A stretch of 64,000 nt of DNA, from contig JANQWS010000011.1 of NCBI GenBank assembly GCA_030729785.1, forward strand, positions 1 through 64,000, read 5' to 3'. A program made the translations under genes and the position numbers. Positions 1 through 64,000 of the stretch are shown here, piece by piece; positions within the stretch are counted from its first letter, which is position 1; every line of letters starts with the position of its first letter. Below the pieces are notes generated by a model that searched no databases, was not told the DNA's origin, and saw only the letters and a list, made by a program, of their open reading frames with translations. The DNA comes from Algoriphagus sp. GTDB lineage: Bacteria > Bacteroidota > Bacteroidia > Cytophagales > Cyclobacteriaceae.

Positions 1-1
1 T

Positions 2-97
2 TTTGATAAAAAGTTTATCTTTACTCCAGGCAGTTTTGATCCTGCCCACCTTCGCCACATCCCAGAATTGGGATTGAAAGGTGTTCTTCATTCCTAA
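2..97 (+). CDS. C-terminal fragment of an unidentified protein
   Basis: The first 97 bases hold an open frame ending in TAA, encoding the last 31 residues of a protein that starts left of the window (ending GLKGVLHS). It lies 10 bases before the exonuclease gene on the same strand, so the two may be co-transcribed. The fragment is too short to assign to a family, and the frame is supported only by its openness and its position. Confidence 0.45.
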   Translation, partial: FDKKFIFTPGSFDPAHLRHIPELGLKGVLHS

Positions 98-107
98 TTT
101 TTAGATC

Positions 108-833
108 ATGACCCCATTTTTTGAACAGCTGAGCAACATCTTATTTCTGGACATTGAAACTGCATCCAACAAGGAATCTTTTGACGAGCTCGACTCGAGA
201 TTACAAGCTGAATGGATCCGAAAAGAGCGACTCATCCGTAGGGAAAGCCTTTTGGAACCAGGAGAACTTTTCTTTGATCGGGCGGGGATTCATGCAGAAT
301 TTGGCAAGGTCATCTGTGTAGGAGTGGGATTTTTCCAAGCCAAAAAGAAGGAAAGAAACTATTCCTTTCGATCGAAGGTTTTTGCAAAGGAAGATGAAAA
401 AGAAACTCTTTTGGAGTTAAAAGCCTTATTGGAGAAGAAAAAGTGGGTTCTCTGTGCACACAATGGCAAAGAGTTTGACTTTCCTTACCTCTGCCGTCGC
501 ATGCTGATCCAAGGGATTCCATTGCCCGAACCCCTGCAGCTAGCCGGCAAAAAACCCTGGGAAATACGTCACCTAGATACGATGGAACTCTGGCGATTTG
601 GAGATTACAAACACTATACCCGATTGGAACTTCTCGCTGCAGCATTTGGGATTAACAGTTCAAAAGAAGGAATAGACGGAAGTGAGGTGAATACCACCTA
701 TTACCACGAAAAAAACCTAGAAAGAATAACACAATACTGTCTTCGTGATGTGGAAGTAACGGCAAGGATTTACCTTGCCATGCACCCACCTTCTGATGTC
801 AGCGACCTTGAAATCGACTACCCTGATTCGTAA
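108..833 (+). CDS. Predicted PolB-like 3'-5' exonuclease (DnaQ/RNase H-like fold)
   Basis: A 241-residue protein with the three exonuclease motifs of the family-B polymerase proofreading domain but no polymerase. Exo I is FLDIETAS with D15 and E17, Exo II is HNGKEFDF with N119 and D124, and Exo III is YCLRDVE with Y210 and D214; a further DT pair sits near 157. These acidic residues would bind two metal ions for 3'-5' phosphodiester hydrolysis. The length fits the stand-alone PF10108-type family. The gene precedes rnr by 68 bases on the same strand, so both genes around it act on nucleic acid. The ATG at 108 starts just upstream of the first motif. The physiological substrate, DNA or RNA, cannot be told. 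Confidence 0.88.
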   Translation: MTPFFEQLSNILFLDIETASNKESFDELDSRLQAEWIRKERLIRRESLLEPGELFFDRAGIHAEFGKVICVGVGFFQAKKKERNYSFRSKVFAKEDEKETLLELKALLEKKKWVLCAHNGKEFDFPYLCRRMLIQGIPLPEPLQLAGKKPWEIRHLDTMELWRFGDYKHYTRLELLAAAFGINSSKEGIDGSEVNTTYYHEKNLERITQYCLRDVEVTARIYLAMHPPSDVSDLEIDYPDS

Positions 834-901
834 CAAAAAGAACATATCAGCAAGTTTATAGGACAATCAAAACTTCATACCTTAGAATAAAAAAAGCCCT
901 C

Positions 902-3109
902 ATGGGAAGAAAATCCGATCGAAAAAATTCCAAAAAAAACCATTCAAGCTCCAAAGGCAACAATGATTCTACTTCTTTAGCACGAAGACTACTTCAATTC
1001 CTAGATGCAAATTTTGGTCAAGAATTTAATGCCAAACAACTCATCAAGCAATTAGAAATTCGGGATTCCCTGAACAAAGGTGGGGTGGAGCCTGTACTTT
1101 TTCAGCTAGTCGCAGAAGGGAAAATCTCCCGAAGCCCGCGTAATTACTTTTCCTCCACCCGTGATCCAGAGTTTATCTTAGGAACTGTTGATTTTGTCAA
1201 CCCCCGTTTTGCTTTCATCATTCCCGACCAACCTGATGCAGTTGAAGGAGACATCCTAGTGAAGGAAGCCGACCTAAAGCAGGCTTTGGATGGAGACAAA
1301 GTACGTGTGATGGTCTTTCCTGTCAAAGGAAAGACAGGCAGAACTGAAGGTCGCGTATTGGAGATTATGGAGCGCAGCCGGGATGAATTTGTTGGGCGCG
1401 TGGAAATTTCCCCTCGCTTTGCCTTTGTAGTGCCCGACTTCAAAAAAATGCACAAGGACATCTTTGTGCATCGCGGAGAGCTGATGGGTGCTGAGCACAA
1501 TGAAAAGGTGATTGTCAAATTGACCGAATGGAGGGAAGACGATAAGAACCCAACCGGAAAAGTAATCCGAGTACTCGGAAAGGCAGGACTGCATGAGGTA
1601 GAAATTCACTCCATCATGGCAGAATTTGGCCTTCCTTTCGACTACGAGAAGGAAGCCGATGCCGAAGCCAATGCCATTTCAGATCAGATTTCTTCCAAAG
1701 AAATTAAGGCTCGAAAAGATTTTAGAGAGGTGCTCACCTTCACCATAGACCCTGCGGATGCAAAAGACTTTGACGACGCGATTTCCTACCGAAAACTAGA
1801 AAATGGCAACCACGAAATAGGCGTTCATATCGCCGATGTGACGCATTACGTCAAACCAAAAACTGCCTTAGAAAAAGAAGCCTACAATCGGGCAACTTCA
1901 GTATACCTAGTCGATCGCACCATACCCATGCTTCCAGAGCGCCTCAGCAATGGCCTCTGTTCACTTCGCCCAAAGGAAGACAAACTCACCTTTGCTTGCG
2001 TATTTGAGGTGGATCCTCAAGCCAAAGTGGTGAATCATTGGATAGGCCGAACCATCATCCATTCCGATCGACGATTTGCCTACGAAGAAGCACAAGAATG
2101 CATCGATACCCAGTCAGGAGATCACTTTCAGGAACTAACCTTACTCAACAACTTAGCCAAGAAAATTCGAAAACAACGATTTGAACAAGGAGCTGTCAAC
2201 TTTGAAACGGTAGAGGTCAAATTCAAACTGGATGAAAAAGGCACGCCACTCGGCTTGTTTGTAAAGGAGCGAAAAGACATTCACAAGCTCATTGAAGAGT
2301 TTATGCTACTGGCCAATAAGTACGTAGCCGAATTCATTTTCCGTAAAAATCAGGGTATGGATACCTTTGTGTACCGAACGCACGATAGCCCAGATTTGGA
2401 TCGATTGGAAACCTTCTCTGGCTTCGCAAAGCGCTTCGGCCATGCGATGGACACCACCCAGCCCCAGAAAATCTCTGCTGCACTCAATAAACTAATGGAG
2501 GAGATTCAGGGCAAGCCTGAGCAAAATGTCTTGGAGCAGCTGGCCATTCGGAGCATGGCTAAGGCAAAGTACACCACCGAACCTAAAGGGCATTTTGGAC
2601 TTGCCTTTGCACATTATACCCACTTCACCTCTCCCATCCGAAGGTATCCAGACATGATGGTCCATCGCTTGCTCGAGCACTACCTTGAAGGAGGAAAATC
2701 TCCAGACGCAGGTTCATGGGAACAAAAATGTCAGCATTCTTCCGAACGGGAAAAGCGAGCAGCAGATGCGGAACGCGCCTCCATCAAGTACAAGCAAGTA
2801 GAATACATGTCGCTTGCTGAGCTTAGAGATTACGATGGCATCGTGAGCGGGGTGACCGAGTGGGGGGTATTCGTAGAAATCACAGAAACCAAGTGTGAAG
2901 GGATGATTCGGGTCCAGGACCTGGACGACGATTACTACGATTTTGACGAGCGCAACATGCGCTTGATTGGATCGAAAACAAAAAAAATGATCACTTTAGG
3001 AGACAAAGTACTGGTTCGGGTAGTTAATACGGATATCGACCGTAGAACCATCGATTTGGAATTTGCAGACCATGACAGAAAAAAATCTCGTCCACGAGCT
3101 TTTAACTAA
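902..3109 (+). CDS. rnr: Ribonuclease R
   Basis: A 735-residue 3'-5' exoribonuclease of the RNase II/RNB family, which degrades structured RNA and takes part in mRNA and rRNA quality control. A basic, Ser/Lys-rich N-terminus (1-25) is followed by a winged-helix-like region, two cold-shock OB folds (about 85-225), and the RNB catalytic domain starting at TIDPADAKDFDDA (281-293), whose D283, D289, D291 and D292 match the magnesium ligands. An S1 domain follows near 645-715 (GIVSGVTEWGVFVEI) and a short basic tail ends the protein. Size is close to, slightly below, the E. coli enzyme. Its last 38 bases overlap the polyprenyl synthetase ATG, indicating translational coupling. Confidence 0.96.
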   Translation: MGRKSDRKNSKKNHSSSKGNNDSTSLARRLLQFLDANFGQEFNAKQLIKQLEIRDSLNKGGVEPVLFQLVAEGKISRSPRNYFSSTRDPEFILGTVDFVNPRFAFIIPDQPDAVEGDILVKEADLKQALDGDKVRVMVFPVKGKTGRTEGRVLEIMERSRDEFVGRVEISPRFAFVVPDFKKMHKDIFVHRGELMGAEHNEKVIVKLTEWREDDKNPTGKVIRVLGKAGLHEVEIHSIMAEFGLPFDYEKEADAEANAISDQISSKEIKARKDFREVLTFTIDPADAKDFDDAISYRKLENGNHEIGVHIADVTHYVKPKTALEKEAYNRATSVYLVDRTIPMLPERLSNGLCSLRPKEDKLTFACVFEVDPQAKVVNHWIGRTIIHSDRRFAYEEAQECIDTQSGDHFQELTLLNNLAKKIRKQRFEQGAVNFETVEVKFKLDEKGTPLGLFVKERKDIHKLIEEFMLLANKYVAEFIFRKNQGMDTFVYRTHDSPDLDRLETFSGFAKRFGHAMDTTQPQKISAALNKLMEEIQGKPEQNVLEQLAIRSMAKAKYTTEPKGHFGLAFAHYTHFTSPIRRYPDMMVHRLLEHYLEGGKSPDAGSWEQKCQHSSEREKRAADAERASIKYKQVEYMSLAELRDYDGIVSGVTEWGVFVEITETKCEGMIRVQDLDDDYYDFDERNMRLIGSKTKKMITLGDKVLVRVVNTDIDRRTIDLEFADHDRKKSRPRAFN

Positions 3110-4058
3110 GTTTGAAGACCACATCAGCAGCCACTCCTTTGGAGTATCTCCTGCTGAATTATATGATCCGATCACCTACATCATGAGCCTAGGAGGAAAG
3201 CGGATTCGCCCCCTACTCACTCTTTTGGGGTACGGGTTGTACGGCAAAAACCCAACAGAGATATTCAGTCAGGCTGCTGCGCTGGAAGTTTTTCACAACT
3301 TCACGCTCATGCATGACGACATCATGGATCAGGCTCCTTTACGAAGAGGGAAACCTACAGTTCATGAAAAATGGAATGCTAACATTGCCATTCTCTCTGG
3401 AGACGTCATGCTGGTACGAGCTTATGACCTATTGCTCCCTACACCCACTGCACTCTTACCTGAAGCCATTCGGCTTTTCAATAAAACAGCGGCCGAAGTA
3501 TGTGAAGGACAGCAGCTAGACATGAACTTTGAAGGATACGAGACCGTAGCTGAAGCCAATTACATCGAAATGATTCGCTTGAAAACTGCTGTTCTCTTAG
3601 GATTTGCACTTCAGCTTGGAGCGCTTTTGGCGGGTGCAGCTAAGGAGGATGTACAGCGGATCTATGACTTTGGAGTAAATATTGGTATTGGTTTCCAACT
3701 CCAAGATGACTTGTTAGATGTCTATGCAGACCAAGCTAAGTTTGGCAAGCAGGTGGGTGGAGATATTATTTCCAACAAGAAAACCTTCCTGTTGATCAAG
3801 GCACTTGAACTTGCCAAGGGTAAGGAGAAAGAAGAATTACAACATTGGTTGGGACTAAGCCAATTTGACAAAGAAGAAAAGGTGGCTGCTGTCAAGGGAA
3901 TCTACGAGAAGCTCGGCATTCGCTCCTTGACTGAAAAGAAAATGGCCTCCTATTTTGAAGAAGGATTTCAACAAGTCGAAAGGCTACAGATCAAAGATCA
4001 AAACTATTCCAAAGCATTGGTAGCGGTTACCCAAGAATTGATGCAACGTGAGAAGTAA
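3072..4058 (+). CDS. Polyprenyl diphosphate synthase (trans-isoprenyl, possibly GGPP-type)
   Basis: A 328-residue trans-prenyltransferase that condenses isopentenyl diphosphate onto an allylic diphosphate. Seen: the GGKRIRP substrate motif, the first Asp-rich motif DDIMD followed by RRGKP, and the second motif GFQLQDDLLD. The residue five positions before the first Asp is Phe (FTLMHDD). In related enzymes a bulky aromatic there shortens the product to about C20, while long-chain octaprenyl synthases have Ala; a GGPP-length product is therefore an inference. I chose the ATG at 3072; an upstream TTG at 3063 is also in frame. The start lies inside rnr, and the stop is 6 bases from the rhomboid gene, so the three form one transcription unit. 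Confidence 0.9.
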   Translation: MTEKNLVHELLTKFEDHISSHSFGVSPAELYDPITYIMSLGGKRIRPLLTLLGYGLYGKNPTEIFSQAAALEVFHNFTLMHDDIMDQAPLRRGKPTVHEKWNANIAILSGDVMLVRAYDLLLPTPTALLPEAIRLFNKTAAEVCEGQQLDMNFEGYETVAEANYIEMIRLKTAVLLGFALQLGALLAGAAKEDVQRIYDFGVNIGIGFQLQDDLLDVYADQAKFGKQVGGDIISNKKTFLLIKALELAKGKEKEELQHWLGLSQFDKEEKVAAVKGIYEKLGIRSLTEKKMASYFEEGFQQVERLQIKDQNYSKALVAVTQELMQREK

Positions 4059-4064
4059 GCGCCA

Positions 4065-4694
4065 ATGGATTTTTCTTTAACCACTGTACTGATTGGTGCG
4101 ACAGTACTTTGTAGCATTTTTGCCTTCAGTCGGCCCACCCTTTTGGAGCGGTGGATGTTTATTCCTTACCGAATCAAACAAAGGAACCAATGGGATCGAT
4201 TTATCCTATCCGGATTTATCCATAAAGATTACATGCACCTCATTTTTAACCTAGTTACCTTCTACTTTTTTGGTGGGGTGGTAGAGCGATTTTTTAAATT
4301 TCAATTTGGACTAGAATTAGGAGGCTTGATTTTCGTAGGATTTTACCTTTTAGCCCTGGTGGTTGCAGATATTCCCACGTTTGTCAAGCAACAGAATAGT
4401 CCTTACTATAAGGCTTTGGGGGCATCCGGAGGAACGTCTGCCATGGTTTTTGCGAGCATCATCTTAATGCCCCTTTCGGACATTTGTCTATTTGGACTGC
4501 TTTGCCTTCCAGGCTTCCTTTTGGGAGGTTTTTTTCTGATTTATTCGTATGTCAAAGGAAAAAAAGGGCAGGACAACATCAACCACGATGCGCACCTCTA
4601 TGGTGCCATTTTCGGGATAATTTGTATCCTCCTACTTTCTCCTGGTAGCGCAATAATGTTTATGGAACAGCTAAAATCGTACCGGCCTTTTTAA
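4065..4694 (+). CDS. Rhomboid family intramembrane serine protease
   Basis: A 209-residue polytopic inner-membrane protein with the rhomboid catalytic dyad: nucleophile S121 in GASGG and H177 in the last helix (HDAHLYG), plus the oxyanion-hole region H58 and N62 (HLIFN). About six hydrophobic segments are visible. Rhomboids cleave transmembrane substrates inside the bilayer; no substrate is suggested by context. It is the last gene of the rnr unit, 6 bases after the polyprenyl synthetase, and is followed directly by a strong bidirectional terminator. Confidence 0.93.
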   Translation: MDFSLTTVLIGATVLCSIFAFSRPTLLERWMFIPYRIKQRNQWDRFILSGFIHKDYMHLIFNLVTFYFFGGVVERFFKFQFGLELGGLIFVGFYLLALVVADIPTFVKQQNSPYYKALGASGGTSAMVFASIILMPLSDICLFGLLCLPGFLLGGFFLIYSYVKGKKGQDNINHDAHLYGAIFGIICILLLSPGSAIMFMEQLKSYRPF

Positions 4695-4737
4695 AAAAAA
4701 GGCCCCGTACGTGCGGGGCCCTTCTGCTTATTTTTTC
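4693..4737. terminator. Bidirectional intrinsic terminator
   Basis: Seven-base-pair GC stem GGCCCCG/CGGGGCC with loop TACGTG, an eight-A run on the left and a T-rich run on the right. It separates the rhomboid gene from the convergent VPS10-like gene, whose stop codon it reaches, and can end transcription from both sides. Confidence 0.85.
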
Positions 4738-7700
4738 TTTTCCAACTTTGTTTTCATCTCATCGATATTCAATACTCTGGAGATTTGTTCACGTTCCAAC
4801 TTTCGGAATCGTGCCAGTTGTACATCAATTTGTTCCGTGAGTTCCTTTCGTACCTCTTCTGAGGAATCAGTAGGTCGGTAATCTCCATTTCCAACTACAC
4901 TGGTCAAGTGGGCCAATTTGTTATTCAATCGAATCGGGAAGTTGAGGGGATCCTGCCCGCTTCGATTTTGCGTCTGGTAGAGAGTCTCCTCAATTGCCTG
5001 CATTTCTGCTTTGATTTGGTCAAGGTTCTCAGGCTTGGTAGTAAGCGAGTCCAATTCAGTACGGTACACTCGGATCAATTTGATCGCTTGGTGCGTTTCG
5101 GTAATTTTATCGCGTACCGCCAACAAGTAGTTGTATTGAGCTTCTAAATCTTCTTGGGAAGATTCATAACGAGGGTCAGCAAGCACCTGGAAGGATTGTT
5201 CTTGAGATTGTCCATCCACAGTCATGCGCACCTTATAGGTGCCAGGAACGACCTTAGGTCCTCTAAGGTTGGCGGCCCAGAGGATCATCCCTTCAAATCC
5301 TTCTGCATTATCAGTGCGTAAATTCCAATTAAATTCCCCAGAACCAGGCTTCACTTTTAGCGTATCCCCATTAACCCCTTTGGTGGAGAACAAGCGGATC
5401 AGTTGATTTTGGTCATTGAAGAATTCAATTTTTACTTCTCCAGAAGGCTCCTCTTTGAGGAAATAATACACCAAGACACCACCTGGACGATTGCTACCAT
5501 TCGTTAAACTCACTCGCTTCATCCCGTCAATGCGGTACGAGTCCTGTGGCTTGTACAGGTGAAAAGGCTTGTTCTCCAACCCAGCTTCTGCTTGATGAAG
5601 TACCGTCAGGTCATCGATGATCCAGAAGGATCTACCTTGGGTAGCTGCAATCAAATTATTATCCTTAATGGTCAAATCCGTAATCGGAACGATAGGCAAG
5701 TTCAATTGTAGGGAATGCCAGCTACCGCCATCATCTTTGGAATAGTACATGCCTGTTTCCGTACCGGCATAAAGCATTCCTTTTTTAGCAGGATCTGCTC
5801 GGACTACTCGGGTAAAGTGTTCCTCATTGATTCCTGAGACAATCTTGGTCCAGGTCTTTCCATAGTCTTTGGTTTTGTAAAGGTAAGGGGCAAAGTCGCC
5901 ACTCTTGTAGCCAGTAGCAGCAAAATAGGCCTCTCCTGCAACAAATGGACTTGCCTCGATGGAGTTGATTTGAAGCCACTCGGGCAGATCTTTTGGGGTG
6001 ACATTTTGCCAAGTTTTTCCGTTATCTATAGTTACATGAACCAATCCATCGTCAGATCCTGCCCAGATTATACCTGGTTTCACTGGAGATTCTGCTGCAG
6101 TAAAAATGGTAGCATAGTATTCAACAGATGTATTGTCCTTGGTGATAGGGCCTCCCGAAGGACCGAGTTTGCTCTTATCGTTGCGGGTCAGGTCTGGAGA
6201 AAACACCTCCCAAGTTTGCCCCTCATTAGTCGAGCGGTGAAATTGATTACTCGTTGTATAAAGCAATTTCGGATTGTGAGGGGAAAAGAAAATGGGGAAG
6301 TTCCATTGGAATCGGTACTTCATGCCCTCTGCTCCATGTCCCATGGGATTATCTGGCCATACGTTGACTGTGCGCGAGGTACCATTTCGATGGTTCTCAC
6401 GAGTAAGCAGTCCTCCATAGGATCCACCATAAACAATATCATTATCTAGGGGATCAGGTGCGATCCATCCTGACTCTCCTCCTGCAGTAGGCTCCCAATC
6501 CGCTTCAGTAATTGCTCCACCATCATTTCGATGACGAATTCGAACGGTAGAATTGTCTTGCTGAGCCCCATAGATGCGGTAAGGGAAGCTATTATCGGTC
6601 GTCACTCGGTAAAACTGAGAGGTCGGCTGGTTCATCATGGAAGACCAAGTGGCCCCACCATCTTCAGATATTTGCGCACCTCCATCGTCAGCGATAATCA
6701 TTCGCTGGTTATTCACTGGGTCAATCCATAGGTCGTGGTGGTCTCCATGCGGTGCATTCGCCCCTTTAAAGGTTTTTCCCCCATCCGTGGATTTGTGGTA
6801 ACTCACGTTGAGCACATAGAGCGTTTCCTCGTCTTGGGTGTCTGCATAGATTCGCGAATAATACCAGGCACGCTGACGTAGGTTCCGATTTTCATTGACC
6901 AGTTCCCAAGTCTGCCCAGCATCTTTGGAAGTATATACACCTCCTTTATCATTTTCGATGATGGCATACAGTCGATTGGAGTTTTTTGGAGAAACGGCAA
7001 TTCCCATGATCCCACGAATTCCTTTAGGGAAGGTCTCTTTAGAAGAAAGTTCTTCCCAAGTTTTTCCACCATTGGTGGATTTAAAAAGTTTAGAACCTGG
7101 CCCACCGCTTTCCAAACTGTAGGGGGTCCGCTGCAATTGCCAAGTAGATGCATAGACTACTTCAGGATTGTTGGGATCCAACACCAAGTCTACAGAACCA
7201 GAGATGTCATCCACAAAAAGTAGCTGTTCCCAAGTTTTTCCTCCATCGTTAGTTTTGTACACCCCTCGAGTGGCATCCGGCTTGAAGACATCTCCCAACA
7301 CTGCCGCATATACCACATCGGGATTGGTTGGGTGGATGCGAAGGCGAGCAATAAATCGGCTTTTATCCAGTCCAGCGCGAGCCCAAGTTTTACCGGCATC
7401 GGCACTTTTCCAAATGCCATAGCCAAAGGACACGTTGCCTCGGACGGTTTTTTCCCCGCCTCCGGCGTAGACAACGGCAGTATCGCTTTCTGCTACTGCC
7501 ACTGCGCCCATGGATCCACCAAAGAATCCATCTGAAACGGATTTCCAGGTTTGGCCTGCATTACTCGTTTTCCAGATGCCCCCACCAGTGGAAGCAAAGT
7601 AATAGGATTTGTCATTGCCTTTTACTCCGGTAACAGCATCTGCTCTACCGCCTCTAAATGGGCCGACCAAGCGCCATTGAACCGCGTCATATACTTTGGA

Positions 7701-7790
7701 ATCAGGGACTTGCTGCCCAATAGTGGGTAGACTTAGGACAAGAAGTAGCAAGAGTATGCCACTTCGAAGGAGAGATTGAAACGAGATCAT
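4728..7790 (-). CDS. Secreted VPS10/sortilin-like BNR-repeat protein
   Basis: A 1020-residue exported protein. A Sec signal peptide (hydrophobic core within 1-25, likely cleavage near IGQQ) precedes a long beta-propeller region with about eleven Asp-box/BNR motifs of the form S-x-D-x-G-x-T-W (for example SADAGKTW, TNDGGKTW, STNGGKTW, TKDYGKTW). The last quarter is a beta-sandwich-like plus helical region rich in Glu and Lys. In Bacteroidetes such proteins are usually labelled VPS10 domain or glycosyl hydrolase (BNR), but no sialidase active-site Arg triad was identified, so enzyme activity is not supported. It is a single gene between terminators and probably acts in the periplasm or at the cell surface. 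Confidence 0.82.
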   Translation of the reverse strand: MISFQSLLRSGILLLLLVLSLPTIGQQVPDSKVYDAVQWRLVGPFRGGRADAVTGVKGNDKSYYFASTGGGIWKTSNAGQTWKSVSDGFFGGSMGAVAVAESDTAVVYAGGGEKTVRGNVSFGYGIWKSADAGKTWARAGLDKSRFIARLRIHPTNPDVVYAAVLGDVFKPDATRGVYKTNDGGKTWEQLLFVDDISGSVDLVLDPNNPEVVYASTWQLQRTPYSLESGGPGSKLFKSTNGGKTWEELSSKETFPKGIRGIMGIAVSPKNSNRLYAIIENDKGGVYTSKDAGQTWELVNENRNLRQRAWYYSRIYADTQDEETLYVLNVSYHKSTDGGKTFKGANAPHGDHHDLWIDPVNNQRMIIADDGGAQISEDGGATWSSMMNQPTSQFYRVTTDNSFPYRIYGAQQDNSTVRIRHRNDGGAITEADWEPTAGGESGWIAPDPLDNDIVYGGSYGGLLTRENHRNGTSRTVNVWPDNPMGHGAEGMKYRFQWNFPIFFSPHNPKLLYTTSNQFHRSTNEGQTWEVFSPDLTRNDKSKLGPSGGPITKDNTSVEYYATIFTAAESPVKPGIIWAGSDDGLVHVTIDNGKTWQNVTPKDLPEWLQINSIEASPFVAGEAYFAATGYKSGDFAPYLYKTKDYGKTWTKIVSGINEEHFTRVVRADPAKKGMLYAGTETGMYYSKDDGGSWHSLQLNLPIVPITDLTIKDNNLIAATQGRSFWIIDDLTVLHQAEAGLENKPFHLYKPQDSYRIDGMKRVSLTNGSNRPGGVLVYYFLKEEPSGEVKIEFFNDQNQLIRLFSTKGVNGDTLKVKPGSGEFNWNLRTDNAEGFEGMILWAANLRGPKVVPGTYKVRMTVDGQSQEQSFQVLADPRYESSQEDLEAQYNYLLAVRDKITETHQAIKLIRVYRTELDSLTTKPENLDQIKAEMQAIEETLYQTQNRSGQDPLNFPIRLNNKLAHLTSVVGNGDYRPTDSSEEVRKELTEQIDVQLARFRKLEREQISRVLNIDEMKTKLEKKK

Positions 7791-7883
7791 GTTGGGTAGA
7801 ATTAATATCTTTTTTTAAAGTAGGTGAAAAGTTGGGAAAGGAAATAAAAAAATTGATTAAAGGCAAAAAGATGGGCTAAGGGC

Positions 7884-7919
7884 AAAAAAAAACCTCTTCC
7901 AAGGAAGAGGTTTTTTTTT
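7884..7919 (-). terminator. Intrinsic terminator of rplU-rpmA
   Basis: Perfect stem AACCTCTTCC/GGAAGAGGTT with an AA loop, flanked by an A run and a T run. On the minus strand it lies 15 bases after the rpmA stop and could also work in the other direction. Confidence 0.88.
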
Positions 7920-7933
7920 GTAATGGATGGAGA

Positions 7934-8194
7934 TTAATCCTGAGCAGGAACGATGCTCACGTAAGATCTACCATCGAATTTTTTCTTGAATGCAACTACA
8001 CCGTTGGTTAATGCGAATAGCGTGTGGTCTTTACCAACGCCAACATTCAATCCAGGATGATGTTTGGTGCCTCTTTGTCTTACTAGGATGTTTCCTGCGA
8101 TGACAACTTCACCGCCAAACTTTTTCACACCCAATCTTTTGGAATGTGACTCACGACCGTTTTTGGAACTACCTACACCTTTTTTGTGTGCCAT
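7934..8194 (-). CDS. rpmA: 50S ribosomal protein L27
   Basis: An 86-residue basic ribosomal protein of the large subunit. Its N-terminus [14 protein letters not shown] and the following block RLGVKKFGG are diagnostic; the N-terminal tail reaches the peptidyl-transferase centre. No extra N-terminal cleavage peptide of the Firmicutes type is present. It follows rplU by 4 bases, the standard rplU-rpmA order, and is followed by a terminator. Confidence 0.98.
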
Positions 8195-8198
8195 GGTT

Positions 8199-8543
8199 TT
8201 ATTCGTTTATGGATTTCTTGGCTGATTGCCTTGATAGCGTAATTGATTCAATCATTACTTTGGTGAAGTCTTGTCTGTGACCATTCTTCTTTTTGTAGCC
8301 CTTACGGCGCTTCTTTTTGAAGACAATCACTTTGTCACCTTTCACATGATCCAGAATTTTTCCGGATACCTTTGCTCCTGCAAGTAGGGGAGCTCCTACA
8401 GACACAGTGCCGTTGGCTTCTGCCAATAAGACCTGGTCAAATTCGACGGAAGCGCCAGTCTCACCTGCCATTTTAGGGGCATAGACGAACTGATCTTTTG
8501 TTACTTTGAACTGCTTTCCTGCGATGTTAACAATTGCGTACAT
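8199..8543 (-). CDS. rplU: 50S ribosomal protein L21
   Basis: A 114-residue protein beginning [14 protein letters not shown], the usual L21 start, with the basic [10 protein letters not shown] block that binds 23S rRNA. The open frame extends 39 codons further upstream, but that part resembles no L21 and contains the candidate -7 element TATATTTG, so the ATG at 8543 is chosen. It is the first gene of the rplU-rpmA operon. The C-terminal tail is about ten residues longer than in E. coli. Confidence 0.97.
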
Positions 8544-8570
8544 GATGCTTGATTTATCGAAATCGGAGTG

Positions 8571-8578
8571 CAAATATA
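8571..8578 (-). promoter_or_regulatory. -7 promoter element of rplU-rpmA
   Basis: TATATTTG on the minus strand, an exact match to the Bacteroidetes -7 form TAnnTTTG, 28 bases upstream of the rplU ATG. No good TTTG -33 element is seen at the expected distance. Confidence 0.55.
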
Positions 8579-8660
8579 GGAATTGAATTGAAACTAAAAA
8601 AACTTTCCTAAAAAATGATGAAAGAATGTGGGTAGTTATCAGCTCCACTGGCTCACTCAT

Positions 8661-9114
8661 TTTTACAATTAAAAATAAGTCAAATTTGCCTTCCCACTAT
8701 TTTTATAAACCTAAATTGGATTGATTGTTAATCACTTGTTTTTCAATAGTATACAAAAGTATTCTTGCACGAGAATAAATTTGACCATTGTTCAAAACAG
8801 AGTTCAGCAATTCCCTCTAATTTTTTTTTTTACAATTTTAAAAATATTCAATCGCCCTATATTCAAGAATTAAATTGATTATATACTTTATTTTAAGTAT
8901 ATTAAAGTATTGATTATATGCATTTTATGTATTTTTTGACCTTTGGTCATATTTTAAAATTTACCTCACTTTTTGACTTTTTTATTCCCATTTTGATCCT
9001 CATATTTGTTGACATGCCCCTCTACAAAGGACGCATTTTCCTTTTCTAGGATTACTTGAAGACATATTTTAGTCTTCCACCCACTACTATTTGATTAAAT
9101 AAATTTAGAGAGCG
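8661..9114. promoter_or_regulatory. Long AT-rich regulatory gap upstream of nrdBA
   Basis: About 450 bases without a credible gene. It holds a perfect 8-bp inverted repeat ATATACTT-N6-AAGTATAT (8881-8902), overlapped by ATACTTTA-N12-TAAAGTAT (8883-8910); two direct copies of TTGATTATAT (8876 and 8910, 34 bases apart); and TGACC-TTT-GGTCA (8937-8949). This is more structure than most gaps here and suggests regulator binding ahead of nrdB. The NrdR-box consensus is not clearly matched, and no perfectly spaced promoter was found. Confidence 0.4.
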
Positions 9115-10095
9115 ATGCAGCACGAGCCGATTTTACAAGAAAACAACAACCGATTTGTCCTATTTCCAATCCAACACGCCGATATTTGGCAGTATTACAA
9201 AAAAGCAGAGGCTAGTTTCTGGACAGCAGAAGAAATTGATTTAAGCCAGGACCTCAGTGACTGGAAAAATTTGAATGATGGAGAACGGCACTTCGTTTCC
9301 CACGTGCTTGCCTTCTTTGCTGCCTCTGATGGAATTGTTAATGAAAATCTCGCGGAACATTTTGTAGCAGAGGTTCAATACACGGAAGCAAAGTTTTTCT
9401 ATGGCTTCCAAATAGCAATGGAAAATATTCACTCGGAAACTTACTCGCTCCTTATTGATACGTACATCAAAGACAACGTAGAGAGAGATCGTTTGCTGAA
9501 TGCCATTGAACACATCGATTGCGTGAAGAAAAAAGCGGATTGGGCCCTACGCTGGATTGACAATGGAAGTTTCCAAGAAAGACTTATTGCCTTTGCTGCT
9601 GTAGAAGGTATCTTCTTTTCGGGTTCCTTCTGCTCCATCTTCTGGTTGAAGAAAAGAGGCCTCATGCCGGGATTAACCTTCTCCAATGAATTGATCTCAA
9701 GAGACGAGGGATTGCACTGTGATTTTGCTTGCCATCTGTATACCAAACATGTCAATAATCAGCTTCCAAAAGAAACTGTGAGAGAAATCATTATGGATGC
9801 AGTAGCAATTGAAAAAGAATTTGTAACCGATGCTTTGCCAGTACGTCTCATCGGAATGAACTCAGATTTGATGTGTCAATACATTGAATTTGTAGCAGAC
9901 AGACTCCTGATGGAACTCGGATGTGAGAAAGTATGGAACAGCACTAATCCGTTCGACTTCATGGACATGATCTCCCTGCAAGGCAAAACAAACTTCTTCG
10001 AAAAACGAGTGGGTGACTACCAAAAAGCTGGGGTCATGAAATCAACAGAACCCGCAGATAGTGCCGCTCGATTCTCAATCGAAGAAGATTTCTAA
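9115..10095 (+). CDS. nrdB: Class Ia ribonucleotide reductase, beta subunit (R2)
   Basis: A 326-residue R2 subunit that holds the di-iron/tyrosyl-radical cofactor for reduction of ribonucleoside diphosphates to dNDPs. Predicted ligands follow the mouse R2 pattern: D72, E103, H106, E164, E198 and H201; the radical tyrosine is Y110 in ENIHSETY, so this is neither a Mn/Fe Ic nor a Tyr-less form. The C-terminal FSIEEDF resembles the tail that docks into R1. The sequence [12 protein letters not shown] is nearly identical to animal R2. It precedes nrdA by 56 bases in the same operon, after a structured regulatory gap. Confidence 0.97.
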
Positions 10096-10151
10096 TTGCC
10101 CAAAACACCCAAAAGTACCTATTTCAACCACCCCTTAAAATTCGCCTGAGT

Positions 10152-12551
10152 ATGTTAGTAATTAAAAGAGACGGCAGAAGAGAATCCGTACGATTCGACA
10201 AGATCACTGCAAGGATAGAGAACCTCTGCTATGAACTAGATCCCAAGTTTATTCAACCCATTGAAGTTGCCAAAAAGGTAATTGATGGACTATACGATGG
10301 GGTGACCACTTCCGAACTTGATAACCTCGCTGCAGAAGTCTGTGCTTCACTCACCGTAAGGCATCCAGACTATGCTATTTTGGCGGCACGAATTGCTATC
10401 TCAAACTTACACAAAACCACAAGCCAGTCTTTTTCAAATACCATGAAAAGGCTGTATACACATGTTAATCCAAAAACAGGAGAGAATGCACAACTCCTCG
10501 ACACTGAGGTGTATGGAATCATCAAAAAACACGCAGCTAAACTCGATGAGGCGATCGATTACAAGCGTGATTTCAGTTACGACTATTTTGGGTACAAAAC
10601 CTTAGAAAGAAGTTACCTCATCCGTTTGGACGGTAAAGTAGTAGAACGCCCTCAGCACATGCTGATGCGAGTGGCAGTGGGAATTCACAGGGAAGATTTG
10701 GATGCGGCAATCGAAACTTACGACCTGCTTTCTGAAAAGTGGTTTACGCACGCTACTCCAACCCTATTCAATGCAGGAACCCCAAAGCCACAACTTTCTT
10801 CTTGCTTCCTATTGACTATGAAGGACGATAGCATTGATGGCATTTACGATACCCTGAAGCAATGTGCTAAGATCTCCCAGTCTGCTGGAGGAATTGGTCT
10901 CTCCATCCACAACGTTCGTGCCAAGGGAAGCTACATCAAAGGCACCAATGGCGTATCCAACGGAATCGTACCCATGCTTCGCAACTTTGACATGACCGCT
11001 CGTTATGTAGATCAAGGCGGAGGAAAACGTAAAGGAAGTTTCGCCATCTACTTGGAGCCATGGCATGCCGATATCAAGGACTTCTTGGAACTTCGAAGAA
11101 ACCATGGCAAGGAAGAAATGCGAGCAAGAGATCTATTCTATGCGCTCTGGATTCCTGACTTGTTCATGAAACGTGTGGAGAATAACGAAGACTGGTCTCT
11201 TTTCTGTCCAAATGAGGCCCCTGGTCTAGCAGATTGCCATGGAGAAGAATTTGAGCGCTTGTACGAAAAGTACGAGAAAGAGGGTAGAGCTCGTGAAACA
11301 ATGAAGGCGCAAGAACTCTGGTTTGAGGTATTGGAATCACAAATCGAAACGGGTACCCCCTACATGCTCTACAAAGATGCTGCAAATGGGAAATCCAACC
11401 AGCAAAATTTGGGAACCATCAAATCTTCCAACCTCTGCACCGAGATCATCGAATATACGGCTCCTGATGAAGTGGCAGTATGTAACCTTGCCTCCATTGC
11501 TCTTCCAAAATTTGTGATCGCTGGGGAAGATGGCGTGCTCCGCTTTGATCACCAAAAATTGTACGAGATCACTAAAGTGGCTACACGAAACCTCAACAAG
11601 GTAATCGATATCAACTACTACCCAGTAGAAGAAGCCAGGAAGTCCAACTTCAGACACCGACCTATCGGCCTAGGTATTCAAGGCTTAGCAGATGCTTTCA
11701 TTTTGCTTCGCATGCCGTTCGATTCTGTAGAAGCTAGAGGGCTCAATGAAGATATCTTTGAGACCATCTACTATGCGGCAGTAGAAACCTCCATGGAGCT
11801 TGCAAAGACCCAAGGTACCTACGAAACCTACGACGGTTGCCCAGCATCCAAAGGAGTCCTTCAATTTGATATGTGGGGAATTACTCCTAAATCTGGTCGC
11901 TACGATTGGGAGCAATTGAAAGAAAAAGTGAAGAAATTCGGCTTGAGAAATTCCCTATTGGTAGCCCCAATGCCTACTGCTTCGACTTCCCAAATCTTAG
12001 GCAACAACGAATGCTTTGAGCCATATACCTCTAATATCTATACAAGAAGAACCCTTTCTGGTGAATTTATCGTAGTCAACAAGCACTTGATGAAAGATTT
12101 GATTGAGTTGGGCTTGTGGAACGATGCCATGAGAAATCGTCTCATTTCAACCAACGGATCTGTTCAGGCAGTACCAGGAATTCCTCAAAACATCAAGGAC
12201 CTCTACAAAACGGTTTGGGAGATTTCTCAAAAAATCATCATAGATATGGCTGCAGATCGTGGTGCCTACATTTGCCAATCACAAAGCATGAACATCTTCA
12301 TGCAGGATCCAAACTTCGGCAAACTAACTTCCATGCACTTCTATGCGTGGAAAAAGGGACTGAAGACCGGCATGTACTACCTACGCTCCCAAGCAGCTAC
12401 AGCAGCCATTAAGTTTACCTTGGACAAGTCTCAACTAGAGCAGCCAAAAATAGAAAAGGCAAACGAAACGGAAGCAGTAAAAACACAAAAGCAAGATGCC
12501 ATTGCCTGCTCATTGGACGATCCAGAAGGCTGCGAAATGTGCGGAAGCTAA
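10152..12551 (+). CDS. nrdA: Class Ia ribonucleotide reductase, alpha subunit (R1)
   Basis: A 799-residue catalytic subunit. An N-terminal ATP-cone (about 1-95, [11 protein letters not shown]) should give dATP/ATP control of overall activity. Active-site elements seen are the Cys of [15 protein letters not shown] with the radical Cys, Asn and Glu, the partner Cys of [12 protein letters not shown], the phosphate-binding [15 protein letters not shown] block, and a C-terminal CEMC pair that would be re-reduced by thioredoxin-type partners. Length and motifs resemble eukaryotic R1 more than E. coli NrdA. It is the second gene of nrdB-nrdA and ends just before a terminator. Confidence 0.97.
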
Positions 12552-12581
12552 ATTGATATTCTAGAGTTCATTAATGAATAA

Positions 12582-12612
12582 AGGCGTTTGATTTTATCAA
12601 ACGCTTTTTTTT
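12582..12612 (+). terminator. Intrinsic terminator of nrdBA
   Basis: Stem GCGTTTGAT/ATCAAACGC with a TTT loop, followed by a T run, 30 bases after the nrdA stop. It shows that the next open frame must start downstream, at the ATG at 12630. Confidence 0.9.
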
Positions 12613-12629
12613 ACCTAAAATCTACGTTC

Positions 12630-13070
12630 ATGACCAAAGAAATACTACTCCAAAGGCTAAATCACCTAAGCCTGCTATCCGAAGCCAAATTTGGCATTCT
12701 TACTCCTCAGCACATGGTGGAACATTTGATTCTAACTCTAAAAATGTCTACGGGTAGAATTCCAATCCCAGAAATTGTGCCCACCGAAAAACAGTTGGCT
12801 CAGAAGCAGGCACTACTCTTTACAGACATCCCATTTCCACAGGGTATTAAAGCACCAGGATTACCAGACACCTTACTCGACCTGCGCTATCCAGATCTAG
12901 AAACTGCAAAAGTAGAACTAATCAAGAGCTACGATGCTTACCACCAGCTGTTTCAAGAAAATCCAACGAAGCATACTCCACACCCTGGCTTTGGCTTACT
13001 AAATTTTGAGGAATGGGAGCACTTCCATGCTAAGCATATGGATCATCACTTAGGTCAATTTGGCTGCTAA
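12630..13070 (+). CDS. DinB-like (DUF1569-type) small protein
   Basis: A 146-residue soluble protein with the layout of DinB/DUF1569 four-helix-bundle proteins: TPQHMVEHLI at about 25-35 and a His-rich C-terminus HFHAKHMDHHLGQF, which together could form a three-His metal site. No substrate is known; relatives include thiol-dependent transferases and uncharacterised stress proteins. The frame is open from 12588, but that part lies in the nrdA terminator, so the ATG at 12630 is used. It is convergent with the DUF502 gene. Confidence 0.6.
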   Translation: MTKEILLQRLNHLSLLSEAKFGILTPQHMVEHLILTLKMSTGRIPIPEIVPTEKQLAQKQALLFTDIPFPQGIKAPGLPDTLLDLRYPDLETAKVELIKSYDAYHQLFQENPTKHTPHPGFGLLNFEEWEHFHAKHMDHHLGQFGC

Positions 13071-13082
13071 TACCAAGTAGAA

Positions 13083-13652
13083 CTACTTCGTTTTTTCCAG
13101 AGAAGATACCCCTCCACTCACCATAAATTTCATTACTTCTGAATTTTTAACACCCGTGAGTGGCTTTACCTTCTCACGATTTACCAGGAAAACGTTTCCA
13201 GACACATTGTAACTGTGCGGAAAGTAAACCGCTACATAATCAGGCATACCAATTGAAGCCATGTCTTCTTGAGTCACAAAACCAATCCGGTGTAAATTAT
13301 CTGAAATAGCTACTAAGACGGGTGAATTAAATTTCTTTTTTTCCCCTACAAAAGCCCCCATCAAATCCTTGATAGAGGTATACAATAAGTTGACAAAAGG
13401 TATTTTAAATACCCCACGTTCAAACCAATCAAATAAGGGCTTGGTAAAAAACAAACTTGCCAAATATCCAACAAAAGTAATCAGTGCCAATACCATCAAA
13501 ATCCCAATCCCCGGTATTGAAACAGGAATTAAATTGTCAAGGAATAAAAAAAGCTGGTAGACAATGTAAACCGTAACCGCCAAAGGCGTTAAAAATAACA
13601 AGCCCCTAAAAAAATAGGCCAATAGTTTACGGTAGGTAATGGACATAGGCAA
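13083..13652 (-). CDS. DUF502 family membrane protein
   Basis: A 189-residue protein with two strong N-terminal transmembrane segments (about 12-35 and 48-68) followed by a cytosolic or periplasmic domain. The pattern RGLLFLTPLAVTVYIV, then VNLLYTSIKDLMGAFVG and GFVTQE, fits the widespread DUF502 family, whose function is not established. It stands alone, ending 12 bases from the convergent DinB-like gene and starting 33 bases downstream of the DUF1080 gene stop, so it may be co-transcribed with the latter. Confidence 0.85.
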   Translation of the reverse strand: MPMSITYRKLLAYFFRGLLFLTPLAVTVYIVYQLFLFLDNLIPVSIPGIGILMVLALITFVGYLASLFFTKPLFDWFERGVFKIPFVNLLYTSIKDLMGAFVGEKKKFNSPVLVAISDNLHRIGFVTQEDMASIGMPDYVAVYFPHSYNVSGNVFLVNREKVKPLTGVKNSEVMKFMVSGGVSSLEKTK

Positions 13653-13685
13653 ATTAAATATTTAGCATGCTTTGGAAAGTTTAAC

Positions 13686-14315
13686 CTATTCCTCCAAAAG
13701 TTTAATTTTCACACTTCGGTAATAAATCACACTTTCTGGATCGTGTGCTTGGAGCGCAATTGTTCCTCTATCAAACCGCTTGAGACCAAGGGAGGAAGTA
13801 CGCTTTACATCGGCAGACTCGTCGTATTCCATGACCACTTTCCCATTAAGCGCAACAGAAATTTGATCACCAACTACCTTCACGTGGTAGGTATACCATT
13901 CCTCGTCCGACACCACTACTTCTTTTACATCCTGAAAAGAATATAAGCTGCCTGATTTTCTCCAATCCGTGTGGCTTTGATTCACTTGGATCTCATAGCC
14001 TTTTTCCGGCCAGCCAGATTCCTGGTAGCTGGTATGGAAGAAAATCCCTGAGTTTGCCTTAGGCATAGTCTTTACTTCCACCAACAATTCAAAATTCTTG
14101 AAATCAGCTCCACCAACGGGACCCGCATAAAAGGCATGAGCTCTTGGACCTGCAACCTTGAGTAACTGATTTTCTATCGAAAAAGAAGTAGGGTTCTCAG
14201 AAATTTTCCAATGTGTCAAATCCTTACCAGAAAATAATTCTATCCAGGGACCTTCCTGAGAAAATGCAGAAATACAAAAGAAAAAAAGAAATAAGAGTGT
14301 AAAAACCTGTTTCAT
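13686..14315 (-). CDS. Secreted DUF1080 protein (3-keto-disaccharide hydrolase-like)
   Basis: A 209-residue protein with a Sec signal peptide (about 1-19, ending CISAFSQ) and a concanavalin-like beta-sandwich of the DUF1080 type: WIELFSGKDLTHWK, NSGIFFHTSY, GYEIQVNQSH and a terminal YYRSVKIK strand. Some members hydrolyse 3-keto-glycosides made by Gfo/Idh or sugar oxidoreductases; such oxidoreductases occur elsewhere in this window (59-64 kb) but not next to it. A terminator separates it from nqrE, so it is not part of the nqr operon. Confidence 0.85.
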   Translation of the reverse strand: MKQVFTLLFLFFFCISAFSQEGPWIELFSGKDLTHWKISENPTSFSIENQLLKVAGPRAHAFYAGPVGGADFKNFELLVEVKTMPKANSGIFFHTSYQESGWPEKGYEIQVNQSHTDWRKSGSLYSFQDVKEVVVSDEEWYTYHVKVVGDQISVALNGKVVMEYDESADVKRTSSLGLKRFDRGTIALQAHDPESVIYYRSVKIKLLEE

Positions 14316-14371
14316 GGGATCACATTTTAGTAGTAGTAGGGCTATTGAAAGTTAATCAATTATTTACGTTA

Positions 14372-14405
14372 CAAAAAAAGGCCCTGAAGAAAACTTCAGG
14401 GCCTT
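14372..14405 (-). terminator. Intrinsic terminator of the nqr operon
   Basis: Twelve-base-pair stem AAGGCCCTGAAG/CTTCAGGGCCTT with a four-base loop, followed on the minus strand by a run of T. It lies 19 bases after the nqrE stop and closes the operon before any nqrF. Confidence 0.9.
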
Positions 14406-14423
14406 CCCTCTAAAAAGGAATGA

Positions 14424-15035
14424 TTATAAATCAATTCCCATAAAAGACATGAAAGCAATTCCCATTAAGCCTGTTAAGAGCATGGTAATACCCAAACCCT
14501 TTAAGCCATCTGGTACTTGAGAATATTTAAGTCGTTCACGGATTGCTGCCAATAAAACAATAGCTAACATAAATCCTAAACCAGAACCAAAGCCATACAC
14601 TCCAGACTCAGCTAACGTATAATCACGCTGGGCCATAAACAAACCTCCACCAAGGATTGCACAGTTTACAGCAATCAGAGGAAGAAAGATCCCCAACTGA
14701 CCATACAAGGCTGGAGAAAACTTCTCAATAATCATTTCTACCAACTGCACTGTTCCCGCGATTACTGCGATGAACATAATAAATCGAAGAAATGACAAAT
14801 CTATCGTCAATAGGCTGGCTGATACCCAAGTGAGGGCGCCCTCCTTCAAGACAAACTCATTCAATATCCAATTGAGCGGTACCGTTACCCCTAATACGAA
14901 TACAACAGCGGCTCCAAGTCCAACCGCAGTACTTACTTTTTTGGAAACAGCAAGAAAAGAGCACATCCCCAAAAAGTAGGCGAAAATCATGTTATCGATA
15001 AAAATCGACCGAATACCTAAACTAAATAATTCCAT
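14424..15035 (-). CDS. nqrE: Na+-translocating NADH:quinone reductase subunit E
   Basis: A 203-residue integral membrane subunit with six hydrophobic segments. C25 ([10 protein letters not shown]) and C125 (AVNCAILGG) occupy the positions that, with two Cys of NqrD, hold the intramembrane iron centre in Vibrio. It is the last gene of nqrABCDE, 16 bases after nqrD, and a terminator follows, so nqrF is not in the operon. Confidence 0.97.
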
Positions 15036-15051
15036 GGTGATACCTCTTTTA

Positions 15052-15735
15052 TTAATGTTCTACATAACCCGTTTTGGTACGCTGTACCCAAACGATTAAA
15101 CCCAAAATAATAAATGCCCCTACTGGAGAAACCATCAGCCCATTTGTAGCCAACTTAAAGTCAGGTCCAAATAAGCTAGATATATAGCTGTAAACAGGTA
15201 TTCCAAATACGGATCCAGATCCTAATAGCTCTCGGAAGAATGCAACAGTAAGAATGATCCAGGAATAGCCCAATGCAGATCCCAAACCATCCAAAATGGA
15301 GTCATAGGGCTTATTGCCCATGGCAAAGGCTTCCAATCTACCCATTACAATACAGTTGGTAATAATCAGTCCGATAAAGACTGACAATTCTTTGTACATG
15401 TCGTAAGCAAAAGCCTTCAAAATTTCACTCACCAAGGTAACCAAGGTTGCCACCACTGCCAATTGAACAATAATTCGAACTCGGGCAGGAATGGTGTTTC
15501 GCATAATCGAAATCACAAAATTCGCTAGGGCAATTACAAAAATAACTGAGATTGCCATCACCAAAGTGGGCTTCAACTGGGTAGTTACAGCCAAAGCAGA
15601 ACAGATACCCAATACTTGTATGGTAATGGGATTGTCATCAATCAAAGGATCTGTTACCAGCTTCTTTCTGCGTTTGGAGAACAAGGGCTCGGCCGGCTTT
15701 TTCTCGATAACTTTCTCTAGTGTTTCAGTACTCAT
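15052..15735 (-). CDS. nqrD: Na+-translocating NADH:quinone reductase subunit D
   Basis: A 227-residue membrane subunit, paralogous to NqrE, with six hydrophobic segments. The iron-centre cysteines are C45 (GICSALAV) and C128 (ITNCIVMG). It carries a hydrophilic N-terminal extension of about 25 residues (Glu/Lys-rich) that is longer than in Vibrio. It lies 25 bases after nqrC and 16 before nqrE. Confidence 0.97.
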
Positions 15736-15760
15736 AATTAGATTAGTCTGATACGTTAAT

Positions 15761-16522
15761 TTATAGTGCTGCTACTGCCTCAGGGGCAGCAGTAGATTTT
15801 GATTTGATGTAGGCTTCGTAGTGACTCAAGTAGGACTTCAACATGGCATTCACCCCATTTGCAGTGATGGTTGCTCCAGACATCCCATCTACCTTGTGCA
15901 GCTCATTGTCGTAGTCTTTCCCCTCCCCTTTCTGCATAATCACAGTAACCAAAGAGCCCGATTCGTCAAATATCTTTTTCCCTTCATAACGAGCTTGTAC
16001 TCCCGATTCTGTAATTCTAGCGCCAAGACCTGGTGTTTCTCCTGCGTGTGCCAACGTAATTCCTCCAATGGTATTCATGTCAGTTTCTAAAGCAACATAT
16101 CCCCAAATTGCATCCCACAACCCAGCACCATATAAAGGAAATACATAAGAATCCACTGCCTCTGGATTACCTGCTGCATGAAAAATATATACTGGATAGG
16201 CTCTCTCTTCAGCTGCCTTTTTATAATCTTTAGCAACTTCAACTTTTTCTGCAGTAAGCCCTTCTTCTCTTATTTCCTCTCCAGAAATATTGACCACTGT
16301 AGATGAAATTCGAGAAGCATAAAGTTCGTTTACCTCTTCGGGAGTCATTGCCGACAATTCCTCACCGCTAATTACAGCACCTAAAATTTGCTTTTTCTTA
16401 TCCAATGCAATTGCCTCTTGCTGCATAGGACCCAGCAATTGGGATGACCCTGAGAGCAATAATCCCAAAACTATGGTCAATACTGCCGAGTAAACAATGA
16501 TGTATGTATTAGACTGTTGCAC
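15761..16522 (-). CDS. nqrC: Na+-translocating NADH:quinone reductase subunit C
   Basis: A 253-residue subunit with one N-terminal transmembrane helix (about 8-26) and a periplasmic FMN-binding domain. The SGAT motif (215-218) marks T218 as the predicted site of covalent FMN attached by ApbE through a phosphoester. Its start overlaps the end of nqrB by 14 bases, suggesting coupled translation. ApbE is not encoded in the window. Confidence 0.97.
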   Translation of the reverse strand: MQQSNTYIIVYSAVLTIVLGLLLSGSSQLLGPMQQEAIALDKKKQILGAVISGEELSAMTPEEVNELYASRISSTVVNISGEEIREEGLTAEKVEVAKDYKKAAEERAYPVYIFHAAGNPEAVDSYVFPLYGAGLWDAIWGYVALETDMNTIGGITLAHAGETPGLGARITESGVQARYEGKKIFDESGSLVTVIMQKGEGKDYDNELHKVDGMSGATITANGVNAMLKSYLSHYEAYIKSKSTAAPEAVAAL

Positions 16523-17708
16523 GTTGTAACCTCCTTGTTTTATTTGCCTTAACTACATAATGATCAATCAATGGCGCTACCACATTCATGAATAGAACTG
16601 CAAGCATAATCCCTTCAGGATAAGCTGGATTCGTCACACGAATAATCACCGTCAACACCCCAATTAAAATTCCATAAATCCATTTCCCTAGTTCGGTCTG
16701 CGCTGCAGATACGGGATCAGTAGCCATAAAAATCACACCAAATGCCAAGCCTCCCATTACCAAATGATACTGGGCTGGCATGGCCATGTATTCATTCACT
16801 GCAAACGCATTCATTACAAGTCCCATGGCATACGCTCCTCCAAATCCACCTACTATGATCTTCCAGCTAGCTACCCCTGTAGCCACTAAAATTACAGCTC
16901 CAATTAATGCCATCAAGGTGGATGTCTCTCCAATAGAACCTGGAATCCATCCCATAAACATACTCATGAAACTGAAATCTGCTCCAAGAGCTGCATTGTG
17001 CGTGGACAAAGCCTCCACCACTGGAGTTCCTTCCACACTAGAATTATAGGCTACACCTAGTGCAGTAGCTCCAGAAAATCCGTCAACTGCCGTCTTTTCC
17101 CCTAAGTAAGTCCATACTTGATCTCCAGAAATTTGAGCAGGATAGGCAAAGTAGAGGAAAGCTCTTGCAGTCATGGCAACATTGAGAATGTTCATCCCCG
17201 TACCACCAAATACTTCTTTTCCTATCACCACCGCAAAGATGGTGGCTAGAGCCACTTGCCAAAGCGGAATAAATGGCGGCATTACTAAAGCAATCAACAT
17301 TCCAGTAACCAAATACCCTTCAGAAATTGGGTGATTTCGGATCACACAAAAAGTAAATTCGGTAGCTAAGCCAACCGCATAAGATACAATTAGGATGGGA
17401 AGCACAGAAAGCGCACCAAAGATGGCCTTATCCAAAAATGTTCCTTCCGCGCCTGTTGCAAGGAAATGCTGGTGTCCAATGTTCAAAATGCCAAAAAGCA
17501 AGGCTGGAATCATCGCAATCACTACCGTGATCATCACACGCTTTAAATCCGTTGCATCTTTGATTTGTGCGCCTTTAGACTTGGTAATCAAGTCAGGGGC
17601 AAACGCAATGGTTCGATGCCCCTCGTAGAGGGTGTGGAATTTTTCCCATTTGCCACCCTTTTCAAAGTTTGGCTTTATTCCATCGAAGAGATTTTGTAAT
17701 AACTTCAT
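16509..17708 (-). CDS. nqrB: Na+-translocating NADH:quinone reductase subunit B
   Basis: A 399-residue, roughly ten-helix membrane subunit that carries covalent FMN and riboflavin and forms the main sodium path. SGAT at 212-215 (in VDGFSGATALG) marks T215 as the predicted FMN site; HPISEGYLVTG near 126-136 is typical of the family. It starts 3 bases after nqrA and overlaps nqrC. Confidence 0.97.
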   Translation of the reverse strand: MKLLQNLFDGIKPNFEKGGKWEKFHTLYEGHRTIAFAPDLITKSKGAQIKDATDLKRVMITVVIAMIPALLFGILNIGHQHFLATGAEGTFLDKAIFGALSVLPILIVSYAVGLATEFTFCVIRNHPISEGYLVTGMLIALVMPPFIPLWQVALATIFAVVIGKEVFGGTGMNILNVAMTARAFLYFAYPAQISGDQVWTYLGEKTAVDGFSGATALGVAYNSSVEGTPVVEALSTHNAALGADFSFMSMFMGWIPGSIGETSTLMALIGAVILVATGVASWKIIVGGFGGAYAMGLVMNAFAVNEYMAMPAQYHLVMGGLAFGVIFMATDPVSAAQTELGKWIYGILIGVLTVIIRVTNPAYPEGIMLAVLFMNVVAPLIDHYVVKANKTRRLQRATV

Positions 17709-17711
17709 AGC

Positions 17712-19061
17712 TTAATTATACATTAACAATTCAATCCCATGGCGGACTAATTCTTGTAGTTCATTCTTAGATGGATCTACAAATTCGCAAAGCGCCACAT
17801 CTTCCTCTATCACTTCATACAAACCGAGCTCTTCCATCTCATCAAAGTCCTCGGTCACAATGGCTTTGAATAAGTAAGTAGGCAAAATATCCATTGGCAT
17901 TACCTTTTCAAACACCCCAGAAACTACGAAAGGACGCTCTTCCCCGTGTGTATTGGTATCGACCTTGAATTCTCCACTTTTAAGAAATGAGAACATACCA
18001 ATCGCCTTGTGGAAACTGAGTTTGGATGCACTTGGCTTTAGCCAACCCAAGAACTCCTCGTATTTCCCTTCAGGGATTACCGTGACTTGGTTGTGGTAAA
18101 AACCTAAATACCCATCTTTTTCAATTTTTTCCCCCGTCAACACATTGCCTGAAATTATTCGTAGTGTTTCGGGTTGAGCTACTCCCCCTAGGAAAGTAGC
18201 CACATTCGCTCCGGTGTACGTTTTTACATATCCTTTCTGATTCATCTCAGAACCCGTCAAAGCAATTATTTTGGAAGCATCATAAATCCCTTCCAAAACA
18301 AATTTTCCGATTTGAACTACTCCCTGGGGAGATACAGTCCAAACAATATCCCCTTTGTTGATTGGATCTAGGTGATGGATTTGAGTTCCCACATTTCCAG
18401 CAGGGTGTGGTCCAGAAAACTGGTTCACTTGCGCATTTTTAATGCCTGAAAAAATTGCAGGCACCTGCTTTCCACCATCTACATTTACATGAACCTTTCC
18501 AGGGGTAAGCTTAGCTAGTGCATCAATCCCAGCCTGAAAATAGCGCTCCTCCCCTTGAAGCAGGAAGGATACCTCTGGGGCAAGAGGATGCGTATCAAAT
18601 CCAGATACAAAAATAGCCTTTGGAGAGTCAGCAGGATTGGCAACAATCCCAAAAGGACGTTGAATGATAGCTGGCCAAACACCTGAAGCGGCAAGTTTTC
18701 CAGCCAAAGAGGCTCTATCCTGACCTAAATCCAATGCCCCTGCATTTTCATACGTCACCGAACTATCGGCAAGAATTTTTATTTCCAAAAGTTTTCGCTT
18801 TTCTCCTCTTTTGATTTCCACTACTTCACCAGAAACTGGAGCTGCATAAATCACTTGGTCCATTGCCTTGTCCAAAAGGATTGGAGTACCTGCTTTCACA
18901 GTGTCTCCCTCATTGACAAGTACCTTTGGGCGCTGAATGCCGGGAAAATCGGTGGGTTTGATGGCAAAGGTGTTGGCTGCCGTTACTTGAATCAACTCCA
19001 TTGGAGCTTTTCCTACTAACTTCAGGTCAAACCCTTTTTTTAGCTTCACTATTTTTGACAT
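17712..19061 (-). CDS. nqrA: Na+-translocating NADH:quinone reductase subunit A
   Basis: A 449-residue peripheral cytosolic subunit, implicated in quinone binding in Vibrio. Family features include the start MSKIVKLKKGFDLKLVGKA, the biotinyl-like segment KVLVNEGDTVKAGTP and the GPHPAGNVGTQIHHLDP block. The frame is open 11 codons further up, but the ATG at 19061 matches the family start and leaves room for the -7 element at 19094. It is the first gene of nqrABCDE. The cofactor-free A subunit has no membrane helices, as seen here. Confidence 0.97.
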   Translation of the reverse strand: MSKIVKLKKGFDLKLVGKAPMELIQVTAANTFAIKPTDFPGIQRPKVLVNEGDTVKAGTPILLDKAMDQVIYAAPVSGEVVEIKRGEKRKLLEIKILADSSVTYENAGALDLGQDRASLAGKLAASGVWPAIIQRPFGIVANPADSPKAIFVSGFDTHPLAPEVSFLLQGEERYFQAGIDALAKLTPGKVHVNVDGGKQVPAIFSGIKNAQVNQFSGPHPAGNVGTQIHHLDPINKGDIVWTVSPQGVVQIGKFVLEGIYDASKIIALTGSEMNQKGYVKTYTGANVATFLGGVAQPETLRIISGNVLTGEKIEKDGYLGFYHNQVTVIPEGKYEEFLGWLKPSASKLSFHKAIGMFSFLKSGEFKVDTNTHGEERPFVVSGVFEKVMPMDILPTYLFKAIVTEDFDEMEELGLYEVIEEDVALCEFVDPSKNELQELVRHGIELLMYN

Positions 19062-19093
19062 ATGTTTGGGACTATGAGCCTTGAAAAACGCCA

Positions 19094-19101
19094 CAAATCT
19101 A
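19094..19101 (-). promoter_or_regulatory. -7 promoter element of nqrABCDE
   Basis: TAGATTTG on the minus strand matches TAnnTTTG, 33 bases before the nqrA ATG. A -33 TTTG is not evident. Confidence 0.45.
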
Positions 19102-19185
19102 AGAAAAAACCTTTTGATATGGAGCCTAAGTCACATTAATTGTTGGAACTTTTACTATAAGAAAATTTAGGGAATGCATGTCGAT

Positions 19186-20082
19186 TTATCCATGAAGGAT
19201 TTCTTGAGAAACCCCATTCACGAAGGTTTTTACCTGTTCCATCAACCACATAGGTGTGGAAGTAGCTCCACAAATCCCTACCCGTTCTGCTTGTTGAATC
19301 CATTCCACTTCAATTTCCTCCTCATTTTCAATGAAATAGCTTCTCGGATTTTCGGAAAGGCAAACTTGGTACAAAGCTTTTCCGTTGGAACTTTTTTTCC
19401 CTGATACAAACAAGATCACATCGTTCTCCTGAGCAAAACGCTGCAACTGAGGTTCTCTATTGGATACTTGCCTGCAGATGGAGTCGTTAGAGTTGAAATC
19501 AACTTCCGTCGATTCTCCTTTTGTTGCTTTAATTCGATTTTCTATTTTTTCTGATAGTGCATAAAAGCCTTTTGTACTCTTGGTAGTTTGACTGAATAAG
19601 GTAATAGGGCGCGTGAAATCAAGTTGATCCAAATCTGAATCCTGAGTAACTACGATCGCTTTTTCCAAAGTCTGTCCAGTCAAGCCAATTACTTCCGCAT
19701 GTCCTTTTTTACCATAGATGACAATCTGCCCATTTTCACGCTCCATCTTATCAAAAGCATTTTTCACTCGATGCTGAAGTTTGAGCACCACAGGACAAGA
19801 GGCATCGATCAATTCAATATTATTTTCAATGGCTAATTTATACGTTTCGGGAGGCTCGCCATGTGCACGAATAAGCACTTTGCAATTGCTCAAGGCATGA
19901 AGTTGCTCTCGGTCGATGACCACTAAGCCCTTTTCGCTCAATCGCTTGACTTCCATGTCATTGTGAACAATATCTCCCAGACAATACAAGGTCTCCTCAT
20001 TCTCCATCTCATCCTCTGCCATTTTGATGGCAAATTCCACTCCAAAACAATACCCTGAATTCTTATCTATGGTAACTTGCAT
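19186..20082 (-). CDS. ispH: 4-hydroxy-3-methylbut-2-enyl diphosphate reductase
   Basis: A 298-residue [4Fe-4S] enzyme that makes IPP and DMAPP in the last step of the MEP pathway. The three cluster cysteines are C12 (GYCFGV), C96 (DASCPVV) and C203 (SICRQVSNRE); GHAEVIGLTGQ holds the catalytic Glu region. It starts 7 bases after the cmk stop, and the cmk-ispH pairing is a common arrangement. Its product feeds the polyprenyl synthetase encoded at 3 kb. Confidence 0.97.
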   Translation of the reverse strand: MQVTIDKNSGYCFGVEFAIKMAEDEMENEETLYCLGDIVHNDMEVKRLSEKGLVVIDREQLHALSNCKVLIRAHGEPPETYKLAIENNIELIDASCPVVLKLQHRVKNAFDKMERENGQIVIYGKKGHAEVIGLTGQTLEKAIVVTQDSDLDQLDFTRPITLFSQTTKSTKGFYALSEKIENRIKATKGESTEVDFNSNDSICRQVSNREPQLQRFAQENDVILFVSGKKSSNGKALYQVCLSENPRSYFIENEEEIEVEWIQQAERVGICGATSTPMWLMEQVKTFVNGVSQEILHG

Positions 20083-20089
20083 ACGCCAT

Positions 20090-20773
20090 TTAGTTTAACG
20101 TTACTTTATGGACTAAGTCAATAATTTGGTTTACCTGCTGAGAAAATGTCAAGTTGCTCGTGTCAATCTCAACCGCATCAGGCACCTTAATCAAGGGGCT
20201 TTCTGATCTACTTGAATCTACTTGATCCCTAGTCTCTAAATTTAATTTAATTTCTTCTAAAGAAGCCTTTTCCCCCTTTTCAAGGAGTTCAAGCTGCCGT
20301 CGCCGCGCTCGAGTCTCTACGTCTGCAGTCATAAATAGTTTCAACTCAGCTTCTGGAAAAACTACCGAACCAATATCCCTTCCATCCATCACTACTCCCT
20401 TTTTTCGTCCAAGCTCTTGCTGTTGTGCCACAAGTGCAGTACGAACTTCTTTCACAGTAGCTACCTCACTAACCCGCTCAGCCACCCGCATGGAACGGAT
20501 TTCCTTTTCTACATTCACTCCATTCAAGTAGGTTTCTTGTAACTGGCTTACAGGATTGAACTGAAATGAAATATGAAGGCTTTTTAACCCTTCAAAAACA
20601 TCCTCAGAATCTAATGGAGATAAATTTTCATTCAAAAAATGGAGTGCCGCCGCACGATACATTGCTCCAGAATCAATATAGGTGAAGCCTAACCTTTTTG
20701 CGACCTCCTTGGCAGTCGAACTTTTCCCACAACCGGAATACCCATCTATGGCGATGACAATCTTGTTCATCAA
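20090..20773 (-). CDS. cmk: Cytidylate kinase
   Basis: A 227-residue P-loop kinase that phosphorylates CMP and dCMP. Walker A is GYSGCGKSS (about 11-19), followed by the NMP-binding YIDSGAMYRAAA and the GRDIGSVVFP and ARRRQLE lid-region motifs. It may begin at the first or second Met. It is the first gene of cmk-ispH, behind a TATATTTG -7 element. Confidence 0.97.
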   Translation of the reverse strand: MMNKIVIAIDGYSGCGKSSTAKEVAKRLGFTYIDSGAMYRAAALHFLNENLSPLDSEDVFEGLKSLHISFQFNPVSQLQETYLNGVNVEKEIRSMRVAERVSEVATVKEVRTALVAQQQELGRKKGVVMDGRDIGSVVFPEAELKLFMTADVETRARRRQLELLEKGEKASLEEIKLNLETRDQVDSSRSESPLIKVPDAVEIDTSNLTFSQQVNQIIDLVHKVTLN

Positions 20774-20807
20774 AAAACCTATCTTATTTTACTGCCTAAA
20801 ATTTGTG

Positions 20808-20815
20808 CAAATATA
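20808..20815 (-). promoter_or_regulatory. -7 promoter element of cmk-ispH
   Basis: TATATTTG on the minus strand, an exact TAnnTTTG match, 35 bases upstream of the cmk ATG. No -33 TTTG at standard spacing was seen. Confidence 0.45.
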
Positions 20816-20895
20816 GTAGTTTTAACGGTACCTACTTTTAAAAGTAAAGATCCTTACTGCTTGAAAAGGAAAAATTTTCCCTTGAATTCCCCCTT

Positions 20896-22515
20896 ATGAT
20901 CCTAAAAGGCCAACTGATTGATCTCCATCTCCGCAAAATTTACCCTGTAGCATTAGAAATTAGGGACAAAAAAATTCATTCCATTGTCCAAATACCACCC
21001 AACCCTAGCCTACCTTACCTACTGCCTGGATTTATTGATTCCCATGTCCATATCGAATCTTCCATGTTGGTTCCATCCGAATTTGCTCGACTAGCAGTGG
21101 TTCATGGTACAGTCGCTACCCTCTCTGATCCACACGAAATCGCCAATGTCTGTGGTATGCAAGGGGTAGAATACATGATCGACAATGGCAAGCAAGTACC
21201 CTTTCATTTTTTCTTTGGAGCTCCCTCCTGTGTACCTGCCACCCCTTTTGAAACCGCAGGTGGAGAAATATCTGCTGCAGACATAGCGCAACTGATGGCT
21301 CGTCCGGAGATCCTGTACCTCGCCGAAATGATGAACTGGCCTGGTACAGTAAATAGAGATCCGCTAGTCATGGAAAAAATTCAACTTGCTCAGAAGCAAG
21401 GAAAGCCCATTGATGGTCATGCACCAGGGCTACGAGGCAAACTCGCGCAAAAGTACGTGTCCGCAGGGCCAAGTACAGACCACGAATGCTTTACCTACGA
21501 GGAAGCTTTGGAAAAAATTAAACTTGGGATGAAAATCTCCATTCGTGAAGGTTCAGCTGCCAAAAACTTTGACGCCCTGATTGACCTTATCGATGATTAT
21601 CCAGAAATGCTTCTGTTTTGCTCGGATGACAAACACCCAGACAATCTGGCCTTGGGACACATCAACGAACTCGTCTGCCGAGCCATTGCGAAAGGCAAAG
21701 ACACTTTCGATGTACTTAGAGCGGCCTGTATCAATCCCATTACCCACTATTCCCTACCAGTTGGACAACTTCGAGTAGGAGATGGAGCTGATTTTATTCT
21801 TGTTGAAGATATGGAGAAATTTAAAGTTCTAGCCACCTACATCCAAGGACATAAGGTGGCAGAATATGGGCAATCCCTTATCCCTCGAATAAAAAATGAG
21901 GTAATCAACCATTTTGAAACTTCTTTTAAATCTCCTACGGACTTTCAAATTTCGGCTTTGAAAAAAAAGGTTCGAGTCATTGAAGCACTGGATGGGCAAT
22001 TAATTACCCCTGAAATAGAAGGTGAAATCAATGTAAATAATGGGCTTGCTGAATCCAATCCTGACCAGGACATTCTTAAAATCACGGTGGTCAACCGCTA
22101 CCAAAATGCCTCTCCAGCCCTCGCTTTTATCAAAAATTTTGGGTTGAAAGCAGGAGCTATTGCATCCTCAGTAGGGCATGATTCGCACAACATTATTGGG
22201 GTGGGAGTGGATGATTCATCCATTTGCAGGGCTGTAAATTTGTTGATTGAGGCCAAGGGAGGTGTATCCGCAGTTTGGGGAGATCAAGAAGAGGTACTTC
22301 CGCTTCCAGTAGCAGGCATCATGTCTCCGGAGGATGGGTACACGGTTGCAGCCGCCTACACTCGGATTGATCGCTTGGCGAAGGAAATGGGATCGACGCT
22401 CCACTCCCCCTTCATGACCCTGAGCTTTATGGCCTTACTAGTAATTCCTGATCTAAAGCTGAGCGACAAAGGACTTTTTGATGGGAAAAAATTTGAATTT
22501 ACTTCGGTTTTTTGA
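20896..22515 (+). CDS. ade: Adenine deaminase
   Basis: A 539-residue amidohydrolase-superfamily enzyme that converts adenine to hypoxanthine and ammonia. Metal-binding [14 protein letters not shown] lies near 45-60, followed by [24 protein letters not shown] and CSDDKHPDN; the C-terminal half with [12 protein letters not shown] is specific to the Ade subfamily rather than to adenosine deaminases. Its product would feed the hpt enzyme encoded at 32 kb. It is a single gene on the plus strand, convergent with prfC at 34 bases and with no obvious terminator between them. Confidence 0.95.
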
Positions 22516-22549
22516 CCAATATGGCCTAAAAGATGAAGTGAACTCTATT

Positions 22550-24130
22550 TTAAAACTCCGAGGTAAAGTGGAATTCGATTTCTGGATAATTGTCCTGCAC
22601 CATCTGTAGCCAGGATTTGGACTCAGCCATAAAGACCAACTTGTCGTCCTTGTCTCGTGCGATATAACGATTCTTGGAACGCACAAACTCGTCCAATTGC
22701 TTCTTGTCTGAACAGCTAATCCAGCAGGCCTTGTACAAGTTCATCGGGTGAAACTCCACTGTCGCGTTGTATTCGTTTTTCAAACGAAACTGGATTACTT
22801 CAAATTGGAGTTGCCCCACCGTGCCAACTACTTTTCTAGCACCCATTTCGAAAGTAAAAAGTTGCGCTACTCCTTCCTCCATCAATTGCTTTAGCCCTTT
22901 CTCCAATTGCTTGGTCTTCATTGCATCCTTGTTCACCACCTCTCTGAAAATCTCTGGCGAGAAACTAGGAATTCCTGTAAATACTAGGTTTTCTCCCTCC
23001 GTAAGCGTATCCCCAATTTTGAGATTCCCTGTGTCGTATAAGCCTACAATATCTCCAGGGAATGCCTCATCAATGATTTCTTTTTCCTGTGCCATAAACT
23101 GGGTCACATTGGAAAAGCGAAGTGGTTTTGGGCCACGAACGTGATTGTACGGCTTATTCCGTTCAAACTTTCCAGAACAAATCCGCAAAAAAGCAATTCG
23201 GTTGCGGTGGTTAGGATCCATATTGGCATGGATCTTAAATACAAAGCCAGAAAATTTAGATTCCTCTGGAGCAACCTTTCTCAGGTCTGTCTCCCGGGTT
23301 TGTGGAATCGGAGCAATCTGAATAAAGGTGTCCAACATTTCATTGACCCCAAAATTATTCACGGCAGAACCAAAAAATACGGGGGCAATTTTTGCATCCA
23401 AGTAATCCTGAACTGAAAAATCAGGGTATACCCCTTCAATCAAGTCCACATCCTCTCGCAATTGAATTGCATTCCCGGGGCCAATCAAGGAGTCTAGCTG
23501 TGGATCATCCAAATTTTCGAATACCTGCCGGTCATCACTCAACTTCCGCTGGGAAGGGGTAAATAAATTGAGCTTTTTCTCGTAGAGATTGTAAACCCCT
23601 TTAAATCCCTTTCCCATGCCAATAGGCCAGGAAAGCGGCCTCACTTTTATCCCTAGCTTGGATTCTACTTCATCCAAAAGGTCGTAAGGATCTCTGCCCT
23701 CCCGATCCAATTTATTAATAAAGCATATCACAGGAGTATTGCGCATTCGGCAGACCTCCATCAACTTTTCAGTTTGAATTTCTACCCCCTTCACGCAGTC
23801 AATGACCATGATAACCGAATCAACAGCAGTTAAAGTCCGGTACGTATCTTCTGCAAAATCCTGGTGTCCTGGGGTATCGAGTAGGTTGATTTTGATTCCC
23901 TTGTACTCAAATCCCATCACAGAGGTAGCCACAGAAATCCCACGCTGCTTCTCAATTTCCATCCAGTCAGACTTGGTCGCGGTATCAATCTTATTCGATT
24001 TAACTGCACCAGCTGTTTGAATGGCCCCGCCAAAAAGTAATAATTTTTCAGTTAGGGTGGTTTTTCCCGCATCTGGGTGGGCAATAATCGCGAAGGTTCT
24101 TCGCTTGTTGATTTCGGCTGTTAAACTCAT
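22550..24130 (-). CDS. prfC: Peptide chain release factor 3
   Basis: A 526-residue translational GTPase that recycles RF1/RF2 after termination. G1 is AHPDAGKT (17-24), G3 is DTPGHQDF and G4 is NKLDRE; the RF3-specific [18 protein letters not shown] segment and the C-terminal EYNATVEF region separate it from EF-G. Length matches E. coli RF3. It has its own -7 element (TACCTTTG, 24151-24158) and ends convergently with ade. Confidence 0.97.
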
Positions 24131-24150
24131 GAGGGATAAAATTCAGGCAG

Positions 24151-24158
24151 CAAAGGTA
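24151..24158 (-). promoter_or_regulatory. -7 promoter element of prfC
   Basis: TACCTTTG on the minus strand, an exact TAnnTTTG match, 20 bases before the prfC ATG. Confidence 0.45.
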
Positions 24159-24224
24159 GGTAAAAATGACTGAACCCCATTTTTATTGTTGCTAGCCTAG
24201 CGCACTAATCACCTGTAAATTTTT

Positions 24225-25463
24225 TTAAGACATCCCCATGATTCCCTTACTTACAAATGGAGTTGCTTCCTCCTTCGGTCCTAAAAGTAAAATCCGGAAT
24301 GTGGTCCCTTTTCCCAACTCGGATTGCTTTACGAATATTTTCCCGCCATGGTACCCTTCCACAATTCGCTTAGCTAAAGTCAAGCCCAAGCCCCAACCCC
24401 GCTTCCGAGATGAAAATCCAGGGGTAAATACCTTTTTATACTTCATTTTCTCAATACCTATACCCGTATCACTAATGTCTATCCCTACAAATTTATCACT
24501 CTCTTGAAACAAGGAAATCCGAAGAATCCCCTTCCCTTTCATCGCATCTACTGCATTTTTACAAACATTTTCAAGGACCCAGTCAAACAATGGCTTGTTA
24601 ATTAAAGCAATCAGGTCCTTGGAATCAGAGTGAAGTTCCCATTCTACCTTGGTAGAAATCCGAGGACGAAGGTATGAGACCGTATCCTCAATAATTTCAA
24701 ATACATTTTCGGGCTGAATTACAGGACTACTGCCAATGCTGCTAAATCGTTCCGTTACTACCCGTAACTTGGTCACATCCTTATCCATCTCCTGAATGAT
24801 TTCTTTATTTTCATCCCAAACAGGAGAATTTTTTAGGTAATCCATCCAGGCCATGAGTGAGGCTATGGGAGTTCCCAATTGGTGAGCCGTTTCTTTGGTG
24901 AGTCCTGCCCAGACACGGTTTTGTTCGGAGAGCTTACTTTGATTGAATACGACATAGACCAAAACCCCAAAAAGTAAAATGACCGATAACTGGATATAGG
25001 GATAATAATTTAAGTTAGTCAATAAGGCAGAATTTCGGTAATAAATGCGCATCCCTGCTTCTTGAAGTACAATAGGAGGAAAATCATCCTGCATTTCTAG
25101 TAACTCCTTGGCTAAAATCTGAGCAGAATCTGCTTGATTTTTACTCTTTTTGAAATCAATATTTCTAAAGTCAATGGGATTCCCTAACCCATCCACCATA
25201 ATAATTGGGAAAGAATAATTCTGCTGGATTATCTCTTGATTGATAAAAGTGAGGTTCTCCGTCGTAGTTGCGGCATAATCCAAAGCTGCAGATAGAACAA
25301 GAATTTGTCGATTCTCTCGAGCACGTAATTCTTCAACAAGGCGCTGGGTATAGCCAATTGAACCCAGACCCAACAATACTGAGATAAAAAAAATCAGCCA
25401 TTTGACTAGTTTCTTATTCTGGTAAAAATCAATGGAAGCCAAATCCTGAAACTTATTTTTCAT
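24225..25463 (-). CDS. Membrane sensor histidine kinase (orphan)
   Basis: A 412-residue kinase with two transmembrane helices (about 20-39 and 156-173) enclosing a periplasmic sensor of about 115 residues. The dimerisation box ETAHQLGTP places the phospho-accepting H194; the N-box has N303 (NVCKNAVDAM), G1 is DTGIG (332-336) and G2 is GWGLGL. No HAMP domain is obvious. No response regulator gene is adjacent, so its partner must lie elsewhere. Its stimulus is unknown. It lies between prfC and an ABC transporter permease with gaps of 94 and 146 bases. Confidence 0.93.
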   Translation of the reverse strand: MKNKFQDLASIDFYQNKKLVKWLIFFISVLLGLGSIGYTQRLVEELRARENRQILVLSAALDYAATTTENLTFINQEIIQQNYSFPIIMVDGLGNPIDFRNIDFKKSKNQADSAQILAKELLEMQDDFPPIVLQEAGMRIYYRNSALLTNLNYYPYIQLSVILLFGVLVYVVFNQSKLSEQNRVWAGLTKETAHQLGTPIASLMAWMDYLKNSPVWDENKEIIQEMDKDVTKLRVVTERFSSIGSSPVIQPENVFEIIEDTVSYLRPRISTKVEWELHSDSKDLIALINKPLFDWVLENVCKNAVDAMKGKGILRISLFQESDKFVGIDISDTGIGIEKMKYKKVFTPGFSSRKRGWGLGLTLAKRIVEGYHGGKIFVKQSELGKGTTFRILLLGPKEEATPFVSKGIMGMS

Positions 25464-25609
25464 TTACTCAGCAAGTGTGGTGTACAAATAACTGCAGAAA
25501 CAGGTTTAAAGTATTTGTACGTTAGGAAAAATAAGATTTTCTATCAAAATCAACTAACTCCTTAAGCAAAATTTTACAAACCAATTGTTTCCTAGTACAT
25601 AAAGGTACA

Positions 25610-26920
25610 TCAATGATTTGTGCGAATCCATTTCAGTAAGGTTCGGTAAGTAGGCTTTGTCCCATGCATCAAAATCCCAATTCGGTATACTTTGGAAGCC
25701 ATCCAGGTGGTCCCTAAAAATCCGAGCACCAGTAAGCCCATCGATAGTACCAATTCCCAAAATGGTACTCCATAGCTGATTCGCCCCATCATCGCTATGG
25801 GCGAGGTAAGTGGAACTATCGAAAGCCAGAAGGAAACACTACTATACGGGTCTTGCAAAACAAATACAAATAGGCTCATGTACCCGACCAACAAAGGTAT
25901 CGTAATAGGAAACATGAATTGTTGGGCATCTGAAGGGGCGTCAACTGCCGCACCAACCGCTGCAAACAAAGCACCATACAGCAGGTATCCCCCCAAAAAA
26001 TAGAAAATAAATGCCACAATCAACCTGACAAAATCAATGCTTTCAATAACATGTAGTATCCCTCCCAAATCTCCTGCTCCCGATGTAGCAGCCATCAATT
26101 CAGGATTTGCCATTTCCATGGCTTGCTGTTGGGGCATTTGCATTCCTAACACGCCCACAACAATCGTAGATAGCGTCCCAACAAGAAAGACCCAAATTAA
26201 AAATTGGGTTAATCCTACTGCGCCTATACCCACTATTTTTCCCATCATCAATTGAAATGGACGTAACGATGAAACCAAAATCTCGACGATTCGAGTAGAT
26301 TTTTCTTCAATCACTCCTTGCATAATCTGATTTCCATAGATAAAAATAAATAGGTAAATCAGTATGCCTGCTAAAAACCCAAGAGCGTAATTGACTGTGG
26401 CATCAGTAATTACCTCTTCCCCAGCCTCTCCAAGAGTCAGGGATTGAATCTTGACTTGCGTACGAATTTCCTTCAATACGACAGGATCTATTCCTTTTGC
26501 ATAGAGCCGTAAATCCTCCACTTTTCGCTTCAATGCTGCTTCCAAATAGCCAATTAAGGCGGTGCTGGGATTTTCTATGCCATAAAATTGAATGCCTTGA
26601 GGAGATGACAACTCCATTTTTGGTAAATATAGCGCTCCATAGCGCTCTCCCTCCAAAACCAAGGCTTTGGCTTCCTCCAAGGTCTTTGAAGAAGAACTAA
26701 ATGCATATTGCTCAGAACTTTCCATGAAAAATAGTCCTGTTTCATCCACCACTTCAATCACTCGCAAGGATTGATTTTCCTTTTCTTCTACCGCAATCCA
26801 GACAAAAACTGCAAGGATTGCCGGAAAAATTAAAGGAGTCAATACCGTAGCAATCAAAAAAGATTTTTTCTTTACCCTCGCTAGATATTCCCTTTGGATC
26901 ACCAACAATACCTTATGCAT
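25610..26920 (-). CDS. ABC-2 type exporter permease (NatB-like)
   Basis: A 436-residue permease with one N-terminal transmembrane helix (about 20-42), a large extracytoplasmic domain (about 45-175), and five further hydrophobic segments to about 410. The start VIQREYLARVKKKSFL is typical of NatB/ABC-2 exporters. It overlaps the ATPase gene by 8 bases, so the two are translationally coupled and form one transporter. NatAB homologues export Na+ in Bacillus; the substrate here is unknown. Confidence 0.9.
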   Translation of the reverse strand: MHKVLLVIQREYLARVKKKSFLIATVLTPLIFPAILAVFVWIAVEEKENQSLRVIEVVDETGLFFMESSEQYAFSSSSKTLEEAKALVLEGERYGALYLPKMELSSPQGIQFYGIENPSTALIGYLEAALKRKVEDLRLYAKGIDPVVLKEIRTQVKIQSLTLGEAGEEVITDATVNYALGFLAGILIYLFIFIYGNQIMQGVIEEKSTRIVEILVSSLRPFQLMMGKIVGIGAVGLTQFLIWVFLVGTLSTIVVGVLGMQMPQQQAMEMANPELMAATSGAGDLGGILHVIESIDFVRLIVAFIFYFLGGYLLYGALFAAVGAAVDAPSDAQQFMFPITIPLLVGYMSLFVFVLQDPYSSVSFWLSIVPLTSPIAMMGRISYGVPFWELVLSMGLLVLGFLGTTWMASKVYRIGILMHGTKPTYRTLLKWIRTNH

Positions 26921-27809
26921 CTACACTTGAATTTACCTGTTGAATGAATATTTCTTCCATACTTGGAAATACCTCTTGAAAAGCAAGTATTTCCCCAAAT
27001 GACATGAGTTCACGAAGCAACTGATTTGGAGACTGACCTTGGAGAGGAAGCAGTAGACTCACGCGGTTTTCTTCCGTGGATTCTACTTCCCACTGGTTTG
27101 GCAGTGCTGTATTTCCCAATTCAAGCGTCACTCGTATTTGAGCGGGTCTAAATCTTGATTTTATATCCAGTATACTTCCGTCCAATAGTTTCTTAGATTT
27201 ATGAATCATCGCCACTTGGTCGCAAAGTAATTCCACAGATTCCATGCGATGGGTGCTCAGTAGAATAGTAGTGCCCTCCTTTTTCAAGTTGATAATTTCA
27301 GTTTTTAGTAGCGCTGCATTTACCGGGTCAAATCCTGAAAAAGGTTCATCCAAAATCAATAAACGAGGCTGATGAATTACTGTAGCAATAAACTGGATTT
27401 TTTGAGCCATCCCTTTGGATAAGTCTTCAATTTTTTTCCCCTTCCAAGAAGCTATTTCAAACCGTTCCAACCAGTGATTGACCCGCTGCTTTGCTTCCAG
27501 AGCTGTCAGCCCTTTAATCCTTGAGAAATAAATTAACTGATCCCAAACGGACATTTTTTTATACAAGCCTCGCTCCTCAGGTAGGTAGCCGATTTTGCGG
27601 ATTGATGCTCCGGAAAGAAGCACACCATCCATACGGACCTCTCCACTATCCTGTTCAATAATTTGATTGATAATACGGATCAAGGTAGTTTTTCCAGCTC
27701 CATTTGGGCCAAGTAATCCAAAAATCTCTCCTTCCTGAACCCTTAAATCTAGTTCCGAAAGTGCGCAATGGCTACCATACGATTTATTGAGTTTGTGGAT
27801 TTCCAGCAT
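26913..27809 (-). CDS. ABC transporter ATP-binding protein (NatA-like)
   Basis: A 298-residue ATPase. Walker A is GPNGAGKT (34-41), the signature is LSKGMAQKIQF and Walker B is LLILDEPFSGFDP; a C-terminal extension of about 80 residues follows the H-loop STHRMES, as in the NatA/DUF4162 group. It couples to the permease gene that overlaps its stop and starts 2 bases after a gene for a secreted protein. Confidence 0.95.
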   Translation of the reverse strand: MLEIHKLNKSYGSHCALSELDLRVQEGEIFGLLGPNGAGKTTLIRIINQIIEQDSGEVRMDGVLLSGASIRKIGYLPEERGLYKKMSVWDQLIYFSRIKGLTALEAKQRVNHWLERFEIASWKGKKIEDLSKGMAQKIQFIATVIHQPRLLILDEPFSGFDPVNAALLKTEIINLKKEGTTILLSTHRMESVELLCDQVAMIHKSKKLLDGSILDIKSRFRPAQIRVTLELGNTALPNQWEVESTEENRVSLLLPLQGQSPNQLLRELMSFGEILAFQEVFPSMEEIFIQQVNSSVDA

Positions 27810-27811
27810 CG

Positions 27812-28696
27812 TTATTCAATGGTAACAGAGCCAACTCCTACATCAAGAAAAAATTCCATAAGCTTGGGGTCTGTCGCAGTATAGCCTTTGGTAACAAAAA
27901 TATTATTCCCCATAGATTTCAAATAAGAAGGGATTGCGGTTCGACAAAGCGGTGTAGTTTTAATCGTTATTTTGATAGGGTGAACCGCTGATGGAAGTTT
28001 CAAAAAAATAGTACCGCCCCCTACTGCGGCGATCACCTGACTCTTTTGTATCGGCCGCCCCGAAAAATCAAGATTGATTTTTCCATAATTCACTTCCAAT
28101 ATTACTTTTTCAGCTTGAGTAAACTGGGCTTGATGCAGGTCAACTACACCCATATTGAGTAAGACCAATAGGGTATCCATCACCATTAAATTAGGCGTCA
28201 ATCCGCTGGAATGAATGTAAACATCTGCACTTGCACTCTTAATTTTTAATTTGGATACTGCCAGCTGTGCCAAATCAAAATCTGCCGTCCCCATTCCTAG
28301 ATTAAACTCCAAATCATAGGCATGGTCTGAAGTGAGACCTACATCCCAGGTATGGTCAAAATCATTTGCAGTAGAAAACAACTTAGAGGTGATGCTTTTT
28401 CCTAAATTATCTGATTCAACATTAGTGTGCACCAAACTCGCTACCAAATGATTCATTGTTTTGGAAGACTGAAAATCTGGTAAAATGTTGGCTTGCAAAA
28501 GATGCCCGTGGATTCGAAGGGGATCCATGCCTACACTGCGCTTCACTTGAGTTTGACTTTTGTATGTACTAAAGCTTAAGCTAACTCGGTTAATGTCACT
28601 GGACGATGGAACGCGGTATTCGCGGACAAATTGAGCGCTCACACTAGACCCAAATAGCGCTAGAAACAAAAGAAATAGGCAAAATTTGTTGAGCAT
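27812..28696 (-). CDS. Secreted protein of unknown function, upstream of ABC exporter
   Basis: A 294-residue protein with a Sec signal peptide (about 1-21, ending SSVSAQ). The rest is beta-strand rich, with repeated short motifs (LGMGTADFDLAQL, LNMGVVDLHQAQF, VNYGKINLDFSG, LDVGVGSVTIE) resembling the repetitive strands of DUF4097/LiaF-type toastrack domains. Only 2 bases separate it from the ABC ATPase gene, so it belongs to that operon and may be an accessory or a reporter of envelope state; this is inference. A terminator of dnaJ precedes it. Confidence 0.65.
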   Translation of the reverse strand: MLNKFCLFLLFLALFGSSVSAQFVREYRVPSSSDINRVSLSFSTYKSQTQVKRSVGMDPLRIHGHLLQANILPDFQSSKTMNHLVASLVHTNVESDNLGKSITSKLFSTANDFDHTWDVGLTSDHAYDLEFNLGMGTADFDLAQLAVSKLKIKSASADVYIHSSGLTPNLMVMDTLLVLLNMGVVDLHQAQFTQAEKVILEVNYGKINLDFSGRPIQKSQVIAAVGGGTIFLKLPSAVHPIKITIKTTPLCRTAIPSYLKSMGNNIFVTKGYTATDPKLMEFFLDVGVGSVTIE

Positions 28697-28741
28697 AGGG
28701 ATAGGGTACGAGGCAAACCTAAAAAGGTTATTAAAAATATG

Positions 28742-28770
28742 AAAAAAGCCAGAGCTTAACTCTGGCTTTC
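28742..28770 (-). terminator. Intrinsic terminator of grpE-dnaJ
   Basis: Ten-base-pair stem AAAGCCAGAG/CTCTGGCTTT with a 5-base loop; on the minus strand it ends in a T run. It lies 8 bases after the dnaJ stop. Confidence 0.88.
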
Positions 28771-28777
28771 CATTTTT

Positions 28778-29884
28778 TTAAAAAAACTCTTTCATCCGAT
28801 CAAAGAAGGACTTTTCCTGCTTGCCTGGGTCTGGTTTAAAATTTTCTGAATTTTTTAACCCTTCCAAAACTAGCCTCTCTTCCTTGGAAAGTGTTGTTGG
28901 AGTCCAAATATTGACCATAATCAACTGATCTCCTTTTCCATACCCATTGATATCTTTGATGCCTTTTCCCTTTAATCGAAGCATCTTTCCGCTTTGGGTT
29001 CCCGGATCTATTTTTATTTTCACCTTTCCATCGAGGGTTGGGACTTCCACAGATTCCCCCAATGCAGCATCAATAAAGGAGATATGCAAATCATAAATGA
29101 CATTGTTACCTTCTCGCTGAAACACCCCGTCTTCTGCCTCCTCAATCACAATCAATAAATCTCCGGGGATTCCTCCTGGAATCTCATTTCCTTTGCTGGA
29201 CATACTGAGTTGCATGCCTTCCCCTACACCGCCAGGAATAGTAATGGAAATTACTTCTTCTTTGAGCAGCAATCCACGTGAATCTGCTTCTTCCGGCTTC
29301 TTGTCCACCAACTGGCCAGATCCCGCACAGACCCCACAGGTACTTGCAGATACCATCTGGCCCAACATCGTATTCACCACTTTTTTCACTTGACCACTAC
29401 CCTGGCAGGCACTACAGGTCTTGAAAGAAACACCAGGCGCAACCACCTGCCGCTTTACTTTTATTTTCTTTTCAACCCCATTCGCTATTTCACTCAGCGT
29501 AAGTTTCAATTTTACGCGCAGGTTGGTTCCTTTTTTGGTTCGTCGTCCACCACCGCCTCCACCAAAGAAGGACCCGAATCCACCTCCACCAAAAATGTCT
29601 CCAAATTGGGAGAATATGTCCTCCATATTCATTCCTCCACCTCCAAAGCCTCCGTTACCCCCTAACCCTTGGTGGCCAAACTGATCGTAACGCTGCTTTT
29701 TTTCAGGGTTACTCAATACCTCGTAGGCTTCAGCAGCTTCCTTAAACTTTTCTTCAGCCTCGGGATTGTCTGGATTTTTGTCAGGATGAAATTGAATCGC
29801 AAGTTTGCGGTATGCTTTCTTGATTTCTTCTGCATTGGCAGACTTTGAAATACCAAGAACCTCGTAATAGTCTCTTTTTGCCAT
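28778..29884 (-). CDS. dnaJ: Chaperone DnaJ with reduced zinc-binding region
   Basis: A 368-residue Hsp40 that stimulates DnaK. The J domain (about 4-68) holds HPD at 33-35; a Gly/Phe-rich linker spans about 70-115; C-terminal beta domains begin near 120. Normal DnaJ has four CxxCxGxG motifs; only two are present, CSACQGSG (157-164) and CGVCAGSG (183-190). They correspond to the inner pair (motifs 2 and 3, Zn site II); the outer pair that forms Zn site I is replaced by [11 protein letters not shown] and [10 protein letters not shown]. It lies 6 bases after grpE in one operon. Confidence 0.95.
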
Positions 29885-29890
29885 AATTTT

Positions 29891-30451
29891 TTATGCTCCA
29901 GTCACAACTTTGGCGAATCGAACCACCTTCTCCCCCAAGAAGTATCCTTTCTCTACCACGTCTATCACTGCGCCCTTTAATTCAGGACTTGGGGAGGGAA
30001 TCTGCGTGATTGCTTCTTGCGTATCGGGATTAAAGGGTTGACCAATTAACTCTTCCATAGGCTTTAATCCTCTAGAGTCAAGAATTTTTACCAGTTTTTG
30101 AAAAATCAATTGATTTCCTTCTTGAATTTTTTGCGGGTCTGTTTCCTTTTCTGCTGCCTTAAAGGCGCGCTCAAAGTCATCTACAACAGGAATAAGGTCC
30201 TTCAAAACCTCCTCAGACGCAGTTTTTATCAAGTCAATTCGTTCTTTAGCTGTCCTTTTTCTGAAATTTTCAAAATCAGAATACAAGCGAAGGTATTTCT
30301 CTTTTAGTTCTACCACTTCTAGAGTCAACTTTTCTTCTTGACTGAGGGTATTTTCTTCAGCAACTTCGTCCGTAGGAGGAGTTGCCCCTTCCACTAAATT
30401 TTCGTCTAGGTTCAATGCTGTTTCCTGCTCTTCGTGATCTTTATTTTCCAT
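29891..30451 (-). CDS. grpE: Nucleotide exchange factor GrpE
   Basis: A 186-residue DnaK nucleotide exchange factor. A disordered acidic N-terminus (1-40) leads into the long dimerising helix (about 40-95, YLRLYSDFENFRKRT), followed by PVVDDFERA and the beta domain with GYFLGEKVVRFAKVVV-type end (here GYFLGEKVVRFAKVVTGA). It is the first gene of grpE-dnaJ; dnaK is not in the window. An inverted repeat lies 42-68 bases upstream. Confidence 0.96.
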   Translation of the reverse strand: MENKDHEEQETALNLDENLVEGATPPTDEVAEENTLSQEEKLTLEVVELKEKYLRLYSDFENFRKRTAKERIDLIKTASEEVLKDLIPVVDDFERAFKAAEKETDPQKIQEGNQLIFQKLVKILDSRGLKPMEELIGQPFNPDTQEAITQIPSPSPELKGAVIDVVEKGYFLGEKVVRFAKVVTGA

Positions 30452-30493
30452 GGTTTTAGCAATCGTAGTTGGCTTTTTGAATTTATCAAGGAG

Positions 30494-30519
30494 TTTGCCA
30501 GAACCACAAGGCTGACAAA
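30494..30519 (-). promoter_or_regulatory. Inverted repeat upstream of grpE-dnaJ
   Basis: On the minus strand TTTGTCAG-N10-CTGGCAAA, arms matching in 7 of 8 positions, located between the obg stop and the grpE start where the chaperone promoter should be. It could be a regulator site or part of a heat-shock promoter; this is inferred from position and symmetry only. Confidence 0.35.
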
Positions 30520-30528
30520 GTGGCGGAT

Positions 30529-31521
30529 TTAATCATGGATTGCCTGCCAGATTAAATCCTTTAGTTTCTCCAAATTAAACTGACTGACAGAAGAAATAAA
30601 GACATAGGGGAGGTCATTCGGGATTTCCTGTTCCATCTCACGCATCAATTCCTCATCGAGCATATCTACTTTAGAAATCGCAAGCAACCGTTTTTTATCC
30701 AGAAGTTCTGGGTTATACTTTCTAAGTTCTCCCAATAAAATTCGGTATTGCTCGTTTATGTCTTTGGCATCAGCGGGGATGAGAAACAATAGGATGGAGT
30801 TTCGCTCAATGTGACGCAAAAATCGAATTCCCAAGCCCTTACCCTCAGCAGCTCCTTCGATGATTCCTGGGATATCCGCCATTACAAAGGATTTATCGTC
30901 CCGGTAACTCACTACGCCCAGATTGGGCACCAAGGTAGTGAACGGATAGTCTCCAATTTCTGGCCTAGCTGCAGAAATGGAAGAAAGTAAAGTAGACTTT
31001 CCTGCATTCGGAAATCCTACCAAACCTACATCCGCCAGTAATTTCAATTCTAAAATAATCCACTCTTCAATCCCATCTTCTCCTGGTTGTGCAAAATGCG
31101 GAGCTTGATTGGTAGCCGTTTTGAAGTGATCGTTTCCCAAACCTCCTCTTCCCCCCTTGGTAAGAATAATCTCCTGTCCATGGGTAGTGATTTCAAATCG
31201 CTTTTCCCCTGTTTCTGCATCTTTAGCCACCGTACCCAGCGGAACTTCCAAGATTACATCTTTCCCATCCGCACCTGTTCTTCTTCCTCCATCACCTCCC
31301 TTTCCAGGGTCAGCAATAACATGCTTCTTGTACTTCAAATGGAGCAAAGTCCAAATTTGGGAACTCCCTCTTAGGATAATATGTCCTCCTCTACCTCCAT
31401 CCCCTCCATCAGGCCCTCCTTTTGGTACGTGTTTTTCCCTACGGAAATGTACCGAACCAGCGCCTCCTGCCCCGGATCTGGAACAGAATTTAACATAGTC
31501 AATAAAATTAGAGTCAGCCAT
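30529..31521 (-). CDS. obg: GTPase Obg/CgtA
   Basis: A 330-residue ribosome-associated GTPase. The Gly-rich Obg fold (about 1-158) includes [12 protein letters not shown] and TGADGKD; the G domain has G1 [10 protein letters not shown]3 DIPGIIEGA, and a TKxD-equivalent ISKVD. No C-terminal OCT domain is present. Obg links 50S maturation with the cell's GTP/ppGpp state. It is downstream of adk; a terminator-like hairpin occupies its short leader. Confidence 0.97.
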
Positions 31522-31533
31522 GGGTCGTGAAAG

Positions 31534-31561
31534 AAAAAAGGCTAAGCCCTAGAGCCTAGCC
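31534..31561 (-). terminator. Terminator-like hairpin between adk and obg (possible attenuator)
   Basis: On the minus strand a stem GGCTA/TAGCC extended by a G-T wobble and GC/GC closes a 6-base loop and is followed by six T. It ends only about 12 bases before the obg ATG, leaving no room for a promoter after it. It could end adk mRNA or attenuate obg. Confidence 0.55.
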
Positions 31562-31575
31562 AAGTCTTGAAGGTA

Positions 31576-31583
31576 CAAATCTA
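31576..31583 (-). promoter_or_regulatory. -7 promoter element before obg
   Basis: TAGATTTG on the minus strand matches TAnnTTTG and sits between the adk stop and the hairpin. A TTTG lies 15 bases further upstream at the adk stop, short of the usual spacing. Transcripts from here would begin just before the hairpin. Confidence 0.4.
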
Positions 31584-31597
31584 ATAAAAGCTTCAAA

Positions 31598-32170
31598 TCA
31601 AAAGCCATCAATTACGGCAGTAATCTGATTAAAGATATCTTCAATCTGACCTACTCCATTAATCTGATGAAATTTTCCTTGCTTTTCATAATAAGAAGCC
31701 ACAGGCAAAGTCTCATCCAAATAGACTTGAATTCGGGTGTTGATTTTTTCTTCCTCCTGATCATCTATACGACCTGAAGTTTTTCCCCTTTCTAAAATCC
31801 GTTCTTTTAAGATCGCTTGTGGCACATCCAAAGCAATCATTCCTGAAATATGCATTCCATTTTTTTGTAACATGACATCTAAAGCCTCCGCTTGCGCAGT
31901 AGTACGAGGAAACCCATCAAAAATAAACCCCTTGCTATCGGTAGAAGTGCTAATTTTATGTTCTACCATTTGAATTACTACCGCATCAGGCACCAAATGC
32001 CCCTGATCCATGTACCCTTTGGCCAATTTTCCCAATTCGGTACCCTCACCTAAATGTTTTCGAAATAGATCTCCTGTAGAAAGGTGGGTTAAGCCATAAG
32101 AAGCAATGATTTTTTCACTCTGTGTACCTTTCCCAGCACCAGGAGGGCCAAACAATACAAGATTAAGCAT
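31598..32170 (-). CDS. adk: Adenylate kinase
   Basis: A 190-residue enzyme for AMP + ATP = 2 ADP. It starts MLNLVLFGPPGAGKGT (P-loop 8-16), followed by LSTGDLFR, GFIFDGFPRTTAQAE and the short LID form with RGKTSGRIDDQ; there is no zinc-finger LID. The frame is open 57 codons upstream through the hpt gene, so the ATG at 32170 is chosen. It lies 13 bases after hpt in one unit. Confidence 0.97.
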   Translation of the reverse strand: MLNLVLFGPPGAGKGTQSEKIIASYGLTHLSTGDLFRKHLGEGTELGKLAKGYMDQGHLVPDAVVIQMVEHKISTSTDSKGFIFDGFPRTTAQAEALDVMLQKNGMHISGMIALDVPQAILKERILERGKTSGRIDDQEEEKINTRIQVYLDETLPVASYYEKQGKFHQINGVGQIEDIFNQITAVIDGF

Positions 32171-32183
32171 AATAAAAGTCGAT

Positions 32184-32723
32184 TTAGGGGATACTAAGCT
32201 GATAAATAGCAGGAATATTTCGGCCTTCTCCATCGTAATCAAGACCAAATCCAACCACAAATTTATTCGGAATTTCAAAACCGACATAATCAATTGGATA
32301 ATTAAACTCAAAAGCGTCCTTTTTGAACAATAGAGAGGCAATCGCCATCCGTTTAGGTTGGAAGGACCTAAACTGATTCAGTAAATAGGATATACTTTTT
32401 CCCGTGTCTACAATATCCTCAACCAATAGAATGCATTTGCCTGCAATCGAAGCAGGTATTCCAATCACCTCAGTCACCTTTCCTGTGGATTCCAATCCGG
32501 AATACGAAGAGATTTTAAGAAACTCACAGGTGACTGAAATCGGGATGGCCCTTACCAAATCGGCCATGAAAATAAATGAACCGTTGAGTACTCCTACAAT
32601 CACCAAGTCTTCCCCCATAAAATCATTTCCAATCTGAAGCCCCAATAGCTTAATTCTTTCCTGAATTTGGTCTTCAGAAAGGTAGGCTTCAAACCATTTA
32701 TCTTTTAGCTGTATCTTTTTCAT
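32184..32723 (-). CDS. hpt: Hypoxanthine phosphoribosyltransferase
   Basis: A 179-residue type I PRTase that salvages hypoxanthine (and possibly guanine) with PRPP to IMP/GMP. Seen: VIVGVLNGSFIFMADL and the PRPP loop LVEDIVDTGKS, then the DYVGFEIPNKFVVGFGLDYD C-terminal hood typical of Hpt. It lies 9 bases after the peptidase gene and 13 before adk. With ade (21 kb) it forms an adenine-hypoxanthine-IMP route. Confidence 0.96.
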   Translation of the reverse strand: MKKIQLKDKWFEAYLSEDQIQERIKLLGLQIGNDFMGEDLVIVGVLNGSFIFMADLVRAIPISVTCEFLKISSYSGLESTGKVTEVIGIPASIAGKCILLVEDIVDTGKSISYLLNQFRSFQPKRMAIASLLFKKDAFEFNYPIDYVGFEIPNKFVVGFGLDYDGEGRNIPAIYQLSIP

Positions 32724-32732
32724 CCAATAAGT

Positions 32733-33650
32733 TTAAAGTGCGTGCATCAAGTATCGATACACCTGTATCATGGCATCCAAATCCTTCAAGGAAACTTTTT
32801 CATTTGGGCTGTGCACATGGTCTTCTGCCGCACCAATAAAACACCAGTCCATTGCATAGGGAGAAAATTGAATTTCTCTACCATCACTCCCCCCATAAGC
32901 TTCCACCTCCAATTGATACGGAATTTCACTTTTATGAACTAGGTCAATAAGCCGATCAATAAATTTTTTACGTGGGATAAATTTATCTCGAATAGAAAGG
33001 ACCACTCCTTGGTGAGGATGAATACCCTCTGTAATCCAAGTAATATCTGAAATGAGTGCTTGTTTCACGGGGAATGTCTCTTGAATGAAACGTAACAAAA
33101 AAGGCATGCTCCCCCCACCATGCTCTTCGTAGGTGGTAAATACTACCCATCCATCGTCTAGGGTTTCACAAAGTTGCAACGCAGTGTAGACCCCAAGGCG
33201 ATTATCAAGGTAAGACGCTTGAATAAACTCAGAATCCTCCCGTATATCTTGAGCAAAGGAGAGGCGAGTACCCCGATCGATTTTCCTTGGAAAATCATGA
33301 AAAAGTTCATCCCCTTCTACAACCAATGCACAAGAGATACTCCCTAAACTATCTTTTCCAACTAGTTTTGTGCCAGGAATTAATTCTGGACCTCCAACGG
33401 GAACTAGCTGATTGGCATACCGCACCATAAAACCAATAGTATCCATATGAGCAAATACAGCAGTTCTGGGAGCACCAAACCGCAAAAGGATACAATCCTG
33501 AAAATTCTCACCAAAATAAATTTCTGGAGTTACTTTCCAATTGCATTTGTTTTGTTGGATATATGTAATTATCCAAGATGCAATGCCTGATTCATCACCA
33601 GAAACAGACGGAATAGAAAGTAATTTTTTTAGAAAATCAGAGATTGGCAT
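32733..33650 (-). CDS. M42/M20-like metallo-aminopeptidase
   Basis: A 305-residue di-metal peptidase-like protein. Predicted ligands: H and D of FAHMDTIGF, the bridging D of SYLDNRLG, the EE pair of TTYEEHGGG, D of ISDITW, and H of DHVHSPNEKV. The overall order fits the M42 glutamyl-aminopeptidase group, although it is shorter than most (about 350), with a small insert domain. It is the first gene of the peptidase-hpt-adk unit. Peptide specificity is unknown. Confidence 0.85.
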   Translation of the reverse strand: MPISDFLKKLLSIPSVSGDESGIASWIITYIQQNKCNWKVTPEIYFGENFQDCILLRFGAPRTAVFAHMDTIGFMVRYANQLVPVGGPELIPGTKLVGKDSLGSISCALVVEGDELFHDFPRKIDRGTRLSFAQDIREDSEFIQASYLDNRLGVYTALQLCETLDDGWVVFTTYEEHGGGSMPFLLRFIQETFPVKQALISDITWITEGIHPHQGVVLSIRDKFIPRKKFIDRLIDLVHKSEIPYQLEVEAYGGSDGREIQFSPYAMDWCFIGAAEDHVHSPNEKVSLKDLDAMIQVYRYLMHAL

Positions 33651-33740
33651 AGATTATGTAAAAATTATTTTCTAAATAACGCTTAAATCAAATGAAAACA
33701 AATTTGATATAGGACTTGTTATTCTAAAAAATCTATTAAT

Positions 33741-33770
33741 TTTGCCATTAATTAATTGTATTTATATTTG
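33741..33770 (+). promoter_or_regulatory. Bacteroidetes-type promoter of the OmpA gene
   Basis: TTTG (33741-33744), an 18-base spacer and TATATTTG (33763-33770) match the -33/-7 consensus of Bacteroidetes sigma-A promoters. It predicts a start near 33776 and a leader of about 40 bases before the ATG at 33818. It is the best promoter in the window, fitting an abundant outer-membrane protein. Confidence 0.75.
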
Positions 33771-33817
33771 CAATCAGACTTACCAATCCTTATAAATCGA
33801 AACAAAAATTTTTTGTC

Positions 33818-35110
33818 ATGAAAAAATTAATTCTCTCTACCCTTCTAGCTGGTTGTTTAGCTTTTGCAGCTAACGCCCAAGAAATTAACAAGTGGTCCAT
33901 CGAGGTTACTACTGGTTTCAACAAGCCAATGGCGCCTTTTTCCGCTGGTTTTATTTCTCCTACTCTTAACTTGGGTCACGCAGATCTTGGTGTGCGTTAC
34001 ATGTTCAATGAGAAATTTGGAGCAAAGCTTGATTATGGTTTTGGATCTTTCCAGGAATTGGACGGCACCAAAGCTTTTGACACAAAATACTATAGATTAA
34101 ACCTTCAGGGTGTAGCCAATGTAGGTCGAATCATGAATTTTGAATCTTTCTCCAACAAGCTTGGAATGTTGTTTCACATGGGTGGAGGTATCGGCGTAGT
34201 AAATCCTGAATTGAATTTTTACAATGACTTCAACGATAAAGTCTACACTATGATTTTTGGATTAACTCCACAAATCAAACTTTCTGAGAAGGTTGCATTA
34301 GTAGGTGATATTTCTACCATTTTGAATGGACGTCAGACTATTACTTTCGACGGATCTACTGCTATTTTGCCTTCAACAATGGCCAATGCCGCCACAAACA
34401 ATGGTTTTTATGGTCCTAACGCCAACTGGTGGACTGGAACAATTGGAGTAAACATCTATCTAGGGAAGGCAGAGCAGCATGCAGATTGGTACATTGCTGA
34501 AAACAAATATGCTACCAAAGAAGAACTTGCTACTCAAATCAATGGCATCAAAGACATGTTAAAAGATTCTGATGGTGATGGTGTTCCTGATTATTTGGAC
34601 AAAGAGCCTAACACTCCAGCTGGAGCAAGAGTTAGCCCAACGGGATCAACACTTGACTCCGACGGTGACGGTACTCCTGATCACTTGGATAAGTGTCCAT
34701 TCCAGCCAGGAGCTGCAGCTTCTAACGGATGTCCAACTGAAGTGACTAGAGACGAAGTAGATTACTTAAGAAAAGCCATCAATGACGGTTATGTTAACGT
34801 ATACTACGCATTCGATAGCTCAAAGCCATTGGCTTATTCTATCAGCTCAGCACAATACATCGCTAATTTCCTAAAGAGAAACCCAGGTGTATCTGTAGAA
34901 GTTAAAGGATATGCAGATGAGTTAGGTGCTGAAGATTACAACATCAAACTATCTGAAAGCAGAGCAAAAGCAGTATACGACTTGATCATCGCTTCAGGTG
35001 TAGATGCCTCTAGAGTATCTTACAAAGGTTATGGTGAAGATACTTCCGTAGACAAATCTTCTGCTGATGCAAGACAAATGGCAAGAAGAGCTAGCTTCGA
35101 AGTGAAGTAA
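33818..35110 (+). CDS. OmpA family outer-membrane protein with TSP3 repeats
   Basis: A 430-residue protein with a Sec signal peptide (cleavage after about A20, ANAQ), an N-terminal beta-barrel (about 25-215), a linker with two thrombospondin type 3 Ca2+ motifs (DSDGDGVPDYLD near 250 and DSDGDGTPDHLD near 280), and an OmpA peptidoglycan-binding domain (about 315-430) with NIKLSESRAKAVYD. It tethers the outer membrane to the cell wall. It is a single gene with a strong promoter and a strong terminator, consistent with high expression. Confidence 0.96.
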   Translation: MKKLILSTLLAGCLAFAANAQEINKWSIEVTTGFNKPMAPFSAGFISPTLNLGHADLGVRYMFNEKFGAKLDYGFGSFQELDGTKAFDTKYYRLNLQGVANVGRIMNFESFSNKLGMLFHMGGGIGVVNPELNFYNDFNDKVYTMIFGLTPQIKLSEKVALVGDISTILNGRQTITFDGSTAILPSTMANAATNNGFYGPNANWWTGTIGVNIYLGKAEQHADWYIAENKYATKEELATQINGIKDMLKDSDGDGVPDYLDKEPNTPAGARVSPTGSTLDSDGDGTPDHLDKCPFQPGAAASNGCPTEVTRDEVDYLRKAINDGYVNVYYAFDSSKPLAYSISSAQYIANFLKRNPGVSVEVKGYADELGAEDYNIKLSESRAKAVYDLIIASGVDASRVSYKGYGEDTSVDKSSADARQMARRASFEVK

Positions 35111-35129
35111 TCTTTTAAAAAAAATAGAA

Positions 35130-35160
35130 AAGGTTGGAATTAATTCCAACCTTTTTTTTT
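35130..35160 (+). terminator. Intrinsic terminator of the OmpA gene
   Basis: Stem AAGGTTGGAATT/AATTCCAACCTT followed by a nine-T run, 20 bases after the stop codon. Confidence 0.92.
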
Positions 35161-35223
35161 GCCCAAACAAAACCCAAAGTTGTTTTCTAAAGTACATTAA
35201 GCCTGCCTAGCAGGTCTTTGCTA

Positions 35224-35724
35224 ATGTCACTTCCACCACATCACATTCTATCCGTCGATTTACGCATGCATGAAGCATTCCTGACCTTTGTAGGGATTTA
35301 CCTAGTCACTATGTTCAAGTTTGTTGCAGGCCCACTATTAGGGACAGCGGCTGGATATAGCCCATGGCAAATTATTGGAGTAAGTGTCCTAGGAATGATG
35401 AGTAGTGTCACACTTTTCACTTTCTTCGGAAAACAAATTAAAAAATGGATTTACCTTACCTATGGGAAACAGAAAAAATTGTTCACCAAAAAAAATCGTA
35501 GAATTGTAAATGTATGGAACTCCTATGGAGAACTAGGAATTGCTTTCTTAACCCCCATACTCCTGACCCCCATCGTAGGAACCTTAATTTTAGTGTCTTT
35601 TGGTTCGGCAAAGCGAAAAATTTTTAGCTACATGCTGATTAGCAGCTTGGCTTGGGCCATCTTTTTTAGTTTTTCTATTGAGTGGTTACTCTCCATACCT
35701 ATAATAGCTGCATTATTCAGGTAG
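35224..35724 (+). CDS. Small multi-pass membrane protein, function unknown
   Basis: A 166-residue protein with four or so hydrophobic segments separated by a basic loop (KQKKLFTKKNRR). The phrase FLTPILLTPIVGTLI is reminiscent of small multidrug export (PF06695) or DedA-like proteins, but the match is weak. I use the ATG at 35224; an in-frame TTG at 35218 and an ATG at 35266 are alternatives. Its 3' end overlaps the convergent sdaAA gene by 12 bases. Confidence 0.6.
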   Translation: MSLPPHHILSVDLRMHEAFLTFVGIYLVTMFKFVAGPLLGTAAGYSPWQIIGVSVLGMMSSVTLFTFFGKQIKKWIYLTYGKQKKLFTKKNRRIVNVWNSYGELGIAFLTPILLTPIVGTLILVSFGSAKRKIFSYMLISSLAWAIFFSFSIEWLLSIPIIAALFR

Positions 35725-36621
35725 CTCTTGATCCGGAAGGATCTCAATATCTTGAATCAATATCCGCTTGGCAATTTCTTGACCTGTCAATGTCGCCGCC
35801 AATCCGCCCAGGGCAGTCTCTTTGTAGCGGCTTTCCATAGATGCTCCAATCTCACCCATTGCTTCAATGCATTCATCTACAGGAATTACTGCACTGACAT
35901 TGGACAAGGCGATTTGAGCCGAACTGAATGCGATGGCCGCTGCACTCGCATTTCGTACGACGCAAGGCACTTCAACCAAGCCGGCTACAGGATCGCATAC
36001 TAGCCCCAACATGCACTGAATAGTAATGGCTACTGCATTAAAAAGTTGATCGGTAGACCCACCCAAGCAATGGACAATCGCTCCAGCTGCCATGGCTGCT
36101 GCTGATCCTGTCTCGGCTTGGCAGCCACCTACTGCACCGGCCAAACTTGCCTTTTGCTCAATGATTAAGGCTATGCCGGCTCCCAACAACAAGCCTTCAC
36201 AAATTTGCACATCAGTAAGGCCGTGAATCTCCTGGAGCGTAACCAAAGTCCCTGGAAGAATACCAGAAGCACCAGCCGTAGGTGCAGCCACTATGCGCCC
36301 CATACAGGAGTTGACCTCCTTCGCAGCCAAAGCTCTGGAAATTAATCGCTGAAACTCTGGGGAAAGTACTGTCAAGGGATTGGCATACACTTTCTTGGCC
36401 CCATTGGCTATCATTCCCGAGCGGGAACTCATTTCCTGTTCCAAGCCTGTCTTCACCGCATCCTTCATCACCCGGTAGGCCTGCTGGACACCTTGCCAAA
36501 TTTGCTCCTGTGTAGCTCCTTTTTGAGTCACCTCGTAATCAAGCACTACATTCACTAAGGAGAGCGACCGCTCCTCGCTATATTTTTTCCATCCGCTAAA
36601 ACTTTCAAATAAAAATGACAT
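35713..36621 (-). CDS. sdaAA: L-serine dehydratase, alpha subunit (Fe-S type)
   Basis: A 302-residue catalytic subunit that deaminates L-serine to pyruvate. The predicted [4Fe-4S] cysteines are C167 (GGCQAETGSA), C209 (LVCDPVAG) and C220 (VPCVVRN); NSCMGRIVAAPTAGASG and SRSGMI are family blocks. The beta subunit, which is a separate or fused domain in most species, is not adjacent. Repeat copy A lies just upstream, and the 3' end overlaps the convergent membrane-protein gene. Confidence 0.95.
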   Translation of the reverse strand: MSFLFESFSGWKKYSEERSLSLVNVVLDYEVTQKGATQEQIWQGVQQAYRVMKDAVKTGLEQEMSSRSGMIANGAKKVYANPLTVLSPEFQRLISRALAAKEVNSCMGRIVAAPTAGASGILPGTLVTLQEIHGLTDVQICEGLLLGAGIALIIEQKASLAGAVGGCQAETGSAAAMAAGAIVHCLGGSTDQLFNAVAITIQCMLGLVCDPVAGLVEVPCVVRNASAAAIAFSSAQIALSNVSAVIPVDECIEAMGEIGASMESRYKETALGGLAATLTGQEIAKRILIQDIEILPDQELPE

Positions 36622-36647
36622 GATTCTTTGGGTTTATTTCTTTACAT

Positions 36648-36799
36648 GATTATCCGCAATCACACCAGTAGCTTAAAGTCTAGTTGAATTACTGCGGATA
36701 ATCGTCGACAGACGACTGTCCACAGACCACAGCCCACCTAATTGAACTTCAAACCTTATCATTCTTTGGTAACTGGTGACAAAGGTGATAATCAGATTT
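36648..36799 (+). repeat. Dispersed intergenic repeat, copy A
   Basis: A roughly 150-base non-coding element. It opens with GATTATCCGC, which pairs perfectly with GCGGATAATC 46 bases later (36694-36703), followed by a tract of CCACAG-like words and a tail ending in GGTGATAATCAG, whose GATAATC again complements the opening GATTATC. It is nearly colinear with copy B at 50725 and with a decayed copy C at 61050. It lies between the OsmC and sdaAA genes, in the same orientation as the others. Confidence 0.85.
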
Positions 36800-36826
36800 C
36801 TTTAAAAAAAGCAATCTCAATGCAAC

Positions 36827-37231
36827 TTAAAAATCGAAATTGATGGTTTGAATAAGTAGGGGATCCAAACTCAAGGCTACCGGACAAGTTCGGGCAGCAT
36901 TTTTTAATTTTTGACTAAATGATGCGCTGAATGGGGTGCCAGACCAATGAAAGTCAATTTGAATTTCTTTAATCTTTCTAGGGCTACTTTCCATAATCTT
37001 GGTTACTTCCCAGGAAAGTCCTTCTAGGGAAATCCCATCTCGCTCAGCGACAATCCCCATAATCGTCACCATACAACTACCTAATGCAGCACAAACCAAG
37101 TCGGTTGGAGAAAAAGCTTCTCCCTTCCCGTTGTTATCCAGTGGAGCATCTGTAATCAACGCATTTCCAGAAAGAACATGGTTTGCTTGGGTCCTCAAGT
37201 TCCCTAAGTATGAACTTTTTATAGTGGGCAT
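36827..37231 (-). CDS. OsmC family protein
   Basis: A 134-residue member of the OsmC/Ohr fold, which contains thiol-dependent peroxidases. The peroxidatic Cys is probably C53 (AALGSCMVTIMG) and the resolving one C116 (AARTCPVALSL), with a further C47. The layout with PTDLVCAALGSC fits the YhfA/OsmC subgroup. A TATTTTTG -7 element lies 41 bases upstream of the ATG. It is a single gene followed by repeat copy A. Confidence 0.93.
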   Translation of the reverse strand: MPTIKSSYLGNLRTQANHVLSGNALITDAPLDNNGKGEAFSPTDLVCAALGSCMVTIMGIVAERDGISLEGLSWEVTKIMESSPRKIKEIQIDFHWSGTPFSASFSQKLKNAARTCPVALSLDPLLIQTINFDF

Positions 37232-37271
37232 AAACTCTTACTTTTAAAATTCTGTTATATAGATATCTAAT

Positions 37272-37279
37272 CAAAAATA
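37272..37279 (-). promoter_or_regulatory. -7 promoter element of the OsmC gene
   Basis: TATTTTTG on the minus strand, matching TAnnTTTG, 40 bases before the start codon. Confidence 0.4.
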
Positions 37280-37303
37280 GAGCATTATTTTCGACCAACG
37301 CGA

Positions 37304-38032
37304 ATGAATAAGCTGAATTTCCTAATCCCTTTATTATTCTTGCTGCTTTCACTACCTGCGCTTGCGCAGCGGGAAGACACAGGTAATTACGAATACGATA
37401 AAGAATACCTTTTGGGGGTGAATAAAAATACAAACGGGGGAATGATCGGTGGCATTGCCCTCAAAATAGGAACACGAATTGACGATTCTCAATTTTCCTT
37501 TTTTGGAATTGAACTAGCCAATGTTAAACATCCAAAAGAAGTTCGCTACACCACTGTAACGGGTAATAATTATATATTTGGAAAATCCAACTACCTCTAT
37601 GCCATTCGACCACACTACGGAAGAGAAGTTGTCCTGTTTAAAAAAGCACCAAATCAGGGTGTCCAAGTCTCCGCTTTAGCCGCAATAGGTCCTTCATTTG
37701 GGCTCATCTCCCCTTACTTCATTGAATATGCACTCAATCGGGTAGAAACTGTGGTAGAGCCCTACAACCCCGACATTCACCAAAGTAAATTCAATATCTT
37801 GGGAAGTGGGCGATTATTGGAAGGGGTAGGTCAATCCGAGCTCGCTATTGGAGGAATGGCTAAAGCAGCCCTTTTCTTTGAATTTGGGGTATTCAAAAGT
37901 AACGCCACGGGCCTGGAAGTTGGGTACCAGTTGGAAGGTTACCAAAAAGAAATCCCGCTTATCCTACGCGCCGAAAACCAACAATTCTTTCAATCAGCCT
38001 ACTTCACACTTTTTTTTGGATTCAGAAAATAA
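37304..38032 (+). CDS. Secreted outer-membrane-barrel-like protein, unknown function
   Basis: A 242-residue protein with a Sec signal peptide (about 1-21, ending PALAQ) and alternating amphipathic strands ending in an aromatic-rich segment FFGFRK, as in small outer-membrane barrels. I do not recognise a named family. It is divergent from the OsmC gene and 54 bases before lipA, so it may share a transcript with lipA, though lipA has its own -7 element. Confidence 0.6.
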   Translation: MNKLNFLIPLLFLLLSLPALAQREDTGNYEYDKEYLLGVNKNTNGGMIGGIALKIGTRIDDSQFSFFGIELANVKHPKEVRYTTVTGNNYIFGKSNYLYAIRPHYGREVVLFKKAPNQGVQVSALAAIGPSFGLISPYFIEYALNRVETVVEPYNPDIHQSKFNILGSGRLLEGVGQSELAIGGMAKAALFFEFGVFKSNATGLEVGYQLEGYQKEIPLILRAENQQFFQSAYFTLFFGFRK

Positions 38033-38063
38033 TTATAAATACCCAAATTTATCGACCCTAATG

Positions 38064-38071
38064 TACCTTTG
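38064..38071 (+). promoter_or_regulatory. -7 promoter element of lipA
   Basis: TACCTTTG, an exact TAnnTTTG match, 15 bases before the chosen lipA ATG; transcription would begin about 10 bases before it. Confidence 0.4.
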
Positions 38072-38086
38072 TACAAATATTACGCT

Positions 38087-38965
38087 ATGATTGAATTACC
38101 TGTAATTTCTGAAGAAGCCACCAGACGTAAAAAGCCCGAATGGCTTCGGGTGAAGCTACCTGTTGGGACCGAATATGCTAAGGTTCGAAAATTGGTAGAT
38201 CAACATAAATTACACACCATCTGTGAAAGCGGGAACTGTCCCAATATGGGAGAATGTTGGGGGGCAGGAACAGCAACCTTCATGATTTTGGGGAACGTTT
38301 GTACACGGTCCTGTTCGTTCTGTGCCGTGGCCACAGGTAGACCCAATGAGTACGACACCGATGAACCAAGACGAGTAGCAGAGGCCATTCAATTGATGGG
38401 TGTAAAGCATGCCGTCATCACTTCAGTGAACCGAGATGAACTGAAGGATCGAGGTGCTGAAATTTGGTACCAGACCGTAGTATTGACCAAGGAATTATCT
38501 CCTTCCACCACCATCGAAACGCTTATCCCTGATGTGAAGAGCAATTGGGATGCCCTTTACCGCATGATTGAAGGAGGACAAGAAGTAGTCTCTCACAACA
38601 TGGAAACTGTGGGTAGGCTTTACCGCATGGTACGCCCACAAGCAAAATACGAGCGCTCCTTGGAACAAATAAAACTAACCAAGGCCGCTGGAAAGCGTAC
38701 CAAAACAGGAATCATGCTGGGCCTTGGAGAATCCAAAGAAGAAGTCTATCAGGCAATGGATGATTTGGCAGCCAATGGATGCGACATCCTAACCCTTGGC
38801 CAATACTTGCAACCCACCAAAATGCACATCGAGGTAGCGGAATTTATCCATCCCGATACCTTTGCGCATTACCAAGAAGAAGGACTGCAAAGAGGATTGA
38901 AGTATGTGGAATCAGGGCCTTTGGTCCGATCTTCCTACCATGCCGAACGACACGTACACGTATAA
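38087..38965 (+). CDS. lipA: Lipoyl synthase
   Basis: A 292-residue radical-SAM enzyme that inserts two sulfurs into octanoyl domains of 2-oxoacid dehydrogenases and GcvH. The auxiliary cluster motif is [12 protein letters not shown], the radical-SAM motif is CTRSCSFC, and the C-terminal RSSYHA serine ligand is present. The frame is open from a TTG at 38069, but that overlaps the promoter element, so the ATG at 38087 is used. Its product supports the glycine cleavage system, whose gcvP lies next, convergently. Confidence 0.97.
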
Positions 38966-38973
38966 GACATCAA

Positions 38974-39009
38974 TAAAAAAGGCCCCATTCATTTACGGGG
39001 CCTTTTGTT
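38974..39009. terminator. Bidirectional terminator between lipA and gcvP
   Basis: Stem AAGGCCCC/GGGGCCTT with an A run on the left and a T-rich run on the right, between convergent stops. Confidence 0.87.
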
Positions 39010-39023
39010 TGGATTAGATTGAA

Positions 39024-41903
39024 TCAGTTTGCGTATTCCTCTACTGGAATACAGCTACAAATCAAGTTACGATCTCCATAAGCAGAATCTATTCTTCTTA
39101 CCGAAGGCCAGAATTTATTTTCTTTTACAAAAGGTGCAGGGAAGACTGCTTTCTCTCTAGAGTAAGGCAAGTCCCAGCTTCCAGTCAACACCATGGTAGC
39201 GGTATGTGGTGCATTTTTGAGCACATTCTCCACTCGGTCAGCCTTTCCGTCTTCAATTTCTTGGATCTCAGCACGAATAGCAAGCATCGCATCGCAGAAC
39301 TTGTCTAGCTCTGCTTTGGTCTCTGATTCAGTAGGCTCTATCATCAAGGTTCCTGCCACAGGGAAGGATACTGTTGGCGCATGGTAACCGTAATCCATCA
39401 AGCGCTTGGCAATATCTTCTACCTCTACTCCTACCTCTTTGAAGGCTCTGCAATCTACAATCATTTCATGGGCTGCACGGCCTTTGGAACCCGTATAGAG
39501 CAATGGATAATAGCCACTCAAGCGCTCCTTGATGTAATTGGCATTCAAAATCGCCATCTGAGTGGCACGCGTAAGTCCATCGCCTCCCATCATGGAGATG
39601 TAGGCATAGGAAATTGGAAGAATACTTGCACTTCCATAAGGTGCGGATGAAATCGAAGAAACCGGATGTTCTCCTCCAGTTTTCACCAAGGGATTGCCTG
39701 GCAAGAAAGGAGCAAGGTGAGCTGCTACGCAAATTGGACCCATTCCAGGGCCACCTCCTCCGTGAGGAATACAGAAAGTCTTGTGCAGATTGAGGTGGCA
39801 TACATCTGCTCCTATTCGACCTGGAGAAGTTACCCCCACCTGCGCATTCATGTTAGCTCCATCCATATACACCTGACCTCCATAAGAATGGATAGTCGCA
39901 CATATTTCTTGAATTGCTTCTTCAAATACCCCGTGTGTGGATGGATAGGTAACCATCAAGCAGGAGAGTTCAGATGCATGTTCTTCAGCCCTTGCTTTTA
40001 GATCGGCAACATCAATATTCCCTTTCTCGTCACAACCCACTAAGACCACTCGCATTCCCGCCATTACTGCAGAGGCTGGGTTGGTACCGTGTGCAGAAGT
40101 AGGGATCAAAGCCACGTTACGGTGCCCTTCTCCACGATGGAGGTGGTAAGCACGGATTACCATCAAACCTGCATATTCGCCTTGTGCACCAGAATTAGGC
40201 TGCAAGGAAGTATCCGCAAATCCAGTGATTTCAGTCAACCAAGTTCTAAGGTTGGTAAACAACTCCTGATACCCCTCGGTCTGGTCGATTGGAGCAAAAG
40301 GGTGAATTTGACCAAATTCTGGCCAAGTCACCGGGATCATTTCAGCTGTTGCATTCAACTTCATGGTGCAAGAGCCCAATGAGATCATGGAATGCACCAA
40401 GGAAAGATCTTTTGATTCTAGCTTCTTGATATAGCGAAGCATCTCGTGCTCACTGTGGTTGGTATTGAATACCGGATGCGTAAGGTAGGAAGAGGTTCGA
40501 ACAAGGGCTGTAGGCCATTCCAAGTGCAGGGAGTTGGCCATTTCAGAAGTAAATGGAGAGTCTTGACCCTTCGCATTGGCAAACAAGGAAAGAACGAGTT
40601 CGGCATCTGCGATGGTCTTTGCTTCATCAAAAGCAATGATAATCGCCCCCTCTTCGTATCTGAAATTCACTTGAGCGGCCACAGCAAGTGCTTTAACCTT
40701 GGATTGGGTGGCTGCATCTACTTGAGCTTTTATGGTGTCGAAGTAGGCGCTAGTTCCTAGTGTGAATCCAAGTTTGGCCAAACCTTGTGCCGTTAACTTA
40801 GCAAGTCCATGGGTGCGGAGCGCAATATTTTTTAATCCTTCCGGACCATGGTACACTGCATAAAAACTAGACATTACTGCCAGCAATACTTGTGCAGTAC
40901 AAATGTTTGAAGTTGCTTTTTCTCGCTTGATGTGTTGCTCACGAGTTTGTAGCGCCATTCGGTAAGCTTTGTTTCCAGCTCGATCTATGGATACCCCAAT
41001 GATACGGCCAGGGATCTGACGCTTAAATTCTTCTTTTGTGGCAAAAAATGCAGAATGTGGTCCGCCATATCCCATCGGTACTCCAAAACGCTGGGCAGAT
41101 CCTACGACCACGTCAGCACCCATTTCTCCTGGAGGTGTCAACAAGGTCAAGGCCAATAAGTCAGACGCAAAAGCAGTCAATACCTTGTTTTCTTTGGCAG
41201 CAGCAACTAGCGCAGTGTAATCCACTATTTCTCCATCCACATTTGGGTACTGGAACATGGCCCCATACAATTCTGGATCCGTCAAATCCAAAGAAGCCAA
41301 AGGCCCAAACACCAACTTGATGCCTATAGGCTCTGCTCGAGTGATCAACAAAGCTTTCGTCTGAGGAAATACTTTTTCGTCCACAAAGTAGGTGTTCGCA
41401 TTTTTCTTGTCTCGAGGCTTTACAGCATGAAGCATGGTCATGGCTTCCGCTGCAGCAGTACCTTCATCGAGCAAAGATGCGTTGGCTAATTCCATACCGG
41501 TGAGTTCAATGACTACCGTCTGGAAGTTGATCAAAGCCTCCAATCTACCCTGCGCAATTTCTGCTTGGTAAGGAGTATATGCCGTATACCACCCTGGATT
41601 CTCCAACACATTCCGTAAGATCACCCCTGGCACCAACGTGTCGTAGTACCCTAAACCAATAAAGGAGTTAAAAACTTTATTTTTGGAAGCTAATTTTTTG
41701 AAATTTTTCAAAAATTCAGACTCTAGCTGGGCAGCTGGAAGCTGAAGAGGACGCTCCAATTGAATAGATTCAGGAACGGTTTGATTGATGAGTTCGGTCA
41801 AGCTTGAGGCTCCGATTTTCTCCAACATCGCTGCAATTTCCGCTTCTGTCGGGCCATTGTGTCTGCTCTCAAATTTGACAGCAGTGTTAAGATTGATCTG
41901 CAT
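39024..41903 (-). CDS. gcvP: Glycine dehydrogenase (decarboxylating), P protein
   Basis: A 959-residue homodimer-type GcvP with two PLP-fold halves fused in one chain. The PLP lysine is K708 in HLNLHKTF, followed by the Gly-rich [19 protein letters not shown] marks the start of the second half. It decarboxylates glycine and passes the aminomethyl group to lipoylated GcvH. The frame is open 20 codons further up, but the ATG at 41903 starts the conserved [18 protein letters not shown] segment. gcvT and gcvH are not adjacent. Confidence 0.97.
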
Positions 41904-41962
41904 AAATAAGGGGTAAAACGTATGAATTAGTTGGGTATAAATTCTTTCCGATTTTATGTGCA

Positions 41963-41970
41963 CAAAGGTA
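41963..41970 (-). promoter_or_regulatory. -7 promoter element of gcvP
   Basis: TACCTTTG on the minus strand, matching TAnnTTTG, about 60 bases before the gcvP ATG. It supports the start at 41903, because the longer frame would begin inside it. Confidence 0.45.
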
Positions 41971-42091
41971 TACTTTCCGATAGGAATTGCCGAGGAGCAG
42001 CTCTAAAATTTTATCTATAACACGCAGAATTGACAAGCGGTTTTTTTGAGGGCAAAAAAATTAAGTAGTTTAGGGAATTAATTTAAAAAAT

Positions 42092-43588
42092 ATGAAAAAT
42101 AAATACCTGTTGACTGCTCTTTTGGGTCTTACGATCCTGACTGCAACTTGGGCTCAAAATCCAGTTCAAGTAAAATATGCCAACACTATCACTGTAGAAG
42201 ATCTCACCAAGCACCTGACCTATTTGGCATCCAATGAGATGAAGGGACGTGACACGGGTTCTCCGGAAGGGAAAATCGCTGCCAACTACCTAGCAGATTT
42301 CTACAAAGGATTGGGGCTAACAGCTCCAAATGGGGGTAGTTACTTTCAAAACGTTCCTTTGGTAAGTTCCCGATTCACACAAGTAAGTCTTCAGATCGGA
42401 AAAACCAAATTGTTGGAAAATACCGACTTTGTATTTACTGGAGACGGTAATCTAGCCAAAGCTGTTAAAACGGACTTAGTTTTTTTGGGCCTAGCAAACG
42501 ATGAAAACCTGGCTAAAGTGGACGTTAAGGGCAAACTCGTAGGTTTGTGGGCTGTTGGAGTACGGAGCAATGACTTGGTCACCAAAGTAATGGACGCAGG
42601 CGCCGCTGGCATCGTGATTGTGACCATGGAAGGACAAGCAAACTTTGACCGCATCGCCAATCGATACAAGTCCATGGCTGGCAATGGCCGAATTGGCTTT
42701 GACCAAGAAATCAAGCAACGCCCGATATTCATGGTGAGTACAGACAAAATGGCGCAGTTATTTGGTGCATCTGTAGAGACTTTGAAGGAAGCAGCAAAAA
42801 CAAATCCTGAAACCATTACCTCTCAAAAAGCAAGCTACCACATCGTCAAAACCAAAACTCCAGTAGACGCTGTCAATGTGATGGGCTTTTTGGAGGGAAC
42901 AGATAAAAAAGAAGAAGTATTGGTGATCTCCTCTCACTACGACCATGTGGGCGTAAGCTCCACGGGAGATGTTTTCAATGGTGCAGATGACGATGGCTCT
43001 GGAACAGTTTCAGTTATGGAAATTGCTGAAGCCTTTGCCTTGGCAGCTAAGGATGGGGTAAAACCTAGAAGAAGTATCTTATTTTTGAATGTGACCGGGG
43101 AGGAAAAAGGATTGTTAGGTTCAGAGTACTACTCTGAGCACCCAGTATTCCCAATTGCGAACACTGTCAACAACATCAATATTGACATGGTAGGCCGCAT
43201 CGATTACGAATACCAAAAGGAAGAAAACAAAGACTATGTATATGTGATTGGTTCGGAGATGCTTTCCTCTCACCTGAAAAAGATTAACGAGTACAACAAC
43301 ATTACCTATACCAATCTAATTCTGGATTATCGTTACGATGCAGAAGACGATCCGAATCGTTTTTACTACCGTTCTGATCATTACAATTTTGCCAAGTTCA
43401 ACATCCCTGTGATTTTCTTTTTTAATGGGGTGCATGACGACTACCACCAAGTAACCGATACGGTAGACAAAATTGAATTTCCGTTGATGAGCAAACGTGC
43501 ACATTTGATCTTCCACACTGCTTGGGATCTTGCAAATAGAGAGCAACGCACCCCAGTAGACGGAACCAACACCCGCACAGACCGATAA
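42092..43588 (+). CDS. Secreted M28 family zinc peptidase
   Basis: A 498-residue exported aminopeptidase-like protein. A signal peptide (about 1-21, ending ATWAQ) precedes a PA-domain insertion (about 120-240) and the M28 catalytic core with H282 and D284 (SSHYDHVG), the bridging D in NGADDDGSG, the EE pair in TGEEKGLLG, D in NINIDMVG, and H in DDYHQVTDT. It probably trims peptides in the periplasm. It is a single gene ending in a perfect bidirectional terminator. Confidence 0.93.
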   Translation: MKNKYLLTALLGLTILTATWAQNPVQVKYANTITVEDLTKHLTYLASNEMKGRDTGSPEGKIAANYLADFYKGLGLTAPNGGSYFQNVPLVSSRFTQVSLQIGKTKLLENTDFVFTGDGNLAKAVKTDLVFLGLANDENLAKVDVKGKLVGLWAVGVRSNDLVTKVMDAGAAGIVIVTMEGQANFDRIANRYKSMAGNGRIGFDQEIKQRPIFMVSTDKMAQLFGASVETLKEAAKTNPETITSQKASYHIVKTKTPVDAVNVMGFLEGTDKKEEVLVISSHYDHVGVSSTGDVFNGADDDGSGTVSVMEIAEAFALAAKDGVKPRRSILFLNVTGEEKGLLGSEYYSEHPVFPIANTVNNINIDMVGRIDYEYQKEENKDYVYVIGSEMLSSHLKKINEYNNITYTNLILDYRYDAEDDPNRFYYRSDHYNFAKFNIPVIFFFNGVHDDYHQVTDTVDKIEFPLMSKRAHLIFHTAWDLANREQRTPVDGTNTRTDR

Positions 43589-43622
43589 AGAAAGAGCCCG
43601 AAAATTTTCGGGCTCTTTCTTT
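43587..43622. terminator. Bidirectional terminator between M28 peptidase and DEAD-box helicase
   Basis: A perfect 36-base palindrome, each arm 18 bases and containing AAGAGCCCGAA, followed by a T run on the plus strand. It overlaps the peptidase stop and serves both convergent genes. Confidence 0.88.
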
Positions 43623-43645
43623 ATTTTTTTTGACAACTGAGAAGC

Positions 43646-45013
43646 TTAGTTCTCAGATTGTCCTCTATTCTTTTGATTTTTTGTCTTCAGCTGATTTCTA
43701 TTTGGCTTCTTTTGCTTTTTTCTCGCCTTAACTTTCTCTCCTTTGCCAATATTTTGCTTGGGCCGTTCTTTTTTCTCATGAAAAGCTCCTTTGTAGTCTG
43801 GATTATCGCGCTGCTTAAGTCGATCCAATTCCCGCTCGTATCCCTGTTTCTCTTCAAATGGTGTCGGTGGCACTTCCACACCATCAGGGATGGAAAGGGC
43901 TTCTACCTCCATTCGGATGAGCTCTTCAATTTTTTCAAAATGATATCCTTCGGCAGGGTTGACAAAAGTGATGGCCTTCCCCTCATTTTCTGCTCTTCCT
44001 GTACGCCCTATGCGGTGAACATAATCTTCATAAATGAGGGGTACGTCAAAATTAATCACATGGGAAACCAAGGTGACATCAAGACCTCGAGATGCTACAT
44101 CTGTAGCCACTAAGATTCGTACATCCCCTGCTTTGAAGTCTTCCATGGAATTGATTCGTGTATTCTGGCCTTTATTGGCATGAATGACACGAATTTCCCC
44201 GAAATGCTTCCGCTCCAGAAATGAGTAGACAGACTCTGCATTTTTTCTACTTCGGGTAAAAATCATGGCTCGATTAATCTCCTCGTTTTCGAGCAAATGG
44301 GCCAACAGGTTTATTTTGGTTTTAATATTGGGCACTTGGTATTTTACTTGGGCAATAGTCTCTGCCGTAGTCGCTGAGGGAGCTACTTCAACGCGCTCAG
44401 GAAACTCTAAAAACTCTGCTGCCAAATGGTCAATTCGCCCCGAAAAAGTAGCTGAAAAGAGCAAATTCTGTCTTTTGGACGGAATAATTTCTAGAATAGC
44501 ACGTATTTGCGGCATAAACCCCATATCCAACATCTTATCTGCCTCATCCAACACCATGGTTTTTAAATCTTTGGTATATAGGGCACCCTTTCGGTACAAA
44601 TCCATAAATCTACCTGGCGTAGAAATCACCAAGTCCACACCCGCTTCAACTTGTTCGATTTGTGTTTTGGGCCCTAGCCCTCCATACAGACTTACGATTC
44701 GAAGACCGGTATATTTGGCTAAGTGCTGGGCAACTTCCTCAATTTGCATGACCAGCTCCCGTGTAGGAGCCAGTACCAAACCTCTGGGGTGCATGCCTTG
44801 GGCATACTTGATTTTCATCAATAAGGGCAATAAATACGCTGCTGTTTTACCAGTACCTGTCTGTGCAATCCCCAATACATCGTGTCCAGCTAGCGCTAGG
44901 GGAATGGTTTTTTCTTGAATTGGGGTAGGGTTTGTGAAGCCAGATTCAGTTACAGCATCGAGCAATTGTTTGTTTAGCTTGAAGGCATCAAATCCTTGCG
45001 GTTCATTGCTCAT
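43646..45013 (-). CDS. DEAD-box RNA helicase
   Basis: A 455-residue ATP-dependent RNA helicase. Q motif FTNPTPIQ, Walker A AQTGTGKT, DEAD box VLDEADKML, SAT in FSATF, and motif VI HRIGRTGR are present, followed by a long Lys/Arg-rich tail (about 390-455) for RNA contact, as in RhlE-type helicases. The frame runs 62 codons further up, but the ATG at 45013 starts the conserved region and the longer version would cross a TATATTTG element. It is a single gene. Confidence 0.95.
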   Translation of the reverse strand: MSNEPQGFDAFKLNKQLLDAVTESGFTNPTPIQEKTIPLALAGHDVLGIAQTGTGKTAAYLLPLLMKIKYAQGMHPRGLVLAPTRELVMQIEEVAQHLAKYTGLRIVSLYGGLGPKTQIEQVEAGVDLVISTPGRFMDLYRKGALYTKDLKTMVLDEADKMLDMGFMPQIRAILEIIPSKRQNLLFSATFSGRIDHLAAEFLEFPERVEVAPSATTAETIAQVKYQVPNIKTKINLLAHLLENEEINRAMIFTRSRKNAESVYSFLERKHFGEIRVIHANKGQNTRINSMEDFKAGDVRILVATDVASRGLDVTLVSHVINFDVPLIYEDYVHRIGRTGRAENEGKAITFVNPAEGYHFEKIEELIRMEVEALSIPDGVEVPPTPFEEKQGYERELDRLKQRDNPDYKGAFHEKKERPKQNIGKGEKVKARKKQKKPNRNQLKTKNQKNRGQSEN

Positions 45014-45065
45014 TGGGTAGTGAGAGAAAAGTGTGAAATTTAAAAACGTACTGGTTTCAGATGTA

Positions 45066-45073
45066 CAAATATA
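45066..45073 (-). promoter_or_regulatory. -7 promoter element of the DEAD-box helicase
   Basis: TATATTTG on the minus strand, an exact TAnnTTTG match, 53 bases upstream of the start codon. Confidence 0.45.
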
Positions 45074-45233
45074 CGCAAAGCAACCCGGAATTCGTTGAAA
45101 AATGGGGGTACTCAGCGTTCTGAAAGGACAGTAATCGAATTCGGCTTGAAAAGTGAATTCGACTAATTTACCTTGGGCTCTAAGCTTTTGCGCAAGCAAG
45201 CCTCATTTTTTCATGGAAATAAATGCGCTCTGT

Positions 45234-45265
45234 CTTGCTCTAAAGAAAGACAGTCCTTACTTTTG
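45234..45265 (+). promoter_or_regulatory. Promoter of tRNA-His
   Basis: CTTG (45234-45237), a 20-base spacer and TACTTTTG (45258-45265), which matches TAnnTTTG. Transcription would begin near 45272, about 35 bases before the tRNA. Confidence 0.55.
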
Positions 45266-45305
45266 CAAACCAATTCGAAGAAAACTAAGAATTGAAAACC
45301 AAAAC

Positions 45306-45380
45306 GGTGATTGTAGCTCAGTTGGTTAGAGCGCTGGTTTGTGGATCCAGAGGTCGCCGGTTCGAGCCCGGTCTTTCACC
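45306..45380 (+). tRNA. tRNA-His (GTG)
   Basis: Full cloverleaf: D arm GCTC/GAGC, anticodon loop TTGTGGA with GTG at 45341-45343, variable loop AGGTC, T arm GCCGG-TTCGAGC-CCGGT. The 5' G at 45306 is the His-specific G-1, pairing with C73 at 45380. Three U-U mismatches are seen: positions 5-68, 6-67 and 31-39. CA follows C73, so CCA is only partly encoded. A terminator follows directly. Confidence 0.93.
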
Positions 45381-45381
45381 C

Positions 45382-45408
45382 AAAACCCCTCTTTGAGGGG
45401 TTTTTTTA
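45382..45408 (+). terminator. Intrinsic terminator of tRNA-His
   Basis: Stem AACCCCTC/GAGGGGTT with a TTT loop followed by a T run, immediately after the tRNA. Confidence 0.9.
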
Positions 45409-45469
45409 TAGCCTAGAATTTCATTTGGCATGCCATTTGCCCTGAAGTTTGAATATTCAACCAACTGTT

Positions 45470-45610
45470 ATGTTTATCTTATTTCAATCTTCTCCGAAAT
45501 TTCCGGTGGTGAAACCGGTAAATATCCGGCAAATAAAAAATTACCTAAGTAAGTTTGAAGAAGCCATTCGAACTTGTGAGGAATTACAGAAAGAGGCCAT
45601 TCGCTCTTAA
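45470..45610 (+). CDS. Possible 46-residue small protein
   Basis: ATG at 45470 opens a 46-codon frame ending in TAA. The predicted protein starts MFILFQSSPKF and ends with an amphipathic charged helix (KFEEAIRTCEELQKEAIRS). Its composition looks protein-like and it fills part of the gap between tRNA-His and thrA. It has no recognised relatives and no clear ribosome site; a 12-base palindrome TTGAATATTCAA lies just upstream (45449-45460). It may be spurious. Confidence 0.35.
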   Translation: MFILFQSSPKFPVVKPVNIRQIKNYLSKFEEAIRTCEELQKEAIRS

Positions 45611-45824
45611 TTTAAAGATTGCTTAGCAATTGAATTAGCTTCATTTTTTGCGATTAAAATAAATTTTTGATTCTTTTTATGAAAAAAGTGTAAAAAAAAT
45701 CAACTTATTTTTTCAATAGCTTGGCTATACCGTTTTTTCAACTTAAGATTGTCAAGTCAACTAGTAGGCCATGGTACGAGCAACCTATTTTTCTATTTTT
45801 ATTTTATCTTACCTAGTCCAGGGT

Positions 45825-45884
45825 ATGGGGTCTACTCTTTTTCGAATGCCTGTTGCTTGCACAGTTCCCACCATTACGGGGTAA
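45825..45884 (+). CDS. Possible 19-residue Thr-rich leader peptide upstream of thrA
   Basis: ATG GGG TCT ACT... encodes a 19-residue peptide ending ACTVPTITG, with three Thr codons and one Ile among the last seven codons, 80 bases before the thrA start. A short hairpin ACGGG-GTAA-CCCGT covers its stop codon (45876-45889). Composition and place suggest a leader peptide for threonine-responsive control, but no terminator hairpin with a T run follows, so classical attenuation is not shown. Confidence 0.3.
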   Translation: MGSTLFRMPVACTVPTITG

Positions 45885-45964
45885 CCCGTCGCTAACAGTA
45901 AGTACTCGCCCCTTTTGGCCATTCCTAGGCCTGAATTAAAGTTTTCAGCAATCGAATTAATTCC

Positions 45965-48415
45965 ATGAAAATCCTCAAGTTTGGCGGCTCGTCCATCGCG
46001 ACCCCAGAAAATATCTACCAAGTATTCACCATCATTCAAGAGCAATTAATTCATAACGAATTAGCCGTAGTCTTTTCTGCTTTTGGTGGGGTGACAGAAA
46101 ATCTGCTATCCACTGCTAAACTAGCTGGTGCTAGCGACCTAGCCTATCGGAAGGAATTGAATGCACTAGCAGATAGACACTTGAAGCTGGTACAGCAACT
46201 CATCTCTGTACAGCATCAAGCTCGGGTAATGACCTTTGTGGAAGTTAGGTTCAAAGAACTGGAGGACCTTTTCCATGGAATTTATTTAATCAAGGAAAAT
46301 TCAGCCAAAACCTTAGATTATGTGGCCAGCTTTGGCGAGCGATTGTCTACCTTCATCTTGGCTGAAGCCCTTTCTGGAAGAGGTTTACCAACTACTTTTG
46401 TGGATGCTCGTGATCTCATTCGCACCAACAACCGATTTGGTCAAGCACGCGTGGATCATCAAAAAACAACTGTGCTCATTAAAAACTTTTTTGCGCAGCA
46501 TGAAGGAACAAAAATCATTACTGGATTTATTGCATCGACTGAAAATGGCGAGACGACGACTTTAGGTAGGTCTGGTTCAGATTATACTGCTTCCATTTTT
46601 GCTAGCGCAGTGGACGCTACAGCATTAGAAATTTGGACAGATGTCTCCGGGGTTTTGACATCTGATCCAAATTTGGTCTATACTGCAATCACTATCCCGC
46701 ACCTGACCTACAATGAGGCGATGGAACTTTCACACTTTGGGGCTAAAGTGATTTTCCCGGCGACCATACAGCCGGTAATGAAAAAGAATATTTCAATCTA
46801 CATCAAAAATACCTTTGAGCCAGAGAATAAAGGCACGCTTATTAATGGGGACCTGAGTCAAGGTGGATTGATTAAAGGAATAAGTTCCCTATCAGAAATC
46901 TCCTTGGTGACTGTTCAAGGCACGGGCTTGCTAGAAGAGGGGGCTGCATTGAGTCGAGTGTTTAAGGCACTTGCCGAATCCAAAATAAAAATTATCCTTA
47001 TTTCACAAGCCTCCTCCGAACACAGTATTTGTTTGGCAATTAAAACAGAAGAAACACCTTTGGCCAAAGAAGCATTAGAGAAGGAGTTTACCTACGAAAT
47101 AAAATCTGGAGAGATGGAAGATGTATCGCTGCTCCATGGTTTGGCTACACTAGCGGTAGTAGGCGAAAACATGAGGCAAAATCCAGGTGCTTCTGGCCGA
47201 TTATTTCGTGCATTGGGCCAAAACAACATCAATGTGGTGGCGATTGCGCAAGGAAGTTCAGAATTAAACATATCAGCTGTCATCCCACAGGCAGACCTAC
47301 AAAAAGCTTTGAATGCTTTACACGAAGCTTTTTTTCTTTCTGAAAACAAGGTTCTTCACGTGTTTTTGGTGGGTACTGGGCTAATTGGTACTGCCTTAAT
47401 GAAAATGATCGCACATCAACAACATAAACTAGTTCATGACAACGAGCTGGATATTCAAATTCATGGATTAGCAAATAGCCGGTTCATGGCATTCCATGAA
47501 GATGGATTTGACTTAAAGCAAGAGTACGTGTTGACTGAAAAAGATCAGCCAATGAATTTGGATACCTTCATCGCCCAGATGGAAGAGATGAATTTTTCAA
47601 ATTCAGTATTTGTGGATTGTACTGCAAGCCAAGAAGTGGCTGATCGATATGCACGCATTTTAGAGGCCAAAGTAGGAATCGTTACACCCAATAAAAAAGC
47701 CAATTCTTCCTCCTTGGAAAATTACCGAATGCTAAAAAGGATCGCCAAGCGTCGAGGAGTGAAATTCCACTATGAAACCAACGTTGCAGCTGGTCTTCCA
47801 GTGATTAATACTTTACAAGATTTGATGCTCTCAGGAGATAAAGTAATTCGAATCGAGGCAGTACTTAGCGGTTCAATGAACTTTATATTCTCCACCCTAG
47901 AAAATGGCGCCCCTTTTTCAGAAGTCGTCCGGTTGGCTAAAGAGAAAGGATATACAGAACCCGACCCTCGAGATGACCTGAGTGGAATGGATGTTGCAAG
48001 AAAAATACTTATTCTAGGAAGGGAGGCTGAGCAAGAACTTGAATTTGAGGACATTACTATTCAAAGCATGGTGCCGGCGGACTGTATAGACACCAAATCG
48101 GTTGTTGATTTTTTAGAAAAATTAAAAAAACATGATCCTAATTTTTCTTCCCTACTTGGTGAATCCAATGCGAAAGGAGAAAAATTGAGATTTATGGCAA
48201 CTTTAGAAGGGGGTAAGGCAACCGTGGGTTTAAAATCGCTACCTGATTCTCATCCTTTCTCCACCTTAAAGGGGAGTGACAACATGATTTTGTTAACTAC
48301 TGACCGCTACAATGATCGTCCCATGATCATCCGCGGACCAGGAGCTGGGGCTGATGTGACTGCCGCTGGTGTATTTGCAGACGTGATTCGAATCGGTAAC
48401 TACACCCGAGAATGA
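45965..48415 (+). CDS. thrA: Bifunctional aspartate kinase/homoserine dehydrogenase
   Basis: An 816-residue fusion catalysing the first and third steps from aspartate to homoserine. The kinase domain (about 1-290) starts MKILKFGGSS and includes TTLGRSGSDYTA and WTDVSGVLTSDP; two ACT-type regulatory repeats lie at about 310-460; the dehydrogenase (about 465-816) begins FLVGTGLIGTAL with a Rossmann GxGxxG and holds LSGSMNFIFS and GYTEPDPRDDLSG. It is the first gene of thrABC; its stop overlaps thrB by 4 bases (ATGA). Feedback inhibition by threonine is known for the family. Confidence 0.97.
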   Translation: MKILKFGGSSIATPENIYQVFTIIQEQLIHNELAVVFSAFGGVTENLLSTAKLAGASDLAYRKELNALADRHLKLVQQLISVQHQARVMTFVEVRFKELEDLFHGIYLIKENSAKTLDYVASFGERLSTFILAEALSGRGLPTTFVDARDLIRTNNRFGQARVDHQKTTVLIKNFFAQHEGTKIITGFIASTENGETTTLGRSGSDYTASIFASAVDATALEIWTDVSGVLTSDPNLVYTAITIPHLTYNEAMELSHFGAKVIFPATIQPVMKKNISIYIKNTFEPENKGTLINGDLSQGGLIKGISSLSEISLVTVQGTGLLEEGAALSRVFKALAESKIKIILISQASSEHSICLAIKTEETPLAKEALEKEFTYEIKSGEMEDVSLLHGLATLAVVGENMRQNPGASGRLFRALGQNNINVVAIAQGSSELNISAVIPQADLQKALNALHEAFFLSENKVLHVFLVGTGLIGTALMKMIAHQQHKLVHDNELDIQIHGLANSRFMAFHEDGFDLKQEYVLTEKDQPMNLDTFIAQMEEMNFSNSVFVDCTASQEVADRYARILEAKVGIVTPNKKANSSSLENYRMLKRIAKRRGVKFHYETNVAAGLPVINTLQDLMLSGDKVIRIEAVLSGSMNFIFSTLENGAPFSEVVRLAKEKGYTEPDPRDDLSGMDVARKILILGREAEQELEFEDITIQSMVPADCIDTKSVVDFLEKLKKHDPNFSSLLGESNAKGEKLRFMATLEGGKATVGLKSLPDSHPFSTLKGSDNMILLTTDRYNDRPMIIRGPGAGADVTAAGVFADVIRIGNYTRE

Positions 48416-49344
48416 AAGGGGAGGTACGTGCCTTTGCTCCGGCTACAGTAGCGAATGTATCCTGTGGGTTTGATATTCTCGGTTTTGCTATCGATACCTT
48501 AGGAGATGTTGTAAGAGTGAAAGAAAAAAAAGAACCTGGCATTCAGGTAGTTTCGATCACAGGCGACCAGGGAAGACTTCCCCTGGATCCAACCAAAAAT
48601 ACCTGTGCCGTGGCAGTTCAAGCCCTATTAACTGAATTAAATCAGACAATTGGACTTGAAATTTACTTGGAAAAGGGACTGCCTTTGGGTTCAGGTTTGG
48701 GCTCAAGTGCAGCAAGTGCCGTGGCAGCATTGGTGGCTACAAACAGGCTCCTTGATGATCCATTTGAGAAAAAACAATTACTCCCCTTTGCCATGGCTGC
48801 AGAAAAAATTGCTTGTGGGGTAGGACATGCTGACAATGTGGCTCCTTGTTTGCTCGGAGGGTTTGTCCTTATTCGCGACTACCAGCCTTTAGACATCATC
48901 AAATTACCCGTGCCAAAAGATTTGCATTGTATCGTGCTTCATCCTCATTTTGAATTAAATACAGCAGATTCAAGAGCAGTAATACGGGATCGAATTGCTG
49001 TATCTCAGGCTACAATTCAGTCTGGCAACGTAGCTGGTTTAATTGCCGGACTTTTTCAAGAAGATTTTGAATTAATAGGAAGGTCCTTAAAAGACGTCAT
49101 TGCAGAACCTTATCGAGCAGCCTTAATTCCTGCTTTTTATCAAGTAAAAGAAGCTGTTTTAGCTGCAGGAGCACTGGGGATGGGGATTTCTGGCTCCGGA
49201 CCCACACTATTTGTACTTAGTAAGGGGAAAGACCAGGTTCAGCAAATACTTGAAGCAGCTCGTTTAGTTTATGATTCATTTGGACTAGGGGTGGATGATT
49301 ACCATTCATCAATCAATACGGAAGGTGCCTATGTCCTTGATTAG
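48412..49344 (+). CDS. thrB: Homoserine kinase
   Basis: A 310-residue GHMP kinase that makes O-phosphohomoserine. It begins VRAFAPATVANVSCGFD and has the ATP-binding PLGSGLGSSAAS (91-102) and the C-terminal GMGISGSGPT motif. It is coupled to thrA by an ATGA overlap and ends 8 bases before thrC. Confidence 0.97.
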   Translation: MKGEVRAFAPATVANVSCGFDILGFAIDTLGDVVRVKEKKEPGIQVVSITGDQGRLPLDPTKNTCAVAVQALLTELNQTIGLEIYLEKGLPLGSGLGSSAASAVAALVATNRLLDDPFEKKQLLPFAMAAEKIACGVGHADNVAPCLLGGFVLIRDYQPLDIIKLPVPKDLHCIVLHPHFELNTADSRAVIRDRIAVSQATIQSGNVAGLIAGLFQEDFELIGRSLKDVIAEPYRAALIPAFYQVKEAVLAAGALGMGISGSGPTLFVLSKGKDQVQQILEAARLVYDSFGLGVDDYHSSINTEGAYVLD

Positions 49345-49352
49345 CTTATTTT

Positions 49353-50651
49353 ATGCAGTACTATAGCACTACTAATCGCGAATTAAAAGTATCCCTTCAA
49401 GAGGCAGTACTAAAGGGTCTAGCGCCAGACAACGGACTATTTATGCCTTTAACAATTCCTACTTTTCCGGAAGCATGGATGGAAGAGCTATCGAATTTAA
49501 GCTTTCGAGAAATTGGCTATCGTGTAATTGGTGCTTTGTTTTCTAGTGATTTAACAGATGCACAAATTCAAGAATTAGTAGACCATACCTTGACTTTTGA
49601 TGCCCCACTTGTTGAGGTGGAGCAAAACGTATTTAGCCTTGAGTTGTTTCATGGTCCGACACTAGCATTCAAAGATTTTGGCGCTCGATTTTGTGCCAAG
49701 TTATTGGGTATGCTTGTAGGTACTAGCGCTAAAAAAACACGCATTTTGGTAGCTACTTCAGGAGATACAGGCAGTGCAGTAGCCAATGGATTTCTGAATG
49801 TCGCAGGTGTGGAAGTAATTATACTCTACCCAAAAGGCAAAGTGAGTTTACTTCAGGAAAAACAATTTACCACACTCGGGAAAAATATCATTTGCCTAGA
49901 AGTTGAAGGAGTTTTCGACGATTGCCAAGCTTTGGTTAAACAGGCGTTTTTGGATCCAGAACTCAACGAAAAACTCATTTTGACTTCTGCCAATTCAATC
50001 AATGTTGCACGGTGGATTCCACAGTGCCTCTATTATTTCTATGCGTACTCCCGCCTACCAAAGAAAACTGGAAAAATTGTTTTTTCAGTGCCAAGTGGAA
50101 ATTTTGGTAACCTTGCAGCTGGAATTTTAGCGCAACGGATGGGCCTGCCCATCAGCCAATTTATTGCTGCTACCAACGAAAATAAGGTAGTCCCAACGTT
50201 TTTAACGGGATCCTATTTTGAAGCCAAACCCTCTATTCCAACACTTTCCAATGCGATGGATGTAGGAAATCCAAGTAATTTTCCCCGGCTTGTAAATTTA
50301 TTTGAAGGAGATGAGGAAAAATTCCGAAACCAGGTCAAGGGCTATTTTTTTTCAGATGCACAGACCGTTCAGGCCATGCAATCTGTATATCGCTTGGGCT
50401 ACACCCTGGATCCACATGGTGCTATTGGGTACCTAGGATTAAAAAAATTCTTAGAAATTGATAAGGATTATCAGGGGATATTTTTGGAGACCGCACATCC
50501 TGGTAAGTTTCAAGAAGTCGTAGAAAAGGCAATTAGCGAAAAATTAAAATTACCTGAACGGTTGGCTATTTTTCAAAAGGGAGAAAAAAATACGATTCCC
50601 CTTACTGCTAGTTTTGAATCTTTTAAACAGTTTTTGAGTGCATTGGATTAA
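49353..50651 (+). CDS. thrC: Threonine synthase
   Basis: A 432-residue PLP enzyme converting O-phosphohomoserine to threonine. The PLP lysine is K107 in GPTLAFKDFGARF, with the phosphate-binding ATSGDTGSAV and the VPSGNFGNL loop following. The N-terminus MQYYSTTNRELKVSL fits the E. coli/yeast-type (class II) enzyme. It is the last gene of thrABC; no clear terminator follows before repeat copy B. Confidence 0.97.
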   Translation: MQYYSTTNRELKVSLQEAVLKGLAPDNGLFMPLTIPTFPEAWMEELSNLSFREIGYRVIGALFSSDLTDAQIQELVDHTLTFDAPLVEVEQNVFSLELFHGPTLAFKDFGARFCAKLLGMLVGTSAKKTRILVATSGDTGSAVANGFLNVAGVEVIILYPKGKVSLLQEKQFTTLGKNIICLEVEGVFDDCQALVKQAFLDPELNEKLILTSANSINVARWIPQCLYYFYAYSRLPKKTGKIVFSVPSGNFGNLAAGILAQRMGLPISQFIAATNENKVVPTFLTGSYFEAKPSIPTLSNAMDVGNPSNFPRLVNLFEGDEEKFRNQVKGYFFSDAQTVQAMQSVYRLGYTLDPHGAIGYLGLKKFLEIDKDYQGIFLETAHPGKFQEVVEKAISEKLKLPERLAIFQKGEKNTIPLTASFESFKQFLSALD

Positions 50652-50724
50652 CTATCAACCCGTTCAACTTATACCGATTTTTTCTCGTAAGTAGCCAACA
50701 CCCATTTTTAAGTAAAATCTTTAT

Positions 50725-50880
50725 GATTATCCGCTATCACACCAGGAGCTTGAAGTCTAGTTGAAGTACTGCGGATAATCGTCGATGGGCCACGGCCCAC
50801 AGGCAGACCACGGTGCACAGCTCACCTAAATAGCCTTCAAGCTTTTCTTTGGTTACTGGTGACAAAGCTGATAATCAGAA
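50725..50880 (+). repeat. Dispersed intergenic repeat, copy B
   Basis: About 155 bases, colinear with copy A: GATTATCCGC (50725-50734) pairs with GCGGATAATC (50771-50780), the region between them differs by only four or so bases from copy A, the middle CCACGG/CCACAG tract is more variable, and the tail again ends TACTGGTGACAAAG-TGATAATCAG apart from single changes. It fills most of the 323-base gap between thrC and the debranching enzyme gene. Confidence 0.85.
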
Positions 50881-50974
50881 AATCTTTTATCTGACTATCA
50901 ACTTTTTATTTATTTCGCTTTAATTTTTCTTATCCATCTAATCCCTTATTTTTAGTTTCATTCAATATTCTCTG

Positions 50975-52894
50975 ATGAGTAGCTATATCCATTTCGATAA
51001 ATCTCAATTAATCAACCTGAATTATTCTTTGGAGCGAGAGATCATTCGATCCAATCGATCAGGCGCTTACACCAGTACTACCATTATAGGATGCAATACC
51101 AGAAAATATCACGGTTTATTGGTCGTTCCTCAGCCACAGATTGACTCCCAAAACCACGTGATGCTATCCACTGTCCACGAGACTGTGATTCAGCGCGGGG
51201 CAAGCTTTAATTTAGGAATTGCCAAATTTCCGGGCAACTATGCTCCTAGAGGCCACAAATACCTAGAAGATTTTAACTCCGAACCTATCCCAAAGTTGAC
51301 CTACCGGGTAGGAGGAGTGCTCTTGCAAAAAGAATTGATTTTAGATTCCAACCGTGATCGGGTAATGATCCGTTATACTTTGTTAGAGGCTCAATCCCCA
51401 ACCACACTTCGTGTCCAACCATTTCTAGCATTTCGAGGATACCATGAGCTACAGAAAGCAAACAATCACATTAATACGGCTTACGAAGCAGTGAACAATG
51501 GAGTTCGATTTCAGCTATACCCCAATTACGATCCCTTATACCTTCAATTGTCCAAGGAAACTACTTTTATTTCTAACCCCGATTGGTATTACAAACTGGA
51601 ATACATCCAAGAGCGAGAACGTGGGTACGAGTACCAAGAAGATTTATTTGTGCCTGGGTGCTTAGAGTTTGAAATCAGCAAAGGGGAGTCCGTTATTTTT
51701 TCAGCTGGATTGACAGATGCAGATCCAGAAACCCGAGCGCTAGCTTTTGAAAAAGAAATTGAAAGGCGTATTCCAAGAAATAATTTTGAGAATTGCTTAA
51801 AAAATTCTGCAGGACAGTTTATTCGGAATCGAAATGGGGAAGTGCGTGTCATTGCAGGCTACCCATGGTTTGGCTGGTGGGGGAGAGATACATTTATTGC
51901 TGCTCCAGGATTGACCTTAGCGACAGGAGATTCAAGCACCTTCCTAGAGATCATGGACACCATGTCCAAGGACCTTAAGGGAGCACTATTTCCCAACATC
52001 GGTAGTGGAACATACACCAATATGACTTCTATGGATGCCCCACTTTGGTTTTTTTGGTCACTACAGAACTACATCCACTACACAGGAGATAAAAAAACAA
52101 TTCAAGATCGTTACCTATCGAAGCTCCGAGGTATTATTGAAGGATACAGGGAAGGAACAGATTTCAACATTCACATGCTTCCTTCAGGTCTGATCTCAGG
52201 AGGACAAGAAGGGATTGCGCTCACCTGGATGGATGCCATTACACCAGACGGGCCAGTAACACCACGAATGGGATGTCCTGTAGAAATTCAAGCCTTATGG
52301 TACAATGCTTTGTGCTTCTACCATGAACTAAGTGGTGAAGAAGAATACCTCAACTTAGCCCTTCAAGTAAAGGAATCTTTCGAACGTGAGTTTTGGTCTT
52401 GGCAGCATGGTTATCTAGCGGATGTGGTCCATGGAGAAGAAAAAGATTGGTCCATTCGTCCCAACATGATTTTTGCAACCTCCCTCCCCTATGTGATTTT
52501 GGATGAGGAAAAATGCGATAAGGTATTGGAATTAGTTAAGTCTAAACTCGTTACCCCAAGAGGCCTTCGCTCCCTCTCCCCGGACGATCCTGGGTACAAA
52601 GGGTATTATTTTGGAAATCAAATTAGCCGAGATCAGGCCTACCACAACGGAACAATCTGGGCTTGGCTTTTAGGGCATTTTGCGGAAGGTTACCTCAAAT
52701 TACATGGAAAGGCAGCAAAGATTTTTGTTGAAAAAATTATCAAAGGCTTTGATGGGGTGATGACTCAGTATGGAGTAGGGACCGTAGCAGAAATTTACGA
52801 TGGGGATGCCCCACACCGTCCCAAAGGTGCAGTATCACAAGCATGGAGTATCGCGGAATTACTGCGAATGATGGACTTAGTCAAACAGGTTTAA
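50975..52894 (+). CDS. Glycogen debranching enzyme, amylo-alpha-1,6-glucosidase type (GH133)
   Basis: A 639-residue enzyme of the bacterial/archaeal debrancher type. The N-terminal domain (about 1-270) contains RSGAYTSTTIIGCNTRKYHGLLV; the (alpha/alpha)6 catalytic domain starts near 285 with AGYPWFGWWGRDTFIA, and LTWMDAI and YHNGTIWAWLLG follow. It would remove alpha-1,6 branches from glycogen-like glucans. It is first in an operon with a GT4 glycosyltransferase (10 bases downstream) and a GH57 amylase. Confidence 0.94.
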   Translation: MSSYIHFDKSQLINLNYSLEREIIRSNRSGAYTSTTIIGCNTRKYHGLLVVPQPQIDSQNHVMLSTVHETVIQRGASFNLGIAKFPGNYAPRGHKYLEDFNSEPIPKLTYRVGGVLLQKELILDSNRDRVMIRYTLLEAQSPTTLRVQPFLAFRGYHELQKANNHINTAYEAVNNGVRFQLYPNYDPLYLQLSKETTFISNPDWYYKLEYIQERERGYEYQEDLFVPGCLEFEISKGESVIFSAGLTDADPETRALAFEKEIERRIPRNNFENCLKNSAGQFIRNRNGEVRVIAGYPWFGWWGRDTFIAAPGLTLATGDSSTFLEIMDTMSKDLKGALFPNIGSGTYTNMTSMDAPLWFFWSLQNYIHYTGDKKTIQDRYLSKLRGIIEGYREGTDFNIHMLPSGLISGGQEGIALTWMDAITPDGPVTPRMGCPVEIQALWYNALCFYHELSGEEEYLNLALQVKESFEREFWSWQHGYLADVVHGEEKDWSIRPNMIFATSLPYVILDEEKCDKVLELVKSKLVTPRGLRSLSPDDPGYKGYYFGNQISRDQAYHNGTIWAWLLGHFAEGYLKLHGKAAKIFVEKIIKGFDGVMTQYGVGTVAEIYDGDAPHRPKGAVSQAWSIAELLRMMDLVKQV

Positions 52895-52904
52895 CCGATT
52901 TTCT

Positions 52905-54194
52905 ATGAAAGCACTCATGTTTGGGTGGGAATTTCCGCCACATATTTCTGGAGGATTAGGTACCGCTTGCTATGGATTGGTACAAGGCATGAATGTGCAC
53001 AAGCAAGAAGTGATTTTTGTAGTGCCCAAGCTTTGGGGAGATGAGGAGCCAGTGGCAGACTTCGTCAATGCCAGTGGCATTACGGTGGATTACCGAGAAC
53101 GTAGGTTTAAAAAACTTTGGAAAAATCTGACCTACCTCGAAGTCAATAGCTACCTAATCCCCTACCTAGGTCCACAAGAGTTTAAAAAGTTCACCGATTA
53201 CTCCCTGCATGACCGAACAGATGTAGCAGAAAGTATTTTTTCCACTAATTATCAATTTAGTGGTAAGTATGGAAAAAACCTGATGGAAGAAGTCTCTCGC
53301 TATGCACTTGTTGGAGCACAAATAGCCCGAGATCGAAGTGATTTTGACATCATCCATGCCCACGATTGGCTAGCCTACCCAGCAGGTATCGCCGCCAAAG
53401 AAATTAGTGGAAAGCCTTTGGTCGTTCATGTACATGCTACCGAGTACGACCGATCTGGGGAGTCTGTCAACTTTCCAGTATTTGAGATTGAGCGTGCGGG
53501 CATGCACGCTGCCGACCACGTAGTAGCTGTCAGTCAGCTGACAAAAAATATTTGTATTCGAAAATACGGTATCCCTCCTGAGAAAATAACTGTACTTCAT
53601 AACGCAGTATTGGATGCAAGCATCATTACCTCTTCTTACCAGAAAAAAGTGCCTGAAAAAATTGTCACTTTTCTTGGCCGAATTACGTATCAAAAGGGTC
53701 CTGAATACTTTGTAGAAGCTGCAAAAAAGGTGATTGATCGAGACCCAAATGTGCGCTTTGTCATGGCAGGATCTGGAGATCTATTGACTAAGATGGTGGA
53801 ACGCGTTGCAGAACTTCGTATGGGAAACAAATTTCATTTTACCGGATTCTTGAAAGGGGATGATGTCGATCATATGTACGCAATTAGTGACGTGTATGTA
53901 ATGCCTTCCGTGTCGGAACCGTTCGGTATTGCACCTTTGGAAGCTGTTCGACACAATACCCCCGTGATTATCTCCAAACAATCTGGAGTGGCTGAGGTAT
54001 TGACGAATGCAATCAAAATTGATTTCTGGGATGTAGATGCGATGGCTGATGCCATTTTTGGACTTTTGCATTACCACAGTATCGCTCGAATGTTTACGGA
54101 ACTAGGAGCATCGGAATTGAAAAAATTGAAATGGGAGCATGTCGCTGCCAAACTAGTCACAGTTTACGAAAAAACTATAGCTCAACGCGCATGA
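52905..54194 (+). CDS. GT4 family glycosyltransferase, glycogen-synthase-like
   Basis: A 429-residue GT-B glycosyltransferase. The N-terminal Rossmann domain starts MKALMFGWEFPPHISGGLG, matching glycogen/starch-synthase-like proteins; the C-terminal domain has FLGRITYQKGPEYFVEAA and the nucleotide-sugar site EPFGIAPLEAV. Sandwiched between a debrancher and a GH57 amylase, it is probably involved in alpha-glucan synthesis; the donor, ADP- or UDP-glucose, cannot be told. Its stop overlaps the next gene by 4 bases (ATGA). Confidence 0.9.
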   Translation: MKALMFGWEFPPHISGGLGTACYGLVQGMNVHKQEVIFVVPKLWGDEEPVADFVNASGITVDYRERRFKKLWKNLTYLEVNSYLIPYLGPQEFKKFTDYSLHDRTDVAESIFSTNYQFSGKYGKNLMEEVSRYALVGAQIARDRSDFDIIHAHDWLAYPAGIAAKEISGKPLVVHVHATEYDRSGESVNFPVFEIERAGMHAADHVVAVSQLTKNICIRKYGIPPEKITVLHNAVLDASIITSSYQKKVPEKIVTFLGRITYQKGPEYFVEAAKKVIDRDPNVRFVMAGSGDLLTKMVERVAELRMGNKFHFTGFLKGDDVDHMYAISDVYVMPSVSEPFGIAPLEAVRHNTPVIISKQSGVAEVLTNAIKIDFWDVDAMADAIFGLLHYHSIARMFTELGASELKKLKWEHVAAKLVTVYEKTIAQRA

Positions 54195-55393
54195 GAACGA
54201 TCTGTTTTTATTTCCAAGTACATCAACCCTTCCGATTAAAGCCTTACCGATTTTTTGATATTGGGGAAGACCACTACTATTGGAATGACTACCTCAATCG
54301 GAGCGTTATTCGAAAAGTGGCACAAAAATGCTACCTCCCAATGAATGCTTTATTGCTTGAACTCATCCAGCGTTATGAGGGTCGATTCAAGGTAGCTTTT
54401 TCCATTTCTGGCACCTTTTTGGACCAATTAGAAGCTTATGCCCCTGATGTGCTTGAAAGTTTCCAGCGCTTAGTTGCCACAGGTCATGTAGAACTTCTCA
54501 ACGAAACCTATTCCCACTCTTTAGCAGCCCTCAAAAGCAAGGAAGAATTTGCATCCTTAGTTCACAAGCACCAAGGTCGAATTAAGGAACTCTTTAACGG
54601 CTATAGCCCAAAAGTTTTCAGAAATACAGAATTGATTTATTCAGATCAAATCGGAGCTCTTGTAGCTGAATTGGGTTACCAAGGAATTTTGACCGAAGGT
54701 GCCAAGCATGTTTTGGGATGGAAAAGCCCCAATTACGTCTATTCCAATTCGGTGAATCCAAAGCTGAAGGTGCTCTTGAAAAATTTTCGCCTATCGGATG
54801 ACATTGCCTTTCGTTTTGGAGATAAATCATGGGGAGATTTTCCCCTAACCACAGATAAATTTGTGTCGTGGCTCAACGCCCTTCCTAAAGAAGAACCCGT
54901 AGTCAACCTTTTTATGGATTACGAAACGTTTGGGGAGCACCAATGGGCAGAATCAGGAATTTTTGACTTTATGCGACACCTCCCTGAGACAATTTTCACT
55001 CAGTCCAACTTTACCTTCTCCACCCCTAGCGAAGTGATAAACGCACTTCCTTCAGTCGGAAACATTCATGTACCTACTCCTATTTCTTGGGCAGATGAAG
55101 AACGTGACCTCACTGCATGGTTGGGCAATGACATGCAAGACGAAGCATTTGACCGCTTATTTGAACTGGAAAAAAATATTAGAAAGGTCAGTGACCCAGA
55201 TCTCCTTCGAGATTGGGAATACCTTCAGACCTCCGATCATTTTTACTACATCTGTACCAAATTCTTCTCGGATGGATCAGTACATGACTATTTTAGCCCT
55301 TACGATACCCCCTACGATGCCTTCATCAACTACATGAATATCTTGAGTGACTTTATTTTACGAGTGAATGCGCACCTTAAAAACTCTGCCTAA
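54191..55393 (+). CDS. GH57 family alpha-amylase-like glycoside hydrolase
   Basis: A 400-residue GH57 protein with HQPFR near 11-15, GHVELLNETYSH (98-109), the predicted nucleophile E147 (FRNTELIYSD) and acid/base D243 (LFMDYETFGEHQW). It lacks a signal peptide, so it is cytoplasmic and acts on stored glucan or maltodextrins. The frame is open 20 codons upstream inside the GT gene; the ATG at 54191 gives the family start MRTICFYFQVHQP and an ATGA overlap. Confidence 0.93.
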   Translation: MRTICFYFQVHQPFRLKPYRFFDIGEDHYYWNDYLNRSVIRKVAQKCYLPMNALLLELIQRYEGRFKVAFSISGTFLDQLEAYAPDVLESFQRLVATGHVELLNETYSHSLAALKSKEEFASLVHKHQGRIKELFNGYSPKVFRNTELIYSDQIGALVAELGYQGILTEGAKHVLGWKSPNYVYSNSVNPKLKVLLKNFRLSDDIAFRFGDKSWGDFPLTTDKFVSWLNALPKEEPVVNLFMDYETFGEHQWAESGIFDFMRHLPETIFTQSNFTFSTPSEVINALPSVGNIHVPTPISWADEERDLTAWLGNDMQDEAFDRLFELEKNIRKVSDPDLLRDWEYLQTSDHFYYICTKFFSDGSVHDYFSPYDTPYDAFINYMNILSDFILRVNAHLKNSA

Positions 55394-55454
55394 ATGGAAT
55401 TCAACTGGGTCTAAACCAGAAAGTATCGGTTCAGATTAGCGTAGAATAAAAAAA

Positions 55455-56276
55455 TCAATAGCTCTCAGAGGAGTTCGGAAAATCCTTCGATTTCACATCC
55501 GCAATGTAATTTTGAAAGGCTTCGGTCATGGTTTTTTGCAGGTCTGCATAGCGCCGTAAGAATCGAGGCTTAAACTCTTGGGTGATTCCCAAGAGGTCGT
55601 GCATGACGAGCACTTGCCCATCCACATCCCCGCCGGCACCAATTCCAATTACCGGTATGGCGAGGGCTTCTGCCACGCGCTTGCCTAAGGCAGCAGGAAT
55701 TTTTTCCAAAACAAGAGCAAAGCACCCACAGGCCTCTAGTAATTTGGCATCCTCGATTAATTTTTCAGCTTCCTCCTCCTCACGAGCTCGAACGGTGTAG
55801 GTACCAAACTTATAAATAGACTGTGGTGTCAAGCCCAAATGTCCCATGACTGGCACCCCTGCACTCAATATCCGTAAGACGGATTCCTTAATTTCTGCAC
55901 CTCCCTCTACTTTAACTGCATGCGCTCCAGATTCCTTCATAATTCGGATAGCCGAGCGAAGAGCCTCCGAACTATTGCCTTGGTAGTTTCCAAAAGGAAT
56001 ATCCACCACGACAAAAGCTCTTTTTACTGCCCGTACCACAGCCGATGCATGGTAGATCATCTGATCCAAAGTGATTGGTAGGGTAGTTTCATGGCCTGCC
56101 ATGACATTCGATGCCGAATCCCCTACCAAAAGAATATCCATCCCTGCTTCATCTACGATTTTTGCCATCGAAAAATCGTAGGCTGTCAGCATAGAGATTT
56201 TTTCGCCGCGAAGCTTCATCTCTTGAAGCGTATGCGTTGTGATGCGCTTCACTGAAGCAGAAGAATGAAGGGACAT
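55455..56276 (-). CDS. panB: 3-methyl-2-oxobutanoate hydroxymethyltransferase
   Basis: A 273-residue enzyme for ketopantoate formation in pantothenate/CoA synthesis. Seen: [34 protein letters not shown] with the Mg2+ ligand, and VDIPFGNYQ, then [10 protein letters not shown] and [15 protein letters not shown]. The N-terminus has about 12 extra residues. It starts 6 bases after the PyrR-like gene stop, probably in the same unit; the other pan genes are not adjacent. Confidence 0.96.
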
Positions 56277-56282
56277 GATAAC

Positions 56283-56777
56283 TTAGTGTAGGTGAACAGC
56301 GTAGGAATTGTCTGAAAAATCAACGCGAATGTGCTCGTTGAAGGTGGTTGCCAATTCAAATCCTGTGTAATCTGGTTTAACTGGAAAAAGACCATGGCTA
56401 CGATTGACTAGTACGGCAATTTCCATTTTTTCAACCTCATGCCCTAAAAAAGGTTTGAGCGCATACACAAGGGTTTTGCCCGTATTGAGTACATCGTCAA
56501 CTAGTAGAATTGTTTTCCCTTTTAAAGGAATGTCAACAGAAAGCATTACCTCGGAAGTAGAAACCGCCTGCTTATCCAAAATAACTTCCACTTCCTCTAC
56601 CTGAAGGGGAGAAATCTTCCGTAGCTCTGTAGCAATCAGATGCCCCAAGATGGTGCCCATTCCAGTAATCCCTGCGACCACCATCCCTCCTGTAGCATGG
56701 AGATTTCGCTCATAGATTTCAAAAGCCATTCGGGTGATCTTTTGCCCTACTTGCTTGTGATTCAGTACCTCACTCAT
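56283..56777 (-). CDS. PyrR-like phosphoribosyltransferase-family protein
   Basis: A 164-residue type I PRTase with the PRPP loop ILLVDDVLNTGKTL and a C-terminal VLVNRSHGLFPVKPDYTGF segment that echoes PyrR (RGHRELPIRPDFVG-like). PyrR proteins regulate pyr operons or act as uracil PRTases; no pyrimidine gene is adjacent here, so its role is open. It precedes panB by 6 bases and lies 55 bases from the rsgA stop. Confidence 0.75.
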   Translation of the reverse strand: MSEVLNHKQVGQKITRMAFEIYERNLHATGGMVVAGITGMGTILGHLIATELRKISPLQVEEVEVILDKQAVSTSEVMLSVDIPLKGKTILLVDDVLNTGKTLVYALKPFLGHEVEKMEIAVLVNRSHGLFPVKPDYTGFELATTFNEHIRVDFSDNSYAVHLH

Positions 56778-56832
56778 GGATTGATATTTTAAGAATGAAA
56801 ATTAGACCAATTTACCCTAGTTTCAAAACACT

Positions 56833-57756
56833 TTATCGATAGCTATCCTCTTGGTGGAGTATATTCAAGTAGCTCTGGTACCGATAGGGATGAATGTAGC
56901 CCTCCTCCAATTTTTGAAGCACCGTACACCCAGGCTCATTTACATGCGTACAATTGTTGTATTTACACTGCCCCAAGAACTGCCGCATTTCTGGGAAAAA
57001 ATGAGACAATTCCTCGTCTTCCACATCCAAAATCCCAAATTCCTTTATTCCTGGTGTATCGATTAAGTCTCCTGCACCTGGCAAGAAAAATAATTCTGCA
57101 AATGTAGTAGTATGCACTCCTTTGGCACTGTAACCTGATATTTCTTTAGTATCCTGCCTTGCATTAGGTAAAAGAGAATTCAATAAGGTACTTTTTCCCA
57201 CACCCGAATGCCCAGAAATAAGACTTGATTTACCTTGAATATGGGGAAACAGCTTGGTATCAAGATTTTTGTCCACCAAGGCAGAAACCTCCAGTACAGG
57301 ATATCCAAGAGGCTCGTAAATCTCATGAATATCTTGAAGCCAATCTTGCTCTTCCTCACCTTCAAGTTGGTCCATCTTATTGACAAGTAGCAGGGTGGGT
57401 ATTCCATAGCTCTCGGTAGCGACTAAAAAACGATCTATAAAGCCTAAGGAGGTTCTTGGCTTCTTCATCGTAATCACCAAAATAGCTTGGTCTATATTGC
57501 TGGCAATAATGTGTGAAAAATGCTGTTTTCGTGTTGACTTTCGAATTACATAATTGTCCCGCTGCAAAATTTCTTCGATCACCGCAGACTCCTGTCCTAC
57601 TTCTTTTTCCAAAATTACCCAATCCCCTACAGCAATTGGATTGGTCAATTTGAGTTCATCTTGTTTAAATTTTCCTTTTAACCGCGCAGAAAGTATCCCT
57701 TGCTCCGTATGAACTAGGTACCAGCTCCCTGTAGATTTGATGACTCTCCCTTTCAT
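56833..57756 (-). CDS. rsgA: Small ribosomal subunit biogenesis GTPase RsgA
   Basis: A 307-residue circularly permuted GTPase that aids late 30S maturation. An N-terminal OB fold (about 1-70) is followed by the G4 motif LLVNKMDQL, then G1 GHSGVGKST and G3 DTPGIKEFG, in permuted order, and a C-terminal zinc knuckle CKYNNCTHVNEPGC. Its start overlaps the waaA stop by 4 bases, so it is coupled to waaA. Confidence 0.96.
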   Translation of the reverse strand: MKGRVIKSTGSWYLVHTEQGILSARLKGKFKQDELKLTNPIAVGDWVILEKEVGQESAVIEEILQRDNYVIRKSTRKQHFSHIIASNIDQAILVITMKKPRTSLGFIDRFLVATESYGIPTLLLVNKMDQLEGEEEQDWLQDIHEIYEPLGYPVLEVSALVDKNLDTKLFPHIQGKSSLISGHSGVGKSTLLNSLLPNARQDTKEISGYSAKGVHTTTFAELFFLPGAGDLIDTPGIKEFGILDVEDEELSHFFPEMRQFLGQCKYNNCTHVNEPGCTVLQKLEEGYIHPYRYQSYLNILHQEDSYR

Positions 57757-59000
57757 TTTGTTTGCGTTGAGGCAGTTAGTAGTTCAACAATTCGTGCAGC
57801 AGCCCCCAAGTTCGAATTTACCCATTGATGAGCTGCGGCTACGGATTGAGTGTAAAATTCCGGCTGATCAAGACGGGTGACTACGTCGTGAAGTTCTTTT
57901 GTATTCTTTACTGCAAACCCACATCCAGCTACTTGACTCTGTTCAGCTTCTGGAAATTTGGATACTTGCTGAGGCTTACCAAAAATTACTGGGACACCAA
58001 AACCCAAGGGCTCCAAAATATTGTGTAGCCCTTTACCAAAGCCTCCACCTACATACGCCATATGAGCAAATTGGTAGAGTGAAGACAGCATACCAATATT
58101 GTCAATAAATAAGATTCGATGAGAATTTTCTTCTCTCCAGTCGGAATATTTTTGTGTGGGAGCAGCAAGTCTAGCAGACCAGCGTTCTATGGCAACAGGA
58201 TCAATGGCATGCGGCGCAATGATCCAAAGCCATTCTGGTTTGGATTGGATCAAAGGAATAAGTAGATCCATATCTTCTTCCCAGGCAGACCCGATGACTA
58301 TAGCGGTACGTCCTTGAATCCAATTTTTTAGTTTAGGAAAGTCTAGGGGTTGGGAAGCAGTTGCTGCCACACGATCAAAACGCGTATCGCCAGTAAAACT
58401 CACTTGGGTGCAATTTAGCTGTGCCAAGAGCTGAACGCTCACTTCATTCTGAGTAAAAATCCAGTCCATATTGACCAGCATCTTTCGAAAAAACCCACCA
58501 TACCACGAAAAATATGCTTGTTCAGGTCTCAAAGAAGCTGCAATCAGGTAAGTAGGAATGGCTTTATTTTTCAATGCCTGTAGGTGATGGTACCACAGGT
58601 CGTACTTAACAAAAATACTTCTGCTAGGCTGTAAAACCTCCACAAATCGCTCTGCCATCCTTCTTCGATCTAGTGGGAGATACGTAATCCAATCCACTCC
58701 TGCCTGTGGTTTTTTGCTTACCGGTTCATAGCCAGAAGCACTAAAAAAACTAACCACTACCCAGGTTTCTGGTTCGCTCATCTTCAGGGCAGCAATTACC
58801 GGTTTAGCTTGCTCATATTCCCCAAGAGAGGCTACATGAAACCAGGTCAAAGGTCCAGCATGAGTGGTACGAAAGTTTGCAAGCGGAGAAATTAAATTTT
58901 TTCGTTGGTTTAAAAAGAACCTAATTTTTGGCACAAAAACACCTACGAGGGGCAGCAACCCGCCTACCATTTCCATCACTAGGTAATAGAGTACATTCAT
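57753..59000 (-). CDS. waaA: Kdo transferase (lipid A 3-deoxy-D-manno-octulosonate transferase)
   Basis: A 415-residue GT30 inner-membrane-associated transferase that adds Kdo to lipid IVA, implying LPS. An N-terminal hydrophobic anchor (about 3-27) is followed by WFHVASLGEYEQAKP and, in the C-terminal domain, GSAWEEDMDLLIP and YVGGGFGKGLHNILEPLGFG, which are WaaA signatures. It starts 5 bases after a TACTTTTG element on the minus strand, and overlaps rsgA by 4 bases. Confidence 0.95.
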   Translation of the reverse strand: MNVLYYLVMEMVGGLLPLVGVFVPKIRFFLNQRKNLISPLANFRTTHAGPLTWFHVASLGEYEQAKPVIAALKMSEPETWVVVSFFSASGYEPVSKKPQAGVDWITYLPLDRRRMAERFVEVLQPSRSIFVKYDLWYHHLQALKNKAIPTYLIAASLRPEQAYFSWYGGFFRKMLVNMDWIFTQNEVSVQLLAQLNCTQVSFTGDTRFDRVAATASQPLDFPKLKNWIQGRTAIVIGSAWEEDMDLLIPLIQSKPEWLWIIAPHAIDPVAIERWSARLAAPTQKYSDWREENSHRILFIDNIGMLSSLYQFAHMAYVGGGFGKGLHNILEPLGFGVPVIFGKPQQVSKFPEAEQSQVAGCGFAVKNTKELHDVVTRLDQPEFYTQSVAAAHQWVNSNLGAAARIVELLTASTQTK

Positions 59001-59170
59001 CCCTCAAAAGTAGGCATTCCCTCAGACATCTATATTTTTTTTCGTTTTTGCTTGCATGAATACCCTGAGCTTCTTTTTTTTACATCCTATAAGTCAAACT
59101 TTTACGATCCATCACCCTCGAAATAGTACGCTAATCCCTAAAAGTTTGGGCGGACAGGTAAGCAATTGAA

Positions 59171-59662
59171 ATGATTAAAGTTTTGTTCGTTTGTTTGGGC
59201 AATATCTGCCGTTCTCCTTTGGCAGAAGGAATTTTTAATGCCAAAATTAAAAGCTTGGGATTGGATAAAAAAATCAAATCAGATAGTGCTGGAACCTCTG
59301 ACTTTCATATTGGGGAACTCCCAGATGAACGAACTATTCGCTGTGCTACGAAAAATAAGGTCCCTATTCAGCACCGTGGGAGACAGGTGCATCGAACAGA
59401 TTTTCGGGAGTTTAATTACATCGTTGCGATGGATGAGCAAAATCTGAAAAACTTAAATCAACTCAAAGAGAAAACCCCTTATCAAAATACAAATGTCCAC
59501 CTAATGCGGAACTTTGCAGCTGGAGGGACAGGACTTCCGGTACCGGACCCTTATTATGGTGGAGAAAAAGAGTTTGAAGAAGTATATCAGATTCTAGATG
59601 AAGCCTTAGATGGATTTTTAAGTCATTTAAAAGGAGAGCATTCACACCTATTTGAAAAATAG
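59171..59662 (+). CDS. Low-molecular-weight protein tyrosine phosphatase
   Basis: A 163-residue phosphatase. The CX5R loop is C8-LGNIC-R14 (VCLGNICRSPLAEG), with the general acid D126 in PVPDPYYGG. Such enzymes dephosphorylate tyrosine kinases of polysaccharide export or host/cellular phosphoproteins; no kinase or capsule gene is adjacent. It is an isolated gene, divergent from waaA. Confidence 0.94.
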   Translation: MIKVLFVCLGNICRSPLAEGIFNAKIKSLGLDKKIKSDSAGTSDFHIGELPDERTIRCATKNKVPIQHRGRQVHRTDFREFNYIVAMDEQNLKNLNQLKEKTPYQNTNVHLMRNFAAGGTGLPVPDPYYGGEKEFEEVYQILDEALDGFLSHLKGEHSHLFEK

Positions 59663-59858
59663 AAGACGCTCTGCTAGGCATGCGCTCGCTACCTCTTACC
59701 ATTTTATAAGTTAGAACTTCCCACTTTTACACCAGATTCAAAAAAAAAGAAAGTCATTTAATCCATTGGGGTCCATTTTACTTTTTGTAGGCAAAGATGA
59801 TGCGTCAGGTAACCCAGCACTGAGCAAAGAGCAGCCTCCAGTACCTCTAATCACACTT

Positions 59859-60965
59859 TTATCTTGGGAGGGTTACCTTTTGACCAGATTTGACCGCTTG
59901 GTAGATGGCCTCTACTAGGTACATATCCTTAAGTCCCTCCTCACCATCTACAGGGACTAGGGGTTGTTTATCGTCGAAAATAAGTGCAGCCATCTCATCC
60001 ATTTGGGTGGTTTGGTGGGTGACATGTGGGTGCTGTAATGGACCTGAATGGGTCCAGGCCTTTATGGGCCCATAACCTGTAGAAGGCTGCATTTCTGCAA
60101 AGCCTTTTGTTCCACTCAGGAAAAATTTATCCAAATAATTGAGTGAATAGGTAGATAGGCAGGAGGCAGTAGCACCAGAAGGGAAGCCCATCTGAAAAGT
60201 GATGGTCTCGTCTATACCCTCCCCAAATTTGACAGGGTCTGTTTTGGACTCTTGAGCAGTCACCCAGATGGGTTCTTCTCCAAGCAGGTACCGAGCTCCG
60301 TTGATGGAATAGATACCAATATCCATCATGGCCCCTCCTCCAGAAAGTGCTTTATTCAGCCTCCATTGCGAAGGGTTACCAATCACAAAACCACTCAATC
60401 CTTGAAAAAATAAAGTTTTGCCAAACTCCCCTGCCCGCTGCCGCTTGACGACATCGAGGGTGTTCGCCTCAAAGTGCATACGGTAGCCTATCAAGAGCCG
60501 AACTCCAGCAGTTTTACAGGCAGCTATCATCTCCTTCCCTTCTTGGGACGAAATAGCCATAGGTTTTTCACAAATGACATGTTTACCCGCTTTCGCCACG
60601 GCAACTGTATGCTCCTTGTGCAAGGCATTTGGGGTAATCACATAAACTGCATCGATATCCTTGTTATTCTTGATTTCCGCTACTGTATCGTAGGAATAGC
60701 AATTCTGCGGAGGTATCCCATATTTCTGCTGCCACAATTCTATTTTAGATGGGGTGCCGCTAATCACTCCTACTAATTTGGCTCGTGTACATGTTTTCAT
60801 TGCCTCGGCCACACGAGTAGCGTAGCTTCCAAGCCCCATGAGAGCTACGCGTAATACTCTTTGATCTTTTTGACCAGATTCCTGTGCAAGACTGTTGGCA
60901 AATGGAAGACTAAGTGCAAGCGTAGTAAGACCTGCTTGTTGAAGAAAATGACGGCGTGTAGGCAT
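59859..60965 (-). CDS. Tat-exported Gfo/Idh/MocA family oxidoreductase
   Basis: A 368-residue NAD(P)-dependent sugar oxidoreductase-like protein. A twin-arginine signal (PTRRHFLQQAG, with hydrophobic stretch to about 26) suggests export of the folded protein. The Rossmann part has VALMGLGSYATRVAEA and the family block CEKPMAISSQEG, followed by a C-terminal alpha/beta domain with GGAMMDIGIYSINGARY. It is probably a periplasmic glycoside oxidoreductase of the kind paired with DUF1080 hydrolases. Repeat copy C lies upstream. Confidence 0.9.
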   Translation of the reverse strand: MPTRRHFLQQAGLTTLALSLPFANSLAQESGQKDQRVLRVALMGLGSYATRVAEAMKTCTRAKLVGVISGTPSKIELWQQKYGIPPQNCYSYDTVAEIKNNKDIDAVYVITPNALHKEHTVAVAKAGKHVICEKPMAISSQEGKEMIAACKTAGVRLLIGYRMHFEANTLDVVKRQRAGEFGKTLFFQGLSGFVIGNPSQWRLNKALSGGGAMMDIGIYSINGARYLLGEEPIWVTAQESKTDPVKFGEGIDETITFQMGFPSGATASCLSTYSLNYLDKFFLSGTKGFAEMQPSTGYGPIKAWTHSGPLQHPHVTHQTTQMDEMAALIFDDKQPLVPVDGEEGLKDMYLVEAIYQAVKSGQKVTLPR

Positions 60966-61049
60966 GCGTAGTTAGAGATTAGATGGTAAAAGTTAGCAAA
61001 ATCGAACTGCTAGACACAGTAATTCCTGCTTTTTTACTTAAAATTAGTT

Positions 61050-61178
61050 GATCATCCTCAATTTCAGCAGTAGCTTAAAATCTGTTTGAGTTACCTCAAA
61101 AAATCGACGACAGCCCAAAGACCATGGCTCAATAAAATGAACTTCAAAGCGTATTTCTTTTGTAGCCGAGAAAGCAGG
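61050..61178 (+). repeat. Degenerate copy C of the dispersed intergenic repeat
   Basis: A diverged relative of copies A and B: CAGTAGCTTAAAATCT, TTGAGTTAC, AATCGACGACAG and TGAACTTCAAAGC align in order with copy A. The hairpin arms are lost (GATCATCCTC and CTCAAAAAATC), and the tail is not recognisable after about 61178. It lies in the 461-base gap between the Gfo/Idh gene and a sugar dehydrogenase gene; the rest of that gap shows no gene or strong hairpin. Confidence 0.6.
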
Positions 61179-61398
61179 AGTTTAAAGAGATTTCGCAAAG
61201 CAGATGTATCCTTACAAAAGCTCCTCCAACTTTATACGCTAGGGTAGCATTCAATCAATAATGAAGCAGAGGGGTTGTTCCCACTTAAGAGTCACCAAGT
61301 AGGATAAACCACGAGTCAGCAAAGTCAAGGATTATTTTTTTCAAGGCTATAATTCAAACCACTACTCACATTTATGCTGAGAAGTAACTAGAGATTTT

Positions 61399-61406
61399 TA
61401 CATTTG
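61399..61406 (+). promoter_or_regulatory. -7 promoter element of the first sugar dehydrogenase
   Basis: TACATTTG, an exact TAnnTTTG match, 20 bases before the ATG at 61427. Confidence 0.4.
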
Positions 61407-61426
61407 TGAACTAACCTAATTCTCTT

Positions 61427-62584
61427 ATGACCAAACGTTTGCAGTATTTGTCCCTGGTCGCACTTTTGGCGACCCCTTTCTTTTTGTTTTCCTGTGGCCC
61501 AAAAGAAGAAGTTCTTGTCATTGACGAAACATTCGCCACCCAAACCGAAAACTTACTTATCAAAGTAGATACCCTCCATAGCGAATTGGAAAATCCCTGG
61601 GGGATGACCTGGCTTCCCGATGGAAGGCTTCTCGTTACCGAGCGAAAAGGAGAGATTTTGGTATTTAACGAAGATAAATTTACCGGTGAAAAAATCTTGG
61701 GTCTTCCTGCAGTACACCAGGTCAATCAAGCGGGGCTTTTGGATATTGCTGTGCATCCCAACTATGCAGAAAATGGCTGGATTTACATTTCCTATGCCAA
61801 ACACTTTGAAGACAGTACCGGTGCTACTACCATCTTAAGATTCAAATTGGAGGGAACTACCGCTGTGGAACAAGAAGAATTAATCGTAGCAGGTCCATCT
61901 TGGAAGGGCGGGCGTCACTTTGGGAGCCGGATCATTTTTGATAACGCTGGTTACCTTTATTTTTCCAATGGTGACAAAGGAAATATTCCGATGAATGCCC
62001 AAAATTTAAACAATGCGCATGGCAAAATCCACCGGATCAAGGACGATGGAAGTATTCCTGAAGACAACCCATTCCAAGACTCCCTAGGAAATAGAAGTTC
62101 CATTTGGACCTACGGCAACAGAAACCCACAGGGGCTAATTTACGATTCCGAAAACGACCGAATTTGGGAAGTTGAACACGGGCCGATGGGGGGAGACGAA
62201 TTGAACCTGATTGAGAAGGGAAAAAATTATGGATGGCCTGTAATCACCTATGGGATTAACTACGATGGAACCCCTATCACTGAATTCACCGAAAAAGAAG
62301 GGATGGAACAACCGAAGCATTACTGGGTACCTTCCATTGCTACTTGTGGACTAGCCCTAGTCACTTCCGATAAGTACCCTGCTTGGAAAGGAAATATCTT
62401 AGTAGCTGCCTTGGCCAAGCAGCACATTGCTCGAGTGGAAATGAATGGAACTACGTACGTAAAAGAAGAAAAACTACTCCAAGACATCGGTAGAGTGCGG
62501 CAAGTAGCTCAGAGCCCTGATGGCTACATTTACGCGATTACAGAAGCGACTGGATTATTGGTAAAACTACTTCCCATCCGCTAA
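61427..62584 (+). CDS. PQQ-dependent sugar dehydrogenase-like lipoprotein (copy 1)
   Basis: A 385-residue protein with a lipoprotein signal peptide (lipobox LFSC, Cys near 23) and a six-bladed beta-propeller of the soluble glucose/sorbosone dehydrogenase family. Typical blocks are NPWGMTWLPDG, GLLDIAVHP, GNRNPQGL, EVEHGPMGGDELN and a terminal YAITEATGLLVKL. The family oxidises sugars with PQQ and Ca2+; activity is inferred. A close paralogue follows at 62732. It is divergent from the Tat oxidoreductase gene. Confidence 0.9.
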   Translation: MTKRLQYLSLVALLATPFFLFSCGPKEEVLVIDETFATQTENLLIKVDTLHSELENPWGMTWLPDGRLLVTERKGEILVFNEDKFTGEKILGLPAVHQVNQAGLLDIAVHPNYAENGWIYISYAKHFEDSTGATTILRFKLEGTTAVEQEELIVAGPSWKGGRHFGSRIIFDNAGYLYFSNGDKGNIPMNAQNLNNAHGKIHRIKDDGSIPEDNPFQDSLGNRSSIWTYGNRNPQGLIYDSENDRIWEVEHGPMGGDELNLIEKGKNYGWPVITYGINYDGTPITEFTEKEGMEQPKHYWVPSIATCGLALVTSDKYPAWKGNILVAALAKQHIARVEMNGTTYVKEEKLLQDIGRVRQVAQSPDGYIYAITEATGLLVKLLPIR

Positions 62585-62603
62585 AACTTCCACCCCTACT
62601 CAG

Positions 62604-62643
62604 AAAGAGGCTGTTCCAAGCAAAGGAGTCAGCCTCTTTTTTT
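62604..62643 (+). terminator. Intrinsic terminator after the first sugar dehydrogenase
   Basis: Stem AAAGAGGCTG/CAGCCTCTTT followed by a T run, 20 bases after the stop codon, with a 16-base loop that itself contains a CC/GG pair. Confidence 0.8.
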
Positions 62644-62731
62644 GTTCCCTGGCAGGATTAATAATAATTTAATTTCATCCTTTAAACTCTTGGTAGCGAC
62701 CAAGCGTTACTAGGATGTAATCTTGAACGGC

Positions 62732-63889
62732 ATGAAAACGAACGTTTTAATCCTACTTAGTCTATTTAGTCTGACATACCCCCTCTTTTCTTGTCAAGCA
62801 AGGGAAGGAGACCTAAGGCCAGATCGGCTACCCAATTTGAAATTTACTACTCAGACAGAGAAGATGGTTATCAAGGTAGATACCCTCCACCGGGACTTTA
62901 AAAACCCCTGGGGGATGACTTGGCTCAACGCGGAAACTTTATTGATTACTGAGAAAAAAGGAGACCTTCTTATTTTCAAAAACGACCGCTTTACCGGTGA
63001 AAAGGTTACCGGCCTTCCTGCCTTTTACACAACTGGCCAAGCGGGTTTGTTGGATGTCACTGTTCATCCCAATTATGCGGAGAATGGATGGATCTACATC
63101 GCCTATGCCAAACCAGTTGGGGGCGGAGGTGCAACAACCATAGCACGATTCAAACTGTCTGGTACTCGTGTTTCTTCCTTTGAGGAACTGATAGTAACCA
63201 CCCCCGAATGGAAGGGAGGAACTCACTACGGAAGCCGAATCGTTTTTGACAATGAAAACTACCTTTACTTCAGTAATGGTGAGCGAGGTAGCCAAGACAA
63301 TGCCCAAAACTTAAAAAATTCTCATGGAAAAGTGCATCGCATCCATGACGATGGTAGGATCCCTGCCGACAATCCATTTATTTCTACGCCAGGCGCTATC
63401 GGCTCAATCTGGACCTATGGCAATCGAAATCCTCAGGGATTGTTTTTTGACAAAGCTGCCAACCGACTTTGGGAAGTAGAACATGGTCCTCGGGGTGGGG
63501 ATGAATTGAATATACTCGAAAAAGGAAAAAATTACGGTTGGCCAGTGATCACCTATGGCATCAATTACAACGGTAGCCCAATTACAGATATCACAGAGAA
63601 AGAGGGTATGGAGCAGCCCATTACGTATTGGGTGCCCTCCATTGCCACCTGTGGCATGACTTTGATAACGTCCGATAAATATCCTTCATGGAAAGGCAAT
63701 ATACTCGTAGCGGCTCTTGCAGGTACACACATCGCTCGCCTAGAACTGAATGTCACCCGGGTCACAGGGCAAGAAAAATTACTCCCAGGTATTGGTCGGG
63801 TAAGGCAAGTGTCCCAGAGCCCAGATGGGTATCTATATGCCATTACAGAAGGAACGGGACTCTTGATTAAGCTGGTACCTTCCCTGTAA
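62732..63889 (+). CDS. PQQ-dependent sugar dehydrogenase-like lipoprotein (copy 2)
   Basis: A 385-residue tandem paralogue of the preceding gene with the same propeller blocks (NPWGMTWLN, GLLDVTVHPNYAENGW, GNRNPQGLFFD, EVEHGPRGGDELN, YAITEGTGLLIKL) and its own lipobox (LFSC). I use the ATG at 62732; an in-frame TTG at 62723 would add three residues. The N-terminal 40 residues and surface loops differ most. It has its own transcription unit after a terminator. The remaining 111 bases to the window edge hold no gene; a CCTACATGTAGG palindrome is seen (63903 region). Confidence 0.9.
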   Translation: MKTNVLILLSLFSLTYPLFSCQAREGDLRPDRLPNLKFTTQTEKMVIKVDTLHRDFKNPWGMTWLNAETLLITEKKGDLLIFKNDRFTGEKVTGLPAFYTTGQAGLLDVTVHPNYAENGWIYIAYAKPVGGGGATTIARFKLSGTRVSSFEELIVTTPEWKGGTHYGSRIVFDNENYLYFSNGERGSQDNAQNLKNSHGKVHRIHDDGRIPADNPFISTPGAIGSIWTYGNRNPQGLFFDKAANRLWEVEHGPRGGDELNILEKGKNYGWPVITYGINYNGSPITDITEKEGMEQPITYWVPSIATCGMTLITSDKYPSWKGNILVAALAGTHIARLELNVTRVTGQEKLLPGIGRVRQVSQSPDGYLYAITEGTGLLIKLVPSL

Positions 63890-64000
63890 GTTTTAATAAA
63901 ACCTACATGTAGGCAACCCTACAATCCGCTTTTTGAGCAGTACGGAAAAATATAGACTTGAAGTTCAAGAAAGTGCCCTGTGAAACTGTGAAATGGTCAA

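Follow-up and report, generated by a model that had tools for sequence, protein, structure and literature searches.

A high-copy intergenic repeat of Algoriphagus that is very probably a non-autonomous transposon with 8-bp target-site duplications

Three similar stretches of about 150 bp lie between genes in the window, the whole 64,000-nucleotide stretch of Algoriphagus DNA that was analysed, and raise the question of what kind of repeat they represent and how it came to occupy such sites. An earlier inspection of the sequence (the original prediction) had taken them as related copies A, B and C of a miniature element, mobile or regulatory, with many copies in the genome. Their relationship is borne out by a common ungapped 80-nt block, in which B is 88% and C 71% identical to A, and by a profile of 57 full-length copies, which returned A at E=1.5e-43, B at E=2.7e-35 and C at E=4.6e-18, the values for A and B being flattered since both were among the copies used to build it. 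With copy A as the sole BLAST query B was recovered at E=5e-33, and the two align with 78% identity across ~150 bp (BLAST). Copy C was matched at E=4e-13 by a sequence model without base pairs (R1), and its match covers HMM positions 2-140 of 151. Judged from these alignments, A and B are full-length copies and C is a decayed one whose right end is missing.

Copies A (36645..36796, + strand, 152 bp) and B (50723..50879, + strand) had been delimited to within a few bases of these corrected boundaries; copy C, which has lost its right end, occupies 61048..61175 (+ strand). One of the long blocks said to be shared by A and B, TACTGCGGATAATCGTCGA, is present in both, but the other, TTACTGGTGACAAAG, is exact in B only, A reading TAACTGGTGACAAAG. 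The genes beside the three copies are unrelated, as had been stated. Copy A has as neighbours a serine dehydratase gene, whose predicted start codon is 23 bp away, and an OsmC gene; B is flanked by genes for threonine synthase and a glycogen debranching enzyme, and C by genes for a GFO/IDH/MocA oxidoreductase (GFO_IDH_MocA) and a glucose/sorbosone dehydrogenase (GSDH). The common orientation of the three is not a property of the element: among 86 sites in the host genome 51 are on the + and 35 on the - strand, and the next full copy, which lies just beyond the window (contig position 64094-64251), has the - orientation. A weak extra match at 63924-64000 (to contig position 64019), found at E=1.7e-5 with an iterated profile and absent with a cleaner profile, precedes that copy.

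The host genome (G000; 2,570,757 bases in 96 contigs, 84% complete) contains many more copies, as predicted. BLAST with copy A gave at least 42 matches (best 40 of 124 candidates scored), and a model of sequence alone (no base pairs), derived from 28 copies, gave at least 153 at E≤1e-3 (best 150 of 1001 candidates scored), a count in which at least seven pairs among the matches listed are two pieces of a single copy. These matches are mostly ~150 bp long, intergenic and on either strand, and the notion that only three copies exist fails. Profile searches found 84 sites in 1.08 Mb of host DNA; the reversed sequence gave none. The 86 distinct sites (E<1e-5) come from 27 contigs or contig parts, chosen mostly for holding copies; 57 of them are full-length, at ~130-190 bp, and pairwise identity of the copies has a median of 70% (range 51-94%). 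Ends within 3 mismatches of TGATTATCCGCNNTNNNNCCAGTA number 146 in the host, with none in a backwards control, and ends within 2 mismatches number 82 in G013 and 64 in G009, again with a control of 0.

The family is widespread in the genus. Copy A has matches (E≤0.001) in 20 of 23 same-genus genomes and in 0 of 14 genomes of other families in the order, and two more, G014 and G019, are recognised by the end pattern, so that 22 of the 23 carry the family by either test; the sole exception, G022, has neither a copy-A match nor the end pattern. An order-wide sample of 148 genomes, searched with stricter filters and few candidates scored per genome, gave matches in 3/4 same-genus genomes and 0/144 others. 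An exact 19-base core occurs in 25 stretches from named genomes, and the element is present in 22 of these, labelled Algoriphagus, Cyclobacteriaceae, Cytophagales or 'Spirosoma fluviale'. The last label is probably wrong, since the flanks of a copy there are 90-95% identical to the host genome. The other three stretches (Rhodobacteraceae, Reyranella and Rhodospirillales) lack the element. No match was obtained at E≤1e-5 in plasmids and phages, and 33 viral contigs with a 15-base core contain the element in no case. So far as the genomes sampled show, the family appears confined to Algoriphagus, not having been found outside the genus. It is one of the most frequent repeats in a common aquatic genus, and it accounts for breaks in short-read assemblies at particular places, several contigs of G013 ending in copies.

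The consensus reads T[A/C]TGATTATCCGCAATCATACCAGTAGCT, a variable loop, TACTGCGGATAATCGTCGACAGACCACGGTC, a variable GACC-rich stretch and CACAGCTCACCTAAATGAACTTCAAACCTTATTTTCTTTGGTTACTGGTGACAAAGCGGATAATCAGA. Both ends carry 13-bp terminal inverted repeats, T[A/C]TGATTATCCGC, with TGATTATCCGC followed inwards by seven less conserved bases and then CCAGTA; the outermost base is T in 46/57 left ends and A in 50/57 right ends. The repeats of copy A are CATGATTATCCGC (36645..36657, +) and GGTGATAATCAGA (36784..36796, +). A third copy of the end, GCGGATAATC, lies inside the element at about position 49-58; it forms a perfect 10-bp inverted pair with GATTATCCGC in the left third of the consensus, and is seen in copy A as GCGGATAATCG (36693..36703, +) and in the alignment of 57 copies. 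The consensus is matched at a mean of 0.85-0.90 at the ends and 0.83-0.84 in the right part, against 0.63 in the loop; the GACC-rich centre varies in length. A 58-bp form (C49:51451-51508) stops at the internal end and is preceded by TTTATAGAA-T and followed by CTTATAGAA, with eight identical bases; this derivative with its own near-perfect duplication suggests that the internal end is usable too. A second 58-base form (C53:33478-33535) has no clear duplication. The right part, in which a peptide is readable in some copies, was considered as coding and rejected on inspection, single-base length differences breaking the frame. As for a built-in promoter, TANNTTTG, which we take to be the Bacteroidota -7 box, occurs in only 2/57 copies forward and 3/57 reverse, flanks included; a promoter of this type is thus not part of the element.

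Target-site duplications were sought by comparing the left flank, ending one base before [A/C]TGATT, with the right flank after GGATAATCAG, in a 9-base register. The flanks agree at eight or more of the nine positions in 17/57 full-length copies of G000, 13/20 of G013 and 10/15 of G009, against chance expectations of 0.79, 0.26 and 0.0, respectively, from mispaired flanks of different copies. In all three genomes the excess of matches is found at positions 1-8, with none at 0 or 9; the duplication is therefore 8 bp, a 9-bp duplication being ruled out by this position-by-position comparison, and the ends gain one base (T on the left, A on the right). The duplications are direct and A+T-rich. 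Copy A has a perfect pair, TTTCTTTA, at 36637..36644 and 36797..36804, its register set from the three genomes. Copy B has nine identical bases, AAAATCTTT, on both sides (50714..50722 on the left; counted from 50879 on the right), with the 8-bp form AAATCTTT at 50715-50722 and 50880..50887; its register is shifted by one base relative to the majority, with the leading T of the end either missing or shared. No duplication is recognisable for copy C, and 40/57 full-length host copies have none at the 8/9 level, a point against transposition, although such copies may be old ones that have decayed.

According to the original prediction, empty orthologous sites would support mobility, and conservation at the same positions in distant relatives, within gene leaders, would speak against it. 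Twelve same-genus genomes have the two flanks of copy A next to each other, and in ten of these (G003, G013, G007, G005, G011, G012, G006, G002, G010 and G004) the site is empty, the flank matches lying 24-73 bp apart compared with 178 in the host. In G001 and G009 the flank matches stop further out, at distances that fit an empty site too. Identity of the flanks in the relatives is 74-92%, and 91-92% in G003, which reads TTTATCTCTTTATAATG at the site, one near-copy of the target. Copy A is thus not conserved in place. Conversely, a copy in G013 (L204:6792-6936) has no counterpart in G000, whose matches to the two flanks directly adjoin each other at the orthologous position. Such differences in insertion site can serve as lineage markers.

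Five sites in G000 are also occupied in a relative, with identities of 0.85-0.93 in the element and 0.76-0.98 in the flanks; old shared copies drift at about the rate of their flanks, and at 4/5 of these sites the central array of G000 exceeds that of the relative by 18-43 bases. At the site of copy B, G003 has a decayed copy that is 66% identical over 134 aligned positions, with flanks at 84-97%, and which, unlike the five shared sites, has diverged faster than its flanks. The copies of a sixth pair (C23:113015 / L204:2708) have opposite orientations and were taken as two separate insertions. The presence of near-identical copies in G013 indicates that the element has been active in recent time.

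The intergenic placement proposed for the family holds: no site of the 86 lies wholly inside an ORF of at least 100 aa, though such ORFs cover 88% of the DNA, and only 2/81 sites overlap an ORF by 20 bases or more. Gaps between tandem genes contain 38 of the sites with two neighbours, convergent gaps 23 and divergent ones 20, the corresponding numbers for all adjacent gene pairs being 556, 143 and 138. The element is on the strand opposite to its tandem neighbours in 25/38 cases and on the same strand in 13/38, which is not convincing as a bias. Both a preference for A+T-rich intergenic DNA and selection against insertion into genes would explain this placement. Copies between convergent genes in G000 (e.g. 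in C23, C32 and C46) often begin 1-8 bases from a stop codon, which may reflect either selection or a choice of terminator-like DNA as target.

The terminal inverted repeats, the 8-bp direct repeats above chance and the empty sites in relatives, all observed directly together with the copy number and the intergenic placement, make it very probable that the repeat is a non-autonomous transposon (MITE) that moves by its ends and by 8-bp staggered joining, with a DDE transposase presumably acting in trans. MITEs are 50 to a few hundred bp long without a transposase gene, and the copies are too short to encode a transposase; T[A/C]TGATTATCCGC is present at both ends, the 8-bp duplication was found in G000, G013 and G009, and the high copy number (153 matches) is accompanied by insertion polymorphism in the form of the empty sites. 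The mobile half of the predicted alternative is thereby upheld by the duplications and vacant sites, and nothing seen supports the regulatory half. The 13-bp ends and the CCAGTA block 7 bp further in are likely to be the binding sites of the transposase. The enzyme would excise or copy the element and join it to A+T-rich intergenic DNA through an 8-bp staggered cut, repair of which would leave an 8-bp direct repeat on either side.

An insertion sequence with the ends of the element was looked for with a 24-base end pattern in the host, G013, G009 and 12 more same-genus genomes, and none was found among the matches listed; in the closed genome of G009 no two ends within 2 mismatches lie at insertion-sequence distance. 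The sole convergent pair, G013:C15:191147-192694, was rejected as a parent, being an IS3-type element (HTH_Tnp_1, rve) nested in a copy. The orfA (136 aa) and orfB (306 aa) of this element (L199:5147-6700) sit inside a repeat copy and are not its parent, so they do not place the repeat in the IS3 family. Two transposase families were tried as partners: DDE_Tnp_1 (PF01609) is present in 13/59 and DDE_Tnp_1_3 (PF13612) in 5/59 same-genus genomes, none of which is G000, G009 or G013. No pair of ends was found at the 37 best-match loci for the two families. Matches to 11 bases of the end (≤2 mismatches) flank some of these genes on either side, and the full 24-base end was detected at ≤4 mismatches at one of the 37 loci (L223, 4 mismatches), without a partner. 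The outer ends of IS10 and IS50 (IS4 family) begin with CTGA, and these elements have A+T-containing termini and make 9-bp duplications. Their termini look similar to the Algoriphagus ends, which is a resemblance only; the duplications differ (9 bp as against 8 bp), and PF01609 is absent from G000, G009 and G013. Other families that make 8-bp duplications are IS256, ISL3, IS66, IS1595 and IS6. The enzyme may have been lost, may be associated with more divergent ends or may be encoded in unassembled DNA. The family poses the question of which transposase moves a recently active element when no same-ended insertion sequence is found.

The repeat is best regarded as a new family within a familiar class of element, the MITEs, and differs from the two most similar described elements. 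Literature on MITEs of Algoriphagus, Cyclobacteriaceae, Cytophagales and Flavobacteri, with subscription papers and ISfinder outside the scope, yielded no description of the family among the matches listed, nor did any match listed for the letters GATTATCCGC describe it. Cardinium also belongs to the order Cytophagales. Its MITECca01 is a ~240 bp element with 169 copies, reported from a single strain, whose genome also contains the parent from which it derives, ISCca4 of the IS982 family (PMC9769881). Like the Algoriphagus repeat it is non-autonomous, of high copy number and mostly intergenic; compared by description only, it differs in having a known parent and in being reported from one strain, the Algoriphagus repeat being genus-wide and its parent not found. 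BrickBuilt of Porphyromonas gingivalis has 19 copies with an internal 23-bp minisatellite, ends of the GAGACCTTTGCA type matched to IS5-family elements, and irregular duplications of 0-5 bp or more in four testable copies (PMC4596501). It is likewise an intergenic MITE of the Bacteroidota whose centre is repetitive and varies in length and whose terminal inverted repeats are short. Its clean 23-bp tandem array and irregular duplications contrast with the GACC-rich centre, the regular 8-bp duplications and the different ends of the Algoriphagus repeat. The accessible text of a review (PMC10969869) leaves the term Bacteroid unmentioned.

Other origins were weighed against the MITE reading. The perfect inverted pair GATTATCCGC/GCGGATAATC, the GTAG beside it (CCAGTAGC) and the two Y1_Tnp genes of the host would fit a repeat of the REP/BIME type mobilised by a Y1 (HUH) transposase, e.g. 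RAYT, and such repeats are also short, palindromic, intergenic and numerous. Y1 transposases act on hairpins and make no target duplication, and the 8-bp duplications in three genomes contradict their involvement. The repeat is moreover unassociated with the two Y1 genes, exact GATTATCC/GGATAATC being absent from both loci (2.4-3.3 kb each) and the gene at L031 having a different flanking palindrome of its own, so that an origin of this kind is highly improbable. We consider it hardly more probable that the copies are remnants of a single insertion sequence that has recently been dying out. Such sequences are the usual source of MITEs and the parent may be extinct here, but 57 copies have both ends, share a length of ~130-190 bp and carry their duplications as units, which implies that the short form itself has moved. 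Chance similarity or an assembly artefact, which the fragmentation of the host assembly (96 contigs) and the several G013 contigs ending exactly in copies might suggest, has a negligible probability given that the reversed-sequence controls are 0 and that the closed genome G009, a single contig, has 64 ends. The Y1_Tnp gene at L031:1201-2020 (G000 contig C27; 153 aa) lies between two palindrome copies, CCATGGTTAAAACCATGGG...GTGAGCCGTCCGC, and resembles a RAYT accompanied by a REP sequence of its own.

A conserved cis-regulatory RNA or leader element recurring beside genes would account for sites that are all intergenic or nearly so, and for a left hairpin that is 88% paired over the 57 copies. 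Compensatory changes, for which the original prediction proposed a test, were not detected over these copies: double changes in the left hairpin number 9, compared with 6-11 when the partner is slid by 1-3 columns, and pairing of the two ends gives 2, compared with 5-15 in the slid controls. Mutual information is found only in the loop, where it reflects subfamilies, with no ladder of pairs. The genes next to A, B and C have nothing in common, the copies lie on both strands and in tandem, convergent and divergent gaps alike, and relatives lack copy A in the orthologous leader. A search of the window against Rfam at the gathering threshold returned one tRNA and nothing else. The drift of the five shared sites at about the rate of their flanks, the lack of compensatory pairing and the finding of 0/86 sites inside an ORF argue against a conserved regulatory RNA, which is accordingly a very remote prospect. 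A regulatory effect of single copies, e.g. of A near the serine dehydratase start, is conceivable.

Roughly one in three of the 86 sites is partial, and several keep the central part without the ends, which simple decay of a MITE does not obviously explain. Partial matches in G000 at C84:2823-2903, C36:9769-9914, C49:38436-38495 and C32:84057-84107 comprise the GACC-rich centre and the TGAACTTCAAACC block without recognisable ends, and in some end-less matches terminator-like palindromes replace the right end. It is conceivable, though unlikely, that the family is a mosaic in which the GACC-rich centre and the CTCA..TAAAATGAACTTCAAACCTTATTTT block form a module joined to several sets of ends and kept by a function. 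The main family would then have the ends T[A/C]TGATTATCCGC and the partial copies other ends or none that is recognisable, the module might, for example, terminate transcription or bind a protein close to gene ends, and the array would grow and shrink at fixed sites. A longer form of 307-308 bp was observed in G016 (L297:687-994 and L298:599-905), in which a further unit, carrying a separate GACATCGGACACCCGACATCCGG array and an outer end of the same type, comes after a normal copy.
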